Source: Phycisphaeraceae bacterium (GTDB lineage: Bacteria; Planctomycetota; Phycisphaerae; Phycisphaerales; SM1A02). Taken from it: a stretch of 64,000 bases of DNA. The notes below the pieces were generated by a model, which was given only the letters and a program-made list of their open reading frames with translations, did no database searches and had not been told where the DNA came from. The stretch is taken from assembly GCA_019636755.1 (NCBI GenBank), contig JAHBWZ010000003.1:372001-436000 (forward strand), written 5' to 3'. The position numbers were made by a program, and so were the translations under genes. Below are positions 1-64,000 of the stretch, one piece after another. Every line of letters starts with the position of its first letter. The stretch's first letter is position 1.

Positions 1-91
1 ACCTGAATCCGGGACGAGCCGAGGGGCGTACGGGCAGAGGTGTCGCGCCATCGCGCCACAGCCGCAGCGGGCTCCGGTCACCGCCCCGGCG

Positions 92-119
92 TTCCGGCGG
101 ATCCGCGGCGTCGTACACT
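92..119 (+). promoter_or_regulatory. Putative sigma70-type promoter of the prepilin-like gene
   Basis: TTCCGG at 92-97 is followed after 16 bases by TACACT at 114-119. The predicted transcript start near 126 leaves a leader of about 50 bases before the ATG at 177. This argues against the longer reading frame that could begin at 126. Confidence 0.45.
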
Positions 120-176
120 GCCGCTGTGCCGCGAACGCAGGCCACGCCGGCGGCGGCAGCCACCGAGGACCCCAGC

Positions 177-1319
177 ATGAAGAGTCGCCACGAACGCGGA
201 TTCACGATCATCGAACTCCTGGTGGTCATCGGCGTGATCATGCTCCTGATCGGAATCCTGATTCCGGCGATCTCCCGGGCACGCGATACCGCGCGACAGA
301 CGGTCTCCGCGGCCAACCTGCGGAATCTCGCCACGGCGCATGCGAACTACGCCAGCGCATGGAACGGCCGCCAGCTGACGTACGTGGACGACAACATGGT
401 GTCGTACGGGCTGGGCTCGGGGCCGAATCCACCGCCCGCATCCCCGACCGCGTGCGTCTTCGGATACCAGCAGTCGAAGGGGCGGTTCCCGCCGCCGCTC
501 GTGCTCGGGCGGTGGTCCGAAGGCCCTGACGCCGGGATCTGGTCGTACCGCTTCAGCCAGTTCTACCCGCAGAACCACCCGCTCCTGGCGCCGCTGGTGT
601 TCTCGAATTCCGCCGGCGATCCGGAACTGCCCAGCCATCGAGGGTTCGGCTGGTTCCGTCTCTACAACGGCAAGGCGTTCTCCGAGTACCTGGGCGGTCG
701 GTTCTATGACCCGGTCTTCTATGCGCCGAAGGACACGGTCGTCATGGACTATGTCCGCGCCGCACTGGACAGCCCGGCAGAGTACATGCCCGCCTATGTC
801 CTGGCAGGACCGGATGGCCGCGTCGGACTGTCCTCGTATTCACTGAGCCCGGCGGCGCTCTTCTCGTCACAGGTCCTGGCGAATCCGGCCGCCGGCGGAT
901 TCCGTGATCCGTGGTCGCTGCCCACCGGGCTCCGGACACCGACCATGGCGCAGATCGCGCATCCGGGACTCAAGACGCACATGATCGAACACCACTGGCT
1001 TCAGAACCGGCGGACGACGTGCAATCCGGCGTTCGACGGCTATTACGCCGACTGCCAGCCGTGGTTCTTCAACCACAGCTTCGAGTCCCAGCCGCAGACG
1101 CTCTTCTACGACGCAAGCGTGCGCTCCGTCGGCATCCGGGATGCGGAACGGGACGATGCGCGGAGCCAGGTGCAGTCGGGACACGGTCTCTGGAGCCGTG
1201 ATACGCCGTTCGGCACCGACGGCTACTACATCGGCGCGGGATACGACCAGGCGGCGACAAGCTTCCACATCCTGACGACGGACGGCGCCCGGGGTCGTGA
1301 TTTCACCGGCGGGAACTGA
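177..1319 (+). CDS. Prepilin-type N-terminal methylation domain protein (pseudopilin-like)
   Basis: A 380-residue protein beginning MKSRHERGFTIIELLVV. This is a textbook type IV pilin/type II secretion prepilin signal: a short basic leader, Gly-Phe at the PilD cleavage site, Glu at mature position 5, and a hydrophobic helix of about 20 residues ending in AISRARDTARQ. The rest is a large, mostly hydrophilic extracytoplasmic domain rich in Tyr, Trp and Pro, with no named domain I can recognise. Planctomycetes carry many such single large pseudopilins, often with secretion or surface roles. The ATG at 177 is chosen because the signal starts there; an in-frame GTG at 126 would add 17 residues that do not fit and overlaps the predicted transcript start. 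CBS follows 7 bases downstream and may be co-transcribed, with no obvious functional link. Confidence 0.85.
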   Translation: MKSRHERGFTIIELLVVIGVIMLLIGILIPAISRARDTARQTVSAANLRNLATAHANYASAWNGRQLTYVDDNMVSYGLGSGPNPPPASPTACVFGYQQSKGRFPPPLVLGRWSEGPDAGIWSYRFSQFYPQNHPLLAPLVFSNSAGDPELPSHRGFGWFRLYNGKAFSEYLGGRFYDPVFYAPKDTVVMDYVRAALDSPAEYMPAYVLAGPDGRVGLSSYSLSPAALFSSQVLANPAAGGFRDPWSLPTGLRTPTMAQIAHPGLKTHMIEHHWLQNRRTTCNPAFDGYYADCQPWFFNHSFESQPQTLFYDASVRSVGIRDAERDDARSQVQSGHGLWSRDTPFGTDGYYIGAGYDQAATSFHILTTDGARGRDFTGGN

Positions 1320-1326
1320 CCTCCTC

Positions 1327-2769
1327 ATGCAGAGCAACGCTTCCTCAGCTTCGGACACCGCATCCCCACACCGGTCGGCGGAACCCCCGGACGCGACGCC
1401 GTCCGTCTTCGGGTCCGTACTCGAGATGATCGGCAACACGCCGATGCTCGAGGCCCGGCGGCTCGAGACCGGGCCGTGTCGCCTGTTCCTGAAGCTCGAA
1501 TGCCAGAACCCGGGCAACTCCATCAAGGACCGGATCGCGCTCTCGATGATCGACGACGCGGAGCGCGCGGGACGCCTGCGGCCCGGCGGCCGGATCGTCG
1601 AGGGGACCGCGGGGAACACCGGCATCGCGCTCGCACTCGTCGCGCGACAGCGCGGCTATTCAGTCACCGTCGTCGTCCCGGACAAGATGAGCGAGGGGAA
1701 GATCTCCCACCTGCGCGCCATGGGCGCCGAGGTCATCCTGACGCGATCCGATGTCGAGAAGGGGCATCCCGAGTACTACCAGGACATGGCCGCGCGGATT
1801 GCCGCCGAGTCCGACAATGCCATCTACATCAACCAGTTCGCCAACCCCGCGAATCCGGACGCCCATGAGCGGACGACGGGCCCGGAGATCTGGAGCCAGC
1901 TGGCCGGTCGCGTTGACGCGTTCGTCGCCGGCGTGGGATCAGGCGGAACGATGTCCGGTGTCGGGCGATTCCTGCGCTCGCGCAACCCGGACGTGGAACT
2001 GATCCTCGCCGACCCCGCCGGATCGATTCTCGCCCCGCTCATCAACGAGGGGCGGAAGGTCACGCCGGGCTCCTGGCTCGTCGAGGGCATCGGTGAGGAC
2101 TTCGTTCCGGAAATCCTCGACCTCGAACTCATCGACCGGGCCTGCACGGTCACCGATCGCGAATCATTCCTCGCGGCCCGCGAACTCCTCAACGCCGAGG
2201 GCATCCTCGCCGGCTCGTCGTCGGGCACGCTGCTCGCCGCGGCGCTCCGATACTGCCGCGAGCAGAGCGAGCCGAAGAACGTCGTGACCTTCGTCTGCGA
2301 CAGCGGCGCGAAGTACACGGACAAGATGTTCAATGACTTCTGGATGATCGACAACGGATTCCTGCCGCGGGAGTCGTACGGCGACCTCCGCGACCTGATC
2401 TCGCGCCGCCACACCGAGCAGCAGGATCATGTCTTCCGCGAACAGACGCCGGTCATGCAGGCGTTCAAGGTCATGCGGCTCTACGGCATCTCGCAGGCCG
2501 TCGTGCTCGGGGCCGACGACACGGTCACCGGAATCGTGGATGAATCCGACATCCTGCTCGCCGTCGTCCATGACCGGGCGAACTTCCGGCGGCCGGTCAG
2601 CGACTTCATGTCCAGGCGCCTGGAGACGATCCCCCCCACCGCATCGGTCAACGACCTCCTGCCGATCTTCCGGGCGGACCGGGTTGCGATCGTGGCCGAC
2701 GACCGTGAGTTCTACGGGCTGATCACGCGGATCGACCTGCTGAATCACCTGCGCAACCAGGTCTTCTGA
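1327..2769 (+). CDS. Cystathionine beta-synthase with C-terminal CBS-domain pair
   Basis: A PLP-dependent enzyme of 480 residues that condenses serine and homocysteine to cystathionine. The fold-type II core occupies about residues 30-325. The Schiff-base lysine is K67 in NPGNSIKDRIALS, followed by the GTAGNTGIALA loop and the phosphate-binding GVGSGGTMSG loop. EGIGEDFVPEI is typical of the CBS/O-acetylserine sulfhydrylase group. Residues about 370-480 form a Bateman module of two CBS repeats (motifs VMQAFKVMRLYGISQAVV and VSDFMSRRLETIPP), the arrangement of true cystathionine beta-synthases and a likely regulatory ligand site. The adjacent cystathionine gamma-lyase supports reverse transsulfuration over cysteine synthase activity. 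The ATG at 1327 is preferred; an upstream in-frame start at 1297 would overlap the previous gene. Confidence 0.9.
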   Translation: MQSNASSASDTASPHRSAEPPDATPSVFGSVLEMIGNTPMLEARRLETGPCRLFLKLECQNPGNSIKDRIALSMIDDAERAGRLRPGGRIVEGTAGNTGIALALVARQRGYSVTVVVPDKMSEGKISHLRAMGAEVILTRSDVEKGHPEYYQDMAARIAAESDNAIYINQFANPANPDAHERTTGPEIWSQLAGRVDAFVAGVGSGGTMSGVGRFLRSRNPDVELILADPAGSILAPLINEGRKVTPGSWLVEGIGEDFVPEILDLELIDRACTVTDRESFLAARELLNAEGILAGSSSGTLLAAALRYCREQSEPKNVVTFVCDSGAKYTDKMFNDFWMIDNGFLPRESYGDLRDLISRRHTEQQDHVFREQTPVMQAFKVMRLYGISQAVVLGADDTVTGIVDESDILLAVVHDRANFRRPVSDFMSRRLETIPPTASVNDLLPIFRADRVAIVADDREFYGLITRIDLLNHLRNQVF

Positions 2770-2818
2770 CGCGGGCGCGTCCACCGGTCCGGGAGACACG
2801 GCGGCGTTCGCGGGTCCG

Positions 2819-2824
2819 TATCAT
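2819..2824 (+). promoter_or_regulatory. Possible leaderless -10 box for cystathionine gamma-lyase
   Basis: TATCAT is followed by seven bases and then the ATG at 2832. No convincing -35 hexamer is seen. It matches the spacing found at several other starts in this window. Confidence 0.3.
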
Positions 2825-2831
2825 GCCGGCC

Positions 2832-4037
2832 ATGGCGCATGCACACACGGCCTCGCTCGACACCATCTGCATCCACGGCGGACAGCATCCCGATCCCTCC
2901 ACCGGCGCGGTCATGCCGCCCGTCTCACTGGCCACGACCTACGTGCAGTCGACACCGGGCGTTCACCGCGGGTTCGAGTACACGCGCAGTCACAATCCGA
3001 CGCGCTATGCCTGGGAGCGGCTCGCGGCACGACTCGAGGGGTCGGAGATCGACGAGTCAGCCGATCCGTCCTGCGGCGGATTCGCGTTCTCATCCGGACT
3101 TGCCGCGGTCGCAACCGCACTTGAGCTGCTCGACTCGGGCGATCACGTCATCGCCATGGACGACCTGTACGGCGGCACGTACCGACTGCTCACCCGCGTC
3201 CGCGAGAGATCACAGGGACTGAAGGTCACCTACCTGGACATGACTGATCCGGCGCGGATCGAACGGGCGATCACCGACCGGACCCGGATGATCTGGGTCG
3301 AAACCCCGACGAACCCGACGCTCAAGCTCGTGGACCTCGCCTCGGTTGCGCGGATCGCCGGGCCACGGAAGATTCTCACGGTCTGTGACAACACGTTCGC
3401 AACCCCGATGCTCCAGCGACCGCTGACGATGGGATTCGACATCGTCATGCACTCCACCACGAAGTACCTCGCCGGTCACAGCGACGCCCTGGGCGGCCTG
3501 CTCGTGACCGGCCGGACCGACCTCGCGACACGGATCCGCTTCCTGCAGAACGCCATCGGAAGCGTCCAGGGACCGCTCGACGCCTACCTCACGCTGCGCG
3601 GCGCGAAGACGCTCGCGCTCCGGATGGAGCGGCACTGCGCCTCCGCCGCGCGGATCGCCCGCTGGCTCGACGCGCACGAGGCCGTGGCCCGAGTGGTCTA
3701 TCCGGGGCTCCCGTCGCATCCGCAGCATGCGCTCGCGCAGCGCCAGATGCGGCTGCGCGGAACGCCGGTCGGGGGCGGCATGATCACGATCCACCTGCGC
3801 GGAGACATCTCGACGGCACGCCGATTCCTGGAGCGGGTCCGTATCTTCGCGCTTGCCGAATCGCTGGGCGGCGTCGAGTCGCTGATCGAGCATCCCGCGA
3901 TCATGACCCATGCCTCACTTCCACCGGAGACGCGTGCGGCGCTGGGCATCGATGACACGCTGGTCCGCCTCAGCATCGGCATCGAGGATCCGGACGACCT
4001 GCAGGCCGACCTGGCGCAGGCGCTGGCCGGACTCTGA
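2832..4037 (+). CDS. Cystathionine gamma-lyase / Cys-Met metabolism PLP enzyme
   Basis: A 401-residue fold-type I PLP enzyme of the trans-sulfuration family. The PLP lysine lies in MHSTTKYLAGHSDALGG, preceded by the aspartate of VCDNTFATPMLQ that holds the pyridine nitrogen. The ETPTNPTLKLVD segment and the C-terminal ESLGGVESLIEHPAIMTHAS block are both closer to gamma-lyases than to cystathionine gamma-synthase, though the family is hard to split by eye. It directly follows the cystathionine beta-synthase, so the pair would convert homocysteine to cysteine. The start is ATG at 2832 (MAHAHTASLDT); an ATG at 2823 would overlap the putative -10 box. No Shine-Dalgarno is apparent. Pgi follows after 71 bases. 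Confidence 0.87.
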   Translation: MAHAHTASLDTICIHGGQHPDPSTGAVMPPVSLATTYVQSTPGVHRGFEYTRSHNPTRYAWERLAARLEGSEIDESADPSCGGFAFSSGLAAVATALELLDSGDHVIAMDDLYGGTYRLLTRVRERSQGLKVTYLDMTDPARIERAITDRTRMIWVETPTNPTLKLVDLASVARIAGPRKILTVCDNTFATPMLQRPLTMGFDIVMHSTTKYLAGHSDALGGLLVTGRTDLATRIRFLQNAIGSVQGPLDAYLTLRGAKTLALRMERHCASAARIARWLDAHEAVARVVYPGLPSHPQHALAQRQMRLRGTPVGGGMITIHLRGDISTARRFLERVRIFALAESLGGVESLIEHPAIMTHASLPPETRAALGIDDTLVRLSIGIEDPDDLQADLAQALAGL

Positions 4038-4108
4038 TCCGGCGTCACCGCACCCGACACCCCGCCTCATCCGCGCCGGGCGTGCTGCGGCGCGCAGGAC
4101 GACCGATC

Positions 4109-5527
4109 ATGACCGCGATCACACTCGACTGGACGAATTGCCTCCGCACGCAGGACCGCGAATACGGCGTGGACTTCGATGAGTTCGAAGCCGCGGTTCC
4201 GGAACTGGTCGCCGCCGTCGAGGACCTGGAGCGGACATTCGGCAGCGGGTGGGAACGATGGCGGCTGCTTCCCCATGACCCGATCCGGACCGCCCACGTC
4301 GCCGCCGTCCGCGCCGTGTCTGACGACCTGCGGCCGTCCACGGAGAACCTGGTGGTCCTTGGAATCGGCGGCAGCGCGCTCGGCAACATCGCGATTCACT
4401 CGGCCCTTCGACCGCCGACCTGGAACCTCCAGCCGCGCGGTCGTCGGGACGGCCCCCGTCTCTTCGTGGTCGACAATGTCGACCCGGACCACGTGGCGGA
4501 CCTCTTCGCGTTCATCGAGTCATCCGATCCCGGTCTCCGGCACACGATCGTCAACGTGATCTCGAAGTCGGGCGAGACGGCGGAAACGGCGGCCCAGTTC
4601 CTGATCATGCGCGATCTCCTGGCCCGCATGGTCGGCCCGACCTATCGCGACCGGATCATCGCCATCACCGACCCGTCACAGGGAACGATGCGGGCAATCT
4701 GCGACCGCGAGGGATTCAGGACACTCCCGGTCCCGGACGGGGTAGGCGGCAGGTTCAGCGTGCTCTCGCCCGTCGGGCTCTTCAGCGGCGCCATGTGCGG
4801 CATATGCATCGAGGACCTGCTGGACGGTGCTGCCGCCATGGACGGTCACTGTCGCTCTCCGGACATCCGGAGGAACCCGGCGGCCACGCTCGCATGGCTT
4901 CTCGTGACGCTTGCCGCGAAAGGCCACCGCGTCCAGGTGCTGATGCCGTATTCGAACGCGCTCTACTCTCTTGCCGACTGGTACCGCCAGCTCTGGGCAG
5001 AGTCGCTCGGAAAGGAGCGGACTCTGGATGGACGGCGGATCAACGCGGGCATGACCCCGGTCAAGGCGCTCGGGGCGACCGATCAGCACAGCCAGGTCCA
5101 GCTCTACCGCGAAGGACCGCATGACAAGGTCGTCGGATTCGTGCAGGTGGAGTCCTTCGGGGCGGATCCGGTTGTTCCCGCCACGCTGGATGCGGAGGCG
5201 CTTCGATACCTCCACGGCGCGCCGCTTTCGCGACTCCTCCACGCGGAGTACAGGGCCACCGCGTTCGCGCTGAGCGTCAGCGACCGGCCGAACTACACCA
5301 TTCGCCTGCCTCGCATCGACGCGGACTCGGTAGGACGGTTCATCCAGCTCTGGCAGGTCGCGACGGCCGTCGCCGGCCGCCTGCTCAACATCAACGCGTA
5401 TGACCAGCCGGCCGTGGAGACCGGGAAGCAGGCGACGTTCGGCCTGATGGGCCGCGCAGGCTGCGAGTCGTGGGCGGACCGGGTCGCCGCCCTGCACGCG
5501 GATCCGCGCTGCTCCGTCCGGGGATGA
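4109..5527 (+). CDS. pgi: Glucose-6-phosphate isomerase
   Basis: A 472-residue sugar isomerase interconverting glucose 6-phosphate and fructose 6-phosphate in glycolysis and gluconeogenesis. Family signatures in order are LGIGGSALGN, the phosphate-binding NVISKSGETAET loop, GGRFSVLSPVGLF, AESLGKE with the active-site glutamate, TDQHSQVQLYREGP with the active-site histidine, and a C-terminal VETGKQATFGL segment with the catalytic lysine. The length matches the shorter bacterial class of about 450 residues. The chosen start, MTAITLDWTN, is ATG at 4109; a GTG at 4082 is possible but adds Arg-rich residues without similarity. Last gene of the (+) block before the convergent flagellin gene. Confidence 0.93.
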   Translation: MTAITLDWTNCLRTQDREYGVDFDEFEAAVPELVAAVEDLERTFGSGWERWRLLPHDPIRTAHVAAVRAVSDDLRPSTENLVVLGIGGSALGNIAIHSALRPPTWNLQPRGRRDGPRLFVVDNVDPDHVADLFAFIESSDPGLRHTIVNVISKSGETAETAAQFLIMRDLLARMVGPTYRDRIIAITDPSQGTMRAICDREGFRTLPVPDGVGGRFSVLSPVGLFSGAMCGICIEDLLDGAAAMDGHCRSPDIRRNPAATLAWLLVTLAAKGHRVQVLMPYSNALYSLADWYRQLWAESLGKERTLDGRRINAGMTPVKALGATDQHSQVQLYREGPHDKVVGFVQVESFGADPVVPATLDAEALRYLHGAPLSRLLHAEYRATAFALSVSDRPNYTIRLPRIDADSVGRFIQLWQVATAVAGRLLNINAYDQPAVETGKQATFGLMGRAGCESWADRVAALHADPRCSVRG

Positions 5528-5550
5528 CCCCGCGTCGGGACGACTGAAAA

Positions 5551-5581
5551 CACCGCGGCGACCGGAAGGGTCGCCGCGGTG
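5551..5581 (-). terminator. Rho-independent terminator of flagellin A
   Basis: A perfect 13-base stem (5551-5563 with 5569-5581) encloses a 5-base loop. Read on the minus strand it is followed by TTTTC, which fits termination of the flagellin gene ending at 5619. On the plus strand no T tract follows it. Confidence 0.8.
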
Positions 5582-5618
5582 CGAGAGTCGAATCGTGAGG
5601 CGGGACGGTTCCCGCGCG

Positions 5619-7085
5619 TTATCCGAGCAGCGCGAGCACCGACTGCGGCTGCGAGTTGGCGATCGCGAGCGACTGCGTCGCCGCCTGCGCCATGATCTGC
5701 TGCCGGGTCAGCGACGCCGTCTCCGCCGCGAAGTCCGTGTCGCGGATCGCGGACTCCGCCGCCGAGGTGTTCTCGAAGGCGACACCCAGGTTCCGCATCG
5801 TGGCACCGACGACGTTCTTGGTGAACGCGCCGAGACGGCCACGGAGGCTGGAAACCTGCTTGATGGCACCGTCGACGATCGACTGCGCCTTGGTGAGATC
5901 ACCGTTGACCACGTTGCCCGTTCCGCCGGACTTGATGGCGGAGAGGAACCCCTCGGAAGCGGTACCGAGGTTGCCCGTCGTGACCGTTTCGATGCCGAGC
6001 GACACCTTGCTCGCCAGGTTGACGCGCGGCGAGAGGTTGAAGTCGGCACCGCCGCCCGTGACGGAGAATGTCTCGGACTGACCCGAGTTGTTCAGCGTCG
6101 ACGTGCCATCGATCGAGATCGTGACGTCGAAGCCGTCCGTCGCGACGCGGGCCTTCAGGCCGTCCGTAGTGGCCTGGTTGCCGTTGATCAGGACCGAGGC
6201 GTCACGGCCGAGGTCCTTGTAGTCGTTGGTGCCGGTTCCGCCGACGGCCTGGTCGAAGACGAGGTTCGCCGACGTTCCCTCGAGGATCTTCACCCGGGAG
6301 AACTGCGAGGAGCCGAACTTGTTGGAGTTGAAGACGACGCGACCGGCGCCCGACGTGTCGGCCGTGACGCCCAGGGCGTCACTGAACGTGTTGATCGCGG
6401 CGACGATGTTCGCACGGCTGGTGCCCGACGCGAATGTGAACTGCTGGACGCCGCTGTTGCCGGTCACCTCGATCGTGATCGAGCCGTTGCCGCCGTTCTC
6501 GAAGGTGGCACCGGTCGACAGGTAGGTCGCTGCCGTCTGGGCCGACTGCAGAACGTCGATCGTGATGCTCATGAAGGATCCGGGCGAATCGCTCAGTCGT
6601 GCGGACTGGACCTTCACGCCGGTGATCAGCGCTGTATCGACACCCGAGAGCGTGTAGTCGAAGTTTCCGTTGAGGAGCTTGGTGCCGTTGAAGCTGGTGG
6701 AGCCGGCGACCCGGTCGATCGTCTGCAGGATCGAGTCGATCTGCAGCTGGTTGGCTTCCTTCTCCTCGGCGCTCACGCCTGCATCGTTCGCCGACTGGCC
6801 GATAAGCGACTGGAGTTCGAGCAGCAGGTTGCTGATCTCCTCGAGTCCGCCTTCGGCGACGTTGACGACCTGCTCCGCACGCTCGGCGTTCGTGATCGCC
6901 GACGCGATCGCCCGCTGCTCGGAGCGGAGGTTCTCGCTTGCGATCAGGCCTGCCGGATCATCCGCACCGCGGTTGATCCTGAGGCCCGTGCTCAGCCGCT
7001 GGAGGCTGTTGTTCAGCCCCGTGTTCTGTCCCGCCAGCACACGCCGTGCCAGCAGTGACGAGACGTTCGTGTTGATTCGACTCAT
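5619..7085 (-). CDS. fliC: Flagellin (paralogue A)
   Basis: A 488-residue flagellar filament subunit. The conserved N-terminal D0/D1 coiled-coil begins MSRINTNVSSLLARR and contains LSTGLRINRGADDPAGLIASE. The C-terminal D1/D0 half has FAAETASLTRQQIMAQAA and ends in SVLALLG. Between them, residues about 140-370 form a variable surface region including an IN-type motif (IVAAINTFSDALGVTA). A strong GGAGG ribosome site is 5 bases from the ATG and lies within a CsrA-type hairpin. It has its own putative sigma28 promoter and leader of about 190 bases, and a clear terminator. Paralogue B lies 371 bases upstream in the same orientation. The two are similar at both ends and divergent in the middle, so the filament may contain two flagellins. 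Confidence 0.96.
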   Translation of the reverse strand: MSRINTNVSSLLARRVLAGQNTGLNNSLQRLSTGLRINRGADDPAGLIASENLRSEQRAIASAITNAERAEQVVNVAEGGLEEISNLLLELQSLIGQSANDAGVSAEEKEANQLQIDSILQTIDRVAGSTSFNGTKLLNGNFDYTLSGVDTALITGVKVQSARLSDSPGSFMSITIDVLQSAQTAATYLSTGATFENGGNGSITIEVTGNSGVQQFTFASGTSRANIVAAINTFSDALGVTADTSGAGRVVFNSNKFGSSQFSRVKILEGTSANLVFDQAVGGTGTNDYKDLGRDASVLINGNQATTDGLKARVATDGFDVTISIDGTSTLNNSGQSETFSVTGGGADFNLSPRVNLASKVSLGIETVTTGNLGTASEGFLSAIKSGGTGNVVNGDLTKAQSIVDGAIKQVSSLRGRLGAFTKNVVGATMRNLGVAFENTSAAESAIRDTDFAAETASLTRQQIMAQAATQSLAIANSQPQSVLALLG

Positions 7086-7088
7086 GCT

Positions 7089-7101
7089 GTCCTCCGTGAA
7101 C
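7089..7101 (-). promoter_or_regulatory. CsrA-type hairpin over the flagellin A ribosome-binding site
   Basis: On the minus strand, TCACGGAGGA (7099-7090) matches the CsrA consensus (A/U)CANGGANG(U/A) at every position and includes the Shine-Dalgarno. GTTC (7101-7098) can pair with GGAC (7092-7089), including one G-U pair, leaving ACGGA in the loop. Binding would block ribosome access five bases upstream of the ATG. Confidence 0.6.
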
Positions 7102-7200
7102 GCTGCGGTCCGTCAGTTCTATGACCGCTCTGTTCCTGGTGAATCCTGACGGTGGCTGCCCGTCGTCCTGGACCGAAGCCGGCACTCGTTCTGGCTCGCC

Positions 7201-7234
7201 GGTCGGGTGCACGTCTGGATGACCGCACCCGACC
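7201..7234. repeat. Perfect 10-base inverted repeat in the flagellin A leader
   Basis: GGTCGGGTGC (7201-7210) and GCACCCGACC (7225-7234) are exact inverted copies separated by 14 bases. They lie 116-149 bases upstream of the flagellin A start, inside the predicted 5' leader. It could be an RNA stem-loop or a protein operator. Confidence 0.55.
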
Positions 7235-7282
7235 ATCGAACCAGGATCCGGTTCCGCCGGACGGAAACCGGAGTCGGGTTGC

Positions 7283-7310
7283 GTATCGACCAGCAGAGGG
7301 GGTCACTTCA
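7283..7310 (-). promoter_or_regulatory. Putative sigma28 (FliA-type) promoter of flagellin A
   Basis: On the minus strand TGAAGTGA (7310-7303) is followed after 12 bases by GTCGATAC (7290-7283). The sigma28 consensus is TAAAGTTT, 11 bases, GCCGATAA, so 5 and 6 of 8 positions match. The rest of the 371-base intergenic stretch holds the inverted repeat, the hairpin behind flagellin B and the ribosome site described separately. Confidence 0.4.
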
Positions 7311-7397
7311 GGGCAACATCCCGGTGGAACCGCGGATCCCGGGGATCCGGCGGGCCCGGGATGCGGATAACAGGAACCGGACGAGGGGCAATGACAT

Positions 7398-7425
7398 GGC
7401 GGCCGGCACGTGTGTGCCGGCCGCC
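7398..7425 (-). terminator. Hairpin behind flagellin B
   Basis: A perfect 12-base G+C-rich stem (7398-7409 with 7414-7425) with a GTGT loop lies 32 bases past the flagellin B stop. The T tract on the minus strand is poor, so it may stabilise the mRNA or terminate weakly. Confidence 0.5.
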
Positions 7426-7456
7426 GGTGCGTGCATGCTCAGGGAGTCGCCGCGTG

Positions 7457-8935
7457 TTACTGCAGCAGGGCGAGGACGTTGGCGTTCAGTGAGTTCGCCG
7501 TCGCGAGGACAGACGTGCCTGCCTGGGTCATGATCTGCGCCCGGGTGAGGGCCGCGGTCTCCGCGGCGAAGTCGGCGTCGCGGATCTTCGACTCGCTCGC
7601 GGTGATGTTCTCGAATCCGATCTGCAGGGAGCGCATGTTGGTCTGGAGCGTGTTGCGTTCGAAGGCGCCCAGCCGCCCGCGGATCACCGCGACCTCGGAG
7701 ATCGCCGCATCGAGGACGGTAGACGCGTTCGCCATCCGCCCGGTCAGGAGGGAGTTGGGCTGGCCGCTCTTGAGGGAGTCCAGGAAGTACCGGACACCCT
7801 CCAGTTCCGATCCGCCCAGCCGGCTCGTCGCGATCGACTGGATGCCGATCCCGATCTGCTGGGTCGCCGTGATGGACGGGCCGAGCTGGAAGTTCGCGCC
7901 GCCGCCCGTGATGTCGAAGCTCCTCGCCGCGCCGAGTGTCTGCGCGTACTCTGCGGAGAGTTCCATCTGCACGCTGAGCGCCGGAACATTGAGCGAGATG
8001 CGGAGGCCGCTGCCCTGCGCCGCGGCGCCGTTGATGATCGCCCGCACGTCGCGCCCGACGGCGCGCTGCATCTCGTTGCCGTCCTGCGCATCGTGGAGTG
8101 CCCAGAACTGCCCCCCCTCCCCGATCCGGCGGATCGAGACGAACTGGTTCGATCCGAAACCGACCGAGTTGAACGTGAGACCGCTCGTGGCGTTGCCCGG
8201 GGTCACGAGCGACGCCGAGACGCCTGTCGTCGCCTTCACCTGGTTGATGGCGGCGATGACGTTGGCGAACGTGGTCCCGGAGACGAACGAGAGCGTCTGG
8301 ACGCCGGCGTTCCCCATGACCTCGATCGTGACGCTGCTCGGAAGCGCACCCGCCGATCCGGCGATGTTGCCCGAGAGGAAGAGCGACGCGGTCAGCGCCG
8401 ACGCGATCACCTGGACCTCGACCGGCACCGTCGGATTCCCGCCGAACTGCGCGCCGTGGACGCGGACGGCGCCGATGGCGCTCGCCGGGACTCCGGACAG
8501 GGTGTAGTCGAGCGCCCCGTTCAGGAGCTGAAGTCCGGCGAAGCTCGCGGTGCTGGAGATGCGGGTGATGGACTCCAGGGCGCTGTCGATCTGGAGCTGG
8601 TTCGCCTCGATCTCCTCCTGGCTGAGCGCGCCGGAGTTCGCCGCCTCCACCACGAGCGCCTTGATCGATGTGAGCAGGTCGCTCACCTCGGCAAGGTAGC
8701 CCTCGGCGGTGGCGATCACGGACCCGGCCCGCTCCGAGTTGTCGATCGCCTGCTGCAGGCCGCGCATCTCCGACCGGAGCCGTTCGGAGACGATCAGGCC
8801 GGCCGGATCATCCGCACCGCGGTTCACGCGCAGACCCGTCGAGAGACGCTGGAGTCTCATGACCAGGTCGCTGGTGGATCGCCCGAGGTTCGCGTGTGCG
8901 ACGAGTGACGGTATGTTCGTATTGATCCTAGCCAT
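7457..8935 (-). CDS. fliC: Flagellin (paralogue B)
   Basis: A 492-residue flagellin. The N-terminus MARINTNIPSLVAHANLGRS and the motif LSTGLRVNRGADDPAGLIVSE define the D0/D1 region; the C-terminus has FAAETAALTRAQIMTQAGTS and ends NVLALLQ. The central region is variable, again with an IN-like segment (FANVIAAINQVKATTGVSA) and an alanine-rich insertion absent from paralogue A. The ribosome site AAGGAGGA lies five bases from the ATG in the loop of a CsrA-type hairpin. It sits directly downstream of csrA and fliW and upstream of flagellin A. Its termination signal is weaker than that of paralogue A, so some read-through toward paralogue A is possible. Confidence 0.96.
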   Translation of the reverse strand: MARINTNIPSLVAHANLGRSTSDLVMRLQRLSTGLRVNRGADDPAGLIVSERLRSEMRGLQQAIDNSERAGSVIATAEGYLAEVSDLLTSIKALVVEAANSGALSQEEIEANQLQIDSALESITRISSTASFAGLQLLNGALDYTLSGVPASAIGAVRVHGAQFGGNPTVPVEVQVIASALTASLFLSGNIAGSAGALPSSVTIEVMGNAGVQTLSFVSGTTFANVIAAINQVKATTGVSASLVTPGNATSGLTFNSVGFGSNQFVSIRRIGEGGQFWALHDAQDGNEMQRAVGRDVRAIINGAAAQGSGLRISLNVPALSVQMELSAEYAQTLGAARSFDITGGGANFQLGPSITATQQIGIGIQSIATSRLGGSELEGVRYFLDSLKSGQPNSLLTGRMANASTVLDAAISEVAVIRGRLGAFERNTLQTNMRSLQIGFENITASESKIRDADFAAETAALTRAQIMTQAGTSVLATANSLNANVLALLQ

Positions 8936-8937
8936 GA

Positions 8938-8953
8938 CAATCCTCCTTGATTG
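8938..8953 (-). promoter_or_regulatory. CsrA-type hairpin over the flagellin B ribosome-binding site
   Basis: On the minus strand CAATC (8953-8949) pairs perfectly with GATTG (8942-8938) and presents AAGGAG in a 6-base loop. The sequence TCAAGGAGGA matches the CsrA consensus at every position, and its GGA is also the Shine-Dalgarno of flagellin B. This is close to an ideal CsrA target. Confidence 0.7.
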
Positions 8954-9001
8954 AGGCTAGCAGCTCGTTTCCGACGGCCCTTGCGGAGTGCTTGGCGGCG
9001 C

Positions 9002-9009
9002 TCATCGGC
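9002..9009 (-). promoter_or_regulatory. Possible sigma28 -10 element for flagellin B
   Basis: GCCGATGA on the minus strand (9009-9002) matches 7 of 8 positions of the sigma28 -10 element GCCGATAA. A GAAA element lies upstream at 9031-9028, but the spacing is about three bases longer than usual. It would give a leader of about 60 bases. Confidence 0.35.
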
Positions 9010-9063
9010 GAGCGGATGTCCGGGCCGTTTCCGTCCGGCCCGTGGTGAATACAGACGCGTGAA

Positions 9064-9363
9064 TCAGCAGCTTCCCTCCGCCCGGCGCGGCGCCGGACGC
9101 GCGGTGACGGTGAGGTCCGCTCCCGCGGACGGTCGACCCGGCCGGCCGGCCCGGCCGCCCTCGACGAAGTCGAGCGGACGGAGTGCCGCCGCCTGCTCAT
9201 TCTCACGCCGGATCGCTTCGTAGACTTCCTTGCGATGCACCGCGACGCGCGCCGGGGCCTTGATTCCGATTCGAACCTTGTCGCCGCGAATGTCGACGAC
9301 GGTCAGCTCGATATCGTCCCCGATCATGATTGTCTCGTCGCGCTGCCTTGACAGCACAAGCAT
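9064..9363 (-). CDS. csrA: Carbon storage regulator CsrA (translational repressor)
   Basis: A 99-residue RNA-binding protein starting MLVLSRQRDETIMIGDDIEL, the canonical CsrA opening; VRIGIKAPARVAVHRKEVYE completes the five-strand core, with the RNA-contacting arginine of the VAVHR segment present. The protein is longer than the usual 60-75 residues, with a Gly/Pro/Arg-rich tail after about residue 65. CsrA dimers bind GGA-containing loops over ribosome sites and are held off by FliW. It lies between fliW (upstream) and flagellin B (downstream), both of whose partners in the circuit are therefore adjacent. The ribosome site AAGGAG precedes the ATG at 9363; longer in-frame starts reach back to 9567 but encode unrelated Arg-rich sequence. 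The 211 bases between fliW and csrA show no other gene. Confidence 0.95.
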   Translation of the reverse strand: MLVLSRQRDETIMIGDDIELTVVDIRGDKVRIGIKAPARVAVHRKEVYEAIRRENEQAAALRPLDFVEGGRAGRPGRPSAGADLTVTARPAPRRAEGSC

Positions 9364-9574
9364 CGAACGGCTCCTTCCGACTCTCCGTGCCGCCGCAGTC
9401 TGCGCTGCACGGGCGGGGCTTCCCTGCCCCTGGTCCCTTCGGACCGATCGCATTCCGGACCGGCTGCGCACCGCTGCCGGCCCCCGCTCCCACCCCGGCG
9501 CGCCGCACCTGCATGCACCGCGCCTCGACGCCCGGCAACGGCCGGACGCCGACCGCCGCGCCATCACCGCGCGT

Positions 9575-10021
9575 CTACGCCACGACCGCGTGCGCTGGCT
9601 CGCTGAGCTGCACGATCTCGTGCCGCGTCGTCCACCGCTTCTCCGCGAGCACCAGCTGCATCGCCGTGCGGTTCCGGGTGTTGATGACGAGCGGCCCCTG
9701 GAGGTTGGCGGTGAGCGCTCGACCGTAGCGGTTGACGATCACGAACACCTGGGCATCCTCGAACCGGTCCAGCCCGAGAGCCTCCATCTGCTCCCGACGG
9801 ATCGTCGCGTTGTAGTCGGTGACCCAGCTCACCGGATCAGTCACCACGAACGCCAGTTCCGGCGTGTCGAGCGACTGCAGCCACAGGAAGATCCCGTCGT
9901 CATCAGGCTGCAGAAGAACGTACCTGCGGAAGTTCGAGAACCCCAGCAGTCCGGCCGGGAACTCGATGATCCGGTCGTCGTCGATCTCTACTGTGCCGAA
10001 CCGGCTAGTCTCCACGTTCAT
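9575..10021 (-). CDS. fliW: Flagellar assembly factor FliW
   Basis: A 148-residue protein beginning MNVETSRFGTVEIDDDRIIEFPAGLLG, the characteristic FliW opening; the PAGLLGF loop and DYNATIRREQMEALGLD segments are family features. FliW binds CsrA and, competitively, free flagellin. When flagellin accumulates, FliW is titrated away and CsrA represses flagellin translation. The start is ATG at 10021, preceded by GGGAG; the frame stays open to 10156 but the extra residues have no FliW similarity. It lies 136 bases after the flgL stop and ahead of csrA in the same direction, as in many FliW-encoding genomes. Confidence 0.95.
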   Translation of the reverse strand: MNVETSRFGTVEIDDDRIIEFPAGLLGFSNFRRYVLLQPDDDGIFLWLQSLDTPELAFVVTDPVSWVTDYNATIRREQMEALGLDRFEDAQVFVIVNRYGRALTANLQGPLVINTRNRTAMQLVLAEKRWTTRHEIVQLSEPAHAVVA

Positions 10022-10157
10022 TCGAACGCTCCCATGCATCGCGATCGTCCATTCCCTGGTTCCCGTCGGGCGTCCACCATCCTCGGAACGCCCGGACATC
10101 CTGTCCGTCTCGACCGGCCCGATCGCGGAACCGGCGTCGGAACGCTGCACACGCAAG

Positions 10158-12164
10158 TCATCTGAGGAAGTCCAGCAGGCTGAGGCTGCTCGCCCGACTG
10201 GCGGCCGTCAGGCCGGCCTGGAGCTGTGTTTCGAGCAGGCTGAATCGCATGGCTGCCTCTGTGAAGTCAAGGTCCCGGATCCGGCTGCGCAACTCCATGT
10301 CCTGAATCCGCATGTCCTGCTCCCGCTCCACGGCATCCGTCACTCGACGGCTCCGGACGCCCACGAGGGCGCGTGCCTCCGCGGCACGGGAGATCGATTG
10401 CTCAAGGTCCTCCCCAGCAAGCGTGATGCCACGCTCGTCATTGCCTCTCAGGGCATCGCGAAGGCGGATAAGGCCCGTGAAGACGCTGGGCACCGCAACT
10501 TGTGCGCGATCCTCGCCCGCGAGGATTGCGCCCGCCGTCGACCCGAGGATGCCCAGGTCATGAGCAGCGAAGGAGCCGTTCACCGCGTCGACCCGCGTCG
10601 TGCCGGTCCCCCCGTTCGTCCCGTCCAGCAGCGCGATCCCGTTGCCGTCGGCGGCGAGCCGCGCCTCGAAGTCGGCGGGGACGGCGACGCCGGCGGCGGC
10701 GGCGGCGGCATTGATCCGATCCAGCACGTCCCCCACCGTGCGCGCGCCGGCCAGGTCGACGTCGACCGCACTCCCGTCCTTGAGCGTCACCGTGAAGTCG
10801 ATGTCCCGCGCCGGGTCGGGGAGTCCGGTGACGGGGTCGACGCTGCCGCTCAGGATCTGCACACCCCGTCCGTCGTTGAAATCCGCAAGCGCGGTCAGGG
10901 CACTGAAGGACCGCACGCCGAGTTCGGTGGCCGTCGTGCCACCGCCCACCTCGCCGATGCTCATCCACGCGCCGGAGACCTCGTTGACGAACCGGAGCCG
11001 GTCGCCGGCCTCTGCGATCTCCACCCGGACTCCGAGGTCCAGGCCCGCGACGATCGTCATGAGTTCCTGGACGGTCTCGACGGCTGAGAGATCGACGTCC
11101 CGCGCGCGACCGCCGTTCTCGAGCCGGATGGATCCGAGCGGGAGCGTCATGCCGCTGAACGAGTCCAGCCGTGTCAGCGGCGTGATGACGGGATTGACGT
11201 CCGCGCCGAGCGGATCTGCGTCGGTGAAGACCCGGTCGATTCCGAGGTCCGCCGCGGTCCCGGGGTTGCCCTGGTCGAAGATCCGGATCGTGCTTCCCGC
11301 CGCGTCGATGCGCAGTCGATGTCCCGAGGCGGGATCGATCCCGACTGTCACGCCCGCGTTCACCGACGCGAGTGCCGCCTGGAGGGCGCCGGCGACATCG
11401 CCGATCGTGGCTGCGCCCGTGAGATCGACCTCCAGGTCCACGCCGTCAATGTCGACGGCGACGGTCCCTGGGGAGACCCCGCGCCCGAGCGCACCGCGCA
11501 GATCGAGCAGTCGCGTGCTCGATGACATCCGCGGATCCAGGTCGCGATCACCTTCGACGCGCGCACTGAGCGCACCGAACGCCGCCTCCCCGGAGAGCGT
11601 GATCGGGATCCGCATGCCCGGTCCGAGGTCCGTATACATGCCGTCGCCGCTCCCGAGGTACCGCATGCCGAGCGCGTGCCCGGCCATCGGCGTGACCGCG
11701 GTCGCACCGCCGGCAAAGAGATGGATGTTCTGGTACTTCCGGTTCGCCAGCCCGATCGCGGCGGAGAGCATCGCGTCGATCACCTCCGCCTGGTTGGCAC
11801 GCGTACCCGCGTCGCTCCCGACGCCGATCTGACTCGAGGCGATCCCCTTCGCCTCCAGGAGCAGCCCGGACAGTTCGCCGAGCGCCCCGTCGATCGTGCC
11901 CATCACCGCTTCGGCATGCGAGAAGTTGCGCAGGCGCTGATCGCGCCGCTCGATCACATCGTCGAGAACACTCACCGTCCCGGTCCCGAGCGGATCGTCG
12001 GACGGACGGTTGATGCGCGACATCGTGCTGAGCTGGATCTGGAGTCGCAGCAGCTCCGAGCCGGAGCGGCCGATGGCGCCGCGCATGAGATTCGCGGCAA
12101 GACCGTTCGGGACGCGGGCGAGGTTGGACGGAATGCTGGTCACCGGATTCCTCGATTCTCTCAC
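10158..12164 (-). CDS. flgL: Flagellar hook-associated protein 3 (FlgL), enlarged
   Basis: A 668-residue hook-filament junction protein. Flagellin-like ends are clear: QIQLSTMSRINRPSDDPLGT near residues 43-62, and a C-terminal DLDFTEAAMRFSLLETQLQAGL leading to SLSLLDFLR. Typical FlgL is about 300 residues. The extra mass lies at about residues 233-545 and appears to be three divergent repeats (roughly 233-310, 343-420 and 455-542), each with a VDLxxxxTVxDV strand-helix, a GVxVxI strand and a terminal LGI. This pattern resembles flagellin IN domains. The GTG start at 12164 overlaps the TGA of flgK (GTGA), implying coupled translation. Confidence 0.93.
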   Translation of the reverse strand: MRESRNPVTSIPSNLARVPNGLAANLMRGAIGRSGSELLRLQIQLSTMSRINRPSDDPLGTGTVSVLDDVIERRDQRLRNFSHAEAVMGTIDGALGELSGLLLEAKGIASSQIGVGSDAGTRANQAEVIDAMLSAAIGLANRKYQNIHLFAGGATAVTPMAGHALGMRYLGSGDGMYTDLGPGMRIPITLSGEAAFGALSARVEGDRDLDPRMSSSTRLLDLRGALGRGVSPGTVAVDIDGVDLEVDLTGAATIGDVAGALQAALASVNAGVTVGIDPASGHRLRIDAAGSTIRIFDQGNPGTAADLGIDRVFTDADPLGADVNPVITPLTRLDSFSGMTLPLGSIRLENGGRARDVDLSAVETVQELMTIVAGLDLGVRVEIAEAGDRLRFVNEVSGAWMSIGEVGGGTTATELGVRSFSALTALADFNDGRGVQILSGSVDPVTGLPDPARDIDFTVTLKDGSAVDVDLAGARTVGDVLDRINAAAAAAGVAVPADFEARLAADGNGIALLDGTNGGTGTTRVDAVNGSFAAHDLGILGSTAGAILAGEDRAQVAVPSVFTGLIRLRDALRGNDERGITLAGEDLEQSISRAAEARALVGVRSRRVTDAVEREQDMRIQDMELRSRIRDLDFTEAAMRFSLLETQLQAGLTAASRASSLSLLDFLR

Positions 12165-13855
12165 CGCACGAGTGAAAGCAGCGTCTGGATGCTTTCATCG
12201 ATCACCGACACGAAGCGCGCCGCGGCCTGGAACTGCCGCTGGAACGTGAGGAGGTTCATGGCCTCCTCGTCGAGCGAGACGCCGGAGACGGCCTGGATCT
12301 GGGCGTGCAGACTCTCCCGCACGACCGCGGCCGAGGCCAGCGCGGTCGTCGCCCGGGCGGTGCGCACCGCGAGATCGCTGACCTGGTCCCGCCAGTGCTC
12401 ACGCAGCGATCGGCCGCCGAGCGCGTCCAGCGCCTTCTCGCCGAGACCGGCGATCGCGAGTGCCGTGCCGTTGGACCCGGGAAGGTGGCCCGCACCGGCG
12501 GCAAGCAGGCCGGGTGACTCGATGATCCGGTCCTGCACCGCGATCGTCGCCGCCGAACGCCCGGTGAAGAACGTGTTGATGCCGAGTGCCGCCAGCACCC
12601 CGCTCGTGTCATCGGAGAACGTGAGTTCGAAGCCGGCCGAGGCGGTCAGCACGAGATTCCGATCGGTGCCGATCGACGCGGCGGCTCCGGCCGGAATCGC
12701 CGCATTGATCGACTGCACGATGTCATCGAGTGACTGCGCGTTCCCGCTGACGGGAATCTCCATGGTGGAGCGGGCGCCGGTCTCCGTATGCGTCACGTGA
12801 ATCCGGAAGGATCCGTGACCGACGTGGAACGGGAGATTCGCGCCGGCGGCATTGAGTGTCGCGGTGGTGTCATTGACCCCGTAGGTTCCGGCGACGGACG
12901 TCATCCCGCGCGTTCCCTGCCCCTGCGAGTGGGCGCGGTTCACCTCGTGGATCAGCGCCAGCGAGAACGTCTCCAGGCGATCGATGGCCGGATCGATGGT
13001 CTCCGATCGCTGTCGCATCAGTCCGCCGAGTTCTCCGCCGCGGACCGCGAGCGTCGTCCCGTCCGCGGCGACGCGGAGCGACACCGAGGTCTGCCCTCCT
13101 TCGCTCGTCACCCGCAGCAGCATGCCGCGGTTCACCGATCCGAGGACCACGGGCACCGAGCCGATCAGCACGTCCGCCGCCCCCGACGCCTGGTTGATGA
13201 CCGTGATCTCGGCGTATGCGGCAAGTTCGTCGATCGCGCGATCGCGCTGGTCCCGCAGCGCGCTGGCCTCGCTCTGCCCGGACTCGGTGGTGACGATCTC
13301 CCGGTTCAGCCGCGCCACCTCGTCGAGCAGGGCGTTCGTCCGCTCCACGGTCACGCCGAGGCGCTGGTCGACCTCGCGCCGCAGGTCCGAGTACTGGCGC
13401 TGGACATCCCCGATCCGACCGGCGAGGCTCACGCCCTGCTGGATGACCACGGACCTGATGGCGTTGTCGTCCGGCGAGTTCGCGAGTTCGGAGAAGGCAC
13501 CGAAGAAGGCGCTCATCAGGCTCGAGAGATCGTTCTCCGTCAGTTCGCCCTGGATCGCTTCCAGCGATGAGAGGAACCGCTGGTCGATCAGGCTCGACTG
13601 CTCCTGGGAGACGGCGCCGCGGAACCGCGCCTGCAGTGCCAGGTCGATCTCCCGGCGGACGGTCATCAGCTGGACGCCCTGCCCGATGAACGCGTTCGGA
13701 GGCACGACCTCGCCACGGATCGGCGCCAGGTGGACGGAGCGCCGGTGGAATCCCTCCGTCGCCGCGTTCGCCATGTTGTTGCCGGCAACCTGGATGGCCG
13801 CCTGGCTCGCGGTGAGCGCCGTCCTTCCGACCTGCAAAGCACCGTTCAGACTCAT
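12161..13855 (-). CDS. flgK: Flagellar hook-associated protein 1 (FlgK)
   Basis: A 564-residue junction protein joining hook to filament via FlgL. The N-terminus MSLNGALQVGRTALTASQAAIQVAGNN with NAATEGFHRR is the rod/hook family signature (the SNANTPGYxR equivalent). A Gln-rich coiled coil follows, then a central domain with an IN-like motif (LDDIVQSINAAIPAG). The C-terminus, SGVSLDEEAMNLLTFQRQFQAAARFVSVID, is diagnostic of FlgK. GGAG precedes the ATG. It lies 12 bases after the flgN-like gene and overlaps flgL by 3-4 bases. Confidence 0.96.
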   Translation of the reverse strand: MSLNGALQVGRTALTASQAAIQVAGNNMANAATEGFHRRSVHLAPIRGEVVPPNAFIGQGVQLMTVRREIDLALQARFRGAVSQEQSSLIDQRFLSSLEAIQGELTENDLSSLMSAFFGAFSELANSPDDNAIRSVVIQQGVSLAGRIGDVQRQYSDLRREVDQRLGVTVERTNALLDEVARLNREIVTTESGQSEASALRDQRDRAIDELAAYAEITVINQASGAADVLIGSVPVVLGSVNRGMLLRVTSEGGQTSVSLRVAADGTTLAVRGGELGGLMRQRSETIDPAIDRLETFSLALIHEVNRAHSQGQGTRGMTSVAGTYGVNDTTATLNAAGANLPFHVGHGSFRIHVTHTETGARSTMEIPVSGNAQSLDDIVQSINAAIPAGAAASIGTDRNLVLTASAGFELTFSDDTSGVLAALGINTFFTGRSAATIAVQDRIIESPGLLAAGAGHLPGSNGTALAIAGLGEKALDALGGRSLREHWRDQVSDLAVRTARATTALASAAVVRESLHAQIQAVSGVSLDEEAMNLLTFQRQFQAAARFVSVIDESIQTLLSLVR

Positions 13856-13867
13856 GGCAGACTCCGA

Positions 13868-14419
13868 TCAGCTTCTCAGGTCGACGGCATGCATCGTTGC
13901 GGTGCCGGCATCGACCCGGCCGCGACGCTCGTAGACAACCGCTCGGGCCAGCGCACCGTGCGCGGTCTGCAGGATCCCGGAGAGATGCCTCGAAAGCGCC
14001 GTCGCGGCCGCCGCGACGACCTCCTGCTCCCGGCGGACGCGCTCGACAACTGCGCGCAGCGTCGCGCTCCGCCCGTGCAGGCGCACGCCGATCTCGCCGT
14101 CGGTGTGCCGGATGATCTCGGAGAGCGTCGGTACCGCCGTCGCCTCCGGGACGAGCCGGCGCACGTGTGCCATCCGCCGTCGCTCCAGCGCCTGCGCCTC
14201 CGCCGCGATCGCCGCAGCGCGCTCGGCCGCGTCGGCCAGCCGCGCGGCATCCGCGGCGCGGAGCGACGCGTGCTCGTCGGCGACCACCGCCGCAAGCTGT
14301 TCATAGCAGCGCTCCAGATCGTCGAGCGTGACGAGGAGTTCCTCCAGGAGGTCCGCACGCCGCGACGGCGCGGCCCCGGCCGCCACCCCGCCGCTCTCGC
14401 CCGCCGTCCGGCGCATCAT
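13868..14419 (-). CDS. FlgN-like flagellar export chaperone
   Basis: A 183-residue, strongly alpha-helical, Ala/Arg/Glu-rich protein with a long heptad-like stretch at about residues 24-90 (DLLEELLVTLDDLERCYEQL). Size, helical content and position immediately before flgK and flgL fit FlgN, the chaperone that keeps those two proteins export-ready. Sequence identity in this family is low, so the call leans on synteny. The ATG at 14419 overlaps the TGA of the preceding rod-binding gene (ATGA); a second ATG follows at 14416. Confidence 0.65.
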   Translation of the reverse strand: MMRRTAGESGGVAAGAAPSRRADLLEELLVTLDDLERCYEQLAAVVADEHASLRAADAARLADAAERAAAIAAEAQALERRRMAHVRRLVPEATAVPTLSEIIRHTDGEIGVRLHGRSATLRAVVERVRREQEVVAAAATALSRHLSGILQTAHGALARAVVYERRGRVDAGTATMHAVDLRS

Positions 14420-14781
14420 GCCGTCACCTCAAGTCGCTGACCGCGCGAGAGGAGCGCATCGCGGACACGATCCACCAGCGGAAACGCCGGCGTGGCCGCG
14501 ATGCGCTCGGCGAGGATCGAGTCGAGCATGGGTCGAAGCCGCCGCTCGGCCGCACCAGGCTGGAACGGTCCGGTCGCGAATCCCGAGTCATGCACCTGCG
14601 CGAGCGCCGGCTGGATGAGCGCGATGGCGACGAGCTGCCGCGCGGCGGCCGTGGCCTCGTCGACCACGCCGGTCCGGCGGGACTCGACCATGTCGAATCG
14701 CTCGATCGCCGCGTTGCCCGGTTGCACGGGTGCGTCCGGCCGGCGCATCAGCGCCGCTCCTGGCGAAACGGAACCGATCAT
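14416..14781 (-). CDS. Short FlgJ-like rod-binding protein
   Basis: A 121-residue protein between flgI and flgN. Residues about 40-115 form two or three amphipathic helices (DEATAAARQLVAIALIQPAL, then LRPMLDSILAERIA) that resemble the FlgJ N-terminal rod-binding domain, with its AA..fE..l...m and lAe.ia patterns. There is no muramidase domain, which is common outside gammaproteobacteria. The ATG at 14781 overlaps the flgI stop (ATGA) and its stop overlaps the next start, so three genes are chained. The identity rests on weak motifs plus position. Confidence 0.6.
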   Translation of the reverse strand: MIGSVSPGAALMRRPDAPVQPGNAAIERFDMVESRRTGVVDEATAAARQLVAIALIQPALAQVHDSGFATGPFQPGAAERRLRPMLDSILAERIAATPAFPLVDRVRDALLSRGQRLEVTA

Positions 14782-15875
14782 CGCGCAATGACCTCCGCAT
14801 GGAGCGCGCCGGTCCGGCGCAGTTCGTGGATGATCTGGATCTGGTCCTGGACCGGTACGCGCAGCACGTCGAGCGCCTTCAGCAGGTCCAGCAGCCGGGT
14901 GGATGATCGCGACGTCCGGTCGCTCGAATCCAGACCGGCCCACCCGGCCGTCCCCGGCGCCGCGCCCGTGCTCGCGAGCTGGAGGCCCCGATGCGAGATG
15001 GCGACGGCGCCGATCTCCACGTTGCCGGTCACGCTGATGATCCCCGCCCGTTCGTTGATCACGATCCGCGCCGGTGTCCGGATGAGCGCGGGATCGATGC
15101 GGATCTGCATGAGCCACGCGATGAACGGCGCGGGGTTCGCACGGTCGACGGGCGGAATCCGGATCCGGACGTTCCTGGCATCCTCCACGACGGCGAGCCG
15201 CGGCGGCCGGACCGCGCCGGGATCGAGCGGAAGATCCAGCGGCTCATTGATCAGGTCGGCGATCATCGAGGCGACCGGGTATCCCGCGTACTCATCGCGC
15301 AGAACGAGCGTGATCGTCCCGTCGGCGGCGACCGGATTCGCGCGGACGTCCGCGAGCATCTGTCCGCCGCCGCGCACGACCGCGCTGGACGTGTCGTCTC
15401 CCTCGATGACGAGCGGACCCTCGGCGAACGCCATGGGCTGGGTGTCCGGTGAATCCGGGCCCGGGACGCGCAGCAGCGACACCACCAGGCGCCCGCCGCG
15501 CAGGCTCCGGGCGTTGAAGAGCTTGTCGACGAACACGTCCAGGCGATCGCCCTCGCGGATGCCCTCCGGCGGCACGTGCATGGTGACCGACACCACCGCG
15601 TACGCGTCGGCGCGACGGAGTTCATCGAGACTGCCGATCGGGTTTCCGAGATTCGCGAAGTAGCGTGCGAGCGGTCGTGCCGCCGCAAGCGAGTCCTTGG
15701 AGGTGTCGCCGGTTCCCGGCAGGCCGACCACGAGACCGAGTCCGACCAGTACGTTCCGCTCGTGACCCTTGATCCGGACGAGCGTCTCCAGCGTCGACGC
15801 ACACGCACTTTCCGCGCCTGGCGCAAGGAGTGCCAGCAGGATGAGCAGCATGAATCGTTGAGGAGCGCGGTGCAT
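14778..15875 (-). CDS. flgI: Flagellar P-ring protein FlgI
   Basis: A 365-residue periplasmic protein forming the P ring around the rod in peptidoglycan. It begins MHRAPQRFMLLILLALLAPG, a Sec signal peptide. Family motifs include RIKGHERNVLVGLGLVVGLP with GTGD, LARYFANLG, ADAYAVVSVTMHVPP, GDRLDVFV, and a C-terminal LLDLLKALDVLRVPVQDQIQ leading to IIHELRRTGAL. ATG at 15875 is chosen because the signal peptide starts there; upstream in-frame starts to 16037 would overlap the divergent gene at 16001. A P ring implies an outer-membrane-type envelope. First gene of the visible flagellar transcription unit; flgH and flgA are not adjacent. Confidence 0.95.
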   Translation of the reverse strand: MHRAPQRFMLLILLALLAPGAESACASTLETLVRIKGHERNVLVGLGLVVGLPGTGDTSKDSLAAARPLARYFANLGNPIGSLDELRRADAYAVVSVTMHVPPEGIREGDRLDVFVDKLFNARSLRGGRLVVSLLRVPGPDSPDTQPMAFAEGPLVIEGDDTSSAVVRGGGQMLADVRANPVAADGTITLVLRDEYAGYPVASMIADLINEPLDLPLDPGAVRPPRLAVVEDARNVRIRIPPVDRANPAPFIAWLMQIRIDPALIRTPARIVINERAGIISVTGNVEIGAVAISHRGLQLASTGAAPGTAGWAGLDSSDRTSRSSTRLLDLLKALDVLRVPVQDQIQIIHELRRTGALHAEVIAR

Positions 15876-15979
15876 GCGGGTTTCCCGGGCGGCTTCGGGG
15901 ATCGGATCGACGCTCCCGGACCATCCGGGGGGCATCCGGACACGGAAGAGCAAAACGCGGGCCAGAGGCTCCCGTCGAG

Positions 15980-15985
15980 TACGCT
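15980..15985 (+). promoter_or_regulatory. Possible -10 box of the membrane glycosyltransferase-like gene
   Basis: TACGCT lies 15 bases before the ATG at 16001, giving a predicted leader of about 8 bases. No good -35 hexamer is visible. Confidence 0.25.
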
Positions 15986-16000
15986 GCGCATCGGCGCACC

Positions 16001-18208
16001 ATGGCCAGTCCGCCCTCTGCTCCCTCCTGCCCGCCACGCGCGGAAATCCGGCCCGCGGCGCTGCTGCTGGCGCTGGTCGCGGCGCTCCCGCTGGTGCTCG
16101 TCCTGGCGCGCGGCGGCGAGGCCATCCCCGCCGTCGGGCCGGCGCTGATCGCCGGACTCTGGCCGGTCGGGACCTGGTTCGCAGGGGCCGGCGGGCTTGC
16201 GGTCATCCTGCACCGCGCCGGTCTCGGGGCGCGCCGCGAGCCGCTGCTCTCCCTCGCCCTCGGGATGGCCGTGTTTCTCTGCCTCGCGGCGGCGCTCGGA
16301 CGCGCGGGCCTGCTCAACCGTGCGACGGCCTGGCTGCTCTGCGCCGCGCCGTGCGCCCTGGCGGTCCCGGTGCTTCGCCGCGGCAGGCCGTGGTCATCGT
16401 TCCGTCCGCCGCCGCGGATCGACGCGCTCTGGCTGGCCGCGCTTCCGCCGGCGGCAACACTGATCGTCGCCGCCCTCTGCCCGCCGGGGCTGCTCTGGCG
16501 AAGCGAGTTCGGCGGCTACGACGTGCTCTCGTACCACCTGCAGCTTCCCGCGGAGTGGCTCGCGGACGGACGCGTGTCCGGCCTCACGCACAACGTCTAC
16601 AGCTTCCTCCCCTCCTTCGTGGAGGTCGCGTTTCTGCATCTCGCCCTGCTGCATCCGCACGACGCACACACGGCGGTCCTTGCCGCCGCCGTACCGTCGC
16701 AGCTCCTCCACGCGCTCATCCTGGGCCTCGCGATCCTGCTCGCGGGGCGTGCGGCCGTGCTGCTCGCCCCGGACGCGCCCGGGGCGCGCCGCGGCGGCGC
16801 CGTGACGATCCTGCTCCTGCTCGGCACGCCGTGGCTGATCGTGACCGGGTCGCTCGCGTACAACGAGGCGCCGCTGGTGCTGGCACTCGCCGCGGGCCTC
16901 GTGGCATTGCTCCGGTCGCATCGCGCCGGCGATGCCGGGACGCCGCCCGACCACCACGACGATCGCATACCGGCGCGCCGCCTCTGGATTCCCCTCGCCC
17001 TGCTGGTCGGTGCGGCATGCGGCGCCAAGCCGACCGCGCTCTTCCTGGTCGGCGCACCGCTCGCCGCCGCGCTGCTGATCCTGGCCCCGCCCCGCACCGG
17101 TGCAGGGCTGGTGCGATGCGTGCTCATCGGGGGCGCCGTCGGCGCGCTCCCGCTGATCCCCTGGCTCGCCCAGAATGGCTCGGCAACCGGGAATCCGCTG
17201 TTCCCGTTCGCGACGGGCGTCTTCGGGACCGGACACTGGAGCGCGGCACAGGCGGAGCGCTGGGCCGCCGCGCACGGACCCCCGGCGATCGACCCGGGCG
17301 CTGCCTGCGCAGCACTCGTGCATCGGTTTCTCCGGCCCGGGATCGGCCCCGCACCGGCGTCCCTTGCCGGCGAGCCCTGGCTGCCGCAATGGTCGCTGCT
17401 GCCCGTCCTCGGACTCGCGAGCGCCGGCATGCTCGCCGCCCGACTGCGGTCCGCGCCGCCGGTCGCGCGCGGTCCGGTCATCGCGCTCCTGCTCATGCTG
17501 GCCGTCCAGGTTCTCGCGTGGCTGCTTCTCACGCACCAGCAGTCACGGTTCCTCCTCCCCGCAGCCGTTCCGCTGGCGCTCTGCGCGGCGCTGCTCATCT
17601 CCGGGGTCTCCCGGTCCCCCGGGCGACCGTCCCCCGGGCGGGTGTGGTCCGGGCTCGGCGCGGCGGCACTCGCACTCTGGTGCCTGCTTCCGCCGATCCT
17701 GCTGCGCGGAGAAAGCGCCGACGGTCGCGAACCGCTGGCCCTGATCGGTCACATCGACCTCCTCACCGGTGATGCGTTCCGCGACGCCGCCCGGTCGGGC
17801 GACCTGGATCCCCGCGCCATCGCGGCGCTCGGTCCCCCGCTCTGGATCAATCACCTGCTCGGGGCGGAGGCGCGGATCCTCGGCGTCGGATTCGCGACGC
17901 CGCTCTACATCCGTCACGCAGGGCTGGTCTACGCCACGGTCTGGGATGACGGCCCGATGCCGGCGTTCGTGCGAGACCACCAGGACCGCGACGCGCTCAT
18001 CGGGGCGCTGCGCGCCGCCGGTGTCACGCACCTGCTTGTCGATGAGACGATGCTCCGGGTCTGGAGGCGGAGCGGCTGGCTCGATCCCGCGCTCACCGAC
18101 GGCACCATCGCCGCCGTGGTCGGCGCACTCTCACCACCGATGCAACGGCATCCATCCGGACTCTCGCTGTATGCGCTGTCGCCGGCGCCCCGCCTCAGCC
18201 CGCGGTGA
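16001..18208 (+). CDS. Polytopic membrane protein, GT-C glycosyltransferase-like
   Basis: A 735-residue integral membrane protein with at least ten hydrophobic segments spread over residues about 15-570 and a soluble C-terminal domain. After the first helices, GGYDVLSYHLQLPAEWLADGRV resembles the first lumenal loop of GT-C enzymes (ArnT/PMT-like), where an aspartate and YHL near 'xxYHLPxxxxxxxxGR' are typical. LAYNEAPLVLALAAGL and ACGAKPTALFL fit the following helices. These enzymes move a sugar from a polyprenyl-phosphate donor to an acceptor on the outer face of the membrane. The substrate cannot be inferred. It diverges from flgI with 125 bases between and overlaps the convergent zinc-ribbon gene by 14 bases. 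ATG at 16001 was taken as the first start. Confidence 0.6.
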   Translation: MASPPSAPSCPPRAEIRPAALLLALVAALPLVLVLARGGEAIPAVGPALIAGLWPVGTWFAGAGGLAVILHRAGLGARREPLLSLALGMAVFLCLAAALGRAGLLNRATAWLLCAAPCALAVPVLRRGRPWSSFRPPPRIDALWLAALPPAATLIVAALCPPGLLWRSEFGGYDVLSYHLQLPAEWLADGRVSGLTHNVYSFLPSFVEVAFLHLALLHPHDAHTAVLAAAVPSQLLHALILGLAILLAGRAAVLLAPDAPGARRGGAVTILLLLGTPWLIVTGSLAYNEAPLVLALAAGLVALLRSHRAGDAGTPPDHHDDRIPARRLWIPLALLVGAACGAKPTALFLVGAPLAAALLILAPPRTGAGLVRCVLIGGAVGALPLIPWLAQNGSATGNPLFPFATGVFGTGHWSAAQAERWAAAHGPPAIDPGAACAALVHRFLRPGIGPAPASLAGEPWLPQWSLLPVLGLASAGMLAARLRSAPPVARGPVIALLLMLAVQVLAWLLLTHQQSRFLLPAAVPLALCAALLISGVSRSPGRPSPGRVWSGLGAAALALWCLLPPILLRGESADGREPLALIGHIDLLTGDAFRDAARSGDLDPRAIAALGPPLWINHLLGAEARILGVGFATPLYIRHAGLVYATVWDDGPMPAFVRDHQDRDALIGALRAAGVTHLLVDETMLRVWRRSGWLDPALTDGTIAAVVGALSPPMQRHPSGLSLYALSPAPRLSPR

Positions 18209-18962
18209 TCGCCCGACCCGCGAGGAATGCCAGCGGCAGGAGGATCACCAGCGCGAAGATGCATCCCAGCGCCATCCAGCGCAGCGCCCGGCGCTGACGC
18301 TCCACTTCCGCCCGCAGCATCCGCAGGACGGCCTGGTCCACCGGGTCCGACCGTTCGAGTCGATCCGCGTCGGGCGCGCTCGCGGAGGATGCACCGACGG
18401 TGCCTCCATGGTCCGGCTGCGAGGCTCCCGGCCCCGGCGCCGGCGCCGGCCGAGCCGGGCGTCGGACCGGAAGCGAGATGAGATCGCTGTCCGGGGCGAA
18501 CGCGGAGAGGCCCGTGGGCGCCGGCGGCGGCGGCATCCAGCCGAGGTCGGACTCGTCCAGCGCCCCGAAGTCCCGCCGGTCCGGATAGGCGCCGAATGCC
18601 GCGTGACATACGGCGCAACGATGGCTCGTGGGCTCGACATGCGCATCGCAGGCGTGACAGTACCCCAGGTGATGGGCCAGTCCCGGCGCCCGCCGCGCGA
18701 CCGTCCAGAGCTGGCGCGTGGTCGGCCCCCGGACGACGGTGTAGCGGTCGATCTCGCCCGCGTGAATCGCGTCGATGATGGACTCGAGTCTTCGACCCGG
18801 CTGGAACGGCTGCTCCGGATCGCGCACGAACCACGGGCCCATCAGCGACAGGCGACCGGCGCGAAGCGACGGGTCGAGCCGTGACGTGCAGGCGCGGCAC
18901 ACATCCCGCTCCCCCTGCGCTTCACCGCAGTACGGACATACCAGCATCCGGACTCTGGTCAT
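18195..18962 (-). CDS. Zinc-ribbon protein with C-terminal membrane anchor
   Basis: A 255-residue protein of unknown function. Two Cys-rich ribbons stand out: CPYCGEAQ...CRAC at the N-terminus and CHACDAHVEP...CAVC near residue 100. Between them is a segment, GPWFVRDPEQPFQPG and RYTVVRGPTTRQLWTVARR, that looks like a GYF-like 'display' module. A Pro/Ala-rich linker leads to a charged helix and a single transmembrane helix near the end (WMALGCIFALVILLPLAFLA). The domain order suggests a cytoplasmic, membrane-tethered adaptor. Start is ATG at 18962 (MTRVRMLVCPYC) or 18947; the longer frame to 19076 overlaps the divergent gene. Confidence 0.7.
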   Translation of the reverse strand: MTRVRMLVCPYCGEAQGERDVCRACTSRLDPSLRAGRLSLMGPWFVRDPEQPFQPGRRLESIIDAIHAGEIDRYTVVRGPTTRQLWTVARRAPGLAHHLGYCHACDAHVEPTSHRCAVCHAAFGAYPDRRDFGALDESDLGWMPPPPAPTGLSAFAPDSDLISLPVRRPARPAPAPGPGASQPDHGGTVGASSASAPDADRLERSDPVDQAVLRMLRAEVERQRRALRWMALGCIFALVILLPLAFLAGRAITAG

Positions 18963-19052
18963 AGACTGCGCGCTCGCTCCCGGCGCCGGCGGCGGCGTGC
19001 GGCCTGACCCGGCCGCGTCGGCCCGGCGCTCTCCGGCACGGGATTCCTCACC

Positions 19053-20138
19053 ATGAAGCATCGGCATTCTCTCCACAGGGGTCCATCGCTGATCCCGGCC
19101 GTCGCACTCGCAGTCGCCTTCGGCTGCTCTTCATCCGGACGGGGCCCGGGCCCGGATCCGTCCGCGGCGCGAAGTCCGTCCCGGGGCGCGGGCAACGGCA
19201 CTGCGCCGGCCGAGGCCTGGCCGGCAGACGCGTCCGGCGGCCGGGCGATCGGGCCGTCGACGGACGCCACCCGGGATCGACTGCCGCAGGTGTCCACGGT
19301 GATCGACGCCAGGCCGGTCGCCCTGCTCGATGGATACGCCATCCACTGGGCAGATCTGCGCGAGGCCCTGGGAGAAGCCGCCGGCGCCGAGGTGCTTCGG
19401 GAGATCATCCTGGATGCCGGGCTGGATCGGCTGGCCCGCGAGCGCGGCGTGGTCGTGCGGGATGCGGACCTCGCCGAGGAGCGCCGGACGCTCCTGGCGT
19501 CGCTTCACCCGGATCCCGCCACCGCGATCCGGCTGCTGGACGATCTCACCCGGCAGCGCGGCCTGGGCCCGGTCCGGTTCGCCGGACTGATCCGACGGAC
19601 CGCGATCATGCGGGCGCTCGTCCGGGATGACGTCCGGCCCTCGGAGCGCGCCGTCGACGATCTCATCGACGCGCGGTACGGGGCCAGACGCTCGGTGCGG
19701 ATCCTGACCACGGCATCGCTGGAGGCGCTCGACGAAGCCGTCCGAGAGATCGCCGCGGGTGCATCCTTTGCCGAGACCGCGGTCCGCCATTCGACCGATG
19801 CCAGCGCCGCGCGCGGCGGACTGATCGCCGGGATCTCCAGGCGGGACCCCAGTTACCCGGAGGCGATCCGGACCGCGGCATGGCGGCTGTCGGTCCCGGG
19901 CTCCCGTTCCGATCCGATCCGGCTCGGCAGCGGATACGCCATCCTGCAGTTCGTCGACGAAACTCCGGAGAAGGACTACGAGCCGGCGACCGCACGCGCT
20001 GAGGCGGCTGCGGAATCCAGGCTCGCGCAGGAGCGGATCCTGATGGACGAGGTGGCCCGTCGCATCCTGCAGTCGGCCCGCCTCACGTTCTTCGACCGCG
20101 GCATGGAGGAGTCATGGCGTCGGGGGCCGCGCGAGTAG
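19053..20138 (+). CDS. Parvulin-like peptidyl-prolyl isomerase lipoprotein (SurA/PpiC type)
   Basis: A 361-residue exported protein. A basic N-terminus and hydrophobic stretch end at VAFGC, so Cys25 is a probable lipidation site. A Ser/Pro/Gly-rich linker follows, then a SurA-like helical region (VALLDGYAIHWADLREALGE). Residues about 205-310 are the PPIC domain: GASFAETAVRHSTDASAARG, then GYAILQFVDETP. Such proteins assist folding of outer-membrane or secreted proteins. It is divergent from the zinc-ribbon gene and ends 4 bases from the convergent symporter. The N-terminal linker is longer than usual. Confidence 0.8.
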   Translation: MKHRHSLHRGPSLIPAVALAVAFGCSSSGRGPGPDPSAARSPSRGAGNGTAPAEAWPADASGGRAIGPSTDATRDRLPQVSTVIDARPVALLDGYAIHWADLREALGEAAGAEVLREIILDAGLDRLARERGVVVRDADLAEERRTLLASLHPDPATAIRLLDDLTRQRGLGPVRFAGLIRRTAIMRALVRDDVRPSERAVDDLIDARYGARRSVRILTTASLEALDEAVREIAAGASFAETAVRHSTDASAARGGLIAGISRRDPSYPEAIRTAAWRLSVPGSRSDPIRLGSGYAILQFVDETPEKDYEPATARAEAAAESRLAQERILMDEVARRILQSARLTFFDRGMEESWRRGPRE

Positions 20139-20142
20139 CCGC

Positions 20143-21690
20143 TCAGCGGGCGGTGCCGGCTCGCCCGGACGGTCCGGCGCGCCGGCCGGCGGCGACGCTG
20201 ACCGCGACATTCACCAGCATCGCGGCGCCGAACGCCAGCGGGAGGTTGTAGACCTCCACGTCGCCGATGCGGTTCTCCATGACGCTGACCCAGGCGATCG
20301 GCAGGATGAATCCGACCAGCATGCCTGCGATGCATCCGGCGTAGGTGGCCCGGCGCCAGAGCAGGATGAGGATGAGCTGCGGTCCGAACGCGGCGCCCAG
20401 GACAGCCCATCCGTACGTCAGCACATAGCGGTACACGTTGACGTCCTGGTCGATGACGAGCAGCACCGCGCCGATTCCCAGCAGCATCAGGACAGCCCGG
20501 TTGAGCGACGGATGCGCACCCGTCGTGTCGCGTCGGATGATCCGGACCAGGAAGTCGTTGGAGACGGCGCTCGCGGCGATGACGAGCTGGCTGTCGGCCG
20601 TCGAGCAGATCGCGGCGAGAATGGCCGCCAGGACGAAGCCCGCAAGAACGCCCGGCAGCAGATTCGCGGCGGCGACGATGAGCGTGTTCTCCCGATCGAC
20701 CGCGCCCTCCGCGCCGGCGCCGTGTTCCAGGAAGACCAGCAGGCCCTCGCCCCACGCCGCACCGCCCTCGGCGAGTGCGCGGGCGCAGAGTCCGATCGTG
20801 ATCGCGCCCCAGACCACGAGCAGCATCCAGGATCCGGCGATCACGCCGGCGCGGCGTGCCTCGCCGGCGTCACGCATCGCCATGAACCGGACGAGGATGT
20901 GCGGCTGCCCCGGATAGCCGAAGTTCACGCCGAGCGCACCGGCGCCGAGGATGAATCCGATGGTCGCCAGGAGTGTTCCGTCGGGGATCCAGCCGACCAG
21001 CGCCGGGTCCGCGTCCCGAAGATGCTCGACGACGAAGCCGTAGCCACCGTGCTGGAGCAGGACCAGCAGCGGGAATCCGGCGAGTGCGCCGATCATGACG
21101 ATCGCCTGGAGAAAGTCCGTCCAGCACGCGGCGCGGAACCCTCCGATGATGGTGTACGCGAGGACCACCCCGGCCCCGATCAGGACGCCGTGCACGTATC
21201 CGACCTGCCCGCCAAGGGCGAAGTCGAACGCCTTCCCGGCCGCCGCCATCTGCGCCGACGCGTAGAGCAGCATCGCCACCAGGATCACGATCACGGAGAG
21301 GACCCGGAGAACCGGGAGGCGCTCGGCGAAGTGCCGGGCGAAGAAGTCCGGCAGCGTCAGCGCGCCGAGCCGGACGCTCGCATCGCGCAGCCGCCCGGCC
21401 ATGACGAACCAGTTGAAGACATAGCCGACGACCAGGCCCGGCACCAGCCAGTACGCCTGCAGTCCCGCCTTGAAGGCGAGGCCCACGAGCCCCATCGTGA
21501 CCCACGCGGATTCGGCGGATGCGCCCGCGCTGAGCGCGGCCATCCAGGGTCCGAGCGTCCGACCGGCCAGGAAGTAATCCTCGTCGTCACGCCGGCCGAA
21601 CCACGCGGCGCGCAGGCCCACCAGCACGATGATCAGCGTGTAGGCGGCGAACGAGAGCACGATCGTGCCGTTGAACGGCATCTCGCCCAT
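20143..21690 (-). CDS. Sodium:solute symporter (SSS family, PutP-like)
   Basis: A 515-residue protein with about 13 hydrophobic segments. The N-terminus contains a first helix (TLIIVLVGLRAAW), a loop with DDEDYFLAGRTLGPWMAALS, and the SAGASAESAWVTMG sodium-site region typical of the sodium/proline (PutP) branch. FGYPGQPHILVRFMA is a diagnostic PutP-like motif. AAICSTADSQLVIAASAVSNDF in the ninth core helix carries the conserved Ser/Thr sodium ligands. Function: sodium-coupled uptake of an organic solute, possibly proline; the substrate is not fixed by sequence reading. The start is ATG at 21690, with a TAGCAT box only 8 bases upstream and no Shine-Dalgarno. Confidence 0.9.
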   Translation of the reverse strand: MGEMPFNGTIVLSFAAYTLIIVLVGLRAAWFGRRDDEDYFLAGRTLGPWMAALSAGASAESAWVTMGLVGLAFKAGLQAYWLVPGLVVGYVFNWFVMAGRLRDASVRLGALTLPDFFARHFAERLPVLRVLSVIVILVAMLLYASAQMAAAGKAFDFALGGQVGYVHGVLIGAGVVLAYTIIGGFRAACWTDFLQAIVMIGALAGFPLLVLLQHGGYGFVVEHLRDADPALVGWIPDGTLLATIGFILGAGALGVNFGYPGQPHILVRFMAMRDAGEARRAGVIAGSWMLLVVWGAITIGLCARALAEGGAAWGEGLLVFLEHGAGAEGAVDRENTLIVAAANLLPGVLAGFVLAAILAAICSTADSQLVIAASAVSNDFLVRIIRRDTTGAHPSLNRAVLMLLGIGAVLLVIDQDVNVYRYVLTYGWAVLGAAFGPQLILILLWRRATYAGCIAGMLVGFILPIAWVSVMENRIGDVEVYNLPLAFGAAMLVNVAVSVAAGRRAGPSGRAGTAR

Positions 21691-21698
21691 GCCCGGTC

Positions 21699-21704
21699 AT
21701 GCTA
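21699..21704 (-). promoter_or_regulatory. Possible leaderless -10 box of the symporter gene
   Basis: On the minus strand TAGCAT (21704-21699) is followed by eight bases and the ATG at 21690. No -35 hexamer is evident. Confidence 0.3.
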
Positions 21705-21784
21705 CCAGCCCGGCGGTGGAGGCCGGCCGGTGAATGCGTCCGTCCGGAACGGACGCCGGAAAGTCGCGGACCCGGGCGATGCAG

Positions 21785-22366
21785 TCAGTAGACGACGGCG
21801 TGTGCCCGTTCGATCGCGTCGATCACCTGCCGGACCGTGAACGGCTTGCGGATCGCGCCGTCGTAGCCCTGGTGGGTGAGCTGGGCGACCTGCCCGTCGG
21901 TCAGCTTGCCGCTCATGGCGATCACGCGGGTCACCTGGAGATCGTCGCTCTCACGGAGAACGCGGCAGACCTCGGTCCCGGACGACTCGGACAGGTGGAT
22001 ATCGAGCAGCATGACGTGCGGCCGGAAGCGCTCGCACTCCACGCCCGCGGCGAAGGCGCTGGACACGGTCCTCATCTCGTACTTGGTCTGCTCCGCCAGG
22101 ACATCACGGAGCTTCGTCGCGACGCCCGAGTCCGGGTCGACGATCAGGACGCGCGTCGTCCCCGACATCAGGCCGTCGAGCGGGATGCCGTGGTTCTTCA
22201 TGAACCGGACAAGGCTCGAGACCGGGATGCGCCGGTCCTTCGATCCGGGGATCCGGTACCCCTTGAGCTGACCGGAGTCGAACCACTTGCTGACCGTCCG
22301 CGAGGCGACGTTGCAGATCTTGGCTACTTCACCCGTCGTGAGCACGTCGCGATCAAAGAGATTCAT
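21785..22366 (-). CDS. Regulator with N-terminal excisionase-like HTH and C-terminal receiver domain
   Basis: A 193-residue protein. Residues about 8-60 form a MerR/excisionase-type winged helix (VLTTGEVAKICNVASRTVSKW, then GYRIPGSKDRRIPVSSLVRF). Residues about 71-193 are a response-regulator receiver domain: acidic pair near D77/D79, phospho-acceptor D122 in LLDIHL, switch Ser152 in IAMSG and K174 in IRKPF. All key residues are present, so it should be phosphorylatable. The order (DNA-binding first, receiver last) is the reverse of normal response regulators. Start is ATG at 22366 with GAGGAA upstream; the longer frame to 22606 adds Arg-rich sequence that overlaps the divergent oxygenase gene. 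No histidine kinase is adjacent. Confidence 0.85.
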   Translation of the reverse strand: MNLFDRDVLTTGEVAKICNVASRTVSKWFDSGQLKGYRIPGSKDRRIPVSSLVRFMKNHGIPLDGLMSGTTRVLIVDPDSGVATKLRDVLAEQTKYEMRTVSSAFAAGVECERFRPHVMLLDIHLSESSGTEVCRVLRESDDLQVTRVIAMSGKLTDGQVAQLTHQGYDGAIRKPFTVRQVIDAIERAHAVVY

Positions 22367-22578
22367 GGAGTTCCTCTTCGAGAGTTCCTGGATGCTGATC
22401 GGTGCAGCCGGGTCGCACCGTCGAGCGGCTCGCTCTGGGCGACCCGCGCCACTTCGATCGGTCGAATCGGGCAGTCGGTTCATCCGGACTGCGAAGAAGA
22501 ATCCCGCTGCGACCCCGGGACGGGCGCGCCGGTCACCGGTACACCGGACAGGAGACGTCCGGAAACGGAGCGCCCCCG

Positions 22579-22584
22579 TATCCT
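22579..22584 (+). promoter_or_regulatory. Possible leaderless -10 box of the Rieske oxygenase gene
   Basis: TATCCT is followed by six bases and then the ATG at 22591. No -35 hexamer is evident. Confidence 0.3.
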
Positions 22585-22590
22585 TCCGGC

Positions 22591-23688
22591 ATGCATGAGC
22601 CACCATCGATCGATGCAGACATCACGCGTGCCCGGACGCTTCCCGCATGGTTCTACCGGTCTCCGGAGGTCCATGCGTGGGCGATCGAGCATGTCCTGGC
22701 GCGCTCGTGGCAGTTCACACCGGACATCGAACACGTGCGCAGCCCGCAGCAGGTCCGACCGTTCGAGTTCCTGCCCGGGTCGGTACCGGAGCCGCTCCTG
22801 CTGACGCGCGATCGTGATGATCGACTGCACTGCGTGTCGAACGTGTGCACGCACCGCGGTGCGCTCGTCGTCACCGACGGCGGCCGGGCCCCGCGACTGC
22901 GGTGCCCCTACCACGGCCGCTGCTTCTCGCTCGACGGGCGCTTCGAGCGGATGCCGGAGTTCGAGAGGACCTGCGACTTCCCGACCGCTGCGGACGACCT
23001 GCGGGCGCTTCCGCTGGAGTCGTTCGGGCGGTTTCTCCTGACCGCGATCGACCCGGTCGCGCCGTTCGAGGCACTGTTCGGGCCCATGGCCGCGCGATGC
23101 GGTCACCTGGCGCCGGCGCGCGCCATCCTCGATCCGACGAGATCCCGCGACTACCTGGTGTCCGCGAACTGGATGCTCTACTGCGAGAACTACCTGGAGG
23201 GGTTCCACATTCCCTTCGTGCATGCATCGCTGGAGGCCGTCCTGGACTACGGCGCCTATCGCACGGAGTGCTTCGAGTGGAGCAGCGTGCAGCTGGGGAT
23301 CGCCGGTGGTGACGAGGACCTCGTGCCGCTGCCGAAGGGCCACCCGGACGAGGGCGCCCGCGTCGCCGGCTACTACTGGTGGGTCTTCCCCAACCTCATG
23401 TTCAACCTGTACCCGTGGGGCATCTCGGTGAACATCGTGCAGCCGCTGGCGGTCGATCGCACGCGCGTCCGCTTCCTTGCGTACGTCGCCGACCCGTCGG
23501 CGCTGGAACACGGCGCGGGCGCGGGACTGGACCGCGTCGAGCGCGAGGACGAGGTCATCGTGGAGTCCGTGCAGCGCGGCATCGCGTCACGGATCTACAC
23601 GCACGGCCGGTATTCACCGACGCGTGAGCAGGGCGTGCACCACTTCCACCGGCTTCTCGCGGCGCGCTTCACGGCGACCGCCCGCTGA
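22591..23688 (+). CDS. Rieske non-heme iron oxygenase, alpha subunit type
   Basis: A 365-residue oxygenase component. The Rieske [2Fe-2S] ligands are C86 and H88 (CTHRG) and C105 and H108 (CPYHG). The catalytic domain has the mononuclear iron bridge ENYLEGFHIPFVH, with E199/N200, E203 and the ligands H206 and H211. Related enzymes hydroxylate or demethylate aromatics, quaternary amines (choline, carnitine, glycine betaine) or sterols. The YYWWVFPNLMFNLYPWG segment is closest, by eye, to the choline/betaine-type group, but the substrate is not certain. No reductase or ferredoxin gene is adjacent. Start is ATG at 22591; the longer frame to 22402 overlaps the divergent regulator. Confidence 0.9.
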   Translation: MHEPPSIDADITRARTLPAWFYRSPEVHAWAIEHVLARSWQFTPDIEHVRSPQQVRPFEFLPGSVPEPLLLTRDRDDRLHCVSNVCTHRGALVVTDGGRAPRLRCPYHGRCFSLDGRFERMPEFERTCDFPTAADDLRALPLESFGRFLLTAIDPVAPFEALFGPMAARCGHLAPARAILDPTRSRDYLVSANWMLYCENYLEGFHIPFVHASLEAVLDYGAYRTECFEWSSVQLGIAGGDEDLVPLPKGHPDEGARVAGYYWWVFPNLMFNLYPWGISVNIVQPLAVDRTRVRFLAYVADPSALEHGAGAGLDRVEREDEVIVESVQRGIASRIYTHGRYSPTREQGVHHFHRLLAARFTATAR

Positions 23689-23710
23689 GCGCTCGACGGA
23701 TGCGGACACC

Positions 23711-26176
23711 TCAGCTCCAGTTCGCGAGGACCTGCAGCAGGTCGCCCAGCCCGACGCCGCCGTCGCCATCCAGGTCGGCCGGACACGCCACGCGCTCCGG
23801 GCACGGCCCCCACGCGGCCAGCAGCGCCAGCACATCCGCGAAGTCGACGGTGCCGTCACCGGTGAGATCGCCCGGCACGCCCGGGCGCAGGCAGGTGCGA
23901 TCGATGATCACCTCGAACTGGTCGATCGCCGCCTCCACCAGGGACTGTGGATCCTCGTCGGACGCGACGAACCGCACCTGCACCGGTCCCTCGATGAGGG
24001 CGAGGTCCCGGGGGTCGAAGGCATGCCGGATCCAGCCGCCGCCGGTTCCTGCGCCCGCGGGACCGATGGTCTCGACATTGATCCAGGTGGCGCCATCCGC
24101 CGTGAGGTCCACGATGAACACGTCGGTGTTCGGACCCGCGCCCGCGCCGTTGGAGTACCAGCGCCGGTAGCTCACTTCCAGGAGATCGTCGCGCGCAACG
24201 GCGCCGAGGTCGATCCACGGTGAGAAGAGCGTGGTCTTCCCGTTGTCCACGTCGTTCGCGCCGGCGCCGCCTCCCGGATGCTGACCGGTCACCCAGCAGA
24301 ACTGCCCGGAGTACGCGGCGCCGGGCTGCACCTGCACGCCGTTCGACTGCGTCCCGACGGGCGCCACGCGCACCCAGATGCCGCCGGTCGCATCGTCATC
24401 CACCGCGCCGACCGTCCACCCCGAGTCACGGGAGAAGTCGTCCTGCACGATGATCTCGCGCCGCCGCGCCTCCGCCGCGTGGACGGTGGCCGGCGCCTCC
24501 GCCGGATCGGTGACCGTCTCCCCGGTCCCCGTGTCGAACTCCAGGAAGTACGCGATCACTTCGCCGCATGCCACGGCCGGCAGGTGGCTCTCGAAGACGC
24601 GCGGTGCCGACTCCTGCATCGCGATCATCGTGAAGGGTCCGGATCCGCCCGTGCGCACGCGCAGTCGTACGGACGTGCGCTCGACCGGCGAAGCGACCGC
24701 ACGGACGACGACAGCGATCGGGGTCTCCGCATCGGCGAGCACGGTCGCGGGCGGTCCGTCCACCCACGCGATCGCCGCCGGCCGGGCACTCCAGCGCGCG
24801 AGGTCAAGGAATGCCGGCAGCATCTCCTCGCCGGACGGGATGATCCGGTCCGGGGGAAGGATGAACCCGAAGGTGCCTGTATCGCGGAGTTCGATCGTCA
24901 GGCCGGCGATGTCCCGATCACCGACCGTCCAGTCCGCCGCCCCGCCGCTGGCCACGTAGAGCGTGGATGCGGTCGGACCATGCGTGAAGGGCGCGCCGCC
25001 GGCGTCACCGATCGCGTCAACGATCGCCTGGCCGAGGACGTCGTAGACCAGGTGATCGGATGGAAGATCCGTCGTCCAGCCCCACGGCTGGAGCACGAAC
25101 TGGCCGTAACTGTGGACGTCGATGTGCGAGACGATGCGCGGATTCGCCAGGACGAAGTCGCGCAGGTTCGCGGTCTCCGGCTCCGAGAACGGCGCCGTAC
25201 CGCGGTAGGTCAGGCTGGCCGGGTTGCCGCTCGAACCCTCACCGCCCCACTGGTAGCCCCAGTTCCGGTTCGTGTCGACGCCGAACGACCCGCCGCCGTT
25301 GTCCCGTCGGTTCTTCCGCCAGAGCCGATCGGGACCCCATGAGTGGCGATAGCCGTCGGGGTTCACGATCGGGACCAGGAAGAACTCCACCGCCGAGAGC
25401 GCCTCGTCGATCTCGGGATCGCTGCCCGCGCGGCGCACGAGCGCATCGGCCAGGTACATCGTGACCATGACCGAGATCCACTCCCGGGCATGCTGGCACC
25501 CGTGGATGAACACGCCGGGCAGCGTCGACACGTCTGCCGGCACCGTCGAGATCCGGATGCCGTAGACCGGCTCGCCGAGCAGCGACGGGCCGACCGTGAA
25601 CGGCGTCACCAGGTCCGGCCGCAGCACCGCGAGTTCGAAGAGCCGCGCGACGACCTCGTCCGTGTCGCGGTACTCGAGGTACCAGCGCGACGGATCGTCA
25701 CCGGCCGCCGCGGGCGCCGCGTCCCGCGCTTCGGCGAGTCGCACCGCCTCCGCGTCGAGGAGCGCCTGGAGATCCGGGATCAGGATCTCGTGCGTCATGC
25801 CGGCACGCCGGATGGCCGCAAGGCCATCCGGCGAAACGCGGTAGTCCGCGGTCGCCCCGACCCCGGTGCGCTCCGACCAGCAGTCTTCGCTGACCGCCTC
25901 CATCGTCAGCAGATCGCGCAGGGTCCGGATGGTGACCCGGACCACCATGTCGCCGTCGTGGCGCACGCGTTCGCCGGCCCCATCCGCGCCGCGCCGCGCG
26001 ACCGGCGCCATCGCCGACACGCCCGCGGCGACAAGACACACGGCGCCCGCCGCCAGGATGCCGGCCAGCCCGCGTCGGTGACGCCCGTGCCGGGCGCTCC
26101 CTGCGCGGTTCCGGACACCGGCGGATGCGGACCGCGGGCCCGGCCACCCCGACAAGTCATGCGCGCGACTGCTCAT
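23711..26176 (-). CDS. Secreted M14 zinc carboxypeptidase with dockerin-like C-terminus
   Basis: An 821-residue exported protein. An Arg-rich N-terminus precedes a hydrophobic signal/anchor at about residues 38-57. The M14 domain (about 160-470) has Zn ligands H229 and E232 (HAREW) and H355 (HIDVHSYGQ), with catalytic E429 (LTIELRDTG) and substrate residues in NPDGYRHSW and DTNRNWGYQW, so the site is complete. Beta-rich modules follow, including a lamin/jellyroll-like WTVGAVDDDATGGIWVR region. The last 55 residues hold two EF-hand-like repeats, DLTGDGTVDFADVLALLAAW and DLDGDGGVGLGDLLQVL, as in planctomycete surface proteins. It probably removes C-terminal residues from extracellular peptides. 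A TATGCT box on the minus strand at 26216-26211 may be its -10. Confidence 0.9.
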   Translation of the reverse strand: MSSRAHDLSGWPGPRSASAGVRNRAGSARHGRHRRGLAGILAAGAVCLVAAGVSAMAPVARRGADGAGERVRHDGDMVVRVTIRTLRDLLTMEAVSEDCWSERTGVGATADYRVSPDGLAAIRRAGMTHEILIPDLQALLDAEAVRLAEARDAAPAAAGDDPSRWYLEYRDTDEVVARLFELAVLRPDLVTPFTVGPSLLGEPVYGIRISTVPADVSTLPGVFIHGCQHAREWISVMVTMYLADALVRRAGSDPEIDEALSAVEFFLVPIVNPDGYRHSWGPDRLWRKNRRDNGGGSFGVDTNRNWGYQWGGEGSSGNPASLTYRGTAPFSEPETANLRDFVLANPRIVSHIDVHSYGQFVLQPWGWTTDLPSDHLVYDVLGQAIVDAIGDAGGAPFTHGPTASTLYVASGGAADWTVGDRDIAGLTIELRDTGTFGFILPPDRIIPSGEEMLPAFLDLARWSARPAAIAWVDGPPATVLADAETPIAVVVRAVASPVERTSVRLRVRTGGSGPFTMIAMQESAPRVFESHLPAVACGEVIAYFLEFDTGTGETVTDPAEAPATVHAAEARRREIIVQDDFSRDSGWTVGAVDDDATGGIWVRVAPVGTQSNGVQVQPGAAYSGQFCWVTGQHPGGGAGANDVDNGKTTLFSPWIDLGAVARDDLLEVSYRRWYSNGAGAGPNTDVFIVDLTADGATWINVETIGPAGAGTGGGWIRHAFDPRDLALIEGPVQVRFVASDEDPQSLVEAAIDQFEVIIDRTCLRPGVPGDLTGDGTVDFADVLALLAAWGPCPERVACPADLDGDGGVGLGDLLQVLANWS

Positions 26177-26427
26177 CCGGCTGCTCCCATCGGGCGATGC
26201 ACGCCCGTGCCGAGCATACCGGCGTGCCCCCTGCCCGCGTCACGAATCGGGTGGACATCGCTGCGATCGATGATTCCGGGACCCTGCGGACGGCGGCCCT
26301 GCCAGACTGTCGAGAGTCCCCGCCGAAGGCGAGGGCGCGAGCAGATTCGTCGGGCTCCCGCGACGCAGTCGCGGCGGATCCGGGCCGCTCGGAGCCCGGC
26401 GGACCGGTTCGGAAGCCGGCTGGAGCG

Positions 26428-27486
26428 CTAGCCGCGGGCGGCGTCCAGCAGCGCATCGACGTCCTGCGGCTGCGTATCGAACGAGGTCATGAGCCGGACC
26501 AGTCCGTCGCGGCTGTCGCCGAAGGGGTAGTACCGGTGACCGAGCGCCCGCCACGCCGCGTCGACGGCCGCCGGAAGCCGGACGAAGACCGCGTTCGCCT
26601 CCACCTCGTACGCGGGCGGCATGCCGAGCCCGGACAGTCCCGCGCCCAGGCGCCGGGCCTGCGCGTTCGCGCGCGACGCGTGCCGCAGCCATGTGCCGTC
26701 AGACAGCACGCGCGCGAACGGCGCCGCGATGAATCGATGCTTGCTGAGCAGGTGCCCGGTGCCCTTGCGATGAAACGGAAGCGTGGCGACGGCCCGATCG
26801 AATCGCCGTCGATCCTGCTGCGGGAACAGCACGATCGCCTCGCCCGAGGCCAGGCCGTTCTTGGTGCCGCCGAAGGAGAGCGCATCCACGCCCGCCCGCA
26901 CGGTGAGATCCGCGGGATGACAGCCGAGAAAGGCCACCGCATTCGCGAACCTCGCGCCGTCCACGTGCAGGGCATACCCGTGCCGATGCGCCGCGTCCGC
27001 GAGCGCGGCGACCTCCGCGGGCCGGTAGACGAGTCCGGTCTCGGTGGGATTGGAGATGGTCACCACGCCCGGCTGCGGCTGGTGTACGTCACCGCGCCGG
27101 CGTGACAGGACGTCCTCCAGCGCCGCGATCGTCATCTTCCCGCGGGCTCCGGCAAGCGGCACGGTGCGGCAGTGCGTGATCCGCTCCGGGGCGGTCGATT
27201 CATCCTCGTTCCAGTGGCTCGTCTCGTGGCAGATCACGGACTGCCACGGCTCCGTGAGCGCCGCCACCGCCAGCGTGTTCGCGGCCGACCCGGTGGCCAC
27301 CAGGAACGTCACGGCATCCGCTTCGAAGAGGGCGCGGAACGCCGCGTCCGCGGCCCGCGTCCAGGCGTCATCGCCGTAGCCCCCGGCGTGGCCGCCGTCG
27401 TTGGCCTCGAGGACGGCGGCAAGCGCTTCCGGGCAGAGCCCGGCCCCGTTGTCCGATCGGAAGGTCCGCATCGGCGGCGCGTGCAT
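26428..27486 (-). CDS. Low-specificity L-threonine aldolase-like PLP enzyme
   Basis: A 352-residue fold-type I PLP enzyme of the beta-eliminating lyase/threonine aldolase family, cleaving L-threonine (or allo-threonine) to glycine and acetaldehyde. Motifs: FRSDNGAGLCPEAL at the N-terminus, VATGSAANTLAV for phosphate binding, CHETSHWNEDEST, the aspartate of HVDGARFANA, and the PLP lysine in ALSFGGTKNGL. ATG at 27486 or 27471 (MRTFRSDNG) are both reasonable; the open frame to 27705 overlaps pckA and is not used. It lies 67 bases after pckA and could be read through from it. A small 7-base hairpin lies at 26359-26375 beyond the stop, without a T tract. Confidence 0.85.
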   Translation of the reverse strand: MHAPPMRTFRSDNGAGLCPEALAAVLEANDGGHAGGYGDDAWTRAADAAFRALFEADAVTFLVATGSAANTLAVAALTEPWQSVICHETSHWNEDESTAPERITHCRTVPLAGARGKMTIAALEDVLSRRRGDVHQPQPGVVTISNPTETGLVYRPAEVAALADAAHRHGYALHVDGARFANAVAFLGCHPADLTVRAGVDALSFGGTKNGLASGEAIVLFPQQDRRRFDRAVATLPFHRKGTGHLLSKHRFIAAPFARVLSDGTWLRHASRANAQARRLGAGLSGLGMPPAYEVEANAVFVRLPAAVDAAWRALGHRYYPFGDSRDGLVRLMTSFDTQPQDVDALLDAARG

Positions 27487-27553
27487 GACCGGCGCTGCGG
27501 GCGGCGCCGGCACGGCGGATGCCGCCCGGTCATCGCCGTCGCATCGTCCCGAC

Positions 27554-29140
27554 TCACACACGGGGGCCGGCCGCAATGACTTCCGGCGCCATGGTGAATC
27601 GCTTCTCGTTCTCGCGGAACTTCCGCGCAAGGTCCGTCGCCGCGAGGTCGTACGCCGCGCCGTCCTTCCACGTGCTCCGTGGATTGAGGACCTCGGCAGG
27701 CACACCGGGCACGGACCGCGGGATCGAGAGCCCGAAGATCGGATGCTCGTCGACGGGCACGGTGGCCAGGCTGCCGCTCAGGATCGCCTTGACGAAGGCG
27801 CGGGTCCACGAGAGTCTGAACCGGTGTCCGACACCGAACGGGCCGCCCGTCCAGCCGGTGTTCAGCAGCCATACCTGCGCGCGATGCTCCGCGATCCGGC
27901 GCGTCAGCCACTCCGCGTAGACCATGGGCGCCCGGGGAAGGAACGGGCCACCGAAACAGGGCGAGAAGTTCGGCTGCGGCTCCGTGACGCCGGCCTCCGT
28001 CCCCGCCAGTTTCGACGTGTATCCGTTGATGAAGTAGTACGCCGCCTGCGCGGGCGAGAGCCGTGAGACCGGCGGCAGGACACCGAAGGCATCCGCGGTC
28101 AGAAACAGCACGTTCTTCGGATGTCCCGCAACCGACGGGCGCACGGCGTTGTCGATGAAATCGACCGGATAGGTGACCCGCGTGTTCTCGGTCCGCGACC
28201 CGTCGTCGTAGTCCGGGATGCGCGTCTCCGGGTCGATGACCACGTTCTCCAGGACGGACCCGAACCGGATCGCGTTCCAGATCTCCGGTTCCGTCTCCTC
28301 GGAAAGCCGGATGCACTTCGCGTAGCAGCCGCCCTCGATGTTGAAGACGCCGTGATCCGACCATCCGTGCTCGTCATCGCCGACAAGCCAGCGATGGGGG
28401 TCGGCGGACAGCGTCGTCTTGCCCGTCCCGGAGAGCCCGAAGAACAGCGCGACGTTGGTCGGGTCCTTCGCGTCGACGTTGCACGAGCAGTGCATCGGGA
28501 AGACGCCCATGTCCGGCAGGTCATAGTTCATCGCGTAGAAGATCGACTTCTTGATCTCGCCGGCATATCGGGTGCCGATGATGATGACGCGCCGGCGTTC
28601 GAGCGACTGGAGGATCGCCACCGGCCCCTTCAGGCCGTACCGCGCGGGATCGTCGAGTTCCAGATTGCAGGCGTTGATGATGGTCCAGTCCGGCTCGAAC
28701 CCGGAGAGATCCTCGGCCGACGCGTTGATGAACAGCGTCTTCGCGAAGAGCGAGTGCCACGCCTCCTCCGTGAACACGGACACGCGCAGGCGGTAGTCCG
28801 GATCCGCGCCGGCGTAGCCGTCGAAACGGAAGACGGTGCCGCGCCCCGCGAGATGACCGAGGGCCAGGCGCTCCAGTGCCTCGAAGTTCGCGGGCGTGAT
28901 CGGCTGGTTCACCTTGCCCCAGTCGATGAACGTGTGGATGCCGGGCGTGTCCTCCAGGAACTTGTCATGCGGGCTCCGTCCGGTCCGGGCACCCGTGTCC
29001 ACGTTGAGCGCGCCGTTCGCCGCAAGCACGCCCTCGCCCCGCTGGATCGCAAGCTCGATCAGTCGGGCGGTCGAGAGGTTCCGATGCACATTCGCGGTGC
29101 CGAGATGAAGCGGTGCGGCGGTTGCGGTCGTCATGGTCAT
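27554..29140 (-). CDS. pckA: Phosphoenolpyruvate carboxykinase (ATP)
   Basis: A 528-residue gluconeogenic enzyme converting oxaloacetate and ATP to PEP, CO2 and ADP. The ATP-type signatures are present: GLSGTGKTTLSADP (kinase-1a P-loop), MHCSCNVDAKDPTNVALFFG upstream of it, IEGGCYAKCIRL (metal site), RTENTRVTYP, and FLTADAFGVLPPVS. The N-terminus has TGRSPHDKF for oxaloacetate binding. Starts at 29140 and 29134 are two codons apart; the longer frame to 29542 is low-similarity and crosses the tRNA-His promoter. With pgi in this window it points to a gluconeogenic capability. Confidence 0.96.
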   Translation of the reverse strand: MTMTTATAAPLHLGTANVHRNLSTARLIELAIQRGEGVLAANGALNVDTGARTGRSPHDKFLEDTPGIHTFIDWGKVNQPITPANFEALERLALGHLAGRGTVFRFDGYAGADPDYRLRVSVFTEEAWHSLFAKTLFINASAEDLSGFEPDWTIINACNLELDDPARYGLKGPVAILQSLERRRVIIIGTRYAGEIKKSIFYAMNYDLPDMGVFPMHCSCNVDAKDPTNVALFFGLSGTGKTTLSADPHRWLVGDDEHGWSDHGVFNIEGGCYAKCIRLSEETEPEIWNAIRFGSVLENVVIDPETRIPDYDDGSRTENTRVTYPVDFIDNAVRPSVAGHPKNVLFLTADAFGVLPPVSRLSPAQAAYYFINGYTSKLAGTEAGVTEPQPNFSPCFGGPFLPRAPMVYAEWLTRRIAEHRAQVWLLNTGWTGGPFGVGHRFRLSWTRAFVKAILSGSLATVPVDEHPIFGLSIPRSVPGVPAEVLNPRSTWKDGAAYDLAATDLARKFRENEKRFTMAPEVIAAGPRV

Positions 29141-29360
29141 CGCTCTGATCGAATGGTGATTCGCCGCGCCGGTCCTGCGGGAGACGGTGAACGGCGAGAT
29201 GGGCGGAGAACCCGGTCGGGAAACGCCCGCGATGACGGACGCTGAACCTCGTGCCGGAGCGGATCGCACAAAGCGGGCCATCGTACCGTCCGCCGGTGCC
29301 CGGCGGGAGCCCGCGCCCACGCGGTCCTGCGTACAGGAGGCCCGCGGCGCGCATCGGCCG

Positions 29361-29389
29361 TTGACCCGGGGATCGTGCGCGGCTACCCT
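29361..29389 (+). promoter_or_regulatory. Promoter of tRNA-His
   Basis: TTGACC (29361-29366), 17 bases, TACCCT (29384-29389). The 436 bases between pckA and the tRNA hold nothing else recognisable; the predicted start lies about 180 bases upstream of the mature tRNA. Confidence 0.6.
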
Positions 29390-29576
29390 CGCGGCCGCTG
29401 CTGCCACCGGCCCCGGTGCGCTCGACCCCCGGTTCACCGCGCCGCCCGACAGGCTCCAGGCCTGCGGCGGGCGCGGATGGGGACCGGTCGAGCACCGCGT
29501 GTCCGGACCGCAGCCGCCCCGGGCGCCGGCCCGACCGGGCACACCCTGGTCGGGAACGCCCGGACAGTCTCTCGAT

Positions 29577-29651
29577 GGCGACGATAGCTCAGTCGGTTAG
29601 AGCGCCTGATTGTGGTTCAGGAGGTCGCGGGTTCGATTCCCGTTCGTCGCC
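29577..29651 (+). tRNA. tRNA-His (GTG anticodon)
   Basis: A full cloverleaf can be drawn: acceptor stem starting after an encoded extra G at 29577 (position -1) opposite C73 at 29651, D arm with AGTCGGTTA, anticodon stem CCTGA/TCAGG with loop TTGTGGT, and T arm GCGGG TTCGATT CCCGT. The G-1:C73 pair is the histidine identity element. CCA is not encoded. The convergent CDS at 29589-30698 ends inside this gene on the other strand. Confidence 0.95.
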
Positions 29652-30698
29652 CTTATCCGCATGCGGCGTCATCGAGGCGGTGCGTCGGCTCGCGCAGGTG
29701 CGCGGTACGCCGAGCGGCACGCCCCGTCGGCACGATCTCGTGCCGACCAGAATGGCGCCTGCACCGACGGCGGTCACCGCGAGCGCGGTCCAGAGCATCC
29801 AGGGCCGAAGCAGCCGCTCGGCGGCGCGCCCCCCGACGGCCGTGATGAACGGCGACCCGGTCCAGGCGCCTCCCGGTGATGCCACGGTGAACGGGTACAC
29901 CCCGATGAGCGTGCCGCCGTCCTCGAAGACCGGCGGAATCCAGTCCGCCATCATGCGAAGTGCTGCATCGAGCGCGGACCGGGCCCCTGCAAGTTCGTCG
30001 GCGGTCCGGCGCGCATCCTCGCGAAGCTGCGGATCCAGGAGGTGCTGTTCGACCTCGTCGACGACGCCGTCCCAGAGCCGATCCAGGACCATCGGTGCGT
30101 CCGCCGGCCGCAGCGCCGTGACCATCGTTCGCTCCAGGTCATGGGCCGGTATCCGCAGACGCATGGTGACGTCGTACACCCGGCGCGTCGTGTCGCGCGG
30201 CGCCTCGGATGCGCCTGCCCGGCCGCCGGTGTCGGCGATCGCATCCTGACCGGCGGGCGCCTCCGCGGGTGCCTCCGCCGGCCGGACATCCAGCAGCATG
30301 GACTCCACGCCGATCCGCGAGGCCGCGGGATGGAGCGTCACCGACCGTGACAGCACGGTCCCCAGGGTCCCTCCTGCGTGGAGGAAATACAGCACGCCCA
30401 GGAGCACGACCGCCGCGGCGACCGGCCCGCCGAACCACCATCGCACGCACCGCGCGGTGTGTCCGCGCTGCCAGGCCGCGACCACCCCGCGTGATGCCAG
30501 GTCCGCGCCGCACTCCGCGCAGCGCGGACCAGTCGCGCCCTGCAGTACGTACCCGCATCGCACACAGACCTGTCCCGACCATGCCCCTGCGGCCCGACGC
30601 CGACGGAATCGCGCGACCGAGACGATCGTCGCGAGAAGCGCGGCGGCACACGCGATCACGAGCACCGAGACAAGCAGGTCGAAGACGGTTGTTCCCAT
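29589..30698 (-). CDS. Zinc-ribbon membrane protein of unknown function
   Basis: A 369-residue protein. Residues about 5-28 form a membrane helix, followed by the ribbon CVRCGYVLQGATGPRCAECG, a motif very common in planctomycete membrane proteins. A second helix (AAAVVLLGVLYFLHAGG) leads to a long extracytoplasmic domain with an Ala/Glu/Pro linker and a helical region, and a third helix (LWTALAVTAVGAGAILV) returns near the C-terminus. The last 20 or so residues are read from the antisense strand of tRNA-His, since no stop occurs earlier. That tail is probably non-conserved. ATG at 30698 is chosen; 30719 is an alternative. Function unknown; the neighbouring gene has the same ribbon at its other end. 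Confidence 0.7.
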   Translation of the reverse strand: MGTTVFDLLVSVLVIACAAALLATIVSVARFRRRRAAGAWSGQVCVRCGYVLQGATGPRCAECGADLASRGVVAAWQRGHTARCVRWWFGGPVAAAVVLLGVLYFLHAGGTLGTVLSRSVTLHPAASRIGVESMLLDVRPAEAPAEAPAGQDAIADTGGRAGASEAPRDTTRRVYDVTMRLRIPAHDLERTMVTALRPADAPMVLDRLWDGVVDEVEQHLLDPQLREDARRTADELAGARSALDAALRMMADWIPPVFEDGGTLIGVYPFTVASPGGAWTGSPFITAVGGRAAERLLRPWMLWTALAVTAVGAGAILVGTRSCRRGVPLGVPRTCASRRTASMTPHADKGDERESNPRPPEPQSGALTD

Positions 30699-30819
30699 GC
30701 AGAGACTGTCCCCCGCCACGGTCGCGCGGCGAAGCGTGCAGTCTCAGTTCCGGCGACCCCCCGGGCAAGGTCGTGGTCCGCGGAGATCGCGTCCGGCCAC
30801 CGCGCCCCGCGCCGGGCGC

Positions 30820-31716
30820 TCAGCCGCCTGCCCCGCGCGCCGGGTGTCCGCACTCGGGACACCGCGGGCCGGGCGTCGGGCCGCGCGGATGCCCGCACCG
30901 CTCGCAGTGGGTCCGGCGCCATCGCCGATAGCGTCCCCGCGTCAGAAAGAGCGCGACGCCCGGACCAAGGACGCACAGCGCCGCAGTCCCCGAGATCATC
31001 AGCCCGGCGAAACTTCCCTCGGAGCAGTGACAGGACGAGCGCCGCCGGGCGAGGACGTCGATCGGCAGCATCAGGACGAACTCGGCGATCGATCCGACGA
31101 ACACGGCCTTCATCAGGCGCGCCATCACGCGATCCGGCCAGATGTCTCGCATCGCCCCGAAGAGGACGATCGTCCAGAAGACCCACCCCGCGCCGAAGGT
31201 CCCCAGCAGGATGATCGGCGCCTGCTCATCCCAGAGGGGTTCGACGCCCGTCCGGTCCAGGATCGAATCGGCCAGCGAGACCAGGCCCGACACCAGGCCG
31301 GTGGTGAGCGCCGCGGCCAGCATGCCCCCGATGACCAGGCTGGCGCGGAGCGATCGGCTCCGTCCCCGTTCCGGCGGCCGCATCCCCCGCAGCGGCAGAA
31401 TCATCAGCCACTGGATCACCAGGACAGGCAGAACGAGGACCAGGAGAATCGTCAGGCCATCGGCGTCGCCGCCACGCGTGAACGGCTCCACCGTCAGGCT
31501 GTGGAGCAGGTCAACGGCAGCCGCGGGATCGAACCGGATGAAGGGGGCGGGACCGTCGGCAACCAGACCGGTCAGCAGGACGACGATCGCACACACCGTG
31601 ACGCCGGCATGCAGGCAGAACAGCGCCAGCAGCACGAGTGCGCTGGACATCAGGCCTCGGCGACCGGACCGATGTCCGGAGGCGTGGCCCGATGCGGATG
31701 GATCGGATCGTGCCAT
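30820..31716 (-). CDS. Polytopic membrane protein with C-terminal zinc ribbon
   Basis: A 298-residue protein with five or six hydrophobic segments (for example LMSSALVLLALFCLHAGVTV and ILLVLVLPVLVIQWLMILPL). It ends in the ribbon CERCGHPRGPTPGPRCPECG. A Cys-rich loop, SSCHCSEG, lies before the last helix. It shares ribbon type and orientation with the gene at 29589-30698, and the pair may be related in origin or role, but no enzyme motif is visible. ATG at 31716 is the first start; MSSALVLL at 31650 is equally plausible, because the first 22 residues are hydrophilic. Confidence 0.7.
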   Translation of the reverse strand: MARSDPSASGHASGHRSGRRGLMSSALVLLALFCLHAGVTVCAIVVLLTGLVADGPAPFIRFDPAAAVDLLHSLTVEPFTRGGDADGLTILLVLVLPVLVIQWLMILPLRGMRPPERGRSRSLRASLVIGGMLAAALTTGLVSGLVSLADSILDRTGVEPLWDEQAPIILLGTFGAGWVFWTIVLFGAMRDIWPDRVMARLMKAVFVGSIAEFVLMLPIDVLARRRSSCHCSEGSFAGLMISGTAALCVLGPGVALFLTRGRYRRWRRTHCERCGHPRGPTPGPRCPECGHPARGAGG

Positions 31717-31798
31717 CGCGGCGCTGCGCCGGCAGAGGGCATCGGCGCCGGACGCGGGCGGATCGTATCAGGACCGATGCCGGAGATCCGATCGTCGG

Positions 31799-31804
31799 TA
31801 CGAT
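31799..31804 (+). promoter_or_regulatory. Possible leaderless -10 box of the nitrilase-family gene
   Basis: TACGAT is followed by seven bases and the ATG at 31812. No Shine-Dalgarno can fit between. Confidence 0.35.
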
Positions 31805-31811
31805 CCGGCGC

Positions 31812-32612
31812 ATGTTTCTGGCCGCCGTCCAGTTCGACATCGCCTGGGAGGACAAGCCGCGCAACCACGCGCTGGTTGCGGACCTGGTCCATGGCGCCGG
31901 GCTGCCACGCGGCGCCCTGATCGTCCTCCCTGAACTGTTCGACACCGGCTTCTCATTCGCGCTTGAGCGGATCGTCGACGATCGGACGCTTCCCTGGGCC
32001 GCCGACCTCGCCAGGCGCACCGGATCCTGGATTCAGGTCGGCTTCGCCACGCGCGGCGCCGATGGCCGCGGACGGAACTGCGCGGTGATCCTCCGGCCGG
32101 ACGGGTCGATCGGGCCGACCTACGAGAAGCTGCACCCCTTCGGGTTCGGACGGGAGACCGAGTACTTCACGGGCGGTACGCGGATCGTGCTTGCGGAGGT
32201 CGGCGGGCTGGTGGCCGCGCCGTTCATCTGCTACGACCTGCGGTTCCCGGAAGCGATGCGGCACGCCGTCGCCGCGGGCGCCGAACTGCTTACGTTCGCC
32301 GCCAACTGGCCGGACGCCCGTCACGCCCACTGGCGCGCCCTGCTCATCGCACGGGCGATCGAGAACCAGGCCTTCGTGGTGGGCGTGAACCGGACCGGTC
32401 GAGATCCGCACCTTGCCTACGCCGGTGGATCGATCATCGTGGGCCCGACCGGCGAGATTCTCGCGGAGGCGGGCCGGGAGCCCACCGTCCTGACGGCCAC
32501 CGTGGATCCGCACGCGCTGCGGTCGTGGCGCCGTACGTTTCCGGCTCTGCGCGATCAGCGGCGGGCGCTGCTCGGCGCCTGCCCGATCGAGCGCGACCCG
32601 GCGGCGACTTGA
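31812..32612 (+). CDS. Carbon-nitrogen hydrolase, omega-amidase (Nit2/YafV)-like
   Basis: A 266-residue nitrilase-superfamily enzyme. The Glu-Lys-Cys triad is E41 (LPELFDTGF), K106 (YEKLHPFG) and C140 (FICYDLRFPE). The CYDLRFPE motif, the short length and the LIARAIENQAFVVGVNRTG segment favour the omega-amidase branch, which hydrolyses alpha-ketoglutaramate or alpha-ketosuccinamate. ATG at 31812 gives the canonical start MFLAAVQFDI; the open frame back to 31638 is not similar. Its stop codon overlaps the -35 element of the tRNA-Phe promoter. Confidence 0.88.
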   Translation: MFLAAVQFDIAWEDKPRNHALVADLVHGAGLPRGALIVLPELFDTGFSFALERIVDDRTLPWAADLARRTGSWIQVGFATRGADGRGRNCAVILRPDGSIGPTYEKLHPFGFGRETEYFTGGTRIVLAEVGGLVAAPFICYDLRFPEAMRHAVAAGAELLTFAANWPDARHAHWRALLIARAIENQAFVVGVNRTGRDPHLAYAGGSIIVGPTGEILAEAGREPTVLTATVDPHALRSWRRTFPALRDQRRALLGACPIERDPAAT

Positions 32613-32636
32613 CAACACGACGGCGCGACGTACCCT
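32609..32636 (+). promoter_or_regulatory. Promoter of tRNA-Phe
   Basis: TTGACA (32609-32614), 16 bases, TACCCT (32631-32636). The -35 is the exact consensus and overlaps the stop of the upstream hydrolase gene. Confidence 0.75.
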
Positions 32637-32697
32637 CTCCGTCCCGGTCTCCGTGGGCACCCCGCAGGGTGTCCCCCGGATTCCCTGCCCGACCCCG

Positions 32698-32770
32698 GGC
32701 CAGGTAGCTCAGTTGGTAGAGCACCGCACTGAAAATGCGGGTGTCGGCGGTTCAAGTCCGCCCCTGGCCA
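32698..32770 (+). tRNA. tRNA-Phe (GAA anticodon)
   Basis: Acceptor GGCCAGG pairs with CCTGGCC, discriminator A73. D arm AGTTGGTA, anticodon stem CCGCA/TGCGG with loop CTGAAAA (GAA), T arm GGCGG TTCAAGT CCGCC. CCA is not encoded. Confidence 0.97.
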
Positions 32771-32830
32771 TGATCTCGCCGCCACGTGCGGGCCGCGCCG
32801 CCCGGTGTCCGGGCCCCCCCGCCGCCCGCG

Positions 32831-33334
32831 TTACGCGACGCCGCGAATGCCGGTCAGCAGCCGCTCCAGGGCGCCGTCCGAGACAGCCGCCGGGGTAAGC
32901 CCGGGCATCGGCATGTGACGGCACAGCGCTTCGCCCAGCGCGAGCGGGTCGGACAGCACCACGAATGCAGGCACGCCGAGGACGTTCACGGCGAACCGCA
33001 GGGCCCGCCGCAGGTGTTCGCGCGTCGTCGCGAGCATGAGTTCACACGGCTCGAATCGGATCGGCAGCACTCGGAACTGCCACGCCTGACGCGGTGTGAC
33101 CATCGCCAGCGCGTCCGGGTCGATGCGCTCCGTCCGGGGATCGACACACCGGCTGAGTCGAACGTACTGATCAGCCCAGGCGTTCTCCACCACCACCGGG
33201 TCCACGCCGAAGAGTCGTTCGGCAAGCAGCCCGAACGGCTCGCCCGCGTGTGCCTGCGCTTCCAGGATCCGCGCCACCTGCGATGCGCTGAGAACGCCCG
33301 CCTCGACGAGCAGTTGACCGAGCCTGGGTTCCAT
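32831..33334 (-). CDS. Stand-alone GspE/PilB N-terminal domain (MshEN-like) protein
   Basis: A 167-residue protein beginning MEPRLGQLLVEAGVLSASQV, the repeat pattern of the N-terminal domain of type II secretion/type IV pilus ATPases (GspE, PilB, MshE); the second half, RIDPDALAMVTPRQAWQFRV with LPIRF, matches its second lobe. No ATPase core follows, so this is a free domain rather than a truncated GspE; no remnant of the ATPase is visible nearby. In MshE and relatives this domain binds c-di-GMP via RLGQxL-type motifs. The start at 33334 has GGAGGAGGA upstream. A partner could be the pseudopilin system at the beginning of the window, but that is only a guess. Confidence 0.75.
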   Translation of the reverse strand: MEPRLGQLLVEAGVLSASQVARILEAQAHAGEPFGLLAERLFGVDPVVVENAWADQYVRLSRCVDPRTERIDPDALAMVTPRQAWQFRVLPIRFEPCELMLATTREHLRRALRFAVNVLGVPAFVVLSDPLALGEALCRHMPMPGLTPAAVSDGALERLLTGIRGVA

Positions 33335-33632
33335 GCCGAACGGTCCTCCTCCGCCGCCCCTATCGACCGGGGCCCGGACGGCGCCAACGCGCCCGGCCGG
33401 CGCGGCGCCCGGACACCGGGCGATGCGTCCGGTTGTTCCGGTTGCGGGCCCCGGGGGAGCATCGTGACCCGCCTCTTCCGGACCATGCGCCGGGCGGTCG
33501 CGGGTCCCGAGGACGGATGGACCGGTGACGCCTGGACGGGGACCGGGAACGCGCGGCCCGTGTCGCAAAGGCCGGGAAGGCGAGGGCGCCGACCCGCTGG
33601 CCGTGGTTTCCCCGCAATTTTCCGTCAGCGCC

Positions 33633-33660
33633 TTCCGATCCGACGGCCTCGTGGTAGAGT
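33633..33660 (+). promoter_or_regulatory. Putative promoter of an orphan transcription unit
   Basis: TTCCGA (33633-33638), 16 bases, TAGAGT (33655-33660), predicted start near 33667. The hexamers resemble those of hflX and of the prepilin gene. The 33335-33632 stretch upstream shows no gene. Confidence 0.4.
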
Positions 33661-33666
33661 GACACA

Positions 33667-33973
33667 GTTCAGTGGGGGACTGGAGAAGGACGCAGTGCCA
33701 GGACCACTTCGGGCGGCACGGCGCACGATCGCGCCACGAAGCCCGCGCGACAGAACCCACCGGGGCCGGACACGGGCATGGCTGCCCGTGACTGCTCCGG
33801 CATCATGCTGCGCAGATCGTCGGCGGCACGCTCACGCCATTGGCAGACTGACACACTGACCACCACGGGCAGCGATGGATCCGCGACGGCCTTGCCGATC
33901 GGGCATCCACTCTTCAAACGCATCGTTGCCCGTTACTTCCAAGCCTCTCCCGTCAACGCGGGAGAGGTTTTTT
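33667..33973 (+). ncRNA. Candidate structured small RNA or small-ORF transcript
   Basis: About 307 bases bounded by a plausible promoter and a strong terminator, with no recognisable protein-coding gene. Local hairpins include a perfect 8-base stem with a 4-base loop (33771-33778 with 33783-33790), a 6-base stem (33900-33905 with 33927-33932) and the terminal stem. The motif ACGGGCA or CGGGCA recurs three times and its complement twice, so alternative pairings are possible. A 54-codon frame starts with GTG at 33695 behind GGAGAAGGA and stops at 33859; its product would be Arg/His-rich and unlike anything I know. I could not match it to RNase P RNA, tmRNA, SRP RNA or 6S RNA. Confidence 0.4.
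33944..33973 (+). terminator. Strong rho-independent terminator of the orphan unit
   Basis: A 9-base stem CCTCTCCCG/CGGGAGAGG (33944-33952, 33959-33967) with a 6-base loop is followed by six T residues (33968-33973). The T tract faces plus. The stop codon and last codons of the convergent M29 gene lie within this structure. Confidence 0.88.
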
Positions 33974-35107
33974 GTCCGCGCCCCCGGCGCCCAGCCGGTC
34001 GGGGTTGAGGTCGAGCAGGTCGTCGACGACGAACAGGCCGTCACGCCGGATCACGGTGCCGTCGAACTCGATGGTCCCGCCCCCGTACTCCGGGCGCTGG
34101 ATGAGCACGAGATCCCAGTGCACTTCCGATCGATTGCCGTTGTCCGCGTCCTCGTAGGCGCGCCCCGGGGTGAAGTGGATGGAGCCGGCGATCTTCTCGT
34201 CGAAGAGAATGTCCTTCATCGGCTCCAGGATGAAGGGATTGAAGCCGATCGCGAACTCGCCGACGTACCGTGCCCCCTCGTCGGTATCGAGGATCGCGCC
34301 GAGTTCCGCCTGGTTCTGATCACTCGTCGCCTGGACGATCCGTCCCTTCTCGAATCGGAGCCGGACATTCTTGAAGGAGATGCCGTTGTAGATCGTGGGC
34401 GTGTTGAAGTGGATCACGCCCTCGACGCTGTCCCGCACCGGGGCCGTGAAGCACTCCCCGTCGGGGATATTGTGCGTGCCCGTGCAGGGGCGGATCGGGA
34501 TGCCGCGGATGGAGAACGACAGGTCCGTATCGCCCGGACCGCGCAGTTGCACGCGGTCCGCCGCGTCCATCCGCGTCCGCAGCGGTTCGACGGCTCGGGC
34601 CATCCGTGCATAGTCCAGCGTGCAGACCCGGAAGTAGAAGTCCTCGAAGGTTTCGGTGGAGGCTTCCGCAAGCTGCGCCATGCTCGGCGTGGGCCAGCGC
34701 ATGACGCACCACTTCGTCCTGTTCACCCGCTGTTCGAAATGCACCGGACGCATGTACAGCCGGCCCTTCGCCTTCATGCGGTCGTCCTGAATACCGGCCA
34801 TCTCGCTCACGTTTGCCGCGCCGCGGATACCGATGTACGCCTGCATCCGCTTCATGCGCTCGAGGTCGTACTCCGCCCAGACGCGCAGGTTGTCGTCGCC
34901 CGCCGCCTCGTCAAGCGCGCGGATGATGCGGGTGTGACGGACGGCCACGTGCGGATGCCCCCCCGCCCGCCGCGCCGCCCGGACGATCGCCACGACGATG
35001 TCGTCCGGCACATCGAATGCCTCGATGAGGACGTGCTCACCCGCCTGGAGCGAGACAGAGTGACTGATCAGAAGGTCGGCGAGGGCGAGGCAGCGCGGAT
35101 CCGGCAT
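33953..35107 (-). CDS. M29-family aminopeptidase
   Basis: A 384-residue metallo-aminopeptidase of the thermophilic T/S family (AmpS, PepS). It begins MPDPRCLALADLLISHSVSL with QAGEHVLIE, the usual opening. Metal-site and signature segments are NIPDGECFTAP, GARYVGEFAIGFNP, HFTPGRAYEDA and SEVHWDLVLI, supplying the conserved Glu, Glu, His and Asp ligands. It releases N-terminal residues from peptides in the cytoplasm. ATG at 35107 is supported by AGGAG upstream and by a promoter TTGCCC-16-TATCAT; an open frame to 35581 precedes that promoter. Its last codons and stop overlap the convergent terminator at 33944-33973. Confidence 0.92.
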   Translation of the reverse strand: MPDPRCLALADLLISHSVSLQAGEHVLIEAFDVPDDIVVAIVRAARRAGGHPHVAVRHTRIIRALDEAAGDDNLRVWAEYDLERMKRMQAYIGIRGAANVSEMAGIQDDRMKAKGRLYMRPVHFEQRVNRTKWCVMRWPTPSMAQLAEASTETFEDFYFRVCTLDYARMARAVEPLRTRMDAADRVQLRGPGDTDLSFSIRGIPIRPCTGTHNIPDGECFTAPVRDSVEGVIHFNTPTIYNGISFKNVRLRFEKGRIVQATSDQNQAELGAILDTDEGARYVGEFAIGFNPFILEPMKDILFDEKIAGSIHFTPGRAYEDADNGNRSEVHWDLVLIQRPEYGGGTIEFDGTVIRRDGLFVVDDLLDLNPDRLGAGGADKKPLPR

Positions 35108-35194
35108 GGCGGAACGATGCTCCTGGTTCGGGTGACGGGGTCGGCGGCGGGCCCGCCGGCGCCGAAGCGGCCGACGGCGCCTCAGGGGGGGGCG

Positions 35195-35222
35195 ATGATA
35201 CCGGCGCGGGTCTGCGGGGCAA
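35195..35222 (-). promoter_or_regulatory. Promoter of the M29 aminopeptidase
   Basis: On the minus strand TTGCCC (35222-35217), 16 bases, TATCAT (35200-35195). The predicted leader is about 80 bases. Confidence 0.6.
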
Positions 35223-35291
35223 CCACGGCGGATCCGGCACCTCGTCCGCGCATCCGCCCGGCGCCGCGGCCAGTGTCGAGCGCCGCGCCGG

Positions 35292-36254
35292 TCACGGCGG
35301 CCCCGGCGCCGCGGAGGCACCATCCGCGTGAAGCACGCGGCGGAGCAGCCGACCGAACGGGCTTGCCTCACCCGCGGCGTCGCGGAACCAGAGCCGGACA
35401 TGCAGGTCCGGCGCGGCGGGATCGAACCGGAACCATCCCGCCCACCGCGAATCCTCGCGCTGGTCGCCGTTCCAGAACCCGTCCTCGGCGCGACCGTGGG
35501 CAATCCGGCTGCCGCGCGGCGGGAAGCGATCCCATCGCTCCTCGTGACTGCCGAGCAGCGCGGCATCCATGTCCGCCGCATCGCGCTCGTGCGACGTCGC
35601 CAGGATGATGACGTTGCGGGCGCGCGGCATGAACTGCCGCCACGCCCGGGCCAGCAGCCGCCGCATCCGGATCGTCTCGTCCGCGAATCCCTCCGGCAGC
35701 CCGATCATGACCGAGACATGCGGTCGGTCCCACGGGGCCACGATGAGGACGCCTCCGATCTCGCTGCCGTCCGCGTCATCGTGGACGACCAGTTCGTCGC
35801 CCACCCGCGCATGCCGGATGAACTCCTCCGCCTCTCGAACCAGGCGCTGCATCTGCCGGTCATCGACGCCGTCCCGCCATCGGACCGACACGATGTACGG
35901 TCGCATGATCCGCTCGAGCAGGCGCAGGCGTGCTGAGATCGTCACCTGCCGGTCGGTCCCGTCCGTGACCAGGCGCTTGACGTGCACATAGAAGGACTGG
36001 TCGTCGGCAACCACCCGGAAGTCGCAGCCCCGACCCTCCGGCGTGGGCGCCTCCCGCGTCAGCGCGCAGCCCTCGGCCAGCAGCGTGCGCGCGATGATCG
36101 CCTCCGCCAGCAGGTCCAGGAACGTCCGATCTCGCTGATGCGATCGGAGCGTCTCCCGGAGCGGGGCCAGCGGATGTGCGCCGGTCCACCCGGCGATGTC
36201 CCGGGCGACCGCCGGATGCACGATGTCGCTGAACTGACCGAGCGGCGCGCTCAC
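35292..36254 (-). CDS. Protein of unknown function, possible PD-(D/E)XK nuclease-like fold
   Basis: A 320-residue soluble protein I cannot name. Residues 45-95 carry LLAEAIIARTLLAEG, then GRGCDFRVVADDQ, then SFYVHVKRL. The spacing of E51, D78 and the strand ending in K93 resembles the helix-Glu, Asp, (E/Q/x)xK core of PD-(D/E)XK nucleases, though the residue before VK is His, not Glu or Gln. The second half (GVLIVAPWDRPHVSVMIGLP and MPRARNVIILATSHERDAAD) looks like another alpha/beta region. The GTG start at 36254 overlaps the hflX stop (GTGA), so it is probably translated with hflX. Function and activity are open. Confidence 0.6.
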   Translation of the reverse strand: MSAPLGQFSDIVHPAVARDIAGWTGAHPLAPLRETLRSHQRDRTFLDLLAEAIIARTLLAEGCALTREAPTPEGRGCDFRVVADDQSFYVHVKRLVTDGTDRQVTISARLRLLERIMRPYIVSVRWRDGVDDRQMQRLVREAEEFIRHARVGDELVVHDDADGSEIGGVLIVAPWDRPHVSVMIGLPEGFADETIRMRRLLARAWRQFMPRARNVIILATSHERDAADMDAALLGSHEERWDRFPPRGSRIAHGRAEDGFWNGDQREDSRWAGWFRFDPAAPDLHVRLWFRDAAGEASPFGRLLRRVLHADGASAAPGPP

Positions 36255-37666
36255 GTGGCGTGCAGCCGATGGTGCGGCGGAATCCGCGGGACACCCGGGT
36301 CCGACGGCACGTCGAACCGCCGTCTCGCCGAGGCGGACGGCTCACCGTCGGTCCGGAGTTCGGTCGAGAGCGCTGCGAGCCGGTCGAACTGCCGCGCGCC
36401 GATCCGGCACCGGTAGCGGGCCCGCCCGTCGTCCCAGGCGCGGGAGAGAATCTCGGTCCGCCGCTCGATGAAGTTGACCGCACGCCCGTCCGACGACGGC
36501 AGTTCGATCTCGACCTCGCGGACCGGCCCGATGGCACGGTCGCGCACGGCCTCCGCCAGTTCCGCGAGTCCCTCCCCGGTCACCGCGCTGACCGCGATCG
36601 CCTCGGGCCACCGGTTGAGCAGGACCAGCAGGTCGGTCCGCCGCTCCAGCCGGTCGACCTTGTTGAGAACGAGCAGCCGCGGCTGACCCGCGGCGCCGAT
36701 CTCGTCGAGTGTCCTGCGCACGATGTCGAGCTGCATCTCCGCGGTCCGGTCCGCCGCGTCGACGACGAGCAGCAGGAGCTGGGCATCGATCGCCTCCTCG
36801 AGCGTGGAGCGGAATGAGGCGACGAGATGGTGCGGCAGGTCCCGGATGAACCCGACGGTATCCGAGAGCATGACGCTCTCTCCCCCGCCGACATCCCACC
36901 GCTCGACCCGCGTCGAGAGCGTCGCGAAGAGCTGGTCGTGGGCGAATGCCCCGCCGGCGGTCAGCCGGTTGAAGAGCGTGGACTTTCCCGCGTTGGTGTA
37001 GCCGACCAGCCCGACCGTGAAGTGCTCCGCATTGCGGCGATCCACTTCCATGGCCGTGCGCTTCTCGATCCCGGCGAGTTCGTGCCGGAGCTGGCGGAGC
37101 CTCGACTTCGCCAGGCGGCGATCGATCTCGAGCTGCTGTTCGCCGGGACCGCGGGTCCCGATTCCCACCGGGGCACCGCCCGCCACGCGTTCCAGGTGCG
37201 ACCACATGGCCCGGAGGCGAGGATAGGTGTACTCAACCTGCGCGATCTCGACCTGCAGCCGGGCCGCGCGCGTCGTGGCGCGCCGCGCAAAGATGTCGAG
37301 GATGAGTTCACTGCGATCGATGATCTTGATCGCCAGTGCCGGCTGCTTCTCCGGGTTCAGGTCCTCCTCGAGCGCCCGGATCTGCGACGGCGAGAGATCG
37401 TTGTCGAAGATGGCCAGCGTCGCCCGGGTCGAACCGATCAGGTCTGCCAGTTCTCCCACCTTGCCTTTGCCGAGGTAGGTCCTCGGGTCGGGCGATCCGC
37501 GGTTCTGCTGCAGTTCGCCGACCACGGCCGCGCCGGCCGACTCCGCCAGTGCCCGGAGTTCCCGGAGCGGATCCGCTTCCTCGATCCAGCGTCCCGGCAG
37601 GTGAACGTGGACCAGGACGGCCCGTTCACTCACCACCTTGAGTTGTTCGCGCAGAGGCTGCGACAT
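36251..37666 (-). CDS. hflX: GTPase HflX
   Basis: A 471-residue ribosome-associated GTPase that splits or rescues stalled ribosomes under stress. The N-terminal HflX domain has DPRTYLGKGKVGELADLI and IFDNDLSPSQIRALEED, with RATTRAARLQVEIAQVEYTY leading to the coiled-coil. The G domain has G1 GYTNAGKST, G3 DTVGFIRDLPH and G4 LNKVD. GTRGPGEQQLEIDRR is the diagnostic linker. The C-terminal domain ends in a Pro/Arg-rich tail. The promoter lies directly before ATG 37666 and there is little room for a leader. The downstream nuclease-like gene is translationally coupled. Confidence 0.96.
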   Translation of the reverse strand: MSQPLREQLKVVSERAVLVHVHLPGRWIEEADPLRELRALAESAGAAVVGELQQNRGSPDPRTYLGKGKVGELADLIGSTRATLAIFDNDLSPSQIRALEEDLNPEKQPALAIKIIDRSELILDIFARRATTRAARLQVEIAQVEYTYPRLRAMWSHLERVAGGAPVGIGTRGPGEQQLEIDRRLAKSRLRQLRHELAGIEKRTAMEVDRRNAEHFTVGLVGYTNAGKSTLFNRLTAGGAFAHDQLFATLSTRVERWDVGGGESVMLSDTVGFIRDLPHHLVASFRSTLEEAIDAQLLLLVVDAADRTAEMQLDIVRRTLDEIGAAGQPRLLVLNKVDRLERRTDLLVLLNRWPEAIAVSAVTGEGLAELAEAVRDRAIGPVREVEIELPSSDGRAVNFIERRTEILSRAWDDGRARYRCRIGARQFDRLAALSTELRTDGEPSASARRRFDVPSDPGVPRIPPHHRLHAT

Positions 37667-37675
37667 CCGCCCACG

Positions 37676-37704
37676 ATTCTACAGGCGTCTCCGCCGGGAT
37701 CGAA
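37676..37704 (-). promoter_or_regulatory. Promoter of hflX
   Basis: On the minus strand TTCGAT (37704-37699), 17 bases, TAGAAT (37681-37676). The ATG begins 9 bases after the -10, so the mRNA has almost no leader. Confidence 0.6.
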
Positions 37705-37770
37705 TCCCCGCACCCGACGACGGCCACGCGCGGCCGCCCCGGTCTCGCTCGGTTCGCGGTGCTTCCGGGC

Positions 37771-37776
37771 TACACT
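37771..37776 (+). promoter_or_regulatory. Possible -10 box of ctpA
   Basis: TACACT about 84 bases before the GTG start. No good -35 at standard spacing. Confidence 0.3.
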
Positions 37777-37859
37777 CGGCCGCCGTCAGGCTCGCCCGTC
37801 CCGCCGGATGCCCGTCGATCGCGCCCGGCCGGCGTGGTCGTACCCCGGAGACGAACCCA

Positions 37860-39548
37860 GTGAAGCCGCGCCCCATCCTCGCGCCCGCCCTCTTCTTCTC
37901 GCTCGCCGCCATCCTTCTCGTCACGCTGCCGCGCGCGATCGCGAGCCGGGCCAGCGACTACGACTGGTTCGATCCGATCCTCGAGATCCGGCGCCACATC
38001 ATGCAGAGCTACGTCGATGCGCCGGATGATGCTGATCTGCATACCGGCACGATCGAGGGCATGCTCGGGGCGCTGAACGATCCCTACACGCAATTCATCC
38101 CGCCCGCGGACACGACGGAGTTCAACAAGCAGCTCCGCGGCACCTACGCGGGCATCGGTGCCGAGGTGAACCAGCGCGACGGGTACCTCATGATCGTCTC
38201 ACCGATGGAGGAGTCGCCCGCGCTGCGCGCCGGCATTCTCGCCGGCGACCTGGTGATCGAGATCGAGGGCGTCTCCACCTACCAGAAGCCGATCCAGGAG
38301 TGCATCAACCTGCTGACGGGCGAGGCCGGCACGCCGGTGACCGTGAAGGTCCGGCATCTCGACGGGACGGAGCAGACGATCACGCTGGTCCGGGAGCACA
38401 TCATCACGCGGACCGTGCGCGGGCTCTGGCGCGTCGGCGACCAGTGGTCCTGGTGCCTCGACGGGGACCTGGGGATCGCGTACGTGCGCATCACGCAGTT
38501 CAACGCGTCGACCGCGCACGAACTCGCCGACGCGCTCAGCACGGCGCTTGCGACCTCGGGACTGAACGGACTGGTGCTCGACCTGCGCGACAACCCCGGC
38601 GGCGGACTGCCGGTCGCGGTCGCGGTCGCGGATCTCTTCCTTCCCTCGGGGACGATCGTCAGCATCCATCCGCGGATGGGAACCGGCGAGACATTCCGCG
38701 CCTCCGCCCCCGGCACGCTGCCCGACTTCCCGATGGTGATCCTCGTCAACGGGAACTCGGCCTCGGCGAGCGAGATCGTCGCCGGCGCGCTGCAGGAAGC
38801 GGGACGCGCGAAGGTCCTGGGGACCCGCACGTTCGGCAAGGGCTCGGTGCAGGAGGTCCGGCCGCTCGAGTACGGCGCCGGCACGCTCAAACTCACGACC
38901 GCGTACTACCACCTTCCGAGCGGCCGGATCATCCACCGGCGACAGGATGCGACGACCTGGGGTGTCGATCCGGATCCGGGCTTCGTGGTGGCGGTCTCCG
39001 ACGTGGACTACCGGACGATGATGCGCAACCGACGGGAGTTCGAGATCATCCGCGCCCGGGGCGTCAGCGCCGACGGCGCCGTCGATCGCTGCGCGAGCGC
39101 TGACTGGATCCGCGGGACACTCGCCGACACGCAACTCGCCGTGGCTGCGGACGTGCTTGCGGCCCGGTTGCGCGGTGAACCTTGGCCGACCGCCCCGTCC
39201 GACGACCCGGCGCAGACCGCCTTCCGGCAGGAGATCGGCCGGGCCACCGCCATGCGGATGCACCTCTATCAGCAGCTCGATGAACTCGAGCGCCGGATCG
39301 AGCAACTGGAGGGCGTCGCCGCGGAGGCGGGTGCGCGCCGGCTGATTCCGGAAGGCGTGGACCTCGCCGAGGGCACGATCGAGATCCGTGACCGGGCGGG
39401 CGCCGTCGTCGCCACATTCATCATCGAAGGCGGCGACGTCGGGCTCGCCCTCCGCACGCTCGACCTCACGCCCGCGATCGCCGCGCCGGCCGGACCGGGA
39501 GAGCCGGTCGCGCCACCGGTATCCCCGGAGACCGCATCCGACCGATGA
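37860..39548 (+). CDS. Carboxy-terminal processing protease (S41 family)
   Basis: A 562-residue exported serine protease of the CtpA/Prc type. The N-terminus after GTG (KPRPILAPALFFSLAAILLV) is a signal/anchor. DPYTQFIPP leads into a PDZ domain (GIGAEVNQRDGYLMIVSPM). The S41 core has catalytic S302 in GNSASASEI and K327 in RTFGKGSVQ, 25 residues apart as in plant D1 protease, so the Ser-Lys dyad is intact. After about residue 470 is a charged helical extension (QQLDELERRIEQLEG), probably coiled coil, not found in all Ctp enzymes. GTG at 37860 with GGAG upstream is preferred over the long frame from 37638. Its TGA overlaps the tsaD ATG. Confidence 0.93.
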   Translation: MKPRPILAPALFFSLAAILLVTLPRAIASRASDYDWFDPILEIRRHIMQSYVDAPDDADLHTGTIEGMLGALNDPYTQFIPPADTTEFNKQLRGTYAGIGAEVNQRDGYLMIVSPMEESPALRAGILAGDLVIEIEGVSTYQKPIQECINLLTGEAGTPVTVKVRHLDGTEQTITLVREHIITRTVRGLWRVGDQWSWCLDGDLGIAYVRITQFNASTAHELADALSTALATSGLNGLVLDLRDNPGGGLPVAVAVADLFLPSGTIVSIHPRMGTGETFRASAPGTLPDFPMVILVNGNSASASEIVAGALQEAGRAKVLGTRTFGKGSVQEVRPLEYGAGTLKLTTAYYHLPSGRIIHRRQDATTWGVDPDPGFVVAVSDVDYRTMMRNRREFEIIRARGVSADGAVDRCASADWIRGTLADTQLAVAADVLAARLRGEPWPTAPSDDPAQTAFRQEIGRATAMRMHLYQQLDELERRIEQLEGVAAEAGARRLIPEGVDLAEGTIEIRDRAGAVVATFIIEGGDVGLALRTLDLTPAIAAPAGPGEPVAPPVSPETASDR

Positions 39549-40624
39549 CCGGCTCTGATTCCGGCGGACTCATCCTCGGCATCGAGACGTCCTGCGACGA
39601 GACCGCGGCTGCGATCGTCCGTCAGGGCCGCGATGTTCTGGCCGACACGGTCTGGTCGCAGCACGAGGTCCATCGCCGGTTCGGCGGCATCGTGCCCGAA
39701 CTCGCCAGCCGTGCCCACGTGGAGCGCATCCTGCCGGTCCTCGATGAGACGATGCGCGCGGCGGCCCTGGAGTGGCGGGACCTCAGCGCGATCGCCGTGA
39801 CTGCGGAACCCGGGCTGATCGGCTCGCTCCTCATCGGGCTCACCGCCGGCAAGGCGCTCGCGTGGTCGACCGGCGTACCGCTCATCGGCGTCAACCATGT
39901 CCACGCACACCTGTACGCGGCGCTGCTCAACGGAGACCCGCTCGACGGGCAGGCGCTCGGCCTGGTCGTGTCGGGCGGCCACTCGAGCCTGTTCCGGCTG
40001 GACCCCGGCTTCCGACCGCGCGAGATCGGCCGCACGATCGACGACGCGGTGGGCGAGGCGTTCGACAAGGCCGCGACGATTCTCGGCCTTGGACAGCCCG
40101 GGGGGCCCGCCATCGATCGACTGGCGCGCTGCGGAAACGACCGCGCCGTCGACCTCCCGGTTGCGCAACTCGGGTCGGGCCGGTTCGATTTCTCCTTCAG
40201 CGGACTGAAGACGGCGCTTCTGTACGCCGTCGAAGGTGTGCCCGCGCCGCCGGACCGCGCGCGGCGCGCGGCATCGGGACGGTCCCATCCGGCGCCCGAG
40301 CCGCTGGACGATACGCGCCGACGCGACCTCGCCGCCTCCTTCGAGCGCGCGGCGGTCCGCGCGGTGACACGCACGGTGGACAGGGCGCTGGACGCGCACG
40401 ACGATACCCGGGTACTGATCGCCGGCGGCGGAGTGACGGCGAACTCACGGCTTCGACAGGAACTCGCGCTGCTGTGCGAACGGCGCGGCGTGACGCTCCG
40501 CCTGCCGCCACCTCGCTGGTGCCTGGACAACGCGGCCATGATCGCGGGCATCGCCTGGCTGCGCGCCGCGCGCGGAGAGCACGACGATCTGGCACTCCCC
40601 GCCCGCGCGGTCGTTCCTCGGTGA
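39545..40624 (+). CDS. tsaD: tRNA N6-adenosine threonylcarbamoyltransferase TsaD
   Basis: A 359-residue ASKHA-fold enzyme that transfers threonylcarbamoyl to A37 of ANN-decoding tRNAs. The N-terminus GLILGIETSCDETAAAIV is the family hallmark. The metal ligands are H118 and H122 in NHVHAHLYAAL; VSGGHSSLF, DDAVGEAFDKAA and FSFSGLKTA complete the signature; the C-terminal RWCLDNAAMIAGIAW has the last aspartate. The ATG overlaps the ctpA stop (ATGA), so the two are coupled. No tsaB, tsaC or tsaE is seen here. Confidence 0.97.
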   Translation: MTGSDSGGLILGIETSCDETAAAIVRQGRDVLADTVWSQHEVHRRFGGIVPELASRAHVERILPVLDETMRAAALEWRDLSAIAVTAEPGLIGSLLIGLTAGKALAWSTGVPLIGVNHVHAHLYAALLNGDPLDGQALGLVVSGGHSSLFRLDPGFRPREIGRTIDDAVGEAFDKAATILGLGQPGGPAIDRLARCGNDRAVDLPVAQLGSGRFDFSFSGLKTALLYAVEGVPAPPDRARRAASGRSHPAPEPLDDTRRRDLAASFERAAVRAVTRTVDRALDAHDDTRVLIAGGGVTANSRLRQELALLCERRGVTLRLPPPRWCLDNAAMIAGIAWLRAARGEHDDLALPARAVVPR

Positions 40625-40637
40625 TCGGCCGCCGCGG

Positions 40638-40643
40638 TATGCT
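40638..40643 (+). promoter_or_regulatory. Possible leaderless -10 box of the VOC-release-factor fusion
   Basis: TATGCT is followed by eight bases and the GTG at 40652. No Shine-Dalgarno is present. Confidence 0.3.
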
Positions 40644-40651
40644 GCGCTCCC

Positions 40652-41677
40652 GTGGACGATGATCGTGTCAGCGCCCTCCTGATCGCACCGGAGATCCCGG
40701 TGAACGACCTGCCCGCCGGTGTCGGCTGGTACGGCGAGGTCCTGGGTGTGCGCGCGGGTCATGCCGGACCCGGCGTCGAGGGAGGCACCGTGCTTCCGCT
40801 CATCGCGCCCGACGGGTCGGAGATGATCCGGCTGGTCCGGCTGCCCGAGGGAGACCGGAAGCCGGCGTCGGGGATCCGACTCCTCTTCCGCGTCCCGGGC
40901 CGGCGCCTGATGAACCTGCTCCCCCGGCTCGGCTCCCTCGGGGTGACCGCGAGCGACGGCCGATCCATCGGCCCGGACCATCTCCGCGCGGAACCGGGCG
41001 GCGGATGGTCGCTGCGCTTCGCCGATCCCTGGGGCAACGCGCTGGCCCTCATGACTCCCGACCACGACGTGATCGAGGCATGGCTCGGCGGACTCGCGCT
41101 GCCGACCGAGGAACCGCCCGCGCGGTCCGAACGGCGCGTCCAGGCGCCGCGCGGGCTGCTCATCATCGCCCCGCCGCACCCTGCCACGCTGGACGAAGCG
41201 GAGCTGCTCAGGCACTGCGACATCGTCTTCGGCCGCACCTCGGGCCCGGGCGGGCAGCATCGGAACCGCGTCGAGACCGCGGTGGAACTCACGCATCGTC
41301 CGACCGGCATGGTCGGGTGGGCCGGCGAACGACGGCGTCAGGCAGAGAACCGCGCGGTGGCGCTGCGCCGACTCCGTCTCCGACTCGCCATCCGCGTCCG
41401 CACCGAGATCCGCGGCGATCGCGCGCGTCCCTCGGCCCTCTGGGAACGACGGCGCCAGGGCACGCAGATCCCGGTCAACCCGAAGAATCCGGACTACCCG
41501 GCGCTGCTCGCGGAGGCCCTGGACCTGATCTGGGCCCGTCGCTTCGATGTCGCGGGTGCGGCCGGCGTGCTGGGTGTCAGCATGTCGCAATTGGCCCGCC
41601 TCGTGCGGCACGAGCGGCACGCCTTCGCCATGGTCAACGAAGGCCGCCTGGCGCAGGGCCTTCCGGCGCTGCGCTGA
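40652..41677 (+). CDS. Fusion of a VOC (glyoxalase-fold) domain with a class I release-factor GGQ domain
   Basis: A 341-residue protein. Residues about 13-135 look like a vicinal-oxygen-chelate module: IPVNDLPAGVGWYGEVLGV matches the first strand-helix and WSLRFADPWGNALALM the last strand. Residues about 190-250 are the peptidyl-tRNA hydrolysis domain of class I release factors: RTSGPGGQHRNRVETAVELT carries G200-G201-Q202 in the right context, with HRPTG and a basic helix (RRRQAENRAVALRRLRLRL). A C-terminal region, YPALLAEALDLIWARRFDVA, ends in a small helix-turn-helix-like stretch. There are no codon-recognition domains, as in ArfB/PrfH rescue factors. It probably acts on stalled ribosomes or damaged tRNA-peptides, but the role of the VOC part is unknown. 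GTG at 40652 is the only reasonable start. Confidence 0.8.
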   Translation: MDDDRVSALLIAPEIPVNDLPAGVGWYGEVLGVRAGHAGPGVEGGTVLPLIAPDGSEMIRLVRLPEGDRKPASGIRLLFRVPGRRLMNLLPRLGSLGVTASDGRSIGPDHLRAEPGGGWSLRFADPWGNALALMTPDHDVIEAWLGGLALPTEEPPARSERRVQAPRGLLIIAPPHPATLDEAELLRHCDIVFGRTSGPGGQHRNRVETAVELTHRPTGMVGWAGERRRQAENRAVALRRLRLRLAIRVRTEIRGDRARPSALWERRRQGTQIPVNPKNPDYPALLAEALDLIWARRFDVAGAAGVLGVSMSQLARLVRHERHAFAMVNEGRLAQGLPALR

Positions 41678-41744
41678 GCGGTGCCCGCCGGCCGCACCGC
41701 CGCAGACGCCGGCTGCACGGTGCCTCGATCGGCGCAGCGGCTGA

Positions 41745-41750
41745 TAGCAT
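41745..41750 (+). promoter_or_regulatory. Possible leaderless -10 box of the M20 amidohydrolase gene
   Basis: TAGCAT is followed by seven bases and the ATG at 41758. No Shine-Dalgarno can fit. Confidence 0.35.
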
Positions 41751-41757
41751 CCGCCGG

Positions 41758-42981
41758 ATGCAGACCACCACGGCCACGGTGTCGCCCGCGGAACTCCGCG
41801 CCATGATCGCCGCGGAAATCCCCTCGATCACGGCGCTGCGCCGGGACATGCATGCGCATCCGGAGATCGCCTACGAGGAGTCCCGGACTGCCGGCGTGAT
41901 CCGGCGCGAACTCGACCTGGCCGGCGTCCGCTTCGTCGGAGACCTCGCGGGCGGCACCGGGACGCTGGCGCACCTGCCGGCGGGCACGGGCGGATCGAAC
42001 GGTCCGGTCGCGCTGCGCGCAGACATCGATGCCCTCCCGATCACGGAAGAGACCGGCGCACCGTGGTCGTCCACGCGACCCGGCTGCATGCATGCGTGCG
42101 GACACGACGGGCACACCGCCATCCTCATCGGGACGGCACGCGTGCTCGCGCGGCTGGCGCGATCAACAGGGCTTCCGCAGCCGGTCACCCTGCTCTTCCA
42201 GCCGGCCGAGGAAGGTGGCGCGGGCGGCAAGCGGATGGTGGAGGACGGCTGTCTCGACGGTCGCGTGCTCGGCCCCGCGGTCTCCCGCATCTACGGCCTG
42301 CACGGCTGGACGATGATGCCGCTGGGATCGGTCGGCTCCAGGCCGGGCCCCATGCTCGCCGCGGCGGACCGGTTCACGATCGACATCGTCGGACACGGCG
42401 CTCACGCGGCCCAGCCGCATGCCTCGCGCGATCCGATCGTGGCCGGCAGCGCCATCGTGCAGGCGCTGCAGTCGATCGTGGCCCGCGCGATCGATCCCTT
42501 CGATCCGGTCGTCGTTTCCGTGACGCAGTTCCACGCGGGCACCACCCACAACATCATCCCGGAGCGCGCCTCGGTCATGGGCACGGTCAGGACGCTCCGC
42601 GCCGAGTCGAAGGAGATCGCGATCGCGCGGCTGCACACGATCGCGGAGGGGATCGCCCGCGCGCACGGATGCACGGCGCACATCGAGTACCACCACGGCT
42701 ACCCGGTCACGCGCAACGACCCCCGGACGTTCGGGACATTCGAGGACGTCGCCCGTCGCACCCTGGGAAGTGCCCGCGTTCAACCGGTGGAACACCCCAG
42801 CATGGGCGGCGAGGACTTCTCGTATTACGGCGAGGTCGTACCCGCCTGCTTCTTCCTGCTGGGCCTGCTGCCGGACGGAGAGGGATCCATGCCCGGCCTG
42901 CATCATCCGCGTTTCGACTTCAACGATGACGCGCTCGCCACCGGCATCGAGGTCTTCGTGCGGCTGGCACTGGAAGGCTGA
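41758..42981 (+). CDS. M20-family amidohydrolase (N-acyl-amino acid hydrolase type)
   Basis: A 407-residue metallohydrolase of the M20D branch (hippurate hydrolase, IAA-amino acid hydrolase, N-acetyl-diaminopimelate deacetylase). Signatures: LRRDMHAHPEIAYEE near the N-terminus, ALRADIDALPI, CMHACGHDGHTAIL with metal ligands C110, H112 and downstream residues, FQPAEEGGAGGKRMVEDG with the catalytic glutamate, a dimerisation lid (IVGHGAHAAQPHASRDPI) and MGGEDFSYY near the end. It hydrolyses an amide bond in a small N-acyl amino acid; the exact substrate cannot be read from sequence. The start is fixed by the -10 box 7 bases upstream; longer in-frame starts belong to the overlapping upstream gene. 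Confidence 0.92.
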   Translation: MQTTTATVSPAELRAMIAAEIPSITALRRDMHAHPEIAYEESRTAGVIRRELDLAGVRFVGDLAGGTGTLAHLPAGTGGSNGPVALRADIDALPITEETGAPWSSTRPGCMHACGHDGHTAILIGTARVLARLARSTGLPQPVTLLFQPAEEGGAGGKRMVEDGCLDGRVLGPAVSRIYGLHGWTMMPLGSVGSRPGPMLAAADRFTIDIVGHGAHAAQPHASRDPIVAGSAIVQALQSIVARAIDPFDPVVVSVTQFHAGTTHNIIPERASVMGTVRTLRAESKEIAIARLHTIAEGIARAHGCTAHIEYHHGYPVTRNDPRTFGTFEDVARRTLGSARVQPVEHPSMGGEDFSYYGEVVPACFFLLGLLPDGEGSMPGLHHPRFDFNDDALATGIEVFVRLALEG

Positions 42982-43016
42982 CGCCTCCGCACCACCGTCG
43001 GCGAACGCGTTCCCGC

Positions 43017-43649
43017 ATGGACATCGACCCCGCCACGATCGACCCGGCCGCTCGATACAGGCTGCTCATCGGCGGCATCGTGCCGCGGCCGATCGCGTTC
43101 GTCTCCACGATCTCGCCGACGGGACGGACCAACCTGGCGCCGTTTTCCTTCTTCTGCGGCGTGGGCTCGAACCCGATGATGCTCGCGTTCTGCCCGGCCA
43201 ACCGACCGGACGGCGGGGACAAGGACACGTTGCGCAACTGCCTTCCTGCCGCGGAGGGAGGGACCGGCGTCTTCGTCGTGAACGTGGCCAGCGTTCCGTA
43301 CGAGCGCGCCGTGGCGATGGCGGCCGAGCCGCTTCCCTACGGCGAGAGCGAGTTCACGCTCGTCGGACTGACCGAGGCCCCCGCACGCGCTGTCGCCGCG
43401 CCGCGCGTACGTGAGTCGCCGCTTGCCTTCGAGTGCCGGACGCGACAGGTCATCCGCACCAATCCCGGTGCGCCGGGCGGCGGCAACCTGGTCCTCGGCG
43501 AGGTCGTGTGCGTCCATGCCGGAGACGGGGTGCTGAACGACCGGCTGCACGTCGACGCCGACCGGCTTGCCGCGATCGGCCGGATGGGCGGTCTGAGTTA
43601 TTGCCGGACCGGAGACCGATTCGAGATGCCGATGGGGATCCGGCGCTGA
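43017..43649 (+). CDS. Flavin reductase-like, FMN-binding split-barrel protein
   Basis: A 210-residue protein of the flavin reductase/DIM6-NTAB group. RLLIGGIVPRPIAFVSTISP and GRTNLAPFSFFCGVGSNP are the canonical N-terminal FMN-binding motifs, and VFVVNVASVPYERAVAMAAE and VLGEVVCVHAGDGVLN follow. Members bind FMN and reduce flavins or act as unknown oxidoreductases; the specific role is not determined. ATG at 43017, 35 bases after the M20 gene, may be co-transcribed. Confidence 0.87.
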   Translation: MDIDPATIDPAARYRLLIGGIVPRPIAFVSTISPTGRTNLAPFSFFCGVGSNPMMLAFCPANRPDGGDKDTLRNCLPAAEGGTGVFVVNVASVPYERAVAMAAEPLPYGESEFTLVGLTEAPARAVAAPRVRESPLAFECRTRQVIRTNPGAPGGGNLVLGEVVCVHAGDGVLNDRLHVDADRLAAIGRMGGLSYCRTGDRFEMPMGIRR

Positions 43650-43811
43650 CGCCGTCGCGATCCCGCGCCGGGATCGGACGCGGGGATGATTCGGCCGATG
43701 ACACGGTAGAACCCGGGTCTGTCCCGGTCCGCCCGCCGCCGCGGCCACCGGGTCGGGACAGGATCCAGAATCGATCCCATCCGACACCTGCTCTCCCGAA
43801 GGAAACGAACC

Positions 43812-44666
43812 ATGCCACGCTCGACACTCTGCCGCTGGACCTGTGTCGCGGCACTCACCGCGGCCTTCACCGCGCCATCCCTGGCACAATCCCCGCCGCG
43901 TGGCGATCGCCCGCCACAGGGACGTCCCGAACGCCCCGAACGACCCGAGCGACCCGAACGACCCGAGCGACCCGAGCGGCCCGAGCGGCCCGAACGACCG
44001 GGCGCCGACGCCCCGGCTCGCCTGTCCCCCGCCGAACAGGCCGAGGTGGACGCGTTCGTGCGCGTGCTCTTCCGGCACCTCAACAACGCGAATCCGGTCA
44101 TCCGACGGGGCGCGGCGGAGGGCATCGTCGCCGTCGGCCCGGCCGCGATCGGCGTCCTGCGGGAGGTCGCCGAGGGCAGCGACCCCGACCTCGCCGGGAT
44201 CTCCCGCCGACTGATCGACCGGATCGAGCGCGCGGGCGCCGCCGGCGGCCCGGGCGCCGGCCCGGGCGGCGGCCAGGCACTCGGCCGCATGCTCGATGAG
44301 ATGAACGTGACCGGCGAACAGCGCGGCCGCGTGCTCCAGATCATCGAGATGCACCAGCAGAAGTCGCGGGAAGCGATGCTGGCGCTCCGCGAGCGCGACG
44401 CGACGCCCGACGACATGCGTGCCACGCGCGAACGGCTGCGCCATGACCTGGTGACCCAGCTGAGCGGCGTCGTCTCCATGGAACAGGCGACTGCCATCGC
44501 TGATGCGATGGGACGGCGCATGGGGGCACCGGACGGCGCCCGCCCCCGCGGTGAGGGCCGCCCCGGCGACGAGGGTCGGCCTGGAGGCGAGGGCGGCCGT
44601 CGCCCCGGAGGCGAAGGCGGTCGGCGCCCGGGCCGCGGAGGCCCGCCCGGTGAAGATCGGCCCTGA
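43812..44666 (+). CDS. Exported RPE-repeat, Gly/Pro/Arg-rich protein
   Basis: A 284-residue protein with GAAGGAAACG upstream of the ATG. A signal peptide (CVAALTAAFTAPSLAQ) precedes eight tandem Arg-Pro-Glu triplets at residues about 38-61. The middle, residues about 70-235, is helical (NNANPVIRRGAAEGIVAVGP resembles a HEAT-like repeat; GRMLDEMNVTGEQRGRVLQI resembles periplasmic CpxP/Spy-like helices). A Gly/Arg/Glu-rich tail ends the protein. Function unknown; possibly a periplasmic metal- or stress-associated protein. Low-complexity regions could vary between strains. Confidence 0.65.
   Translation: MPRSTLCRWTCVAALTAAFTAPSLAQSPPRGDRPPQGRPERPERPERPERPERPERPERPERPGADAPARLSPAEQAEVDAFVRVLFRHLNNANPVIRRGAAEGIVAVGPAAIGVLREVAEGSDPDLAGISRRLIDRIERAGAAGGPGAGPGGGQALGRMLDEMNVTGEQRGRVLQIIEMHQQKSREAMLALRERDATPDDMRATRERLRHDLVTQLSGVVSMEQATAIADAMGRRMGAPDGARPRGEGRPGDEGRPGGEGGRRPGGEGGRRPGRGGPPGEDRP
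43923..43994 (+). repeat. 9-base tandem repeat encoding Arg-Pro-Glu
   Basis: Eight imperfect copies of a 9-base unit (typically CGACCCGAA or CGACCCGAG) lie in frame in the exported protein gene. Slippage would change the number of triplets without a frameshift. Confidence 0.85.
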
Positions 44667-44733
44667 CGACCGCCGGTGCATCGCGGGCCGGCGTCCGGGA
44701 CACCGCCCGCGCGCCATCGGGATCATGCATCAT

Positions 44734-44765
44734 CAGGCCGGCTCCGGAACTCCGGAGCCGGCCTG
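44734..44765 (+). terminator. Long perfect hairpin between the RPE-repeat gene and rplK
   Basis: Fifteen bases (44734-44748) are exactly complementary to 44751-44765, with a nominal 2-base gap (4-6 base loop in practice). No T tract follows on plus, so it is a probable factor-independent stop or transcript 3' end for the gene ending at 44666. The remaining bases up to 44828 show nothing else. Confidence 0.55.
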
Positions 44766-44828
44766 TGTCTCCGGCCGCGCGGGCTGGTGAATGACCCCCA
44801 GGGCGGCCCGCGCGCCGCCGGTGTGCTC

Positions 44829-44856
44829 TTGCACTCCATGGGCCGGCTGATACACT
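44829..44856 (+). promoter_or_regulatory. Promoter of the rplKAJL operon
   Basis: TTGCAC (44829-44834), 16 bases, TACACT (44851-44856). The predicted leader is about 160 bases. Confidence 0.7.
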
Positions 44857-45025
44857 CCGCGATTCGCTCCCGGCGGGCCACGTCCCCGCCGGATCCAACC
44901 CGCACCGAATGCACCACCACCCCTGATCCGCCGCCTCAGGCCTGGCGACGGATCCCGCAGACCGCCGCGGCGATCTCTGACGGCTCCGCGACGCGGAGAG
45001 GGACCGGTGGGAGGTAGGAGTGTCC

Positions 45026-45451
45026 ATGGCCAAGAAAGTGACCCGTGTCCTCAAGCTCATGGCGCCAGGCGGCAAGGCGACGCCTGCGCCGCCGATCGGC
45101 CCCGCGCTCGGCGCCGCCGGCGTCAACCCGGGACAGTTCGTGCAGCGCTTCAACGAGATGACGCGCGAACTCAACGGGAAGGTCGTCGGATGCGTCCTGA
45201 CGGTCTTCGCCGACCGGACGTTCGACATCGAGATCAAGTCCTCTCCGGCGTCGGTCCTGATTCTCGAGGCCGCCGGCAAGGAAAAGGGATCGGGAACGCC
45301 GAACACCGCCAAGGTGGGGTCGATCACCCGCGAGCAGGTCCAGCGGATCGCGCAGGCGAAGATGGCGGACCTCAACGCCGGGACCATCGAGTCGGCAATG
45401 CGCATGATCGAAGGGACAGCCCGATCGATGGGCGTCACGGTGGAGGCCTGA
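45026..45451 (+). CDS. rplK: 50S ribosomal protein L11
   Basis: A 141-residue protein of the GTPase-associated centre. MAKKVTRVLKLMAPGGKATP with PAPPIGPALGAAGVNPGQFV is the L11 N-terminal domain; the C-terminal 23S rRNA-binding domain has VGSITREQVQRIAQAKMADL and GTARSMGVTVE. The ATG at 45026 is 5 bases from AGGAG; an alternative GTG at 45020 would overlap that site. First gene of rplKAJL; secE and nusG are not found upstream. Confidence 0.98.
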   Translation: MAKKVTRVLKLMAPGGKATPAPPIGPALGAAGVNPGQFVQRFNEMTRELNGKVVGCVLTVFADRTFDIEIKSSPASVLILEAAGKEKGSGTPNTAKVGSITREQVQRIAQAKMADLNAGTIESAMRMIEGTARSMGVTVEA

Positions 45452-45456
45452 CCGCG

Positions 45457-46185
45457 ATGGCAGAGACGACACGAAGCAGGGGTACGAAGCAGGGCGCCGC
45501 ACGGGGCGGGTCGCGCCGGACGCGTGCGAACATGGAGATCGCGCAGCGATACGGAAAGACCGCCCTGGCACCGGCGGACGCCATCAAGGCGGTCAAGAGT
45601 TTCAAGGGACCGAAGTTCGATCAGGCGATCGAGGTCTGCGCCTGGCTGGGCATCGACCCGCGGCAGGCCGACCAGCAGCTTCGCGGCTCGATCTCCATGC
45701 CCAAGGGCATCGGTCGGTCGGCGCGCGTCGTCTGCTTCTGCCAGGAGGACAAGGCCGCTGCCGCCAAGGCGGCGGGCGCGATCGAGGCCGGCGGCGAGAG
45801 CCTGGTCGCCAGGGTATCCGGCGGCTGGATGGAGTTCGACGTCGCCGTGGCGTCGCCCGACATGATGCGCCTGATCGCCCCGCTCGGCCGGGTCCTGGGC
45901 CCGAAGGGCCTCATGCCCTCGCCGAAGGCCGGGACCGTGACGCCGGACGTGGTCACCGCCGTCAGCGAGTATGCGGCCGGAAAACTCGAGTACCGCAACG
46001 ACGCCGGCGGCAACGTTCACTGCGTCATCGGTCGGATGAGTTTCCCCGAGGCGGACCTCGTCGAGAACCTCGAGCATTTCATGGCGACCCTCAACCGGGT
46101 CCGCCCGGCATCGGCGAAGGGCCACTACATCAAGCGGCTCGTCGTGAGCGGCACCATGACGCCGTCGATCCAGGTCGCCTTCTGA
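45457..46185 (+). CDS. rplA: 50S ribosomal protein L1
   Basis: A 242-residue L1-stalk protein. SISMPKGIGRSARVVCFCQ, GRVLGPKGLMPSPKAGTVTP and GNVHCVIGRMSF are typical; the usual LPHGTGK is here MPKGIGRS. The N-terminus (AETTRSRGTKQGAARGGSRR) is a basic extension. It follows rplK by 5 bases. L1 often represses its own operon in other bacteria; no site for this was identified. Confidence 0.97.
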   Translation: MAETTRSRGTKQGAARGGSRRTRANMEIAQRYGKTALAPADAIKAVKSFKGPKFDQAIEVCAWLGIDPRQADQQLRGSISMPKGIGRSARVVCFCQEDKAAAAKAAGAIEAGGESLVARVSGGWMEFDVAVASPDMMRLIAPLGRVLGPKGLMPSPKAGTVTPDVVTAVSEYAAGKLEYRNDAGGNVHCVIGRMSFPEADLVENLEHFMATLNRVRPASAKGHYIKRLVVSGTMTPSIQVAF

Positions 46186-46231
46186 TCATCCCACCGCCAA
46201 CGCCCGCGCCGGGGTCGGAGCAGAGTCACCC

Positions 46232-46777
46232 ATGAGCAAGCCCGTCAAGGACATGATCGTCTCGGAATACCGCAAGCGCTTCGAAGGGATCGACGGCGCC
46301 GTCGTCCTGGACATCCGCGGCATCGACGCGAACCAGAACAACGGCCTGCGCCTCGCCCTGCAGAAGAAGAGCGTCCGCGTGACCGTCGTCAAGAACTCGC
46401 TGGCGCGGACCGCCTTCTCGGGATCCGGTCTCGACGCGCTCGGCACCGCCCTGAAGGGCCCGTCCGCGCTCGCGTTCGGTGGCGACAGCGTGGTCGACGT
46501 CGCCCGCGCGATCATCGAGTGGGCGAAGAAGCTCCAGGGAATCGCCGTCAAGGGCGCCGTGCTCGACGGCGAGTACTTCCCGGGTGAAGCCGGCGTGCGC
46601 CGGCTCGCATCTTTCCCGACGCGCGAGGAAGCGCAGGCGAAGGTCGTTCAGATCGCCCTGAGCCCGGCGCGGCGCGTGGTCGGTGCCGCCATGGGTCCGG
46701 GCGGACGCGTCCTGGGCATCGTCAGGCAGATCGAGGAGAAGCTCGAGAAGAACGAGGCGATCGCCCGGGTCGGCTGA
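46232..46777 (+). CDS. rplJ: 50S ribosomal protein L10
   Basis: A 181-residue stalk base protein that anchors L7/L12 dimers. [20 protein letters not shown] and [20 protein letters not shown] are L10 features; the C-terminal helix ([18 protein letters not shown]) is the L7/L12 binding site. 46 bases separate it from rplA. Confidence 0.97.
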
Positions 46778-46952
46778 TCGCGGCCCACCCCGGTGGTCCC
46801 GCCGTCGTCACGCCGCTCCCCGGGCGCCGGGATCACCGTCACCAGGAACATCATCCGCGGGCCTTCGGGTCCCGGACTGGCCCCTCGGGGTTAAAAGTCG
46901 CGCGTGCGGCTCCTCTCCGGCATCGAAGTCCCGCCCACGAAGAGGCAACACC

Positions 46953-47360
46953 ATGTCCGACGAAACGAAGACGTTCGACGCGAAGATCAGCAAGCTCGGC
47001 GACGAGATCGCATCGCTCACGCTGAAGCAGGCCGTGGATCTCGCTGACTACATGAAGGAAACCTACGGCATCGAGCCTGCGGCTGGCGGCGCGGTCATGA
47101 TGGCGGCACCCGGCGGCGGCGACGGCGGCGGCGCGGTGGCCGAGGAGAAGACCGAGTTCGACGTCGTGCTGGAGAGCAGCGGCGAGCAGAAGATCCAGGT
47201 GATCAAGGTCGTCCGCGAGGCGACAGGCCTCGGTCTCAAGGAGGCGAAGGACCTCGTCGACGGCGCCCCGAAGACCGTCAAGGAGAAGGTCTCCGCCGAC
47301 GAGGCCAAGGCGCTCAAGGAGAAGCTGGAAGGCGCCGGCGCCAAGGTCGCGGTCAAGTAA
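46953..47360 (+). CDS. rplL: 50S ribosomal protein L7/L12
   Basis: A 135-residue stalk protein. Residues 1-45 are the dimerisation helix pair ([20 protein letters not shown]), followed by a Gly/Ala hinge and the C-terminal domain with [40 protein letters not shown] and [14 protein letters not shown], the factor-binding face. It is slightly longer than E. coli L12 in the hinge region. The 175 bases between rplJ and this gene show no other gene; an attenuator there could set the extra L12 dose, but none was identified. Confidence 0.98.
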
Positions 47361-47456
47361 TCACGGGCCGCGACCCGGTGGCCGCCACCGGTGCCGCACG
47401 GCCCGACCACCGGCACCCCCGGGCTTCCGGGCGAAGCCGGGACCCCATGCACAGCG

Positions 47457-47488
47457 AAGGCCCCGCGGATGCGTCCGCGGGGCCTTTT
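47457..47488 (+). terminator. Rho-independent terminator of rplKAJL
   Basis: An 11-base G+C stem (47459-47469 with 47474-47484), extended by two A-T pairs, has a TGCG loop and ends in TTTT. It separates rplKAJL from the inverted EamA gene. Confidence 0.85.
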
Positions 47489-47495
47489 CCTGCGG

Positions 47496-47966
47496 TCAGC
47501 CCGGCGCGCTGGTCGGGCGGCCACTGGAGAGCAGGACGATGCCGGTCACGACGAGCGCGATGGCGAGCACCTTCCGCAGGGTGATCGACTCCCCAAGGAA
47601 GAGCGCCGCCAGCACCGTCCCGGCGACCGGCGCCAGGCCGAACGCGATCGGCTTGACTCTGGAGACCTCGCCGGAGGCGATCGCCAGGTAGAAGAAGATC
47701 ATTCCCCCCGCGCCGGCGAGCAGGCCGGACCCGATCACCAGCCGGGTCAGGACGGCGCCGCCGGCGCCCGGCCAGCTGGTCGGTTCCCGACCGGCGCCGG
47801 CGACCCAGAACCAGTAGACGAGCCAGAGGACCGGCAGCGCCACCGCGGACCGCACCGCGATGGCCGTCACCGGGCCGACCCGGCCGGTGTGGAGGACGGA
47901 TCTGGTGAAGACTTCGCCCGCGCCCCAGCAGAGCCCGGCAAGGATCGCAAACACGACGCTCCGCAT
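47496..47966 (-). CDS. Small EamA/DMT-superfamily membrane protein
   Basis: A 156-residue protein with about five hydrophobic helices (SVVFAILAGLCWGAGEVFTR through VLAIALVVTGIVLL) matching a single EamA unit, including GLCWGAGE at the start and the F(Y)LAI...G motif (IFFYLAIASGEVSRVKPI). Most EamA exporters contain two such units, so this one probably dimerises. Substrate unknown. It lies on the minus strand, nested between rplL and rpoB. Confidence 0.8.
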   Translation of the reverse strand: MRSVVFAILAGLCWGAGEVFTRSVLHTGRVGPVTAIAVRSAVALPVLWLVYWFWVAGAGREPTSWPGAGGAVLTRLVIGSGLLAGAGGMIFFYLAIASGEVSRVKPIAFGLAPVAGTVLAALFLGESITLRKVLAIALVVTGIVLLSSGRPTSAPG

Positions 47967-48161
47967 GGACCTGACCCTTCGACCGACCCGGTCTCCCGAT
48001 GGTCACGGCAAACCCGATGCCACCCGGACCGCCGATCGGGCACCACGGTCCGGCACACACCCCGCGCGTCGCCGATCGAACATCGCTGGCGGTATCGCCA
48101 GAAGGGTTCGGAGGGCCGGAACGATCTCCTTCAAAATTTCAAGACCGCGCACCCCCCGGCC

Positions 48162-48190
48162 TTGTGCGCGCGTCCGGGAATGAGTACCAT
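48162..48190 (+). promoter_or_regulatory. Promoter of rpoBC
   Basis: TTGTGC (48162-48167), 17 bases, TACCAT (48185-48190). The predicted start near 48197 gives a leader of about 190 bases. The 420-base gap contains nothing else recognisable. Confidence 0.65.
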
Positions 48191-48386
48191 CCGTGGCTCG
48201 GCGGATTGTTCGCTCGCCCGGACGCCGGTGATCGACAAGGGCCCCATTCCGACGCGCTCCGCCCGGGCGCGGTTCCGACCCGCAGTCCAGTCCTGCAGTT
48301 CCGTCCTGTTGTTGCTGCCCCCCGTGCCCTCTCCTCGAACCCAGCGATCGACGCACGCTCCGCGTGTCGTCGCGTGAGGCTGTTTC

Positions 48387-51300
48387 ATGCTCAACCGCAA
48401 GGTGCGCGACTTCTCCAGGCGCGGCGATGCGATTCCCGTGCCGAATCTCACCGAGGTTCAGCGGGACGCATACGAGCGCTTCCTGCAGCTCGAACGCCCG
48501 CACAACGGTCGCGACGCGACGATCGGCCTGGAGTCGCTTCTGCGGGAGGTGTTCCCCATCGAGTCGTACGACGGCACGATGCGGCTGGAGTACCTCTATT
48601 ACAAGCTTGACGAGGCGCGGTACACGCCGGAGGAGTGCAAGGAACTCCGGCTGACGTACGGCATGCCGTTCCGCGTCGCCGTCCGCCTGATCCGTGAAGG
48701 CGCCGAGGGCGTTCCGGACGAGGAGATCTATCTCGGCGAACTGCCGATCATGCTCGGCGGCGGCGAGTTCATCGTCAACGGCTCCGAGCGCGTCATCGTC
48801 AGCCAGCTGCACCGGTCGCCGGGCGTGGACTTCCAGGTCGCATCCCGCATCAACGATCGACCGCTCCACTCCGCCCGGATCATTCCGGAACGCGGATCGT
48901 GGATCGAGCTGGAGGTGGACAAGAAGGACCGGCTGATGATGCGGATCGACCAGTCGACCCGCATCCCGGCCACCACGTTCCTCCGCGCGCTCTGGGATCC
49001 GAAGAAGTGGGACGCGGCGAAGAAGGAGGGCGAGGAGCCCCGCCTCGCGTCGACCGAGGAGATTCTCAAGGAGTTCTACGAGTCGCACATCCACGAGATC
49101 AAGGTCGAGAAGCTCCGGCCCGACCACTTCTCCGCGGACGTGATCATCGACTCGGACACCGGCGAGGAACTCTGCCGGGTCGGCGTCCAGATCGGAGACG
49201 CCCTGGAGGCGATCCAGGCATCCCAGCTCTCGACCCTCCGCGTCATCGCGCCCACGGTCGACCCGCTCATTCTCAATACCCTGGCGGAAGAGCGCGTCGA
49301 CTTCCTTGCCGAGGTGACCGAACACCAGGCCGCACTCCTGAAGATCTACGGCCGGCTCCGCCCGGGGAACCCGCCGCAGGTCGACAAGGCGCGACAGCTC
49401 TTCCGCGAGAAGTTCTTCGACGACAACCGCTATCGCCTCGGCAAGGTCGGACGGTTCCGCGTGAACCGGAAGTTCGAGACCGACCCGAAGTACTCGGTTG
49501 TCGAGGAAACGGTGCAGTACATCCGGCCCGAGGACTTCCTGGCGGTCGTCCGGTACATCCTCGCGCTGCGCGAGCAGCGGTCCGACGCGCACATCGACGA
49601 TATCGACCATCTCGGCAACCGGCGTCTCCGCACGCTGGACGAACTGGCGGTGGAGGAACTCCGCAAGGGATTCCTCAAGCTCCGCCGCACGGTCCAGGAG
49701 CGCATGAGCGTCAAGAGCCCGGACGAACTGGCGAAGATCGCGGACCTGGTCAACAGCAAGTCCGTCTCGAGCGCGATCGACTTCTTCTTCGGCCGCAGCG
49801 AGCTTTCGCAGGTCGTCGACCAGACGAATCCGCTGTCCATGCTCGTGCACGAGCGGCGCCTCTCCGCGCTCGGACCCGGCGGACTCAACCGCAAGCGTGC
49901 CGGATTCGAGGTCCGCGACGTCCATATCTCGCACTATGGCCGTGTCTGTCCCATCGAAACGCCGGAAGGAACCAACATCGGCCTGATCTGCTCGCTCGGC
50001 ATCTACTCCGAGGTCGATCCGTACGGCTTCCTGAGGACGGCGTACCGGGAAGTCCGGGACGGCAAGGCCACCGGGCGGATCGTCATGCTGCGGGCGGACG
50101 AGGAGATCAAGGCGGTCCTCGCGCCCAGCGAGGTCCTGGACGCACAGGGGCGCATCGCCGATGCGCAGGTACTTGCGCGCAAGGACGGCGAACTGGCCAT
50201 CGTGCCCCGGGAGGACGTGCGGTTCATCGACGTCTCGCCCAAGCAGATCGTCGGCGTCTCGGCCGCGCTGATCCCCTTCCTCGAGCACGACGACGCCAAC
50301 CGGGCGCTCATGGGATCGAACATGCAGCGACAGGCGGTCCCGCTCCTGGAATGCGACCCGCCCTACGTGGCGACCGGCATGGAGCAGGCGGTGGGCCGGC
50401 ACTCGGGCATGCTCGTCAAGGCCCGGCGCGGCGGCACCGTCACCTACGTCGATGCGGACCGCATCGTCATCAATAACGCGGACGAGTACGAACTCAAGAA
50501 GTTCGTCGGGCTCAACGAGCGGACCTGCCAGTCCCAGAAGCCCATCGTGAAGCTCGGCCAGGCGATCGACGCGGACGAGGTCATCGCGGACGGCGCGTCC
50601 ACCCGGCGCGGTGAACTGGCGATCGGCCGGAACATTCTCGTCGCGTTCAACACGTTCGACGGCTACAACTTCGAGGACGCCATCGTCATCTCGGAGCAGC
50701 TCGTGAAGGACGACGTCTACACGTCGATCCACATCGACTCCTTCGAGGTCGAGGTGCGCGAGACGAAGCTCGGCCGCGAGGAGTTCACGCGCGACATTCC
50801 GAACGTGTCGGAGAAGGCGCTTCGCAACCTCGATGAGAACGGGATCATCCGGATCGGCGCCCGCGTCGGCCCGGGCGACATCCTGGTCGGCAAGGTCGCA
50901 CCGAAGTCCAAGAGCGAACTCACGCCCGAAGAGAAGCTCCTCCACGCGATCTTCGGACGGGCGGGCGAGGATGTGAAGAACGTCTCCCTCGAGGTCCCGG
51001 CCGGGTCCGAGGGCATCGTGATCGCCGCGAAGAAGTTCAGCCGCCGCGTTCATCTCAAGGACGAGCAGAAGAAGAGGCTCAAGGACGAGATGACGGAGTA
51101 CGAGGCCGCGATGGACGAGAAGGCCATCGCCCTCTTCCGGCAGATGATCGAGAAGATGAATGCCGAGCTGGGCACGGAACTCGTCGACCCGACGACCCGG
51201 CAGAAGGTCGGCGCATCGGACATCCGGGAGGTCATCCTCGAACAGATCGAGACCTTCGACGAGAAATGGATCAAGGGCTCGAAGGAAGCGCGGGAACAGG

Positions 51301-52238
51301 CCCTCGTCATCAAGGGACAGTTCTGGCCGCGCATCGAGGGCGTGCGGAAGGAGAAGCGCCGCCGGCTCGAGCACATGAAGCGCGGCGACGAACTTCCGTC
51401 GGGCGTCCTGGAGATGGTCAAGGTCTACCTGGCCACGAAGCGGCAGCTCTCGGTCGGCGACAAGATGGCCGGCCGTCACGGCAACAAGGGTGTGATCGCC
51501 CGCATCGTGCCCGAGGAGGACATGCCGTTCCTCGAGGACGGCACGCCGGTGCAGGTGCTCCTCAACCCGCTCGGCGTTCCGTCGCGGATGAACGTCGGCC
51601 AGCTGCTCGAACTGAACCTCGGCTGGGCGGCTGCCGTCCTCGGATTCCAGGCGGTCACACCGGTGTTCGACGGCGCCACCGAGGCGCAGGTCCTCGCCGC
51701 GATCGACGAGGCGAACAGCCACGTCGCGTCCCGGCTGCAGGCCTTCGAGGAGACGGGACAGGATCCCGGCGCCCCGCGTGAACTCCTCGCGCGCATCCCG
51801 TACGGCGGCAAGGCGCAGCTGTACGACGGGCGCACCGGCGAGCCGTTCCGCCAGAAGGCCAGCGTCGGCTACATGTACCTGCTCAAGCTCCATCACCTCG
51901 TGGATGACAAGATCCACGCCCGCGCCACCGGCCCCTACAGCCTCATCACGCAGCAGCCGCTCGGCGGCAAGGCCCGGACCGGCGGCCAGCGCTTCGGTGA
52001 GATGGAAGTCTGGGCGCTGGAGGGTTACGGCGCCGCCTACGTGCTCCAGGAACTGCTCACCGTGAAGAGCGACGACGTCGAAGGCCGGACGAAGATCTAC
52101 GACTCCATGGTCAAGGGAACCAACATTCTCGAGGCCGGCATGCCGGTGGTCTTCGACGTCCTCTGTCATGAAATCAAGGGTCTCGCACTCAACATCGTGC
52201 CGGAGAAACGGGACCAGGAGCCGTTGTCGGTGATCTGA
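48387..52238 (+). CDS. rpoB: DNA-directed RNA polymerase subunit beta
   Basis: A 1283-residue catalytic subunit. The N-terminus begins [20 protein letters not shown]; motifs include [20 protein letters not shown], the rifampicin-region equivalents [20 protein letters not shown] (near residues 470-490) and [47 protein letters not shown] and GMPVVFDV near the C-terminus. The rifampicin region has the normal S/H pattern ([12 protein letters not shown]). The whole protein appears intact. It is not joined to rplL and has its own promoter and leader. Confidence 0.99.
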
Positions 52239-52335
52239 GTCCGGGGGCGCACCACCGCGCCCGGGCCGACGTCGCTGCGACCGCTTCCGCTCCCCTCCCC
52301 TGTGCTCTCTCAACCCGCTCGCCGGACCATCCCCA

Positions 52336-56754
<4,419 letters not shown>

Positions 56755-56818
56755 CGCCCCGCCACCGGCAGACGGAACCGGGCGACCCGGCTCCGATATC
56801 TCCCCGGTGCCCGATCAC

Positions 56819-56853
56819 CGACGACCCGCGGCAGGTGCCGCGGGTCGTCGCCT
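56819..56853 (+). terminator. Terminator hairpin of rpoBC
   Basis: CGACGACCCGCGGCA (56819-56833) pairs with 56836-56850 over 15 bases, followed by CCTTT. The 357-base gap between rpoC and the subtilase holds this, the subtilase promoter and its leader. Confidence 0.75.
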
Positions 56854-56930
56854 TTCCGGGACGCACTGCAGGCCGGGCGATCCGTCTCCGGCGATGCGCC
56901 GGGTGGACGGCATCCGGCCGGACACCCGAA

Positions 56931-56958
56931 TTGCCCGGGTTCCGTCATCGTGTACCAT
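56931..56958 (+). promoter_or_regulatory. Promoter of the Cys-rich subtilase
   Basis: TTGCCC (56931-56936), 16 bases, TACCAT (56953-56958). The predicted start near 56965 gives a leader of about 147 bases. Confidence 0.65.
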
Positions 56959-57111
56959 GAGTCTGATTGGAGAAGTCGGGACGGCGAGCGCGTCCCGATG
57001 CATCCTGAAGTTCCGGCGGTGTGGAGATCTCGGATCGCCGCACCCCTCTGTCGCTTCGAGACGCCACGACCCACCGGCAACCGCCGGGACAAGCCCTGGA
57101 GTACGGGACCC

Positions 57112-60100
57112 ATGATCTCCTCGCGAGCCGCGTTTCTGATCGGACTGCTCGCCGCCACGTTCCCGGTGATGGCACTGGCCGCGGATCCTCCCCTGCTCAG
57201 TCCCAGAGCGATTCCCACGAGGCAGGCCACTGCCTCGCTCTCCGTCCCGCATGACGCCACCGGGCGCCTGATCATCAAGTTCAGCGACGGACTCCGCGGG
57301 CGCGCCGCCGCGGACGGCTCGCTGCGCAAGCTCTCGTCGACGCCAACGCCGGATCTCGACGGCATTCTCGCGCGATTCAGAATCGTCCTCCGTCCAGCGT
57401 TCGAGCAGAGCGAGGAGTTCCTGGCGCAGCTCGAAGCACGCGCCCGCGCTCACTCGAACCGGCTCCAGCCGGATCTTGCCGGCATCGTGTACGCCCACAC
57501 CAGCCGCGGCAACCTGCTCGCCGCCGCCCGGGCGCTGAACGATCTCCCGGAGATCGAATGGGTGGAGATCGAGCAGGTCCGGCGACTCGCCAGCGGGGCG
57601 ATCCCCGCCGCGGCACTCGTACCGGGCGCATGCTGCCTCCCCGACTACACCTGCGTCGACGGCATCGAGCCGACCGATTGCGTTGCCATCGGTGGCGTGG
57701 CCCAGGGGAACAACACCGTCTGCGCGAACCCGGTCTGCGGCTCCTGCTGTCTCGATCCGGGAACCGGGCTCTGCCGGGACTTCCGGGATGAGGACGTCTG
57801 CGTCAACACGCTTGGCGGTACCTATCAGGGTGACTTCGTCAGCTGCTCCACGCCGGGTACGGACTGCTTCGTCGGCGGCGCCTGCTGCCTGGGCGATGCG
57901 TTCTTCACGTGCACCGAACTGACGGAGGATGACTGCCTTGCCCAGGGCGGAACGTTCCAGGGCGTCGGTGTGCCGTGCCCCGCCTCCGGGCGATGCGGAA
58001 GCTGCTGCCTCGACGAGGAGACGTGCGTCGGCCGGTTCACGATCGACGTCTGCGGCGCGGGTGGCGGCATCTTCGTCTTCGCGACCGACTGTGCCGGGAT
58101 CGACTGCTCGGAGGTGAATGGCTGCGGGGAAAGCGCGACCGGCGACTGCTTCGACCCGCCGGGCAACGGAACACCGTTCTGCGACGATGCCGACTGCTGC
58201 AACCTGGTGTGCCAGATCGGCCCGCTCTGCTGCGACGAGAACTGGCCCTTCGGATGGGATCCGTTCTGCGCCGCGGTGGCCAACCTCTTCTGCAACGGCG
58301 GTGACCGCTGCGCATCACCGATCAATGACAGCTGCTTCGAACCGCACGACACCGGCGGGTGCAACGACCCCGGCTGCTGCCTGCTCGTCTGCGGACTCAA
58401 CCCCGGCTGCTGCATGGGCACCTGGGACGCCACCTGCGTGGCGCTCGCCCAGGTGTTCTGCGCTACTCCTGAGCCGCCGGATGCGCCGACGCCGAACCTC
58501 GAGCCGTACCAGGGGTACCTGACCCCGGCGCCGTACGACCCGGTCCCGGACGCATATCTCAATACGCCGGTGGGCCTGGGCTTCTTCGGCTTCAACGGCG
58601 TCGGCTTCAACCTCAGGAGCGAGGGCGAGCCGTATGAGGATCTCAACGGCAACGGCTGGTGGGATATCGGCGAGCCCTTCGATGACCTCAACGGCAACGG
58701 CGTGTGGGACAAGCCCGCCGGACTGTACGGCTTCGCGGAGGAGCTGTACCGGGTCTGGGGACTGGACTCGTTCGGCCAGGGCAACCTCGCCCGTGGAAAG
58801 ACGATCCGCGTCGGCGTCATCGAGTGGGGCGCATTCCCGGAGCACGAGGCCTACGACGTCATCGTGGAACCCGGCCAGACGGTGATCACCATCGACGAGG
58901 TGACGGAGCCCGATCACGGGACCGCCTGCCTCTCGATCATCGGATCGCGCGAGGACGGGATCGGACTGACCGGCATCGCACCGGAGTCTGAACTCTGGTT
59001 CTTCCCGCTCACCTCCGCAGAGCAGGGCTATCGCGAGCCTGCCGCATGGGCGAGCGCCCTCGCGGCGTTCCGGGCAGGCGACGTGCTCTCGTGCTCCTAC
59101 GGCCCGGGGCCGCCGGTCGGCAACCTCAACAACTCGCAGGTGGCCTGGACGCTGATCAGGCTCGCGTCTGACCTCGGCATCACGGTCTGCATTGCCGCCG
59201 GCAATGACTGCTACAACCTTGACGATGCTCCGGACCTCGGAGACAGCGGCGGCGTGGTCGTCGGTGCCTGCTCCCCGGGCTCGAACCAGTATCGCCTCGG
59301 CTTCTCGAACCGGTACCGCGAAGCCGATCCGCAGATGGAGCGCAGCAACATCGTCCATGCGCGGGCATGGGGATCGTTCGTCGCGTCCGCCGGGTACGGC
59401 AACCTCTTCGCGGTGGACGGGCCCGCCGGATCGGGCGTGAACCGGAACCGGACGTACACGATCAACTTCGGCGGAACGAGCGCGGCGTCCCCGATCGTCG
59501 CCGGCATCCTCGCGAACCTGCAGGGCCTCGCGAAGCAGATCTATGGCATTCCGCTCTCGCCGGCCAACCTGCGGATCGTCTGCGGCATGCCCGGCGGCGT
59601 CGTCACCACGCCGATCTTCCAGCCCGCCGGCTACGACGATCAGAACCCGTGCGGGCTCGATCTCGACCCCGAGCAGGACCCGACCCGGCTGGGTGTCCTC
59701 ATCAACGTGGCCGGCAGCTTCGGCAGTGCCGCGTCCACCATGCTCAACCAGGGCAGCGCCGGCTTCGCGGATTCTCCGCTGATCCAGGACATCGCGATCC
59801 TGCGCGGAAACCGGCTCTTCGGAAACCGGTTCTCGGTGATGGGCTCGGACAACAACTACCTGGTGCTGGAGTCCGTCCATGTCGACCGTTCGGAGACGCC
59901 GTACCGGCCTCCGACCGGTGGCCCCGCGGGCGGCATCGGCGGCGGCAATGCCAATGTGCCCGAAGTCCGGAACGCCACCTACCTGGCGACCGGCCAGATC
60001 ACGGATGTCGTGGCCGTCGGCCTCTCGCTCGTGGAGAACCCGACGGGTTTCTTCGCCGGCGTTGAACTCGGAACCCGCGACGTTCCCGTGATCGTCTTCG

Positions 60101-60372
60101 TCGAGGCGTACGACTGGCTGCTGCGGCGCTGGCAGTATGCCGCGATCGAGTATGTTGCGGCCGGCGGCGCGGACGAGGCCGGCAATGACGTCAACGTCGG
60201 CGGCGCGCTGCCCTCGGCCCAGCGTTTCGTGCGGCAGAGCGACGGTCGCGTCCTGGTCCGCGTCTGGACCTATGGATTCGTCGGCGCGGACGACACCTCT
60301 GGACCCAGCCGATATCGGAACCGGATCGACCTGATCCAGATCCAGATCGGCCAGGAATTCGGCGAAGGCTGA
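57112..60372 (+). CDS. Secreted Cys-rich subtilase-like protein, Asp-to-Glu variant
   Basis: A 1086-residue exported protein with signal MISSRAAFLIGLLAATFPVM and cleavage after ALAADP. Residues about 45-160 resemble an I9-like propeptide (GRLIIKFSDGLRG, then GNLLAAARALNDLPEIEWVE). Residues about 170-440 are a Cys-rich array with repeated GACCLxxxxC and CCNLVC-type blocks. The S8 domain follows, with E571 at the place of the catalytic Asp (VGVIEWGAF), H602 (DHGTACLSI) and S790 (FGGTSAASPIVAGIL), and an oxyanion-type asparagine in IAAGNDC. The last 200 residues are beta-rich. Start is ATG at 57112; the frame from 56950 has no signal-like N-terminus. Whether it is active is uncertain. Confidence 0.85.
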   Translation: MISSRAAFLIGLLAATFPVMALAADPPLLSPRAIPTRQATASLSVPHDATGRLIIKFSDGLRGRAAADGSLRKLSSTPTPDLDGILARFRIVLRPAFEQSEEFLAQLEARARAHSNRLQPDLAGIVYAHTSRGNLLAAARALNDLPEIEWVEIEQVRRLASGAIPAAALVPGACCLPDYTCVDGIEPTDCVAIGGVAQGNNTVCANPVCGSCCLDPGTGLCRDFRDEDVCVNTLGGTYQGDFVSCSTPGTDCFVGGACCLGDAFFTCTELTEDDCLAQGGTFQGVGVPCPASGRCGSCCLDEETCVGRFTIDVCGAGGGIFVFATDCAGIDCSEVNGCGESATGDCFDPPGNGTPFCDDADCCNLVCQIGPLCCDENWPFGWDPFCAAVANLFCNGGDRCASPINDSCFEPHDTGGCNDPGCCLLVCGLNPGCCMGTWDATCVALAQVFCATPEPPDAPTPNLEPYQGYLTPAPYDPVPDAYLNTPVGLGFFGFNGVGFNLRSEGEPYEDLNGNGWWDIGEPFDDLNGNGVWDKPAGLYGFAEELYRVWGLDSFGQGNLARGKTIRVGVIEWGAFPEHEAYDVIVEPGQTVITIDEVTEPDHGTACLSIIGSREDGIGLTGIAPESELWFFPLTSAEQGYREPAAWASALAAFRAGDVLSCSYGPGPPVGNLNNSQVAWTLIRLASDLGITVCIAAGNDCYNLDDAPDLGDSGGVVVGACSPGSNQYRLGFSNRYREADPQMERSNIVHARAWGSFVASAGYGNLFAVDGPAGSGVNRNRTYTINFGGTSAASPIVAGILANLQGLAKQIYGIPLSPANLRIVCGMPGGVVTTPIFQPAGYDDQNPCGLDLDPEQDPTRLGVLINVAGSFGSAASTMLNQGSAGFADSPLIQDIAILRGNRLFGNRFSVMGSDNNYLVLESVHVDRSETPYRPPTGGPAGGIGGGNANVPEVRNATYLATGQITDVVAVGLSLVENPTGFFAGVELGTRDVPVIVFVEAYDWLLRRWQYAAIEYVAAGGADEAGNDVNVGGALPSAQRFVRQSDGRVLVRVWTYGFVGADDTSGPSRYRNRIDLIQIQIGQEFGEG

Positions 60373-60419
60373 TCTCGATTCTCCGGCGGACGACGTCCAC
60401 CGCCACCCGTGATCGATGT

Positions 60420-60453
60420 CCGGCCCCGGAGCACGCCGCTCCGGGGCCGGTTT
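60420..60453 (+). terminator. Rho-independent terminator of the Cys-rich subtilase
   Basis: A 13-base G+C stem (60420-60432 with 60438-60450) has a 5-base loop and a short TTT tail. Confidence 0.8.
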
Positions 60454-60491
60454 CATGGACCGGACCTCGCGAACCTCCGCCCCGCAACTTC

Positions 60492-60519
60492 TTGCCCCGG
60501 CCGGATTGGCGGGTAGGCT
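60492..60519 (+). promoter_or_regulatory. Promoter of the second subtilase gene
   Basis: TTGCCC (60492-60497), 16 bases, TAGGCT (60514-60519). A run of eight C residues lies near the predicted start. AGAGGA precedes the ATG at 60561. Confidence 0.6.
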
Positions 60520-60560
60520 AGCCCTGCCCCCCCCTCCCGTGAACGGACAGAGGAACCTGC

Positions 60561-62150
60561 ATGATCGATCGACGCCTGCTGCCGACCATCCTGCTTCTGA
60601 CACTGCTCGCAGCCCCGGTCGCGGCACATGCCCAGCATGGAAGCCTGACCATCATGGGGCTGCCGGACCTGGTCGCACGACTGGGCACCGATACGCCGGA
60701 CGGAACGGGCGTGGTGGTCGCGGAGATCGAGGCGCTTGCGTCCGGGGCCTACGGCCCGAATCAGGCGAACGCGGACTTCACCGGCAAGTCGTTCTACGAG
60801 ATGAGTGGTCCGGCCGGCGTCTCCAGCCATGCCACGACGGTCGGGAAGTTCTTCTTCGGGAACGCGTGGAGCATGGCGCGGGGGGTGAACGAGATCTACC
60901 TCTTCGAGGCAGGACACTGGCTCCTGGCCGGGTACCTTCGCACGACGTCCGGAAGTACCGTGCCGCCGCTGCCTCCGCCGGCGGGGGTACGCATCATGAA
61001 CAACTCCTGGATCGCGTCCTTCAACAACGTGTCGCTGGACAATATCGCGCTGCGACGCGCCGACTTCGTCGTGTCACGTGACAGCATGCTGATCACCAAC
61101 GGCGTCAACAACGGCGGTGCAAGTCAGCCGCTGCTCAGCCACATGTTCAATGCGATCTGCGTCGGCGTGCGCGGCGGCACGCACACCTGGGTGGACACGG
61201 CTGCGGCCTACGACGGACCCGGGCGCATGAAGCCGGAGATCGTCGCGCCGGACGACTACTCCAGTTTCGCCACCCCGATGGCGGGCGCCGCCTATGCCCT
61301 GCTCCTCGAGACCGTCGATACCTGGGCCGGCCTGCTGGGGAACCCGGTCGCCGACCGGACGGAGGTGCTCAAGGCGGTCCTCCTGGCGGGCGCGCGGCAC
61401 GAGAACCTCTTCACCGGAACGTGGACGAACAATCCGGCGACAGAAGGACCCCAGCGCGGCGTCACGGCACGGCCGATCGATGAGCGCGTCGGCGTCGGCA
61501 CGGTCAACATCGATCGCAGCCATCGCATCCTGACGGGGCTTCAGCAGCCGGGACTCCAGACGCCGCCCGCCCTGCCCCACATCGGCCATGCCGGCTGGCA
61601 CCTGGCGGCCATTCCGAAGGACGAGAGCCACTGGTGGCGCTTCCGCCTCACGAAGTCCGCCGACGAGATCTCCATCGTGGCGACCTGGCATCGCTTCGTC
61701 CGGGACAACTTCACATTCTGGTCGCTGGCGAACATCGACCTGCACCTCTGGAAGGTCGGTTCGAAGGGGCAGCTCGAGCCGCTGACCGGCGACGACGGCG
61801 TCGGCATCTTCGCGGGCGGGAATGTCGCGTCCGTGAGCACCGTCGACAACGTGGAGCACCTCTACATCACCGGACTGGCGCCCGGTGAGTACCTGCTCGA
61901 AGCGCGTCGCATCGACGCGGTCGCCACGCCGAACGGCCCCTGGTCGGTCGCCGTCGCGTGGCTCATGCCGGAGACCTCCTTCACGGCGCCGGAGGACCTC
62001 GATGGCGACGGCGCCGTCGGCTTCTCGGATCTCCTTCTCCTGCTGGCCGCGTGGGGACCGTGCGGCACACCCTGCCCCGCGGATCTCGATGGTGACGGCA
62101 CCGTCGGCTTCTCCGACCTGCTCCTGCTCCTGTCCGCGTGGAGCCAGTGA
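60561..62150 (+). CDS. Secreted subtilase-like protein with two dockerin-like repeats, Asp-to-Glu variant
   Basis: A 529-residue exported protein with a Sec signal (MIDRRLLPTILLLTLLAAPV, then AAHAQ). The S8 fold is recognisable by GTGVVVAEIEA with E57 at the aspartate place, H90 in VSSHATTVG, NNSWIAS and S235 in SSFATPMAGAAYALLLE. Residues about 310-480 form a beta-rich pre-peptidase C-like region ending in YITGLAPGEYLLEARRI. The C-terminus has two repeats DLDGDGAVGFSDLLLLLAAW and DLDGDGTVGFSDLLLLLSAW, with calcium-binding Asp/Gly positions, as in other planctomycete exported proteins. Whether the Asp-to-Glu change is functional cannot be judged here. Confidence 0.85.
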   Translation: MIDRRLLPTILLLTLLAAPVAAHAQHGSLTIMGLPDLVARLGTDTPDGTGVVVAEIEALASGAYGPNQANADFTGKSFYEMSGPAGVSSHATTVGKFFFGNAWSMARGVNEIYLFEAGHWLLAGYLRTTSGSTVPPLPPPAGVRIMNNSWIASFNNVSLDNIALRRADFVVSRDSMLITNGVNNGGASQPLLSHMFNAICVGVRGGTHTWVDTAAAYDGPGRMKPEIVAPDDYSSFATPMAGAAYALLLETVDTWAGLLGNPVADRTEVLKAVLLAGARHENLFTGTWTNNPATEGPQRGVTARPIDERVGVGTVNIDRSHRILTGLQQPGLQTPPALPHIGHAGWHLAAIPKDESHWWRFRLTKSADEISIVATWHRFVRDNFTFWSLANIDLHLWKVGSKGQLEPLTGDDGVGIFAGGNVASVSTVDNVEHLYITGLAPGEYLLEARRIDAVATPNGPWSVAVAWLMPETSFTAPEDLDGDGAVGFSDLLLLLAAWGPCGTPCPADLDGDGTVGFSDLLLLLSAWSQ

Positions 62151-62214
62151 TTCCACGCACCGCCGCCTGACCGGGAGCGCCCTGCACGCCGGCGTGTCGC
62201 GCACGCCGATGCGG

Positions 62215-62220
62215 TACGCT
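62215..62220 (+). promoter_or_regulatory. Possible leaderless -10 box of the ABC permease gene
   Basis: TACGCT is followed by seven bases and the ATG at 62228. No Shine-Dalgarno can fit. Confidence 0.35.
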
Positions 62221-62227
62221 GTCGACG

Positions 62228-64000
62228 ATGCAGGATCGGCCAGGTCGATCGATCAGGTCCGGCCAGCCGGCGCGCGGCGCGCGGCGCGGCGCTCTTCGCC
62301 CGCGTCAGTTCCCCGCGTTCGCGCTGCTCGGTCTGATCCTGGCCTTCTTCGCGGTATTCCTGCTCTACCCGATCTGGCTGACGCTTCGCGGCGGCTTCGA
62401 AGCACGCGACGGTGGCTTCACGCTCTTCCACCTCCTGGAGGTCTTCCGGGATCCCCTGTCCCGGCGCGGCCTCGTCAACGCTGTCGGTGTCGCCGTCTGT
62501 ACGACCGCGCTGTCGATCGTCCTGGCGCTGCCGCTCGCGGTACTGCAGGCCCGCTTCGAGTTCCCGTTCCGGCGGACCGTCGGCGCGCTCGTCCTGGTGC
62601 CGCTGATCCTCCCGCCGTTCGTCGGCGCCATCGGGCTGCACCAGCTTCTCGGCCGTACCGGCGCCCTGAACAGCCTCCTGATGTCGCTCGGGCTCGTCGA
62701 CGAGGGCATCGACTTCCTCGGCACCGGCGGCTTCTTCGCGATCGTCATCGTCGAGGCGCTGCACCTCTACCCGATCCTCTACCTCAACCTGGTCGCCGCG
62801 CTCGCGAACCTCGATCCTGCGCTGGATGAAGCGGGCGAGAGCATGGGCGCCTCGGCGTGGCGCCGCTTCCGAGACATCACGCTGCCGCTCATCCGACCCG
62901 GCCTCTTTGCGGGCTCCACCATCGTCTTCATCTGGTCGTTCACGGAACTCGGCACGCCGCTCATCTTCGACTTCCAGGAGATCACGCCGGTCCAGATCTT
63001 CAATGGCCTGAAGGAGATGGCGACCAGCCGTCAGCCCTATGCGCTGACCGCCGTGATGCTCGCGTCCTCGGTGCTCTTCTATGTCCTCGGACGCCTGGCG
63101 CTCGGCGGTCGCGCGTACGCCATGTACGCCAAGGCGTCCATTCATGCGCAACCGATTCCACTGGGCCGGATCCGCGGCATGCTGGCGGCCGCGGCATGCC
63201 TGACCGTGATCGGACTCGCGGTGCTGCCGCACCTGGGCGTGATCCTGGTGAGCCTGACGCCGAGCAGCGCGTGGCACGGCACGATCCTGCCGCCCGCGCT
63301 GACGCTCGGGAATTTCGACCAGGCCCTCGGCCATCCGCTCGCGGTCGGCTCGATCCGCAACAGCCTCATCTACGCCTCGCTCGCCATGGGCATCGACCTC
63401 GTTCTCGGCGTCCTGATCGGCTACCTCGTCGTCCGGACGCGCCTGCCGGGGCGTTCCCTCATCGACGCGCTGTCCATGCTGCCGCTCGCGGTCCCCGGGC
63501 TGGTGATGGCGTTCGGATACGTGGCGATGTCCCTGCGATGGCCGCTGGGTCCGGGCGGGCCGCTGGAGGGCACGATGGATGTGCTGGGGGCGGATCCGAA
63601 TCCACTGCCGCTGCTCGTCATCGCATACGCGGTCCGTCGACTGCCCTATGTCGTTCGATCGACGATCGCCGGCCTCGAGCAGACATCGGGCGAACTCGAG
63701 GAAGCGGCGCTGAACATGGGCGCCGGCCGCACCCGCGCCGTCGTCACGATCATCCTGCCCCTCATCGCCGCGAACCTCATCGCGGGCGGACTGCTCGCGT
63801 TCAGTTTCGCGATGCTCGAGGTTTCGGACTCACTCATCCTCGCGCAGCGGGAACGGGACTTTCCGATCACCAAGGCGATCTACGTGCTCTTCGACCGCCT
63901 GGGCGACGGCCCCGCCATCGCGAGCGCGATGGGCGTCTGGGGCATGCTGCTGCTCGCGGTCACGCTGATCGGTGCCTCGGCGATGATGGGGAAGAAGATG
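62228..64000 (+). CDS. ABC transporter permease, two-domain iron(III)/thiamine type (partial)
   Basis: The frame is open for 591 codons to the end of the window, so the C-terminus is missing. It encodes two fused binding-protein-dependent permease units with about twelve hydrophobic segments. The first EAA loop is DEAGESMGASAWRRFRDITL followed by PLIRPGLFAGS; the second is EEAALNMGAGRTRAVVTIIL followed by PLIAANLIAGG. Doubled permeases of this kind are typical of FbpB/SfuB (ferric iron) and ThiP families. The ATP-binding and periplasmic-binding genes are not within view. The N-terminus is MQDRPGRSIRSGQPARGARR. The start is supported by the -10 box at 62215-62220. Confidence 0.9.
   Translation, partial: MQDRPGRSIRSGQPARGARRGALRPRQFPAFALLGLILAFFAVFLLYPIWLTLRGGFEARDGGFTLFHLLEVFRDPLSRRGLVNAVGVAVCTTALSIVLALPLAVLQARFEFPFRRTVGALVLVPLILPPFVGAIGLHQLLGRTGALNSLLMSLGLVDEGIDFLGTGGFFAIVIVEALHLYPILYLNLVAALANLDPALDEAGESMGASAWRRFRDITLPLIRPGLFAGSTIVFIWSFTELGTPLIFDFQEITPVQIFNGLKEMATSRQPYALTAVMLASSVLFYVLGRLALGGRAYAMYAKASIHAQPIPLGRIRGMLAAAACLTVIGLAVLPHLGVILVSLTPSSAWHGTILPPALTLGNFDQALGHPLAVGSIRNSLIYASLAMGIDLVLGVLIGYLVVRTRLPGRSLIDALSMLPLAVPGLVMAFGYVAMSLRWPLGPGGPLEGTMDVLGADPNPLPLLVIAYAVRRLPYVVRSTIAGLEQTSGELEEAALNMGAGRTRAVVTIILPLIAANLIAGGLLAFSFAMLEVSDSLILAQRERDFPITKAIYVLFDRLGDGPAIASAMGVWGMLLLAVTLIGASAMMGKKM

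Follow-up and report, generated by a model that had tools for sequence, protein, structure and literature searches.

An open reading frame joining a VOC-fold domain to a release-factor-type GGQ domain in a Phycisphaeraceae bacterium

In the window, the whole 64,000-nucleotide stretch of DNA that was analysed, we found an open reading frame of 341 residues (40652–41677, plus strand) in which a VOC-fold domain, a linker, a release-factor-type GGQ domain and a four-helix domain follow one another. The frame was established from the ORF call, the steady codon-position G+C and a scan for stops and starts. This bore out the original prediction that a glyoxalase-fold (VOC) domain is fused here to a GGQ domain, as both domains were supported and lie in one uninterrupted frame. 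The architecture of the fusion is well supported; its mechanism we infer. It is moderately probable that the gene is a real, lineage-restricted fusion, in which a planctomycete GGQ hydrolase of the rescue type gained a non-catalytic VOC domain for binding or dimerisation. The fusion was seen in a single genome, so there is no conservation showing that the VOC half is useful, and the bulky N-terminal domain might hinder entry into the A site, which is a point against this explanation.

The GGQ domain (residues 170–252; 41159–41407, plus strand) was recognised by a Pfam model, by structure prediction and by PDB matches. The Pfam RF-1 model covered residues 190–249 with 53.7 bits (cut-off 35). 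The catalytic loop, which had been predicted to be intact, reads GPGGQHRN (residues 198–205), and its GPGGQ motif (residues 198–202; 41243–41257, plus strand) showed little or no variation among 52 relatives. The absence of stop-codon recognition domains, also predicted, was seen in the profiles of RF1 and RF2, which matched the GGQ part only and scored 43–47 bits against cut-offs of 370–423. The protein likewise fell short of the NCBIfam cut-offs for PrfH (44.9 bits versus 166.65) and ArfB (23.6 bits versus 100). The structures of the two halves were predicted separately, so that the scores apply to each half, and the model of the GGQ half, comprising the GGQ and helical domains, had a pLDDT of 92.5. 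Its GGQ domain superposed on RF1, RF2 and PrfH structures with Z of 8–9 over ∼70 residues, and these PDB matches spanned residues 23–102 of the model, with the C-terminal domain outside them. The model contained no alpha-i helix, there being only a short turn between strands 57–65 and 71–74.

It was found that residues ∼166–341 belong to an old, conserved planctomycete family of GGQ plus helical proteins, which is normally stand-alone. The fusion shares the conserved C-terminal region of this family, keeps all its invariant GGQ and C-terminal residues, and showed 58–67 percent identity to stand-alone GGQ proteins within the taxonomic family of the source genome. The gene was present in most of the 181 genomes of that taxonomic family, and of 392 genomes sampled phylum-wide, many carried full-length members; in the source genome, the fusion is the sole member. 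No specific Pfam or NCBIfam model for the protein family was found. Among the 181 and 392 genomes, the source genome was the only one whose match extended into the VOC half uninterrupted by a stop. The pairing is thus as unusual as had been supposed, occurring in one genome among 181 of its taxonomic family and in none elsewhere in the phylum sample.

Several candidates for further fusions were rejected. Two matches reaching residue ∼103 (G038 and G201) contained a stop codon and were extensions over upstream sequence. Long open frames of up to 828 residues lay upstream of the GGQ genes of some relatives; nearly all of these genes have a start near the motif, and the long frames look like GC-rich open frames. 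The search of plasmids for relatives of the fusion gave no match. Matches on viral contigs were to other GGQ proteins and covered essentially the GGQ part only; at least 124 stretches of viral contigs (L118–L197), many of the contigs being over 100 kb, encode such release-factor-like proteins. Two further observations were made among the relatives. One stand-alone protein (G042, L013:1507-2025) reads GPGGSHRN, with the catalytic Gln replaced by Ser, and would be inactive unless the Ser is a sequencing error. In genomes G430, G292, G385, G565, G568, G506 and G513, all of one taxonomic family, a second, shorter match to the GGQ domain only was observed in frames of ∼115–146 residues besides the full-length member.

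Comparison of gene neighbourhoods showed that the place of the fusion gene is a conserved one. Its GTG start codon lies 27 nt past the stop of tsaD (39545–40624, plus strand), the conserved upstream neighbour, and the conserved downstream neighbour encodes an M20-family peptidase/amidohydrolase (41758–42981, plus strand). Divergent from these, and also conserved, is hflX (36251–37666, minus strand), which encodes a ribosome-binding GTPase; the neighbours scanned at the locus were hflX, ctpA, tsaD, the M20 gene and a flavin reductase gene. The order hflX (divergent), ctpA, tsaD, GGQ, M20 (36251–42981 in the window; compared at loci L208–L221) recurs in the taxonomic family of the source genome, where the GGQ gene usually comes directly after tsaD, frequently overlapping it by 4 nt, and M20 is usually next; in several members rplK/rplA were found further along. 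A second family of the order showed hflX-ctpA-tsaD-GGQ without M20, and in the other lineages inspected the GGQ gene was located elsewhere. Between tsaD and the GGQ domain, the source genome has the VOC domain of ∼150 residues in frame; relatives show a short gap at this place, and a few of them have other genes there. From the gene order, HflX and the GGQ protein may be functionally connected in the two families concerned.

GGQ domains of known proteins enter the peptidyl-transferase centre and hydrolyse peptidyl-tRNA. The intact motif and the predicted fold suggest that the loop of the fusion would do the same without reading a stop codon. The putative substrates are stalled 70S ribosomes, or the 50S-peptidyl-tRNA left after splitting by HflX. 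The fusion may have arisen from an ancestral stand-alone gene for a GGQ plus four-helix protein in the hflX/ctpA/tsaD/GGQ/M20 neighbourhood, when a VOC domain, akin to the VOC proteins of planctomycetes but lacking their metal ligands, came to lie after tsaD and in frame with the GGQ gene. The VOC domain would then act as a non-catalytic module for ligand binding or dimerisation, and the helical C-terminal domain would presumably anchor the protein to the ribosome or tRNA in place of stop-codon domains or an ArfB-type tail.

The frame may be real and still yield the GGQ half by internal initiation, with or without the fusion protein. Two starts in the fusion frame, ATG at 41051 and GTG at 41069, lie 58–64 residues upstream of the GGQ motif and are the nearest internal ones. 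However, they map to the final strand of the VOC fold and to the helix that follows, and they are farther from the motif than the starts of nearly all relatives, which mostly lie 20–45 residues before it, with a span of roughly 20–60 residues in the relatives inspected. We consider this reading unlikely.

The VOC half (residues 7–147; 40670–41092, plus strand) consists of two beta-alpha-beta-beta-beta modules and was supported by BLAST and HMM relatives, by its predicted fold and by PDB matches. The Pfam Glyoxalase match was marginal, at 16.1 bits, or 18.9 bits when the half was scanned alone, against a cut-off of 20.6. Two clear planctomycete VOC proteins were matched with E = 6.7e-9 and 1.2e-6. 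The closest VOC relatives found were free-standing proteins of other planctomycetes, with about 33 percent identity; the VOC paralogues of the source genome were rejected as the origin of this half, none being close and all being more distant than the proteins of other planctomycetes. Predicted with 28 homologues as the alignment, the half gave the two modules with a pLDDT of 87.7 and superposed on 2rk0 with Z of 13.7 and an rmsd of 2.4 over 120 residues, and on 5umq with Z of 12.1. The VOC fold, originally noticed from its first and last strands, was thus extended to the whole half.

When the VOC half, trimmed of six N-terminal residues so that its first strand was placed correctly, was aligned with the 28 homologues, all three positions of the His/His/Glu-type metal ligands were found to be lost in the fusion. 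The position in beta-1 is Ala12 (40685–40687, plus strand; His in 28 of 28), the residue in beta-5 is missing (His in 23 and Arg in 5 of the homologues), and the position in beta-8 is Ala132 (41045–41047, plus strand; Glu in 24 and Gln in 4). Because all three positions are lost, a metal-dependent reaction by the VOC half is unlikely.

The loss of the ligands would suit a binding role, and the antibiotic-binding VOC proteins TnmS1 and TnmS3 were among the best fold matches. The VOC half might bind a small molecule, for instance an antibiotic that acts on the ribosome, either sequestering it or switching the rescue activity. But many VOC enzymes scored equally well, and no resistance or biosynthesis genes were found among the neighbours examined at the fusion locus; we regard this role as improbable.

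The conserved C-terminal region (41408–41674, plus strand) was supported by alignments and by the model, in which four helices (residues ∼282–334) were confidently predicted; the original prediction had overlooked this folded domain. It is not Lys-rich, and it was conserved to about the same degree as the catalytic domain in the alignments of relatives. Weak similarity to the Fis-type helix-turn-helix model HTH_8 was seen in 5 of 52 members, the best seen being 18.9 bits against a cut-off of 22. These matches raise the alternative that the family is a nucleic-acid-binding regulator acting through an HTH-like C-terminal domain rather than a ribosomal hydrolase. Against it stand the near-invariance of the GGQ glutamine and its surroundings, and the translation genes nearby, namely hflX, tsaD and, further on, rplK/rplA, which leave a regulator quite improbable. 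For the hydrolase of the rescue type that we favour, the C-terminal domain is a candidate anchor, because the GGQ domain of ArfB needs its C-terminal extension for ribosome binding.

A bolder form of the rescue hypothesis is that the GGQ plus helical proteins constitute an undescribed, HflX-partnered rescue class acting on split 50S-peptidyl-tRNA, and that in this lineage the VOC domain, its metal site gone, lets rescue respond to a small molecule, perhaps an antibiotic directed at the ribosome. We regard the full proposal as a long shot.

The continuity of the frame was inspected in particular at the junction. Codon-position G+C kept the same phase and range from the VOC half through the linker into the GGQ half. 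All reading frames are free of stops over 41071–41215. They also lack ATG, GTG and TTG codons over 41081–41158, the stretch in which the start of an independent GGQ gene would be expected. This stretch includes the Pro/Arg/Glu-rich linker (residues 148–169; 41093–41158, plus strand), which is flanked by residues of low model confidence. The frame is thus continuous, the phase steady and the linker without an alternative start, which speaks against the possibility, raised originally, that a frameshift might join two genes. Whether homologues keep the two parts separate had also been asked: the GGQ gene does stand alone in all relatives, with no VOC gene beside it, yet the unbroken frame of the fusion makes the suspected artefact unlikely. 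An indel or misassembly joining separate VOC and GGQ genes would also be in keeping with the way in which both ATG 41051 and GTG 41069 share bases with a TGA of the +1 frame, which resembles the tsaD-GGQ overlaps of relatives. These overlaps also make an origin from two coupled genes, or internal initiation at the present day, conceivable. VOC homology, however, does not end at ATG 41051 but runs on beyond it in the fusion frame, so that a sequencing indel would have to be confined to a few bases near that codon, and the host contig is 560 kb long in an assembly of 20 contigs that is 99 percent complete. Judged from these features of the sequence, the fusion is unlikely to stem from a frameshift or an assembly error, and two separate genes are a very doubtful alternative.

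The weakest reading, in which the VOC half works as a metalloenzyme that recognises or repairs a modified translation substrate and is coupled to peptide release, is extremely improbable: the fold is real, but all three ligand positions conserved in homologues are gone, the fusion itself is the sole tie of this half to RNA or translation, and the recognition of a damaged or modified substrate, which the original prediction had proposed, found no evidence.

The fusion would be an additional rescue route in its host, as the source genome also encodes RF1, RF2, an ArfB-type protein, SmpB and tmRNA. The ArfB-type protein (L113:949-1893) has a typical basic C-terminal tail; its listed ORF start gives a long N-terminal extension, and its true start is uncertain.

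No paper was found in a literature search for release factor, glyoxalase, GGQ and fusion together, and no description of the planctomycete GGQ plus helical family was found in the literature searched. Bacterial GGQ domains were surveyed by Burroughs and Aravind (PMC6514570), and in the passages found in the main text of that survey there is no mention of a VOC fusion or of this family. The fusion is a single-genome architecture assembled from two known domain types. If translated as written, it offers a natural test of how a rescue-type GGQ factor copes with, or makes use of, an extra N-terminal domain within the ribosomal A site. Arguably, the better lead is the GGQ plus helical family, which occurs across the phylum and in two taxonomic families has its gene next to hflX and tsaD; with its conserved, folded C-terminal domain, it may represent another way to release ribosomes that have stalled.

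Among known systems, the VOC glyoxalase, bleomycin-resistance and antibiotic-binding proteins (2rk0, TnmS1) have the same fold as the N-terminal half over the whole domain, whereas the fusion has lost their metal-ligand positions and carries a GGQ domain. The stand-alone planctomycete proteins share the GGQ domain, the C-terminal four-helix domain and the place after tsaD with the fusion, but have no VOC domain. PrfH (RFH), a hallmark of which is an operon with the RNA ligase RtcB, was one of the best-scoring matches to the GGQ domain both by profile and by fold, although its C-terminal domain differs. ArfB (YaeJ) and ICT1 likewise have a GGQ domain with the GPGGQ motif and no stop-codon-recognition domains. 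The GGQ domain of ArfB alone fails to bind ribosomes and depends on the C-terminal extension, a flexible Lys/Arg-rich tail (PMC3950681), where the fusion has a folded helical domain; moreover, class 1 ArfB and ICT1 have an alpha-i insertion between the last core strands, which the fusion lacks. C12orf65/mtRF-R, which was solved on a split large subunit (7a5h), resembles the fusion in having a GGQ domain without alpha-i, but is mitochondrial and has a basic helical C-terminal extension instead of the four-helix domain. HflX is a ribosome-splitting GTPase (PMC12493154). Action of the fusion on 50S-peptidyl-tRNA is an attractive idea, as the adjacency to hflX and the missing alpha-i recall C12orf65/mtRF-R.
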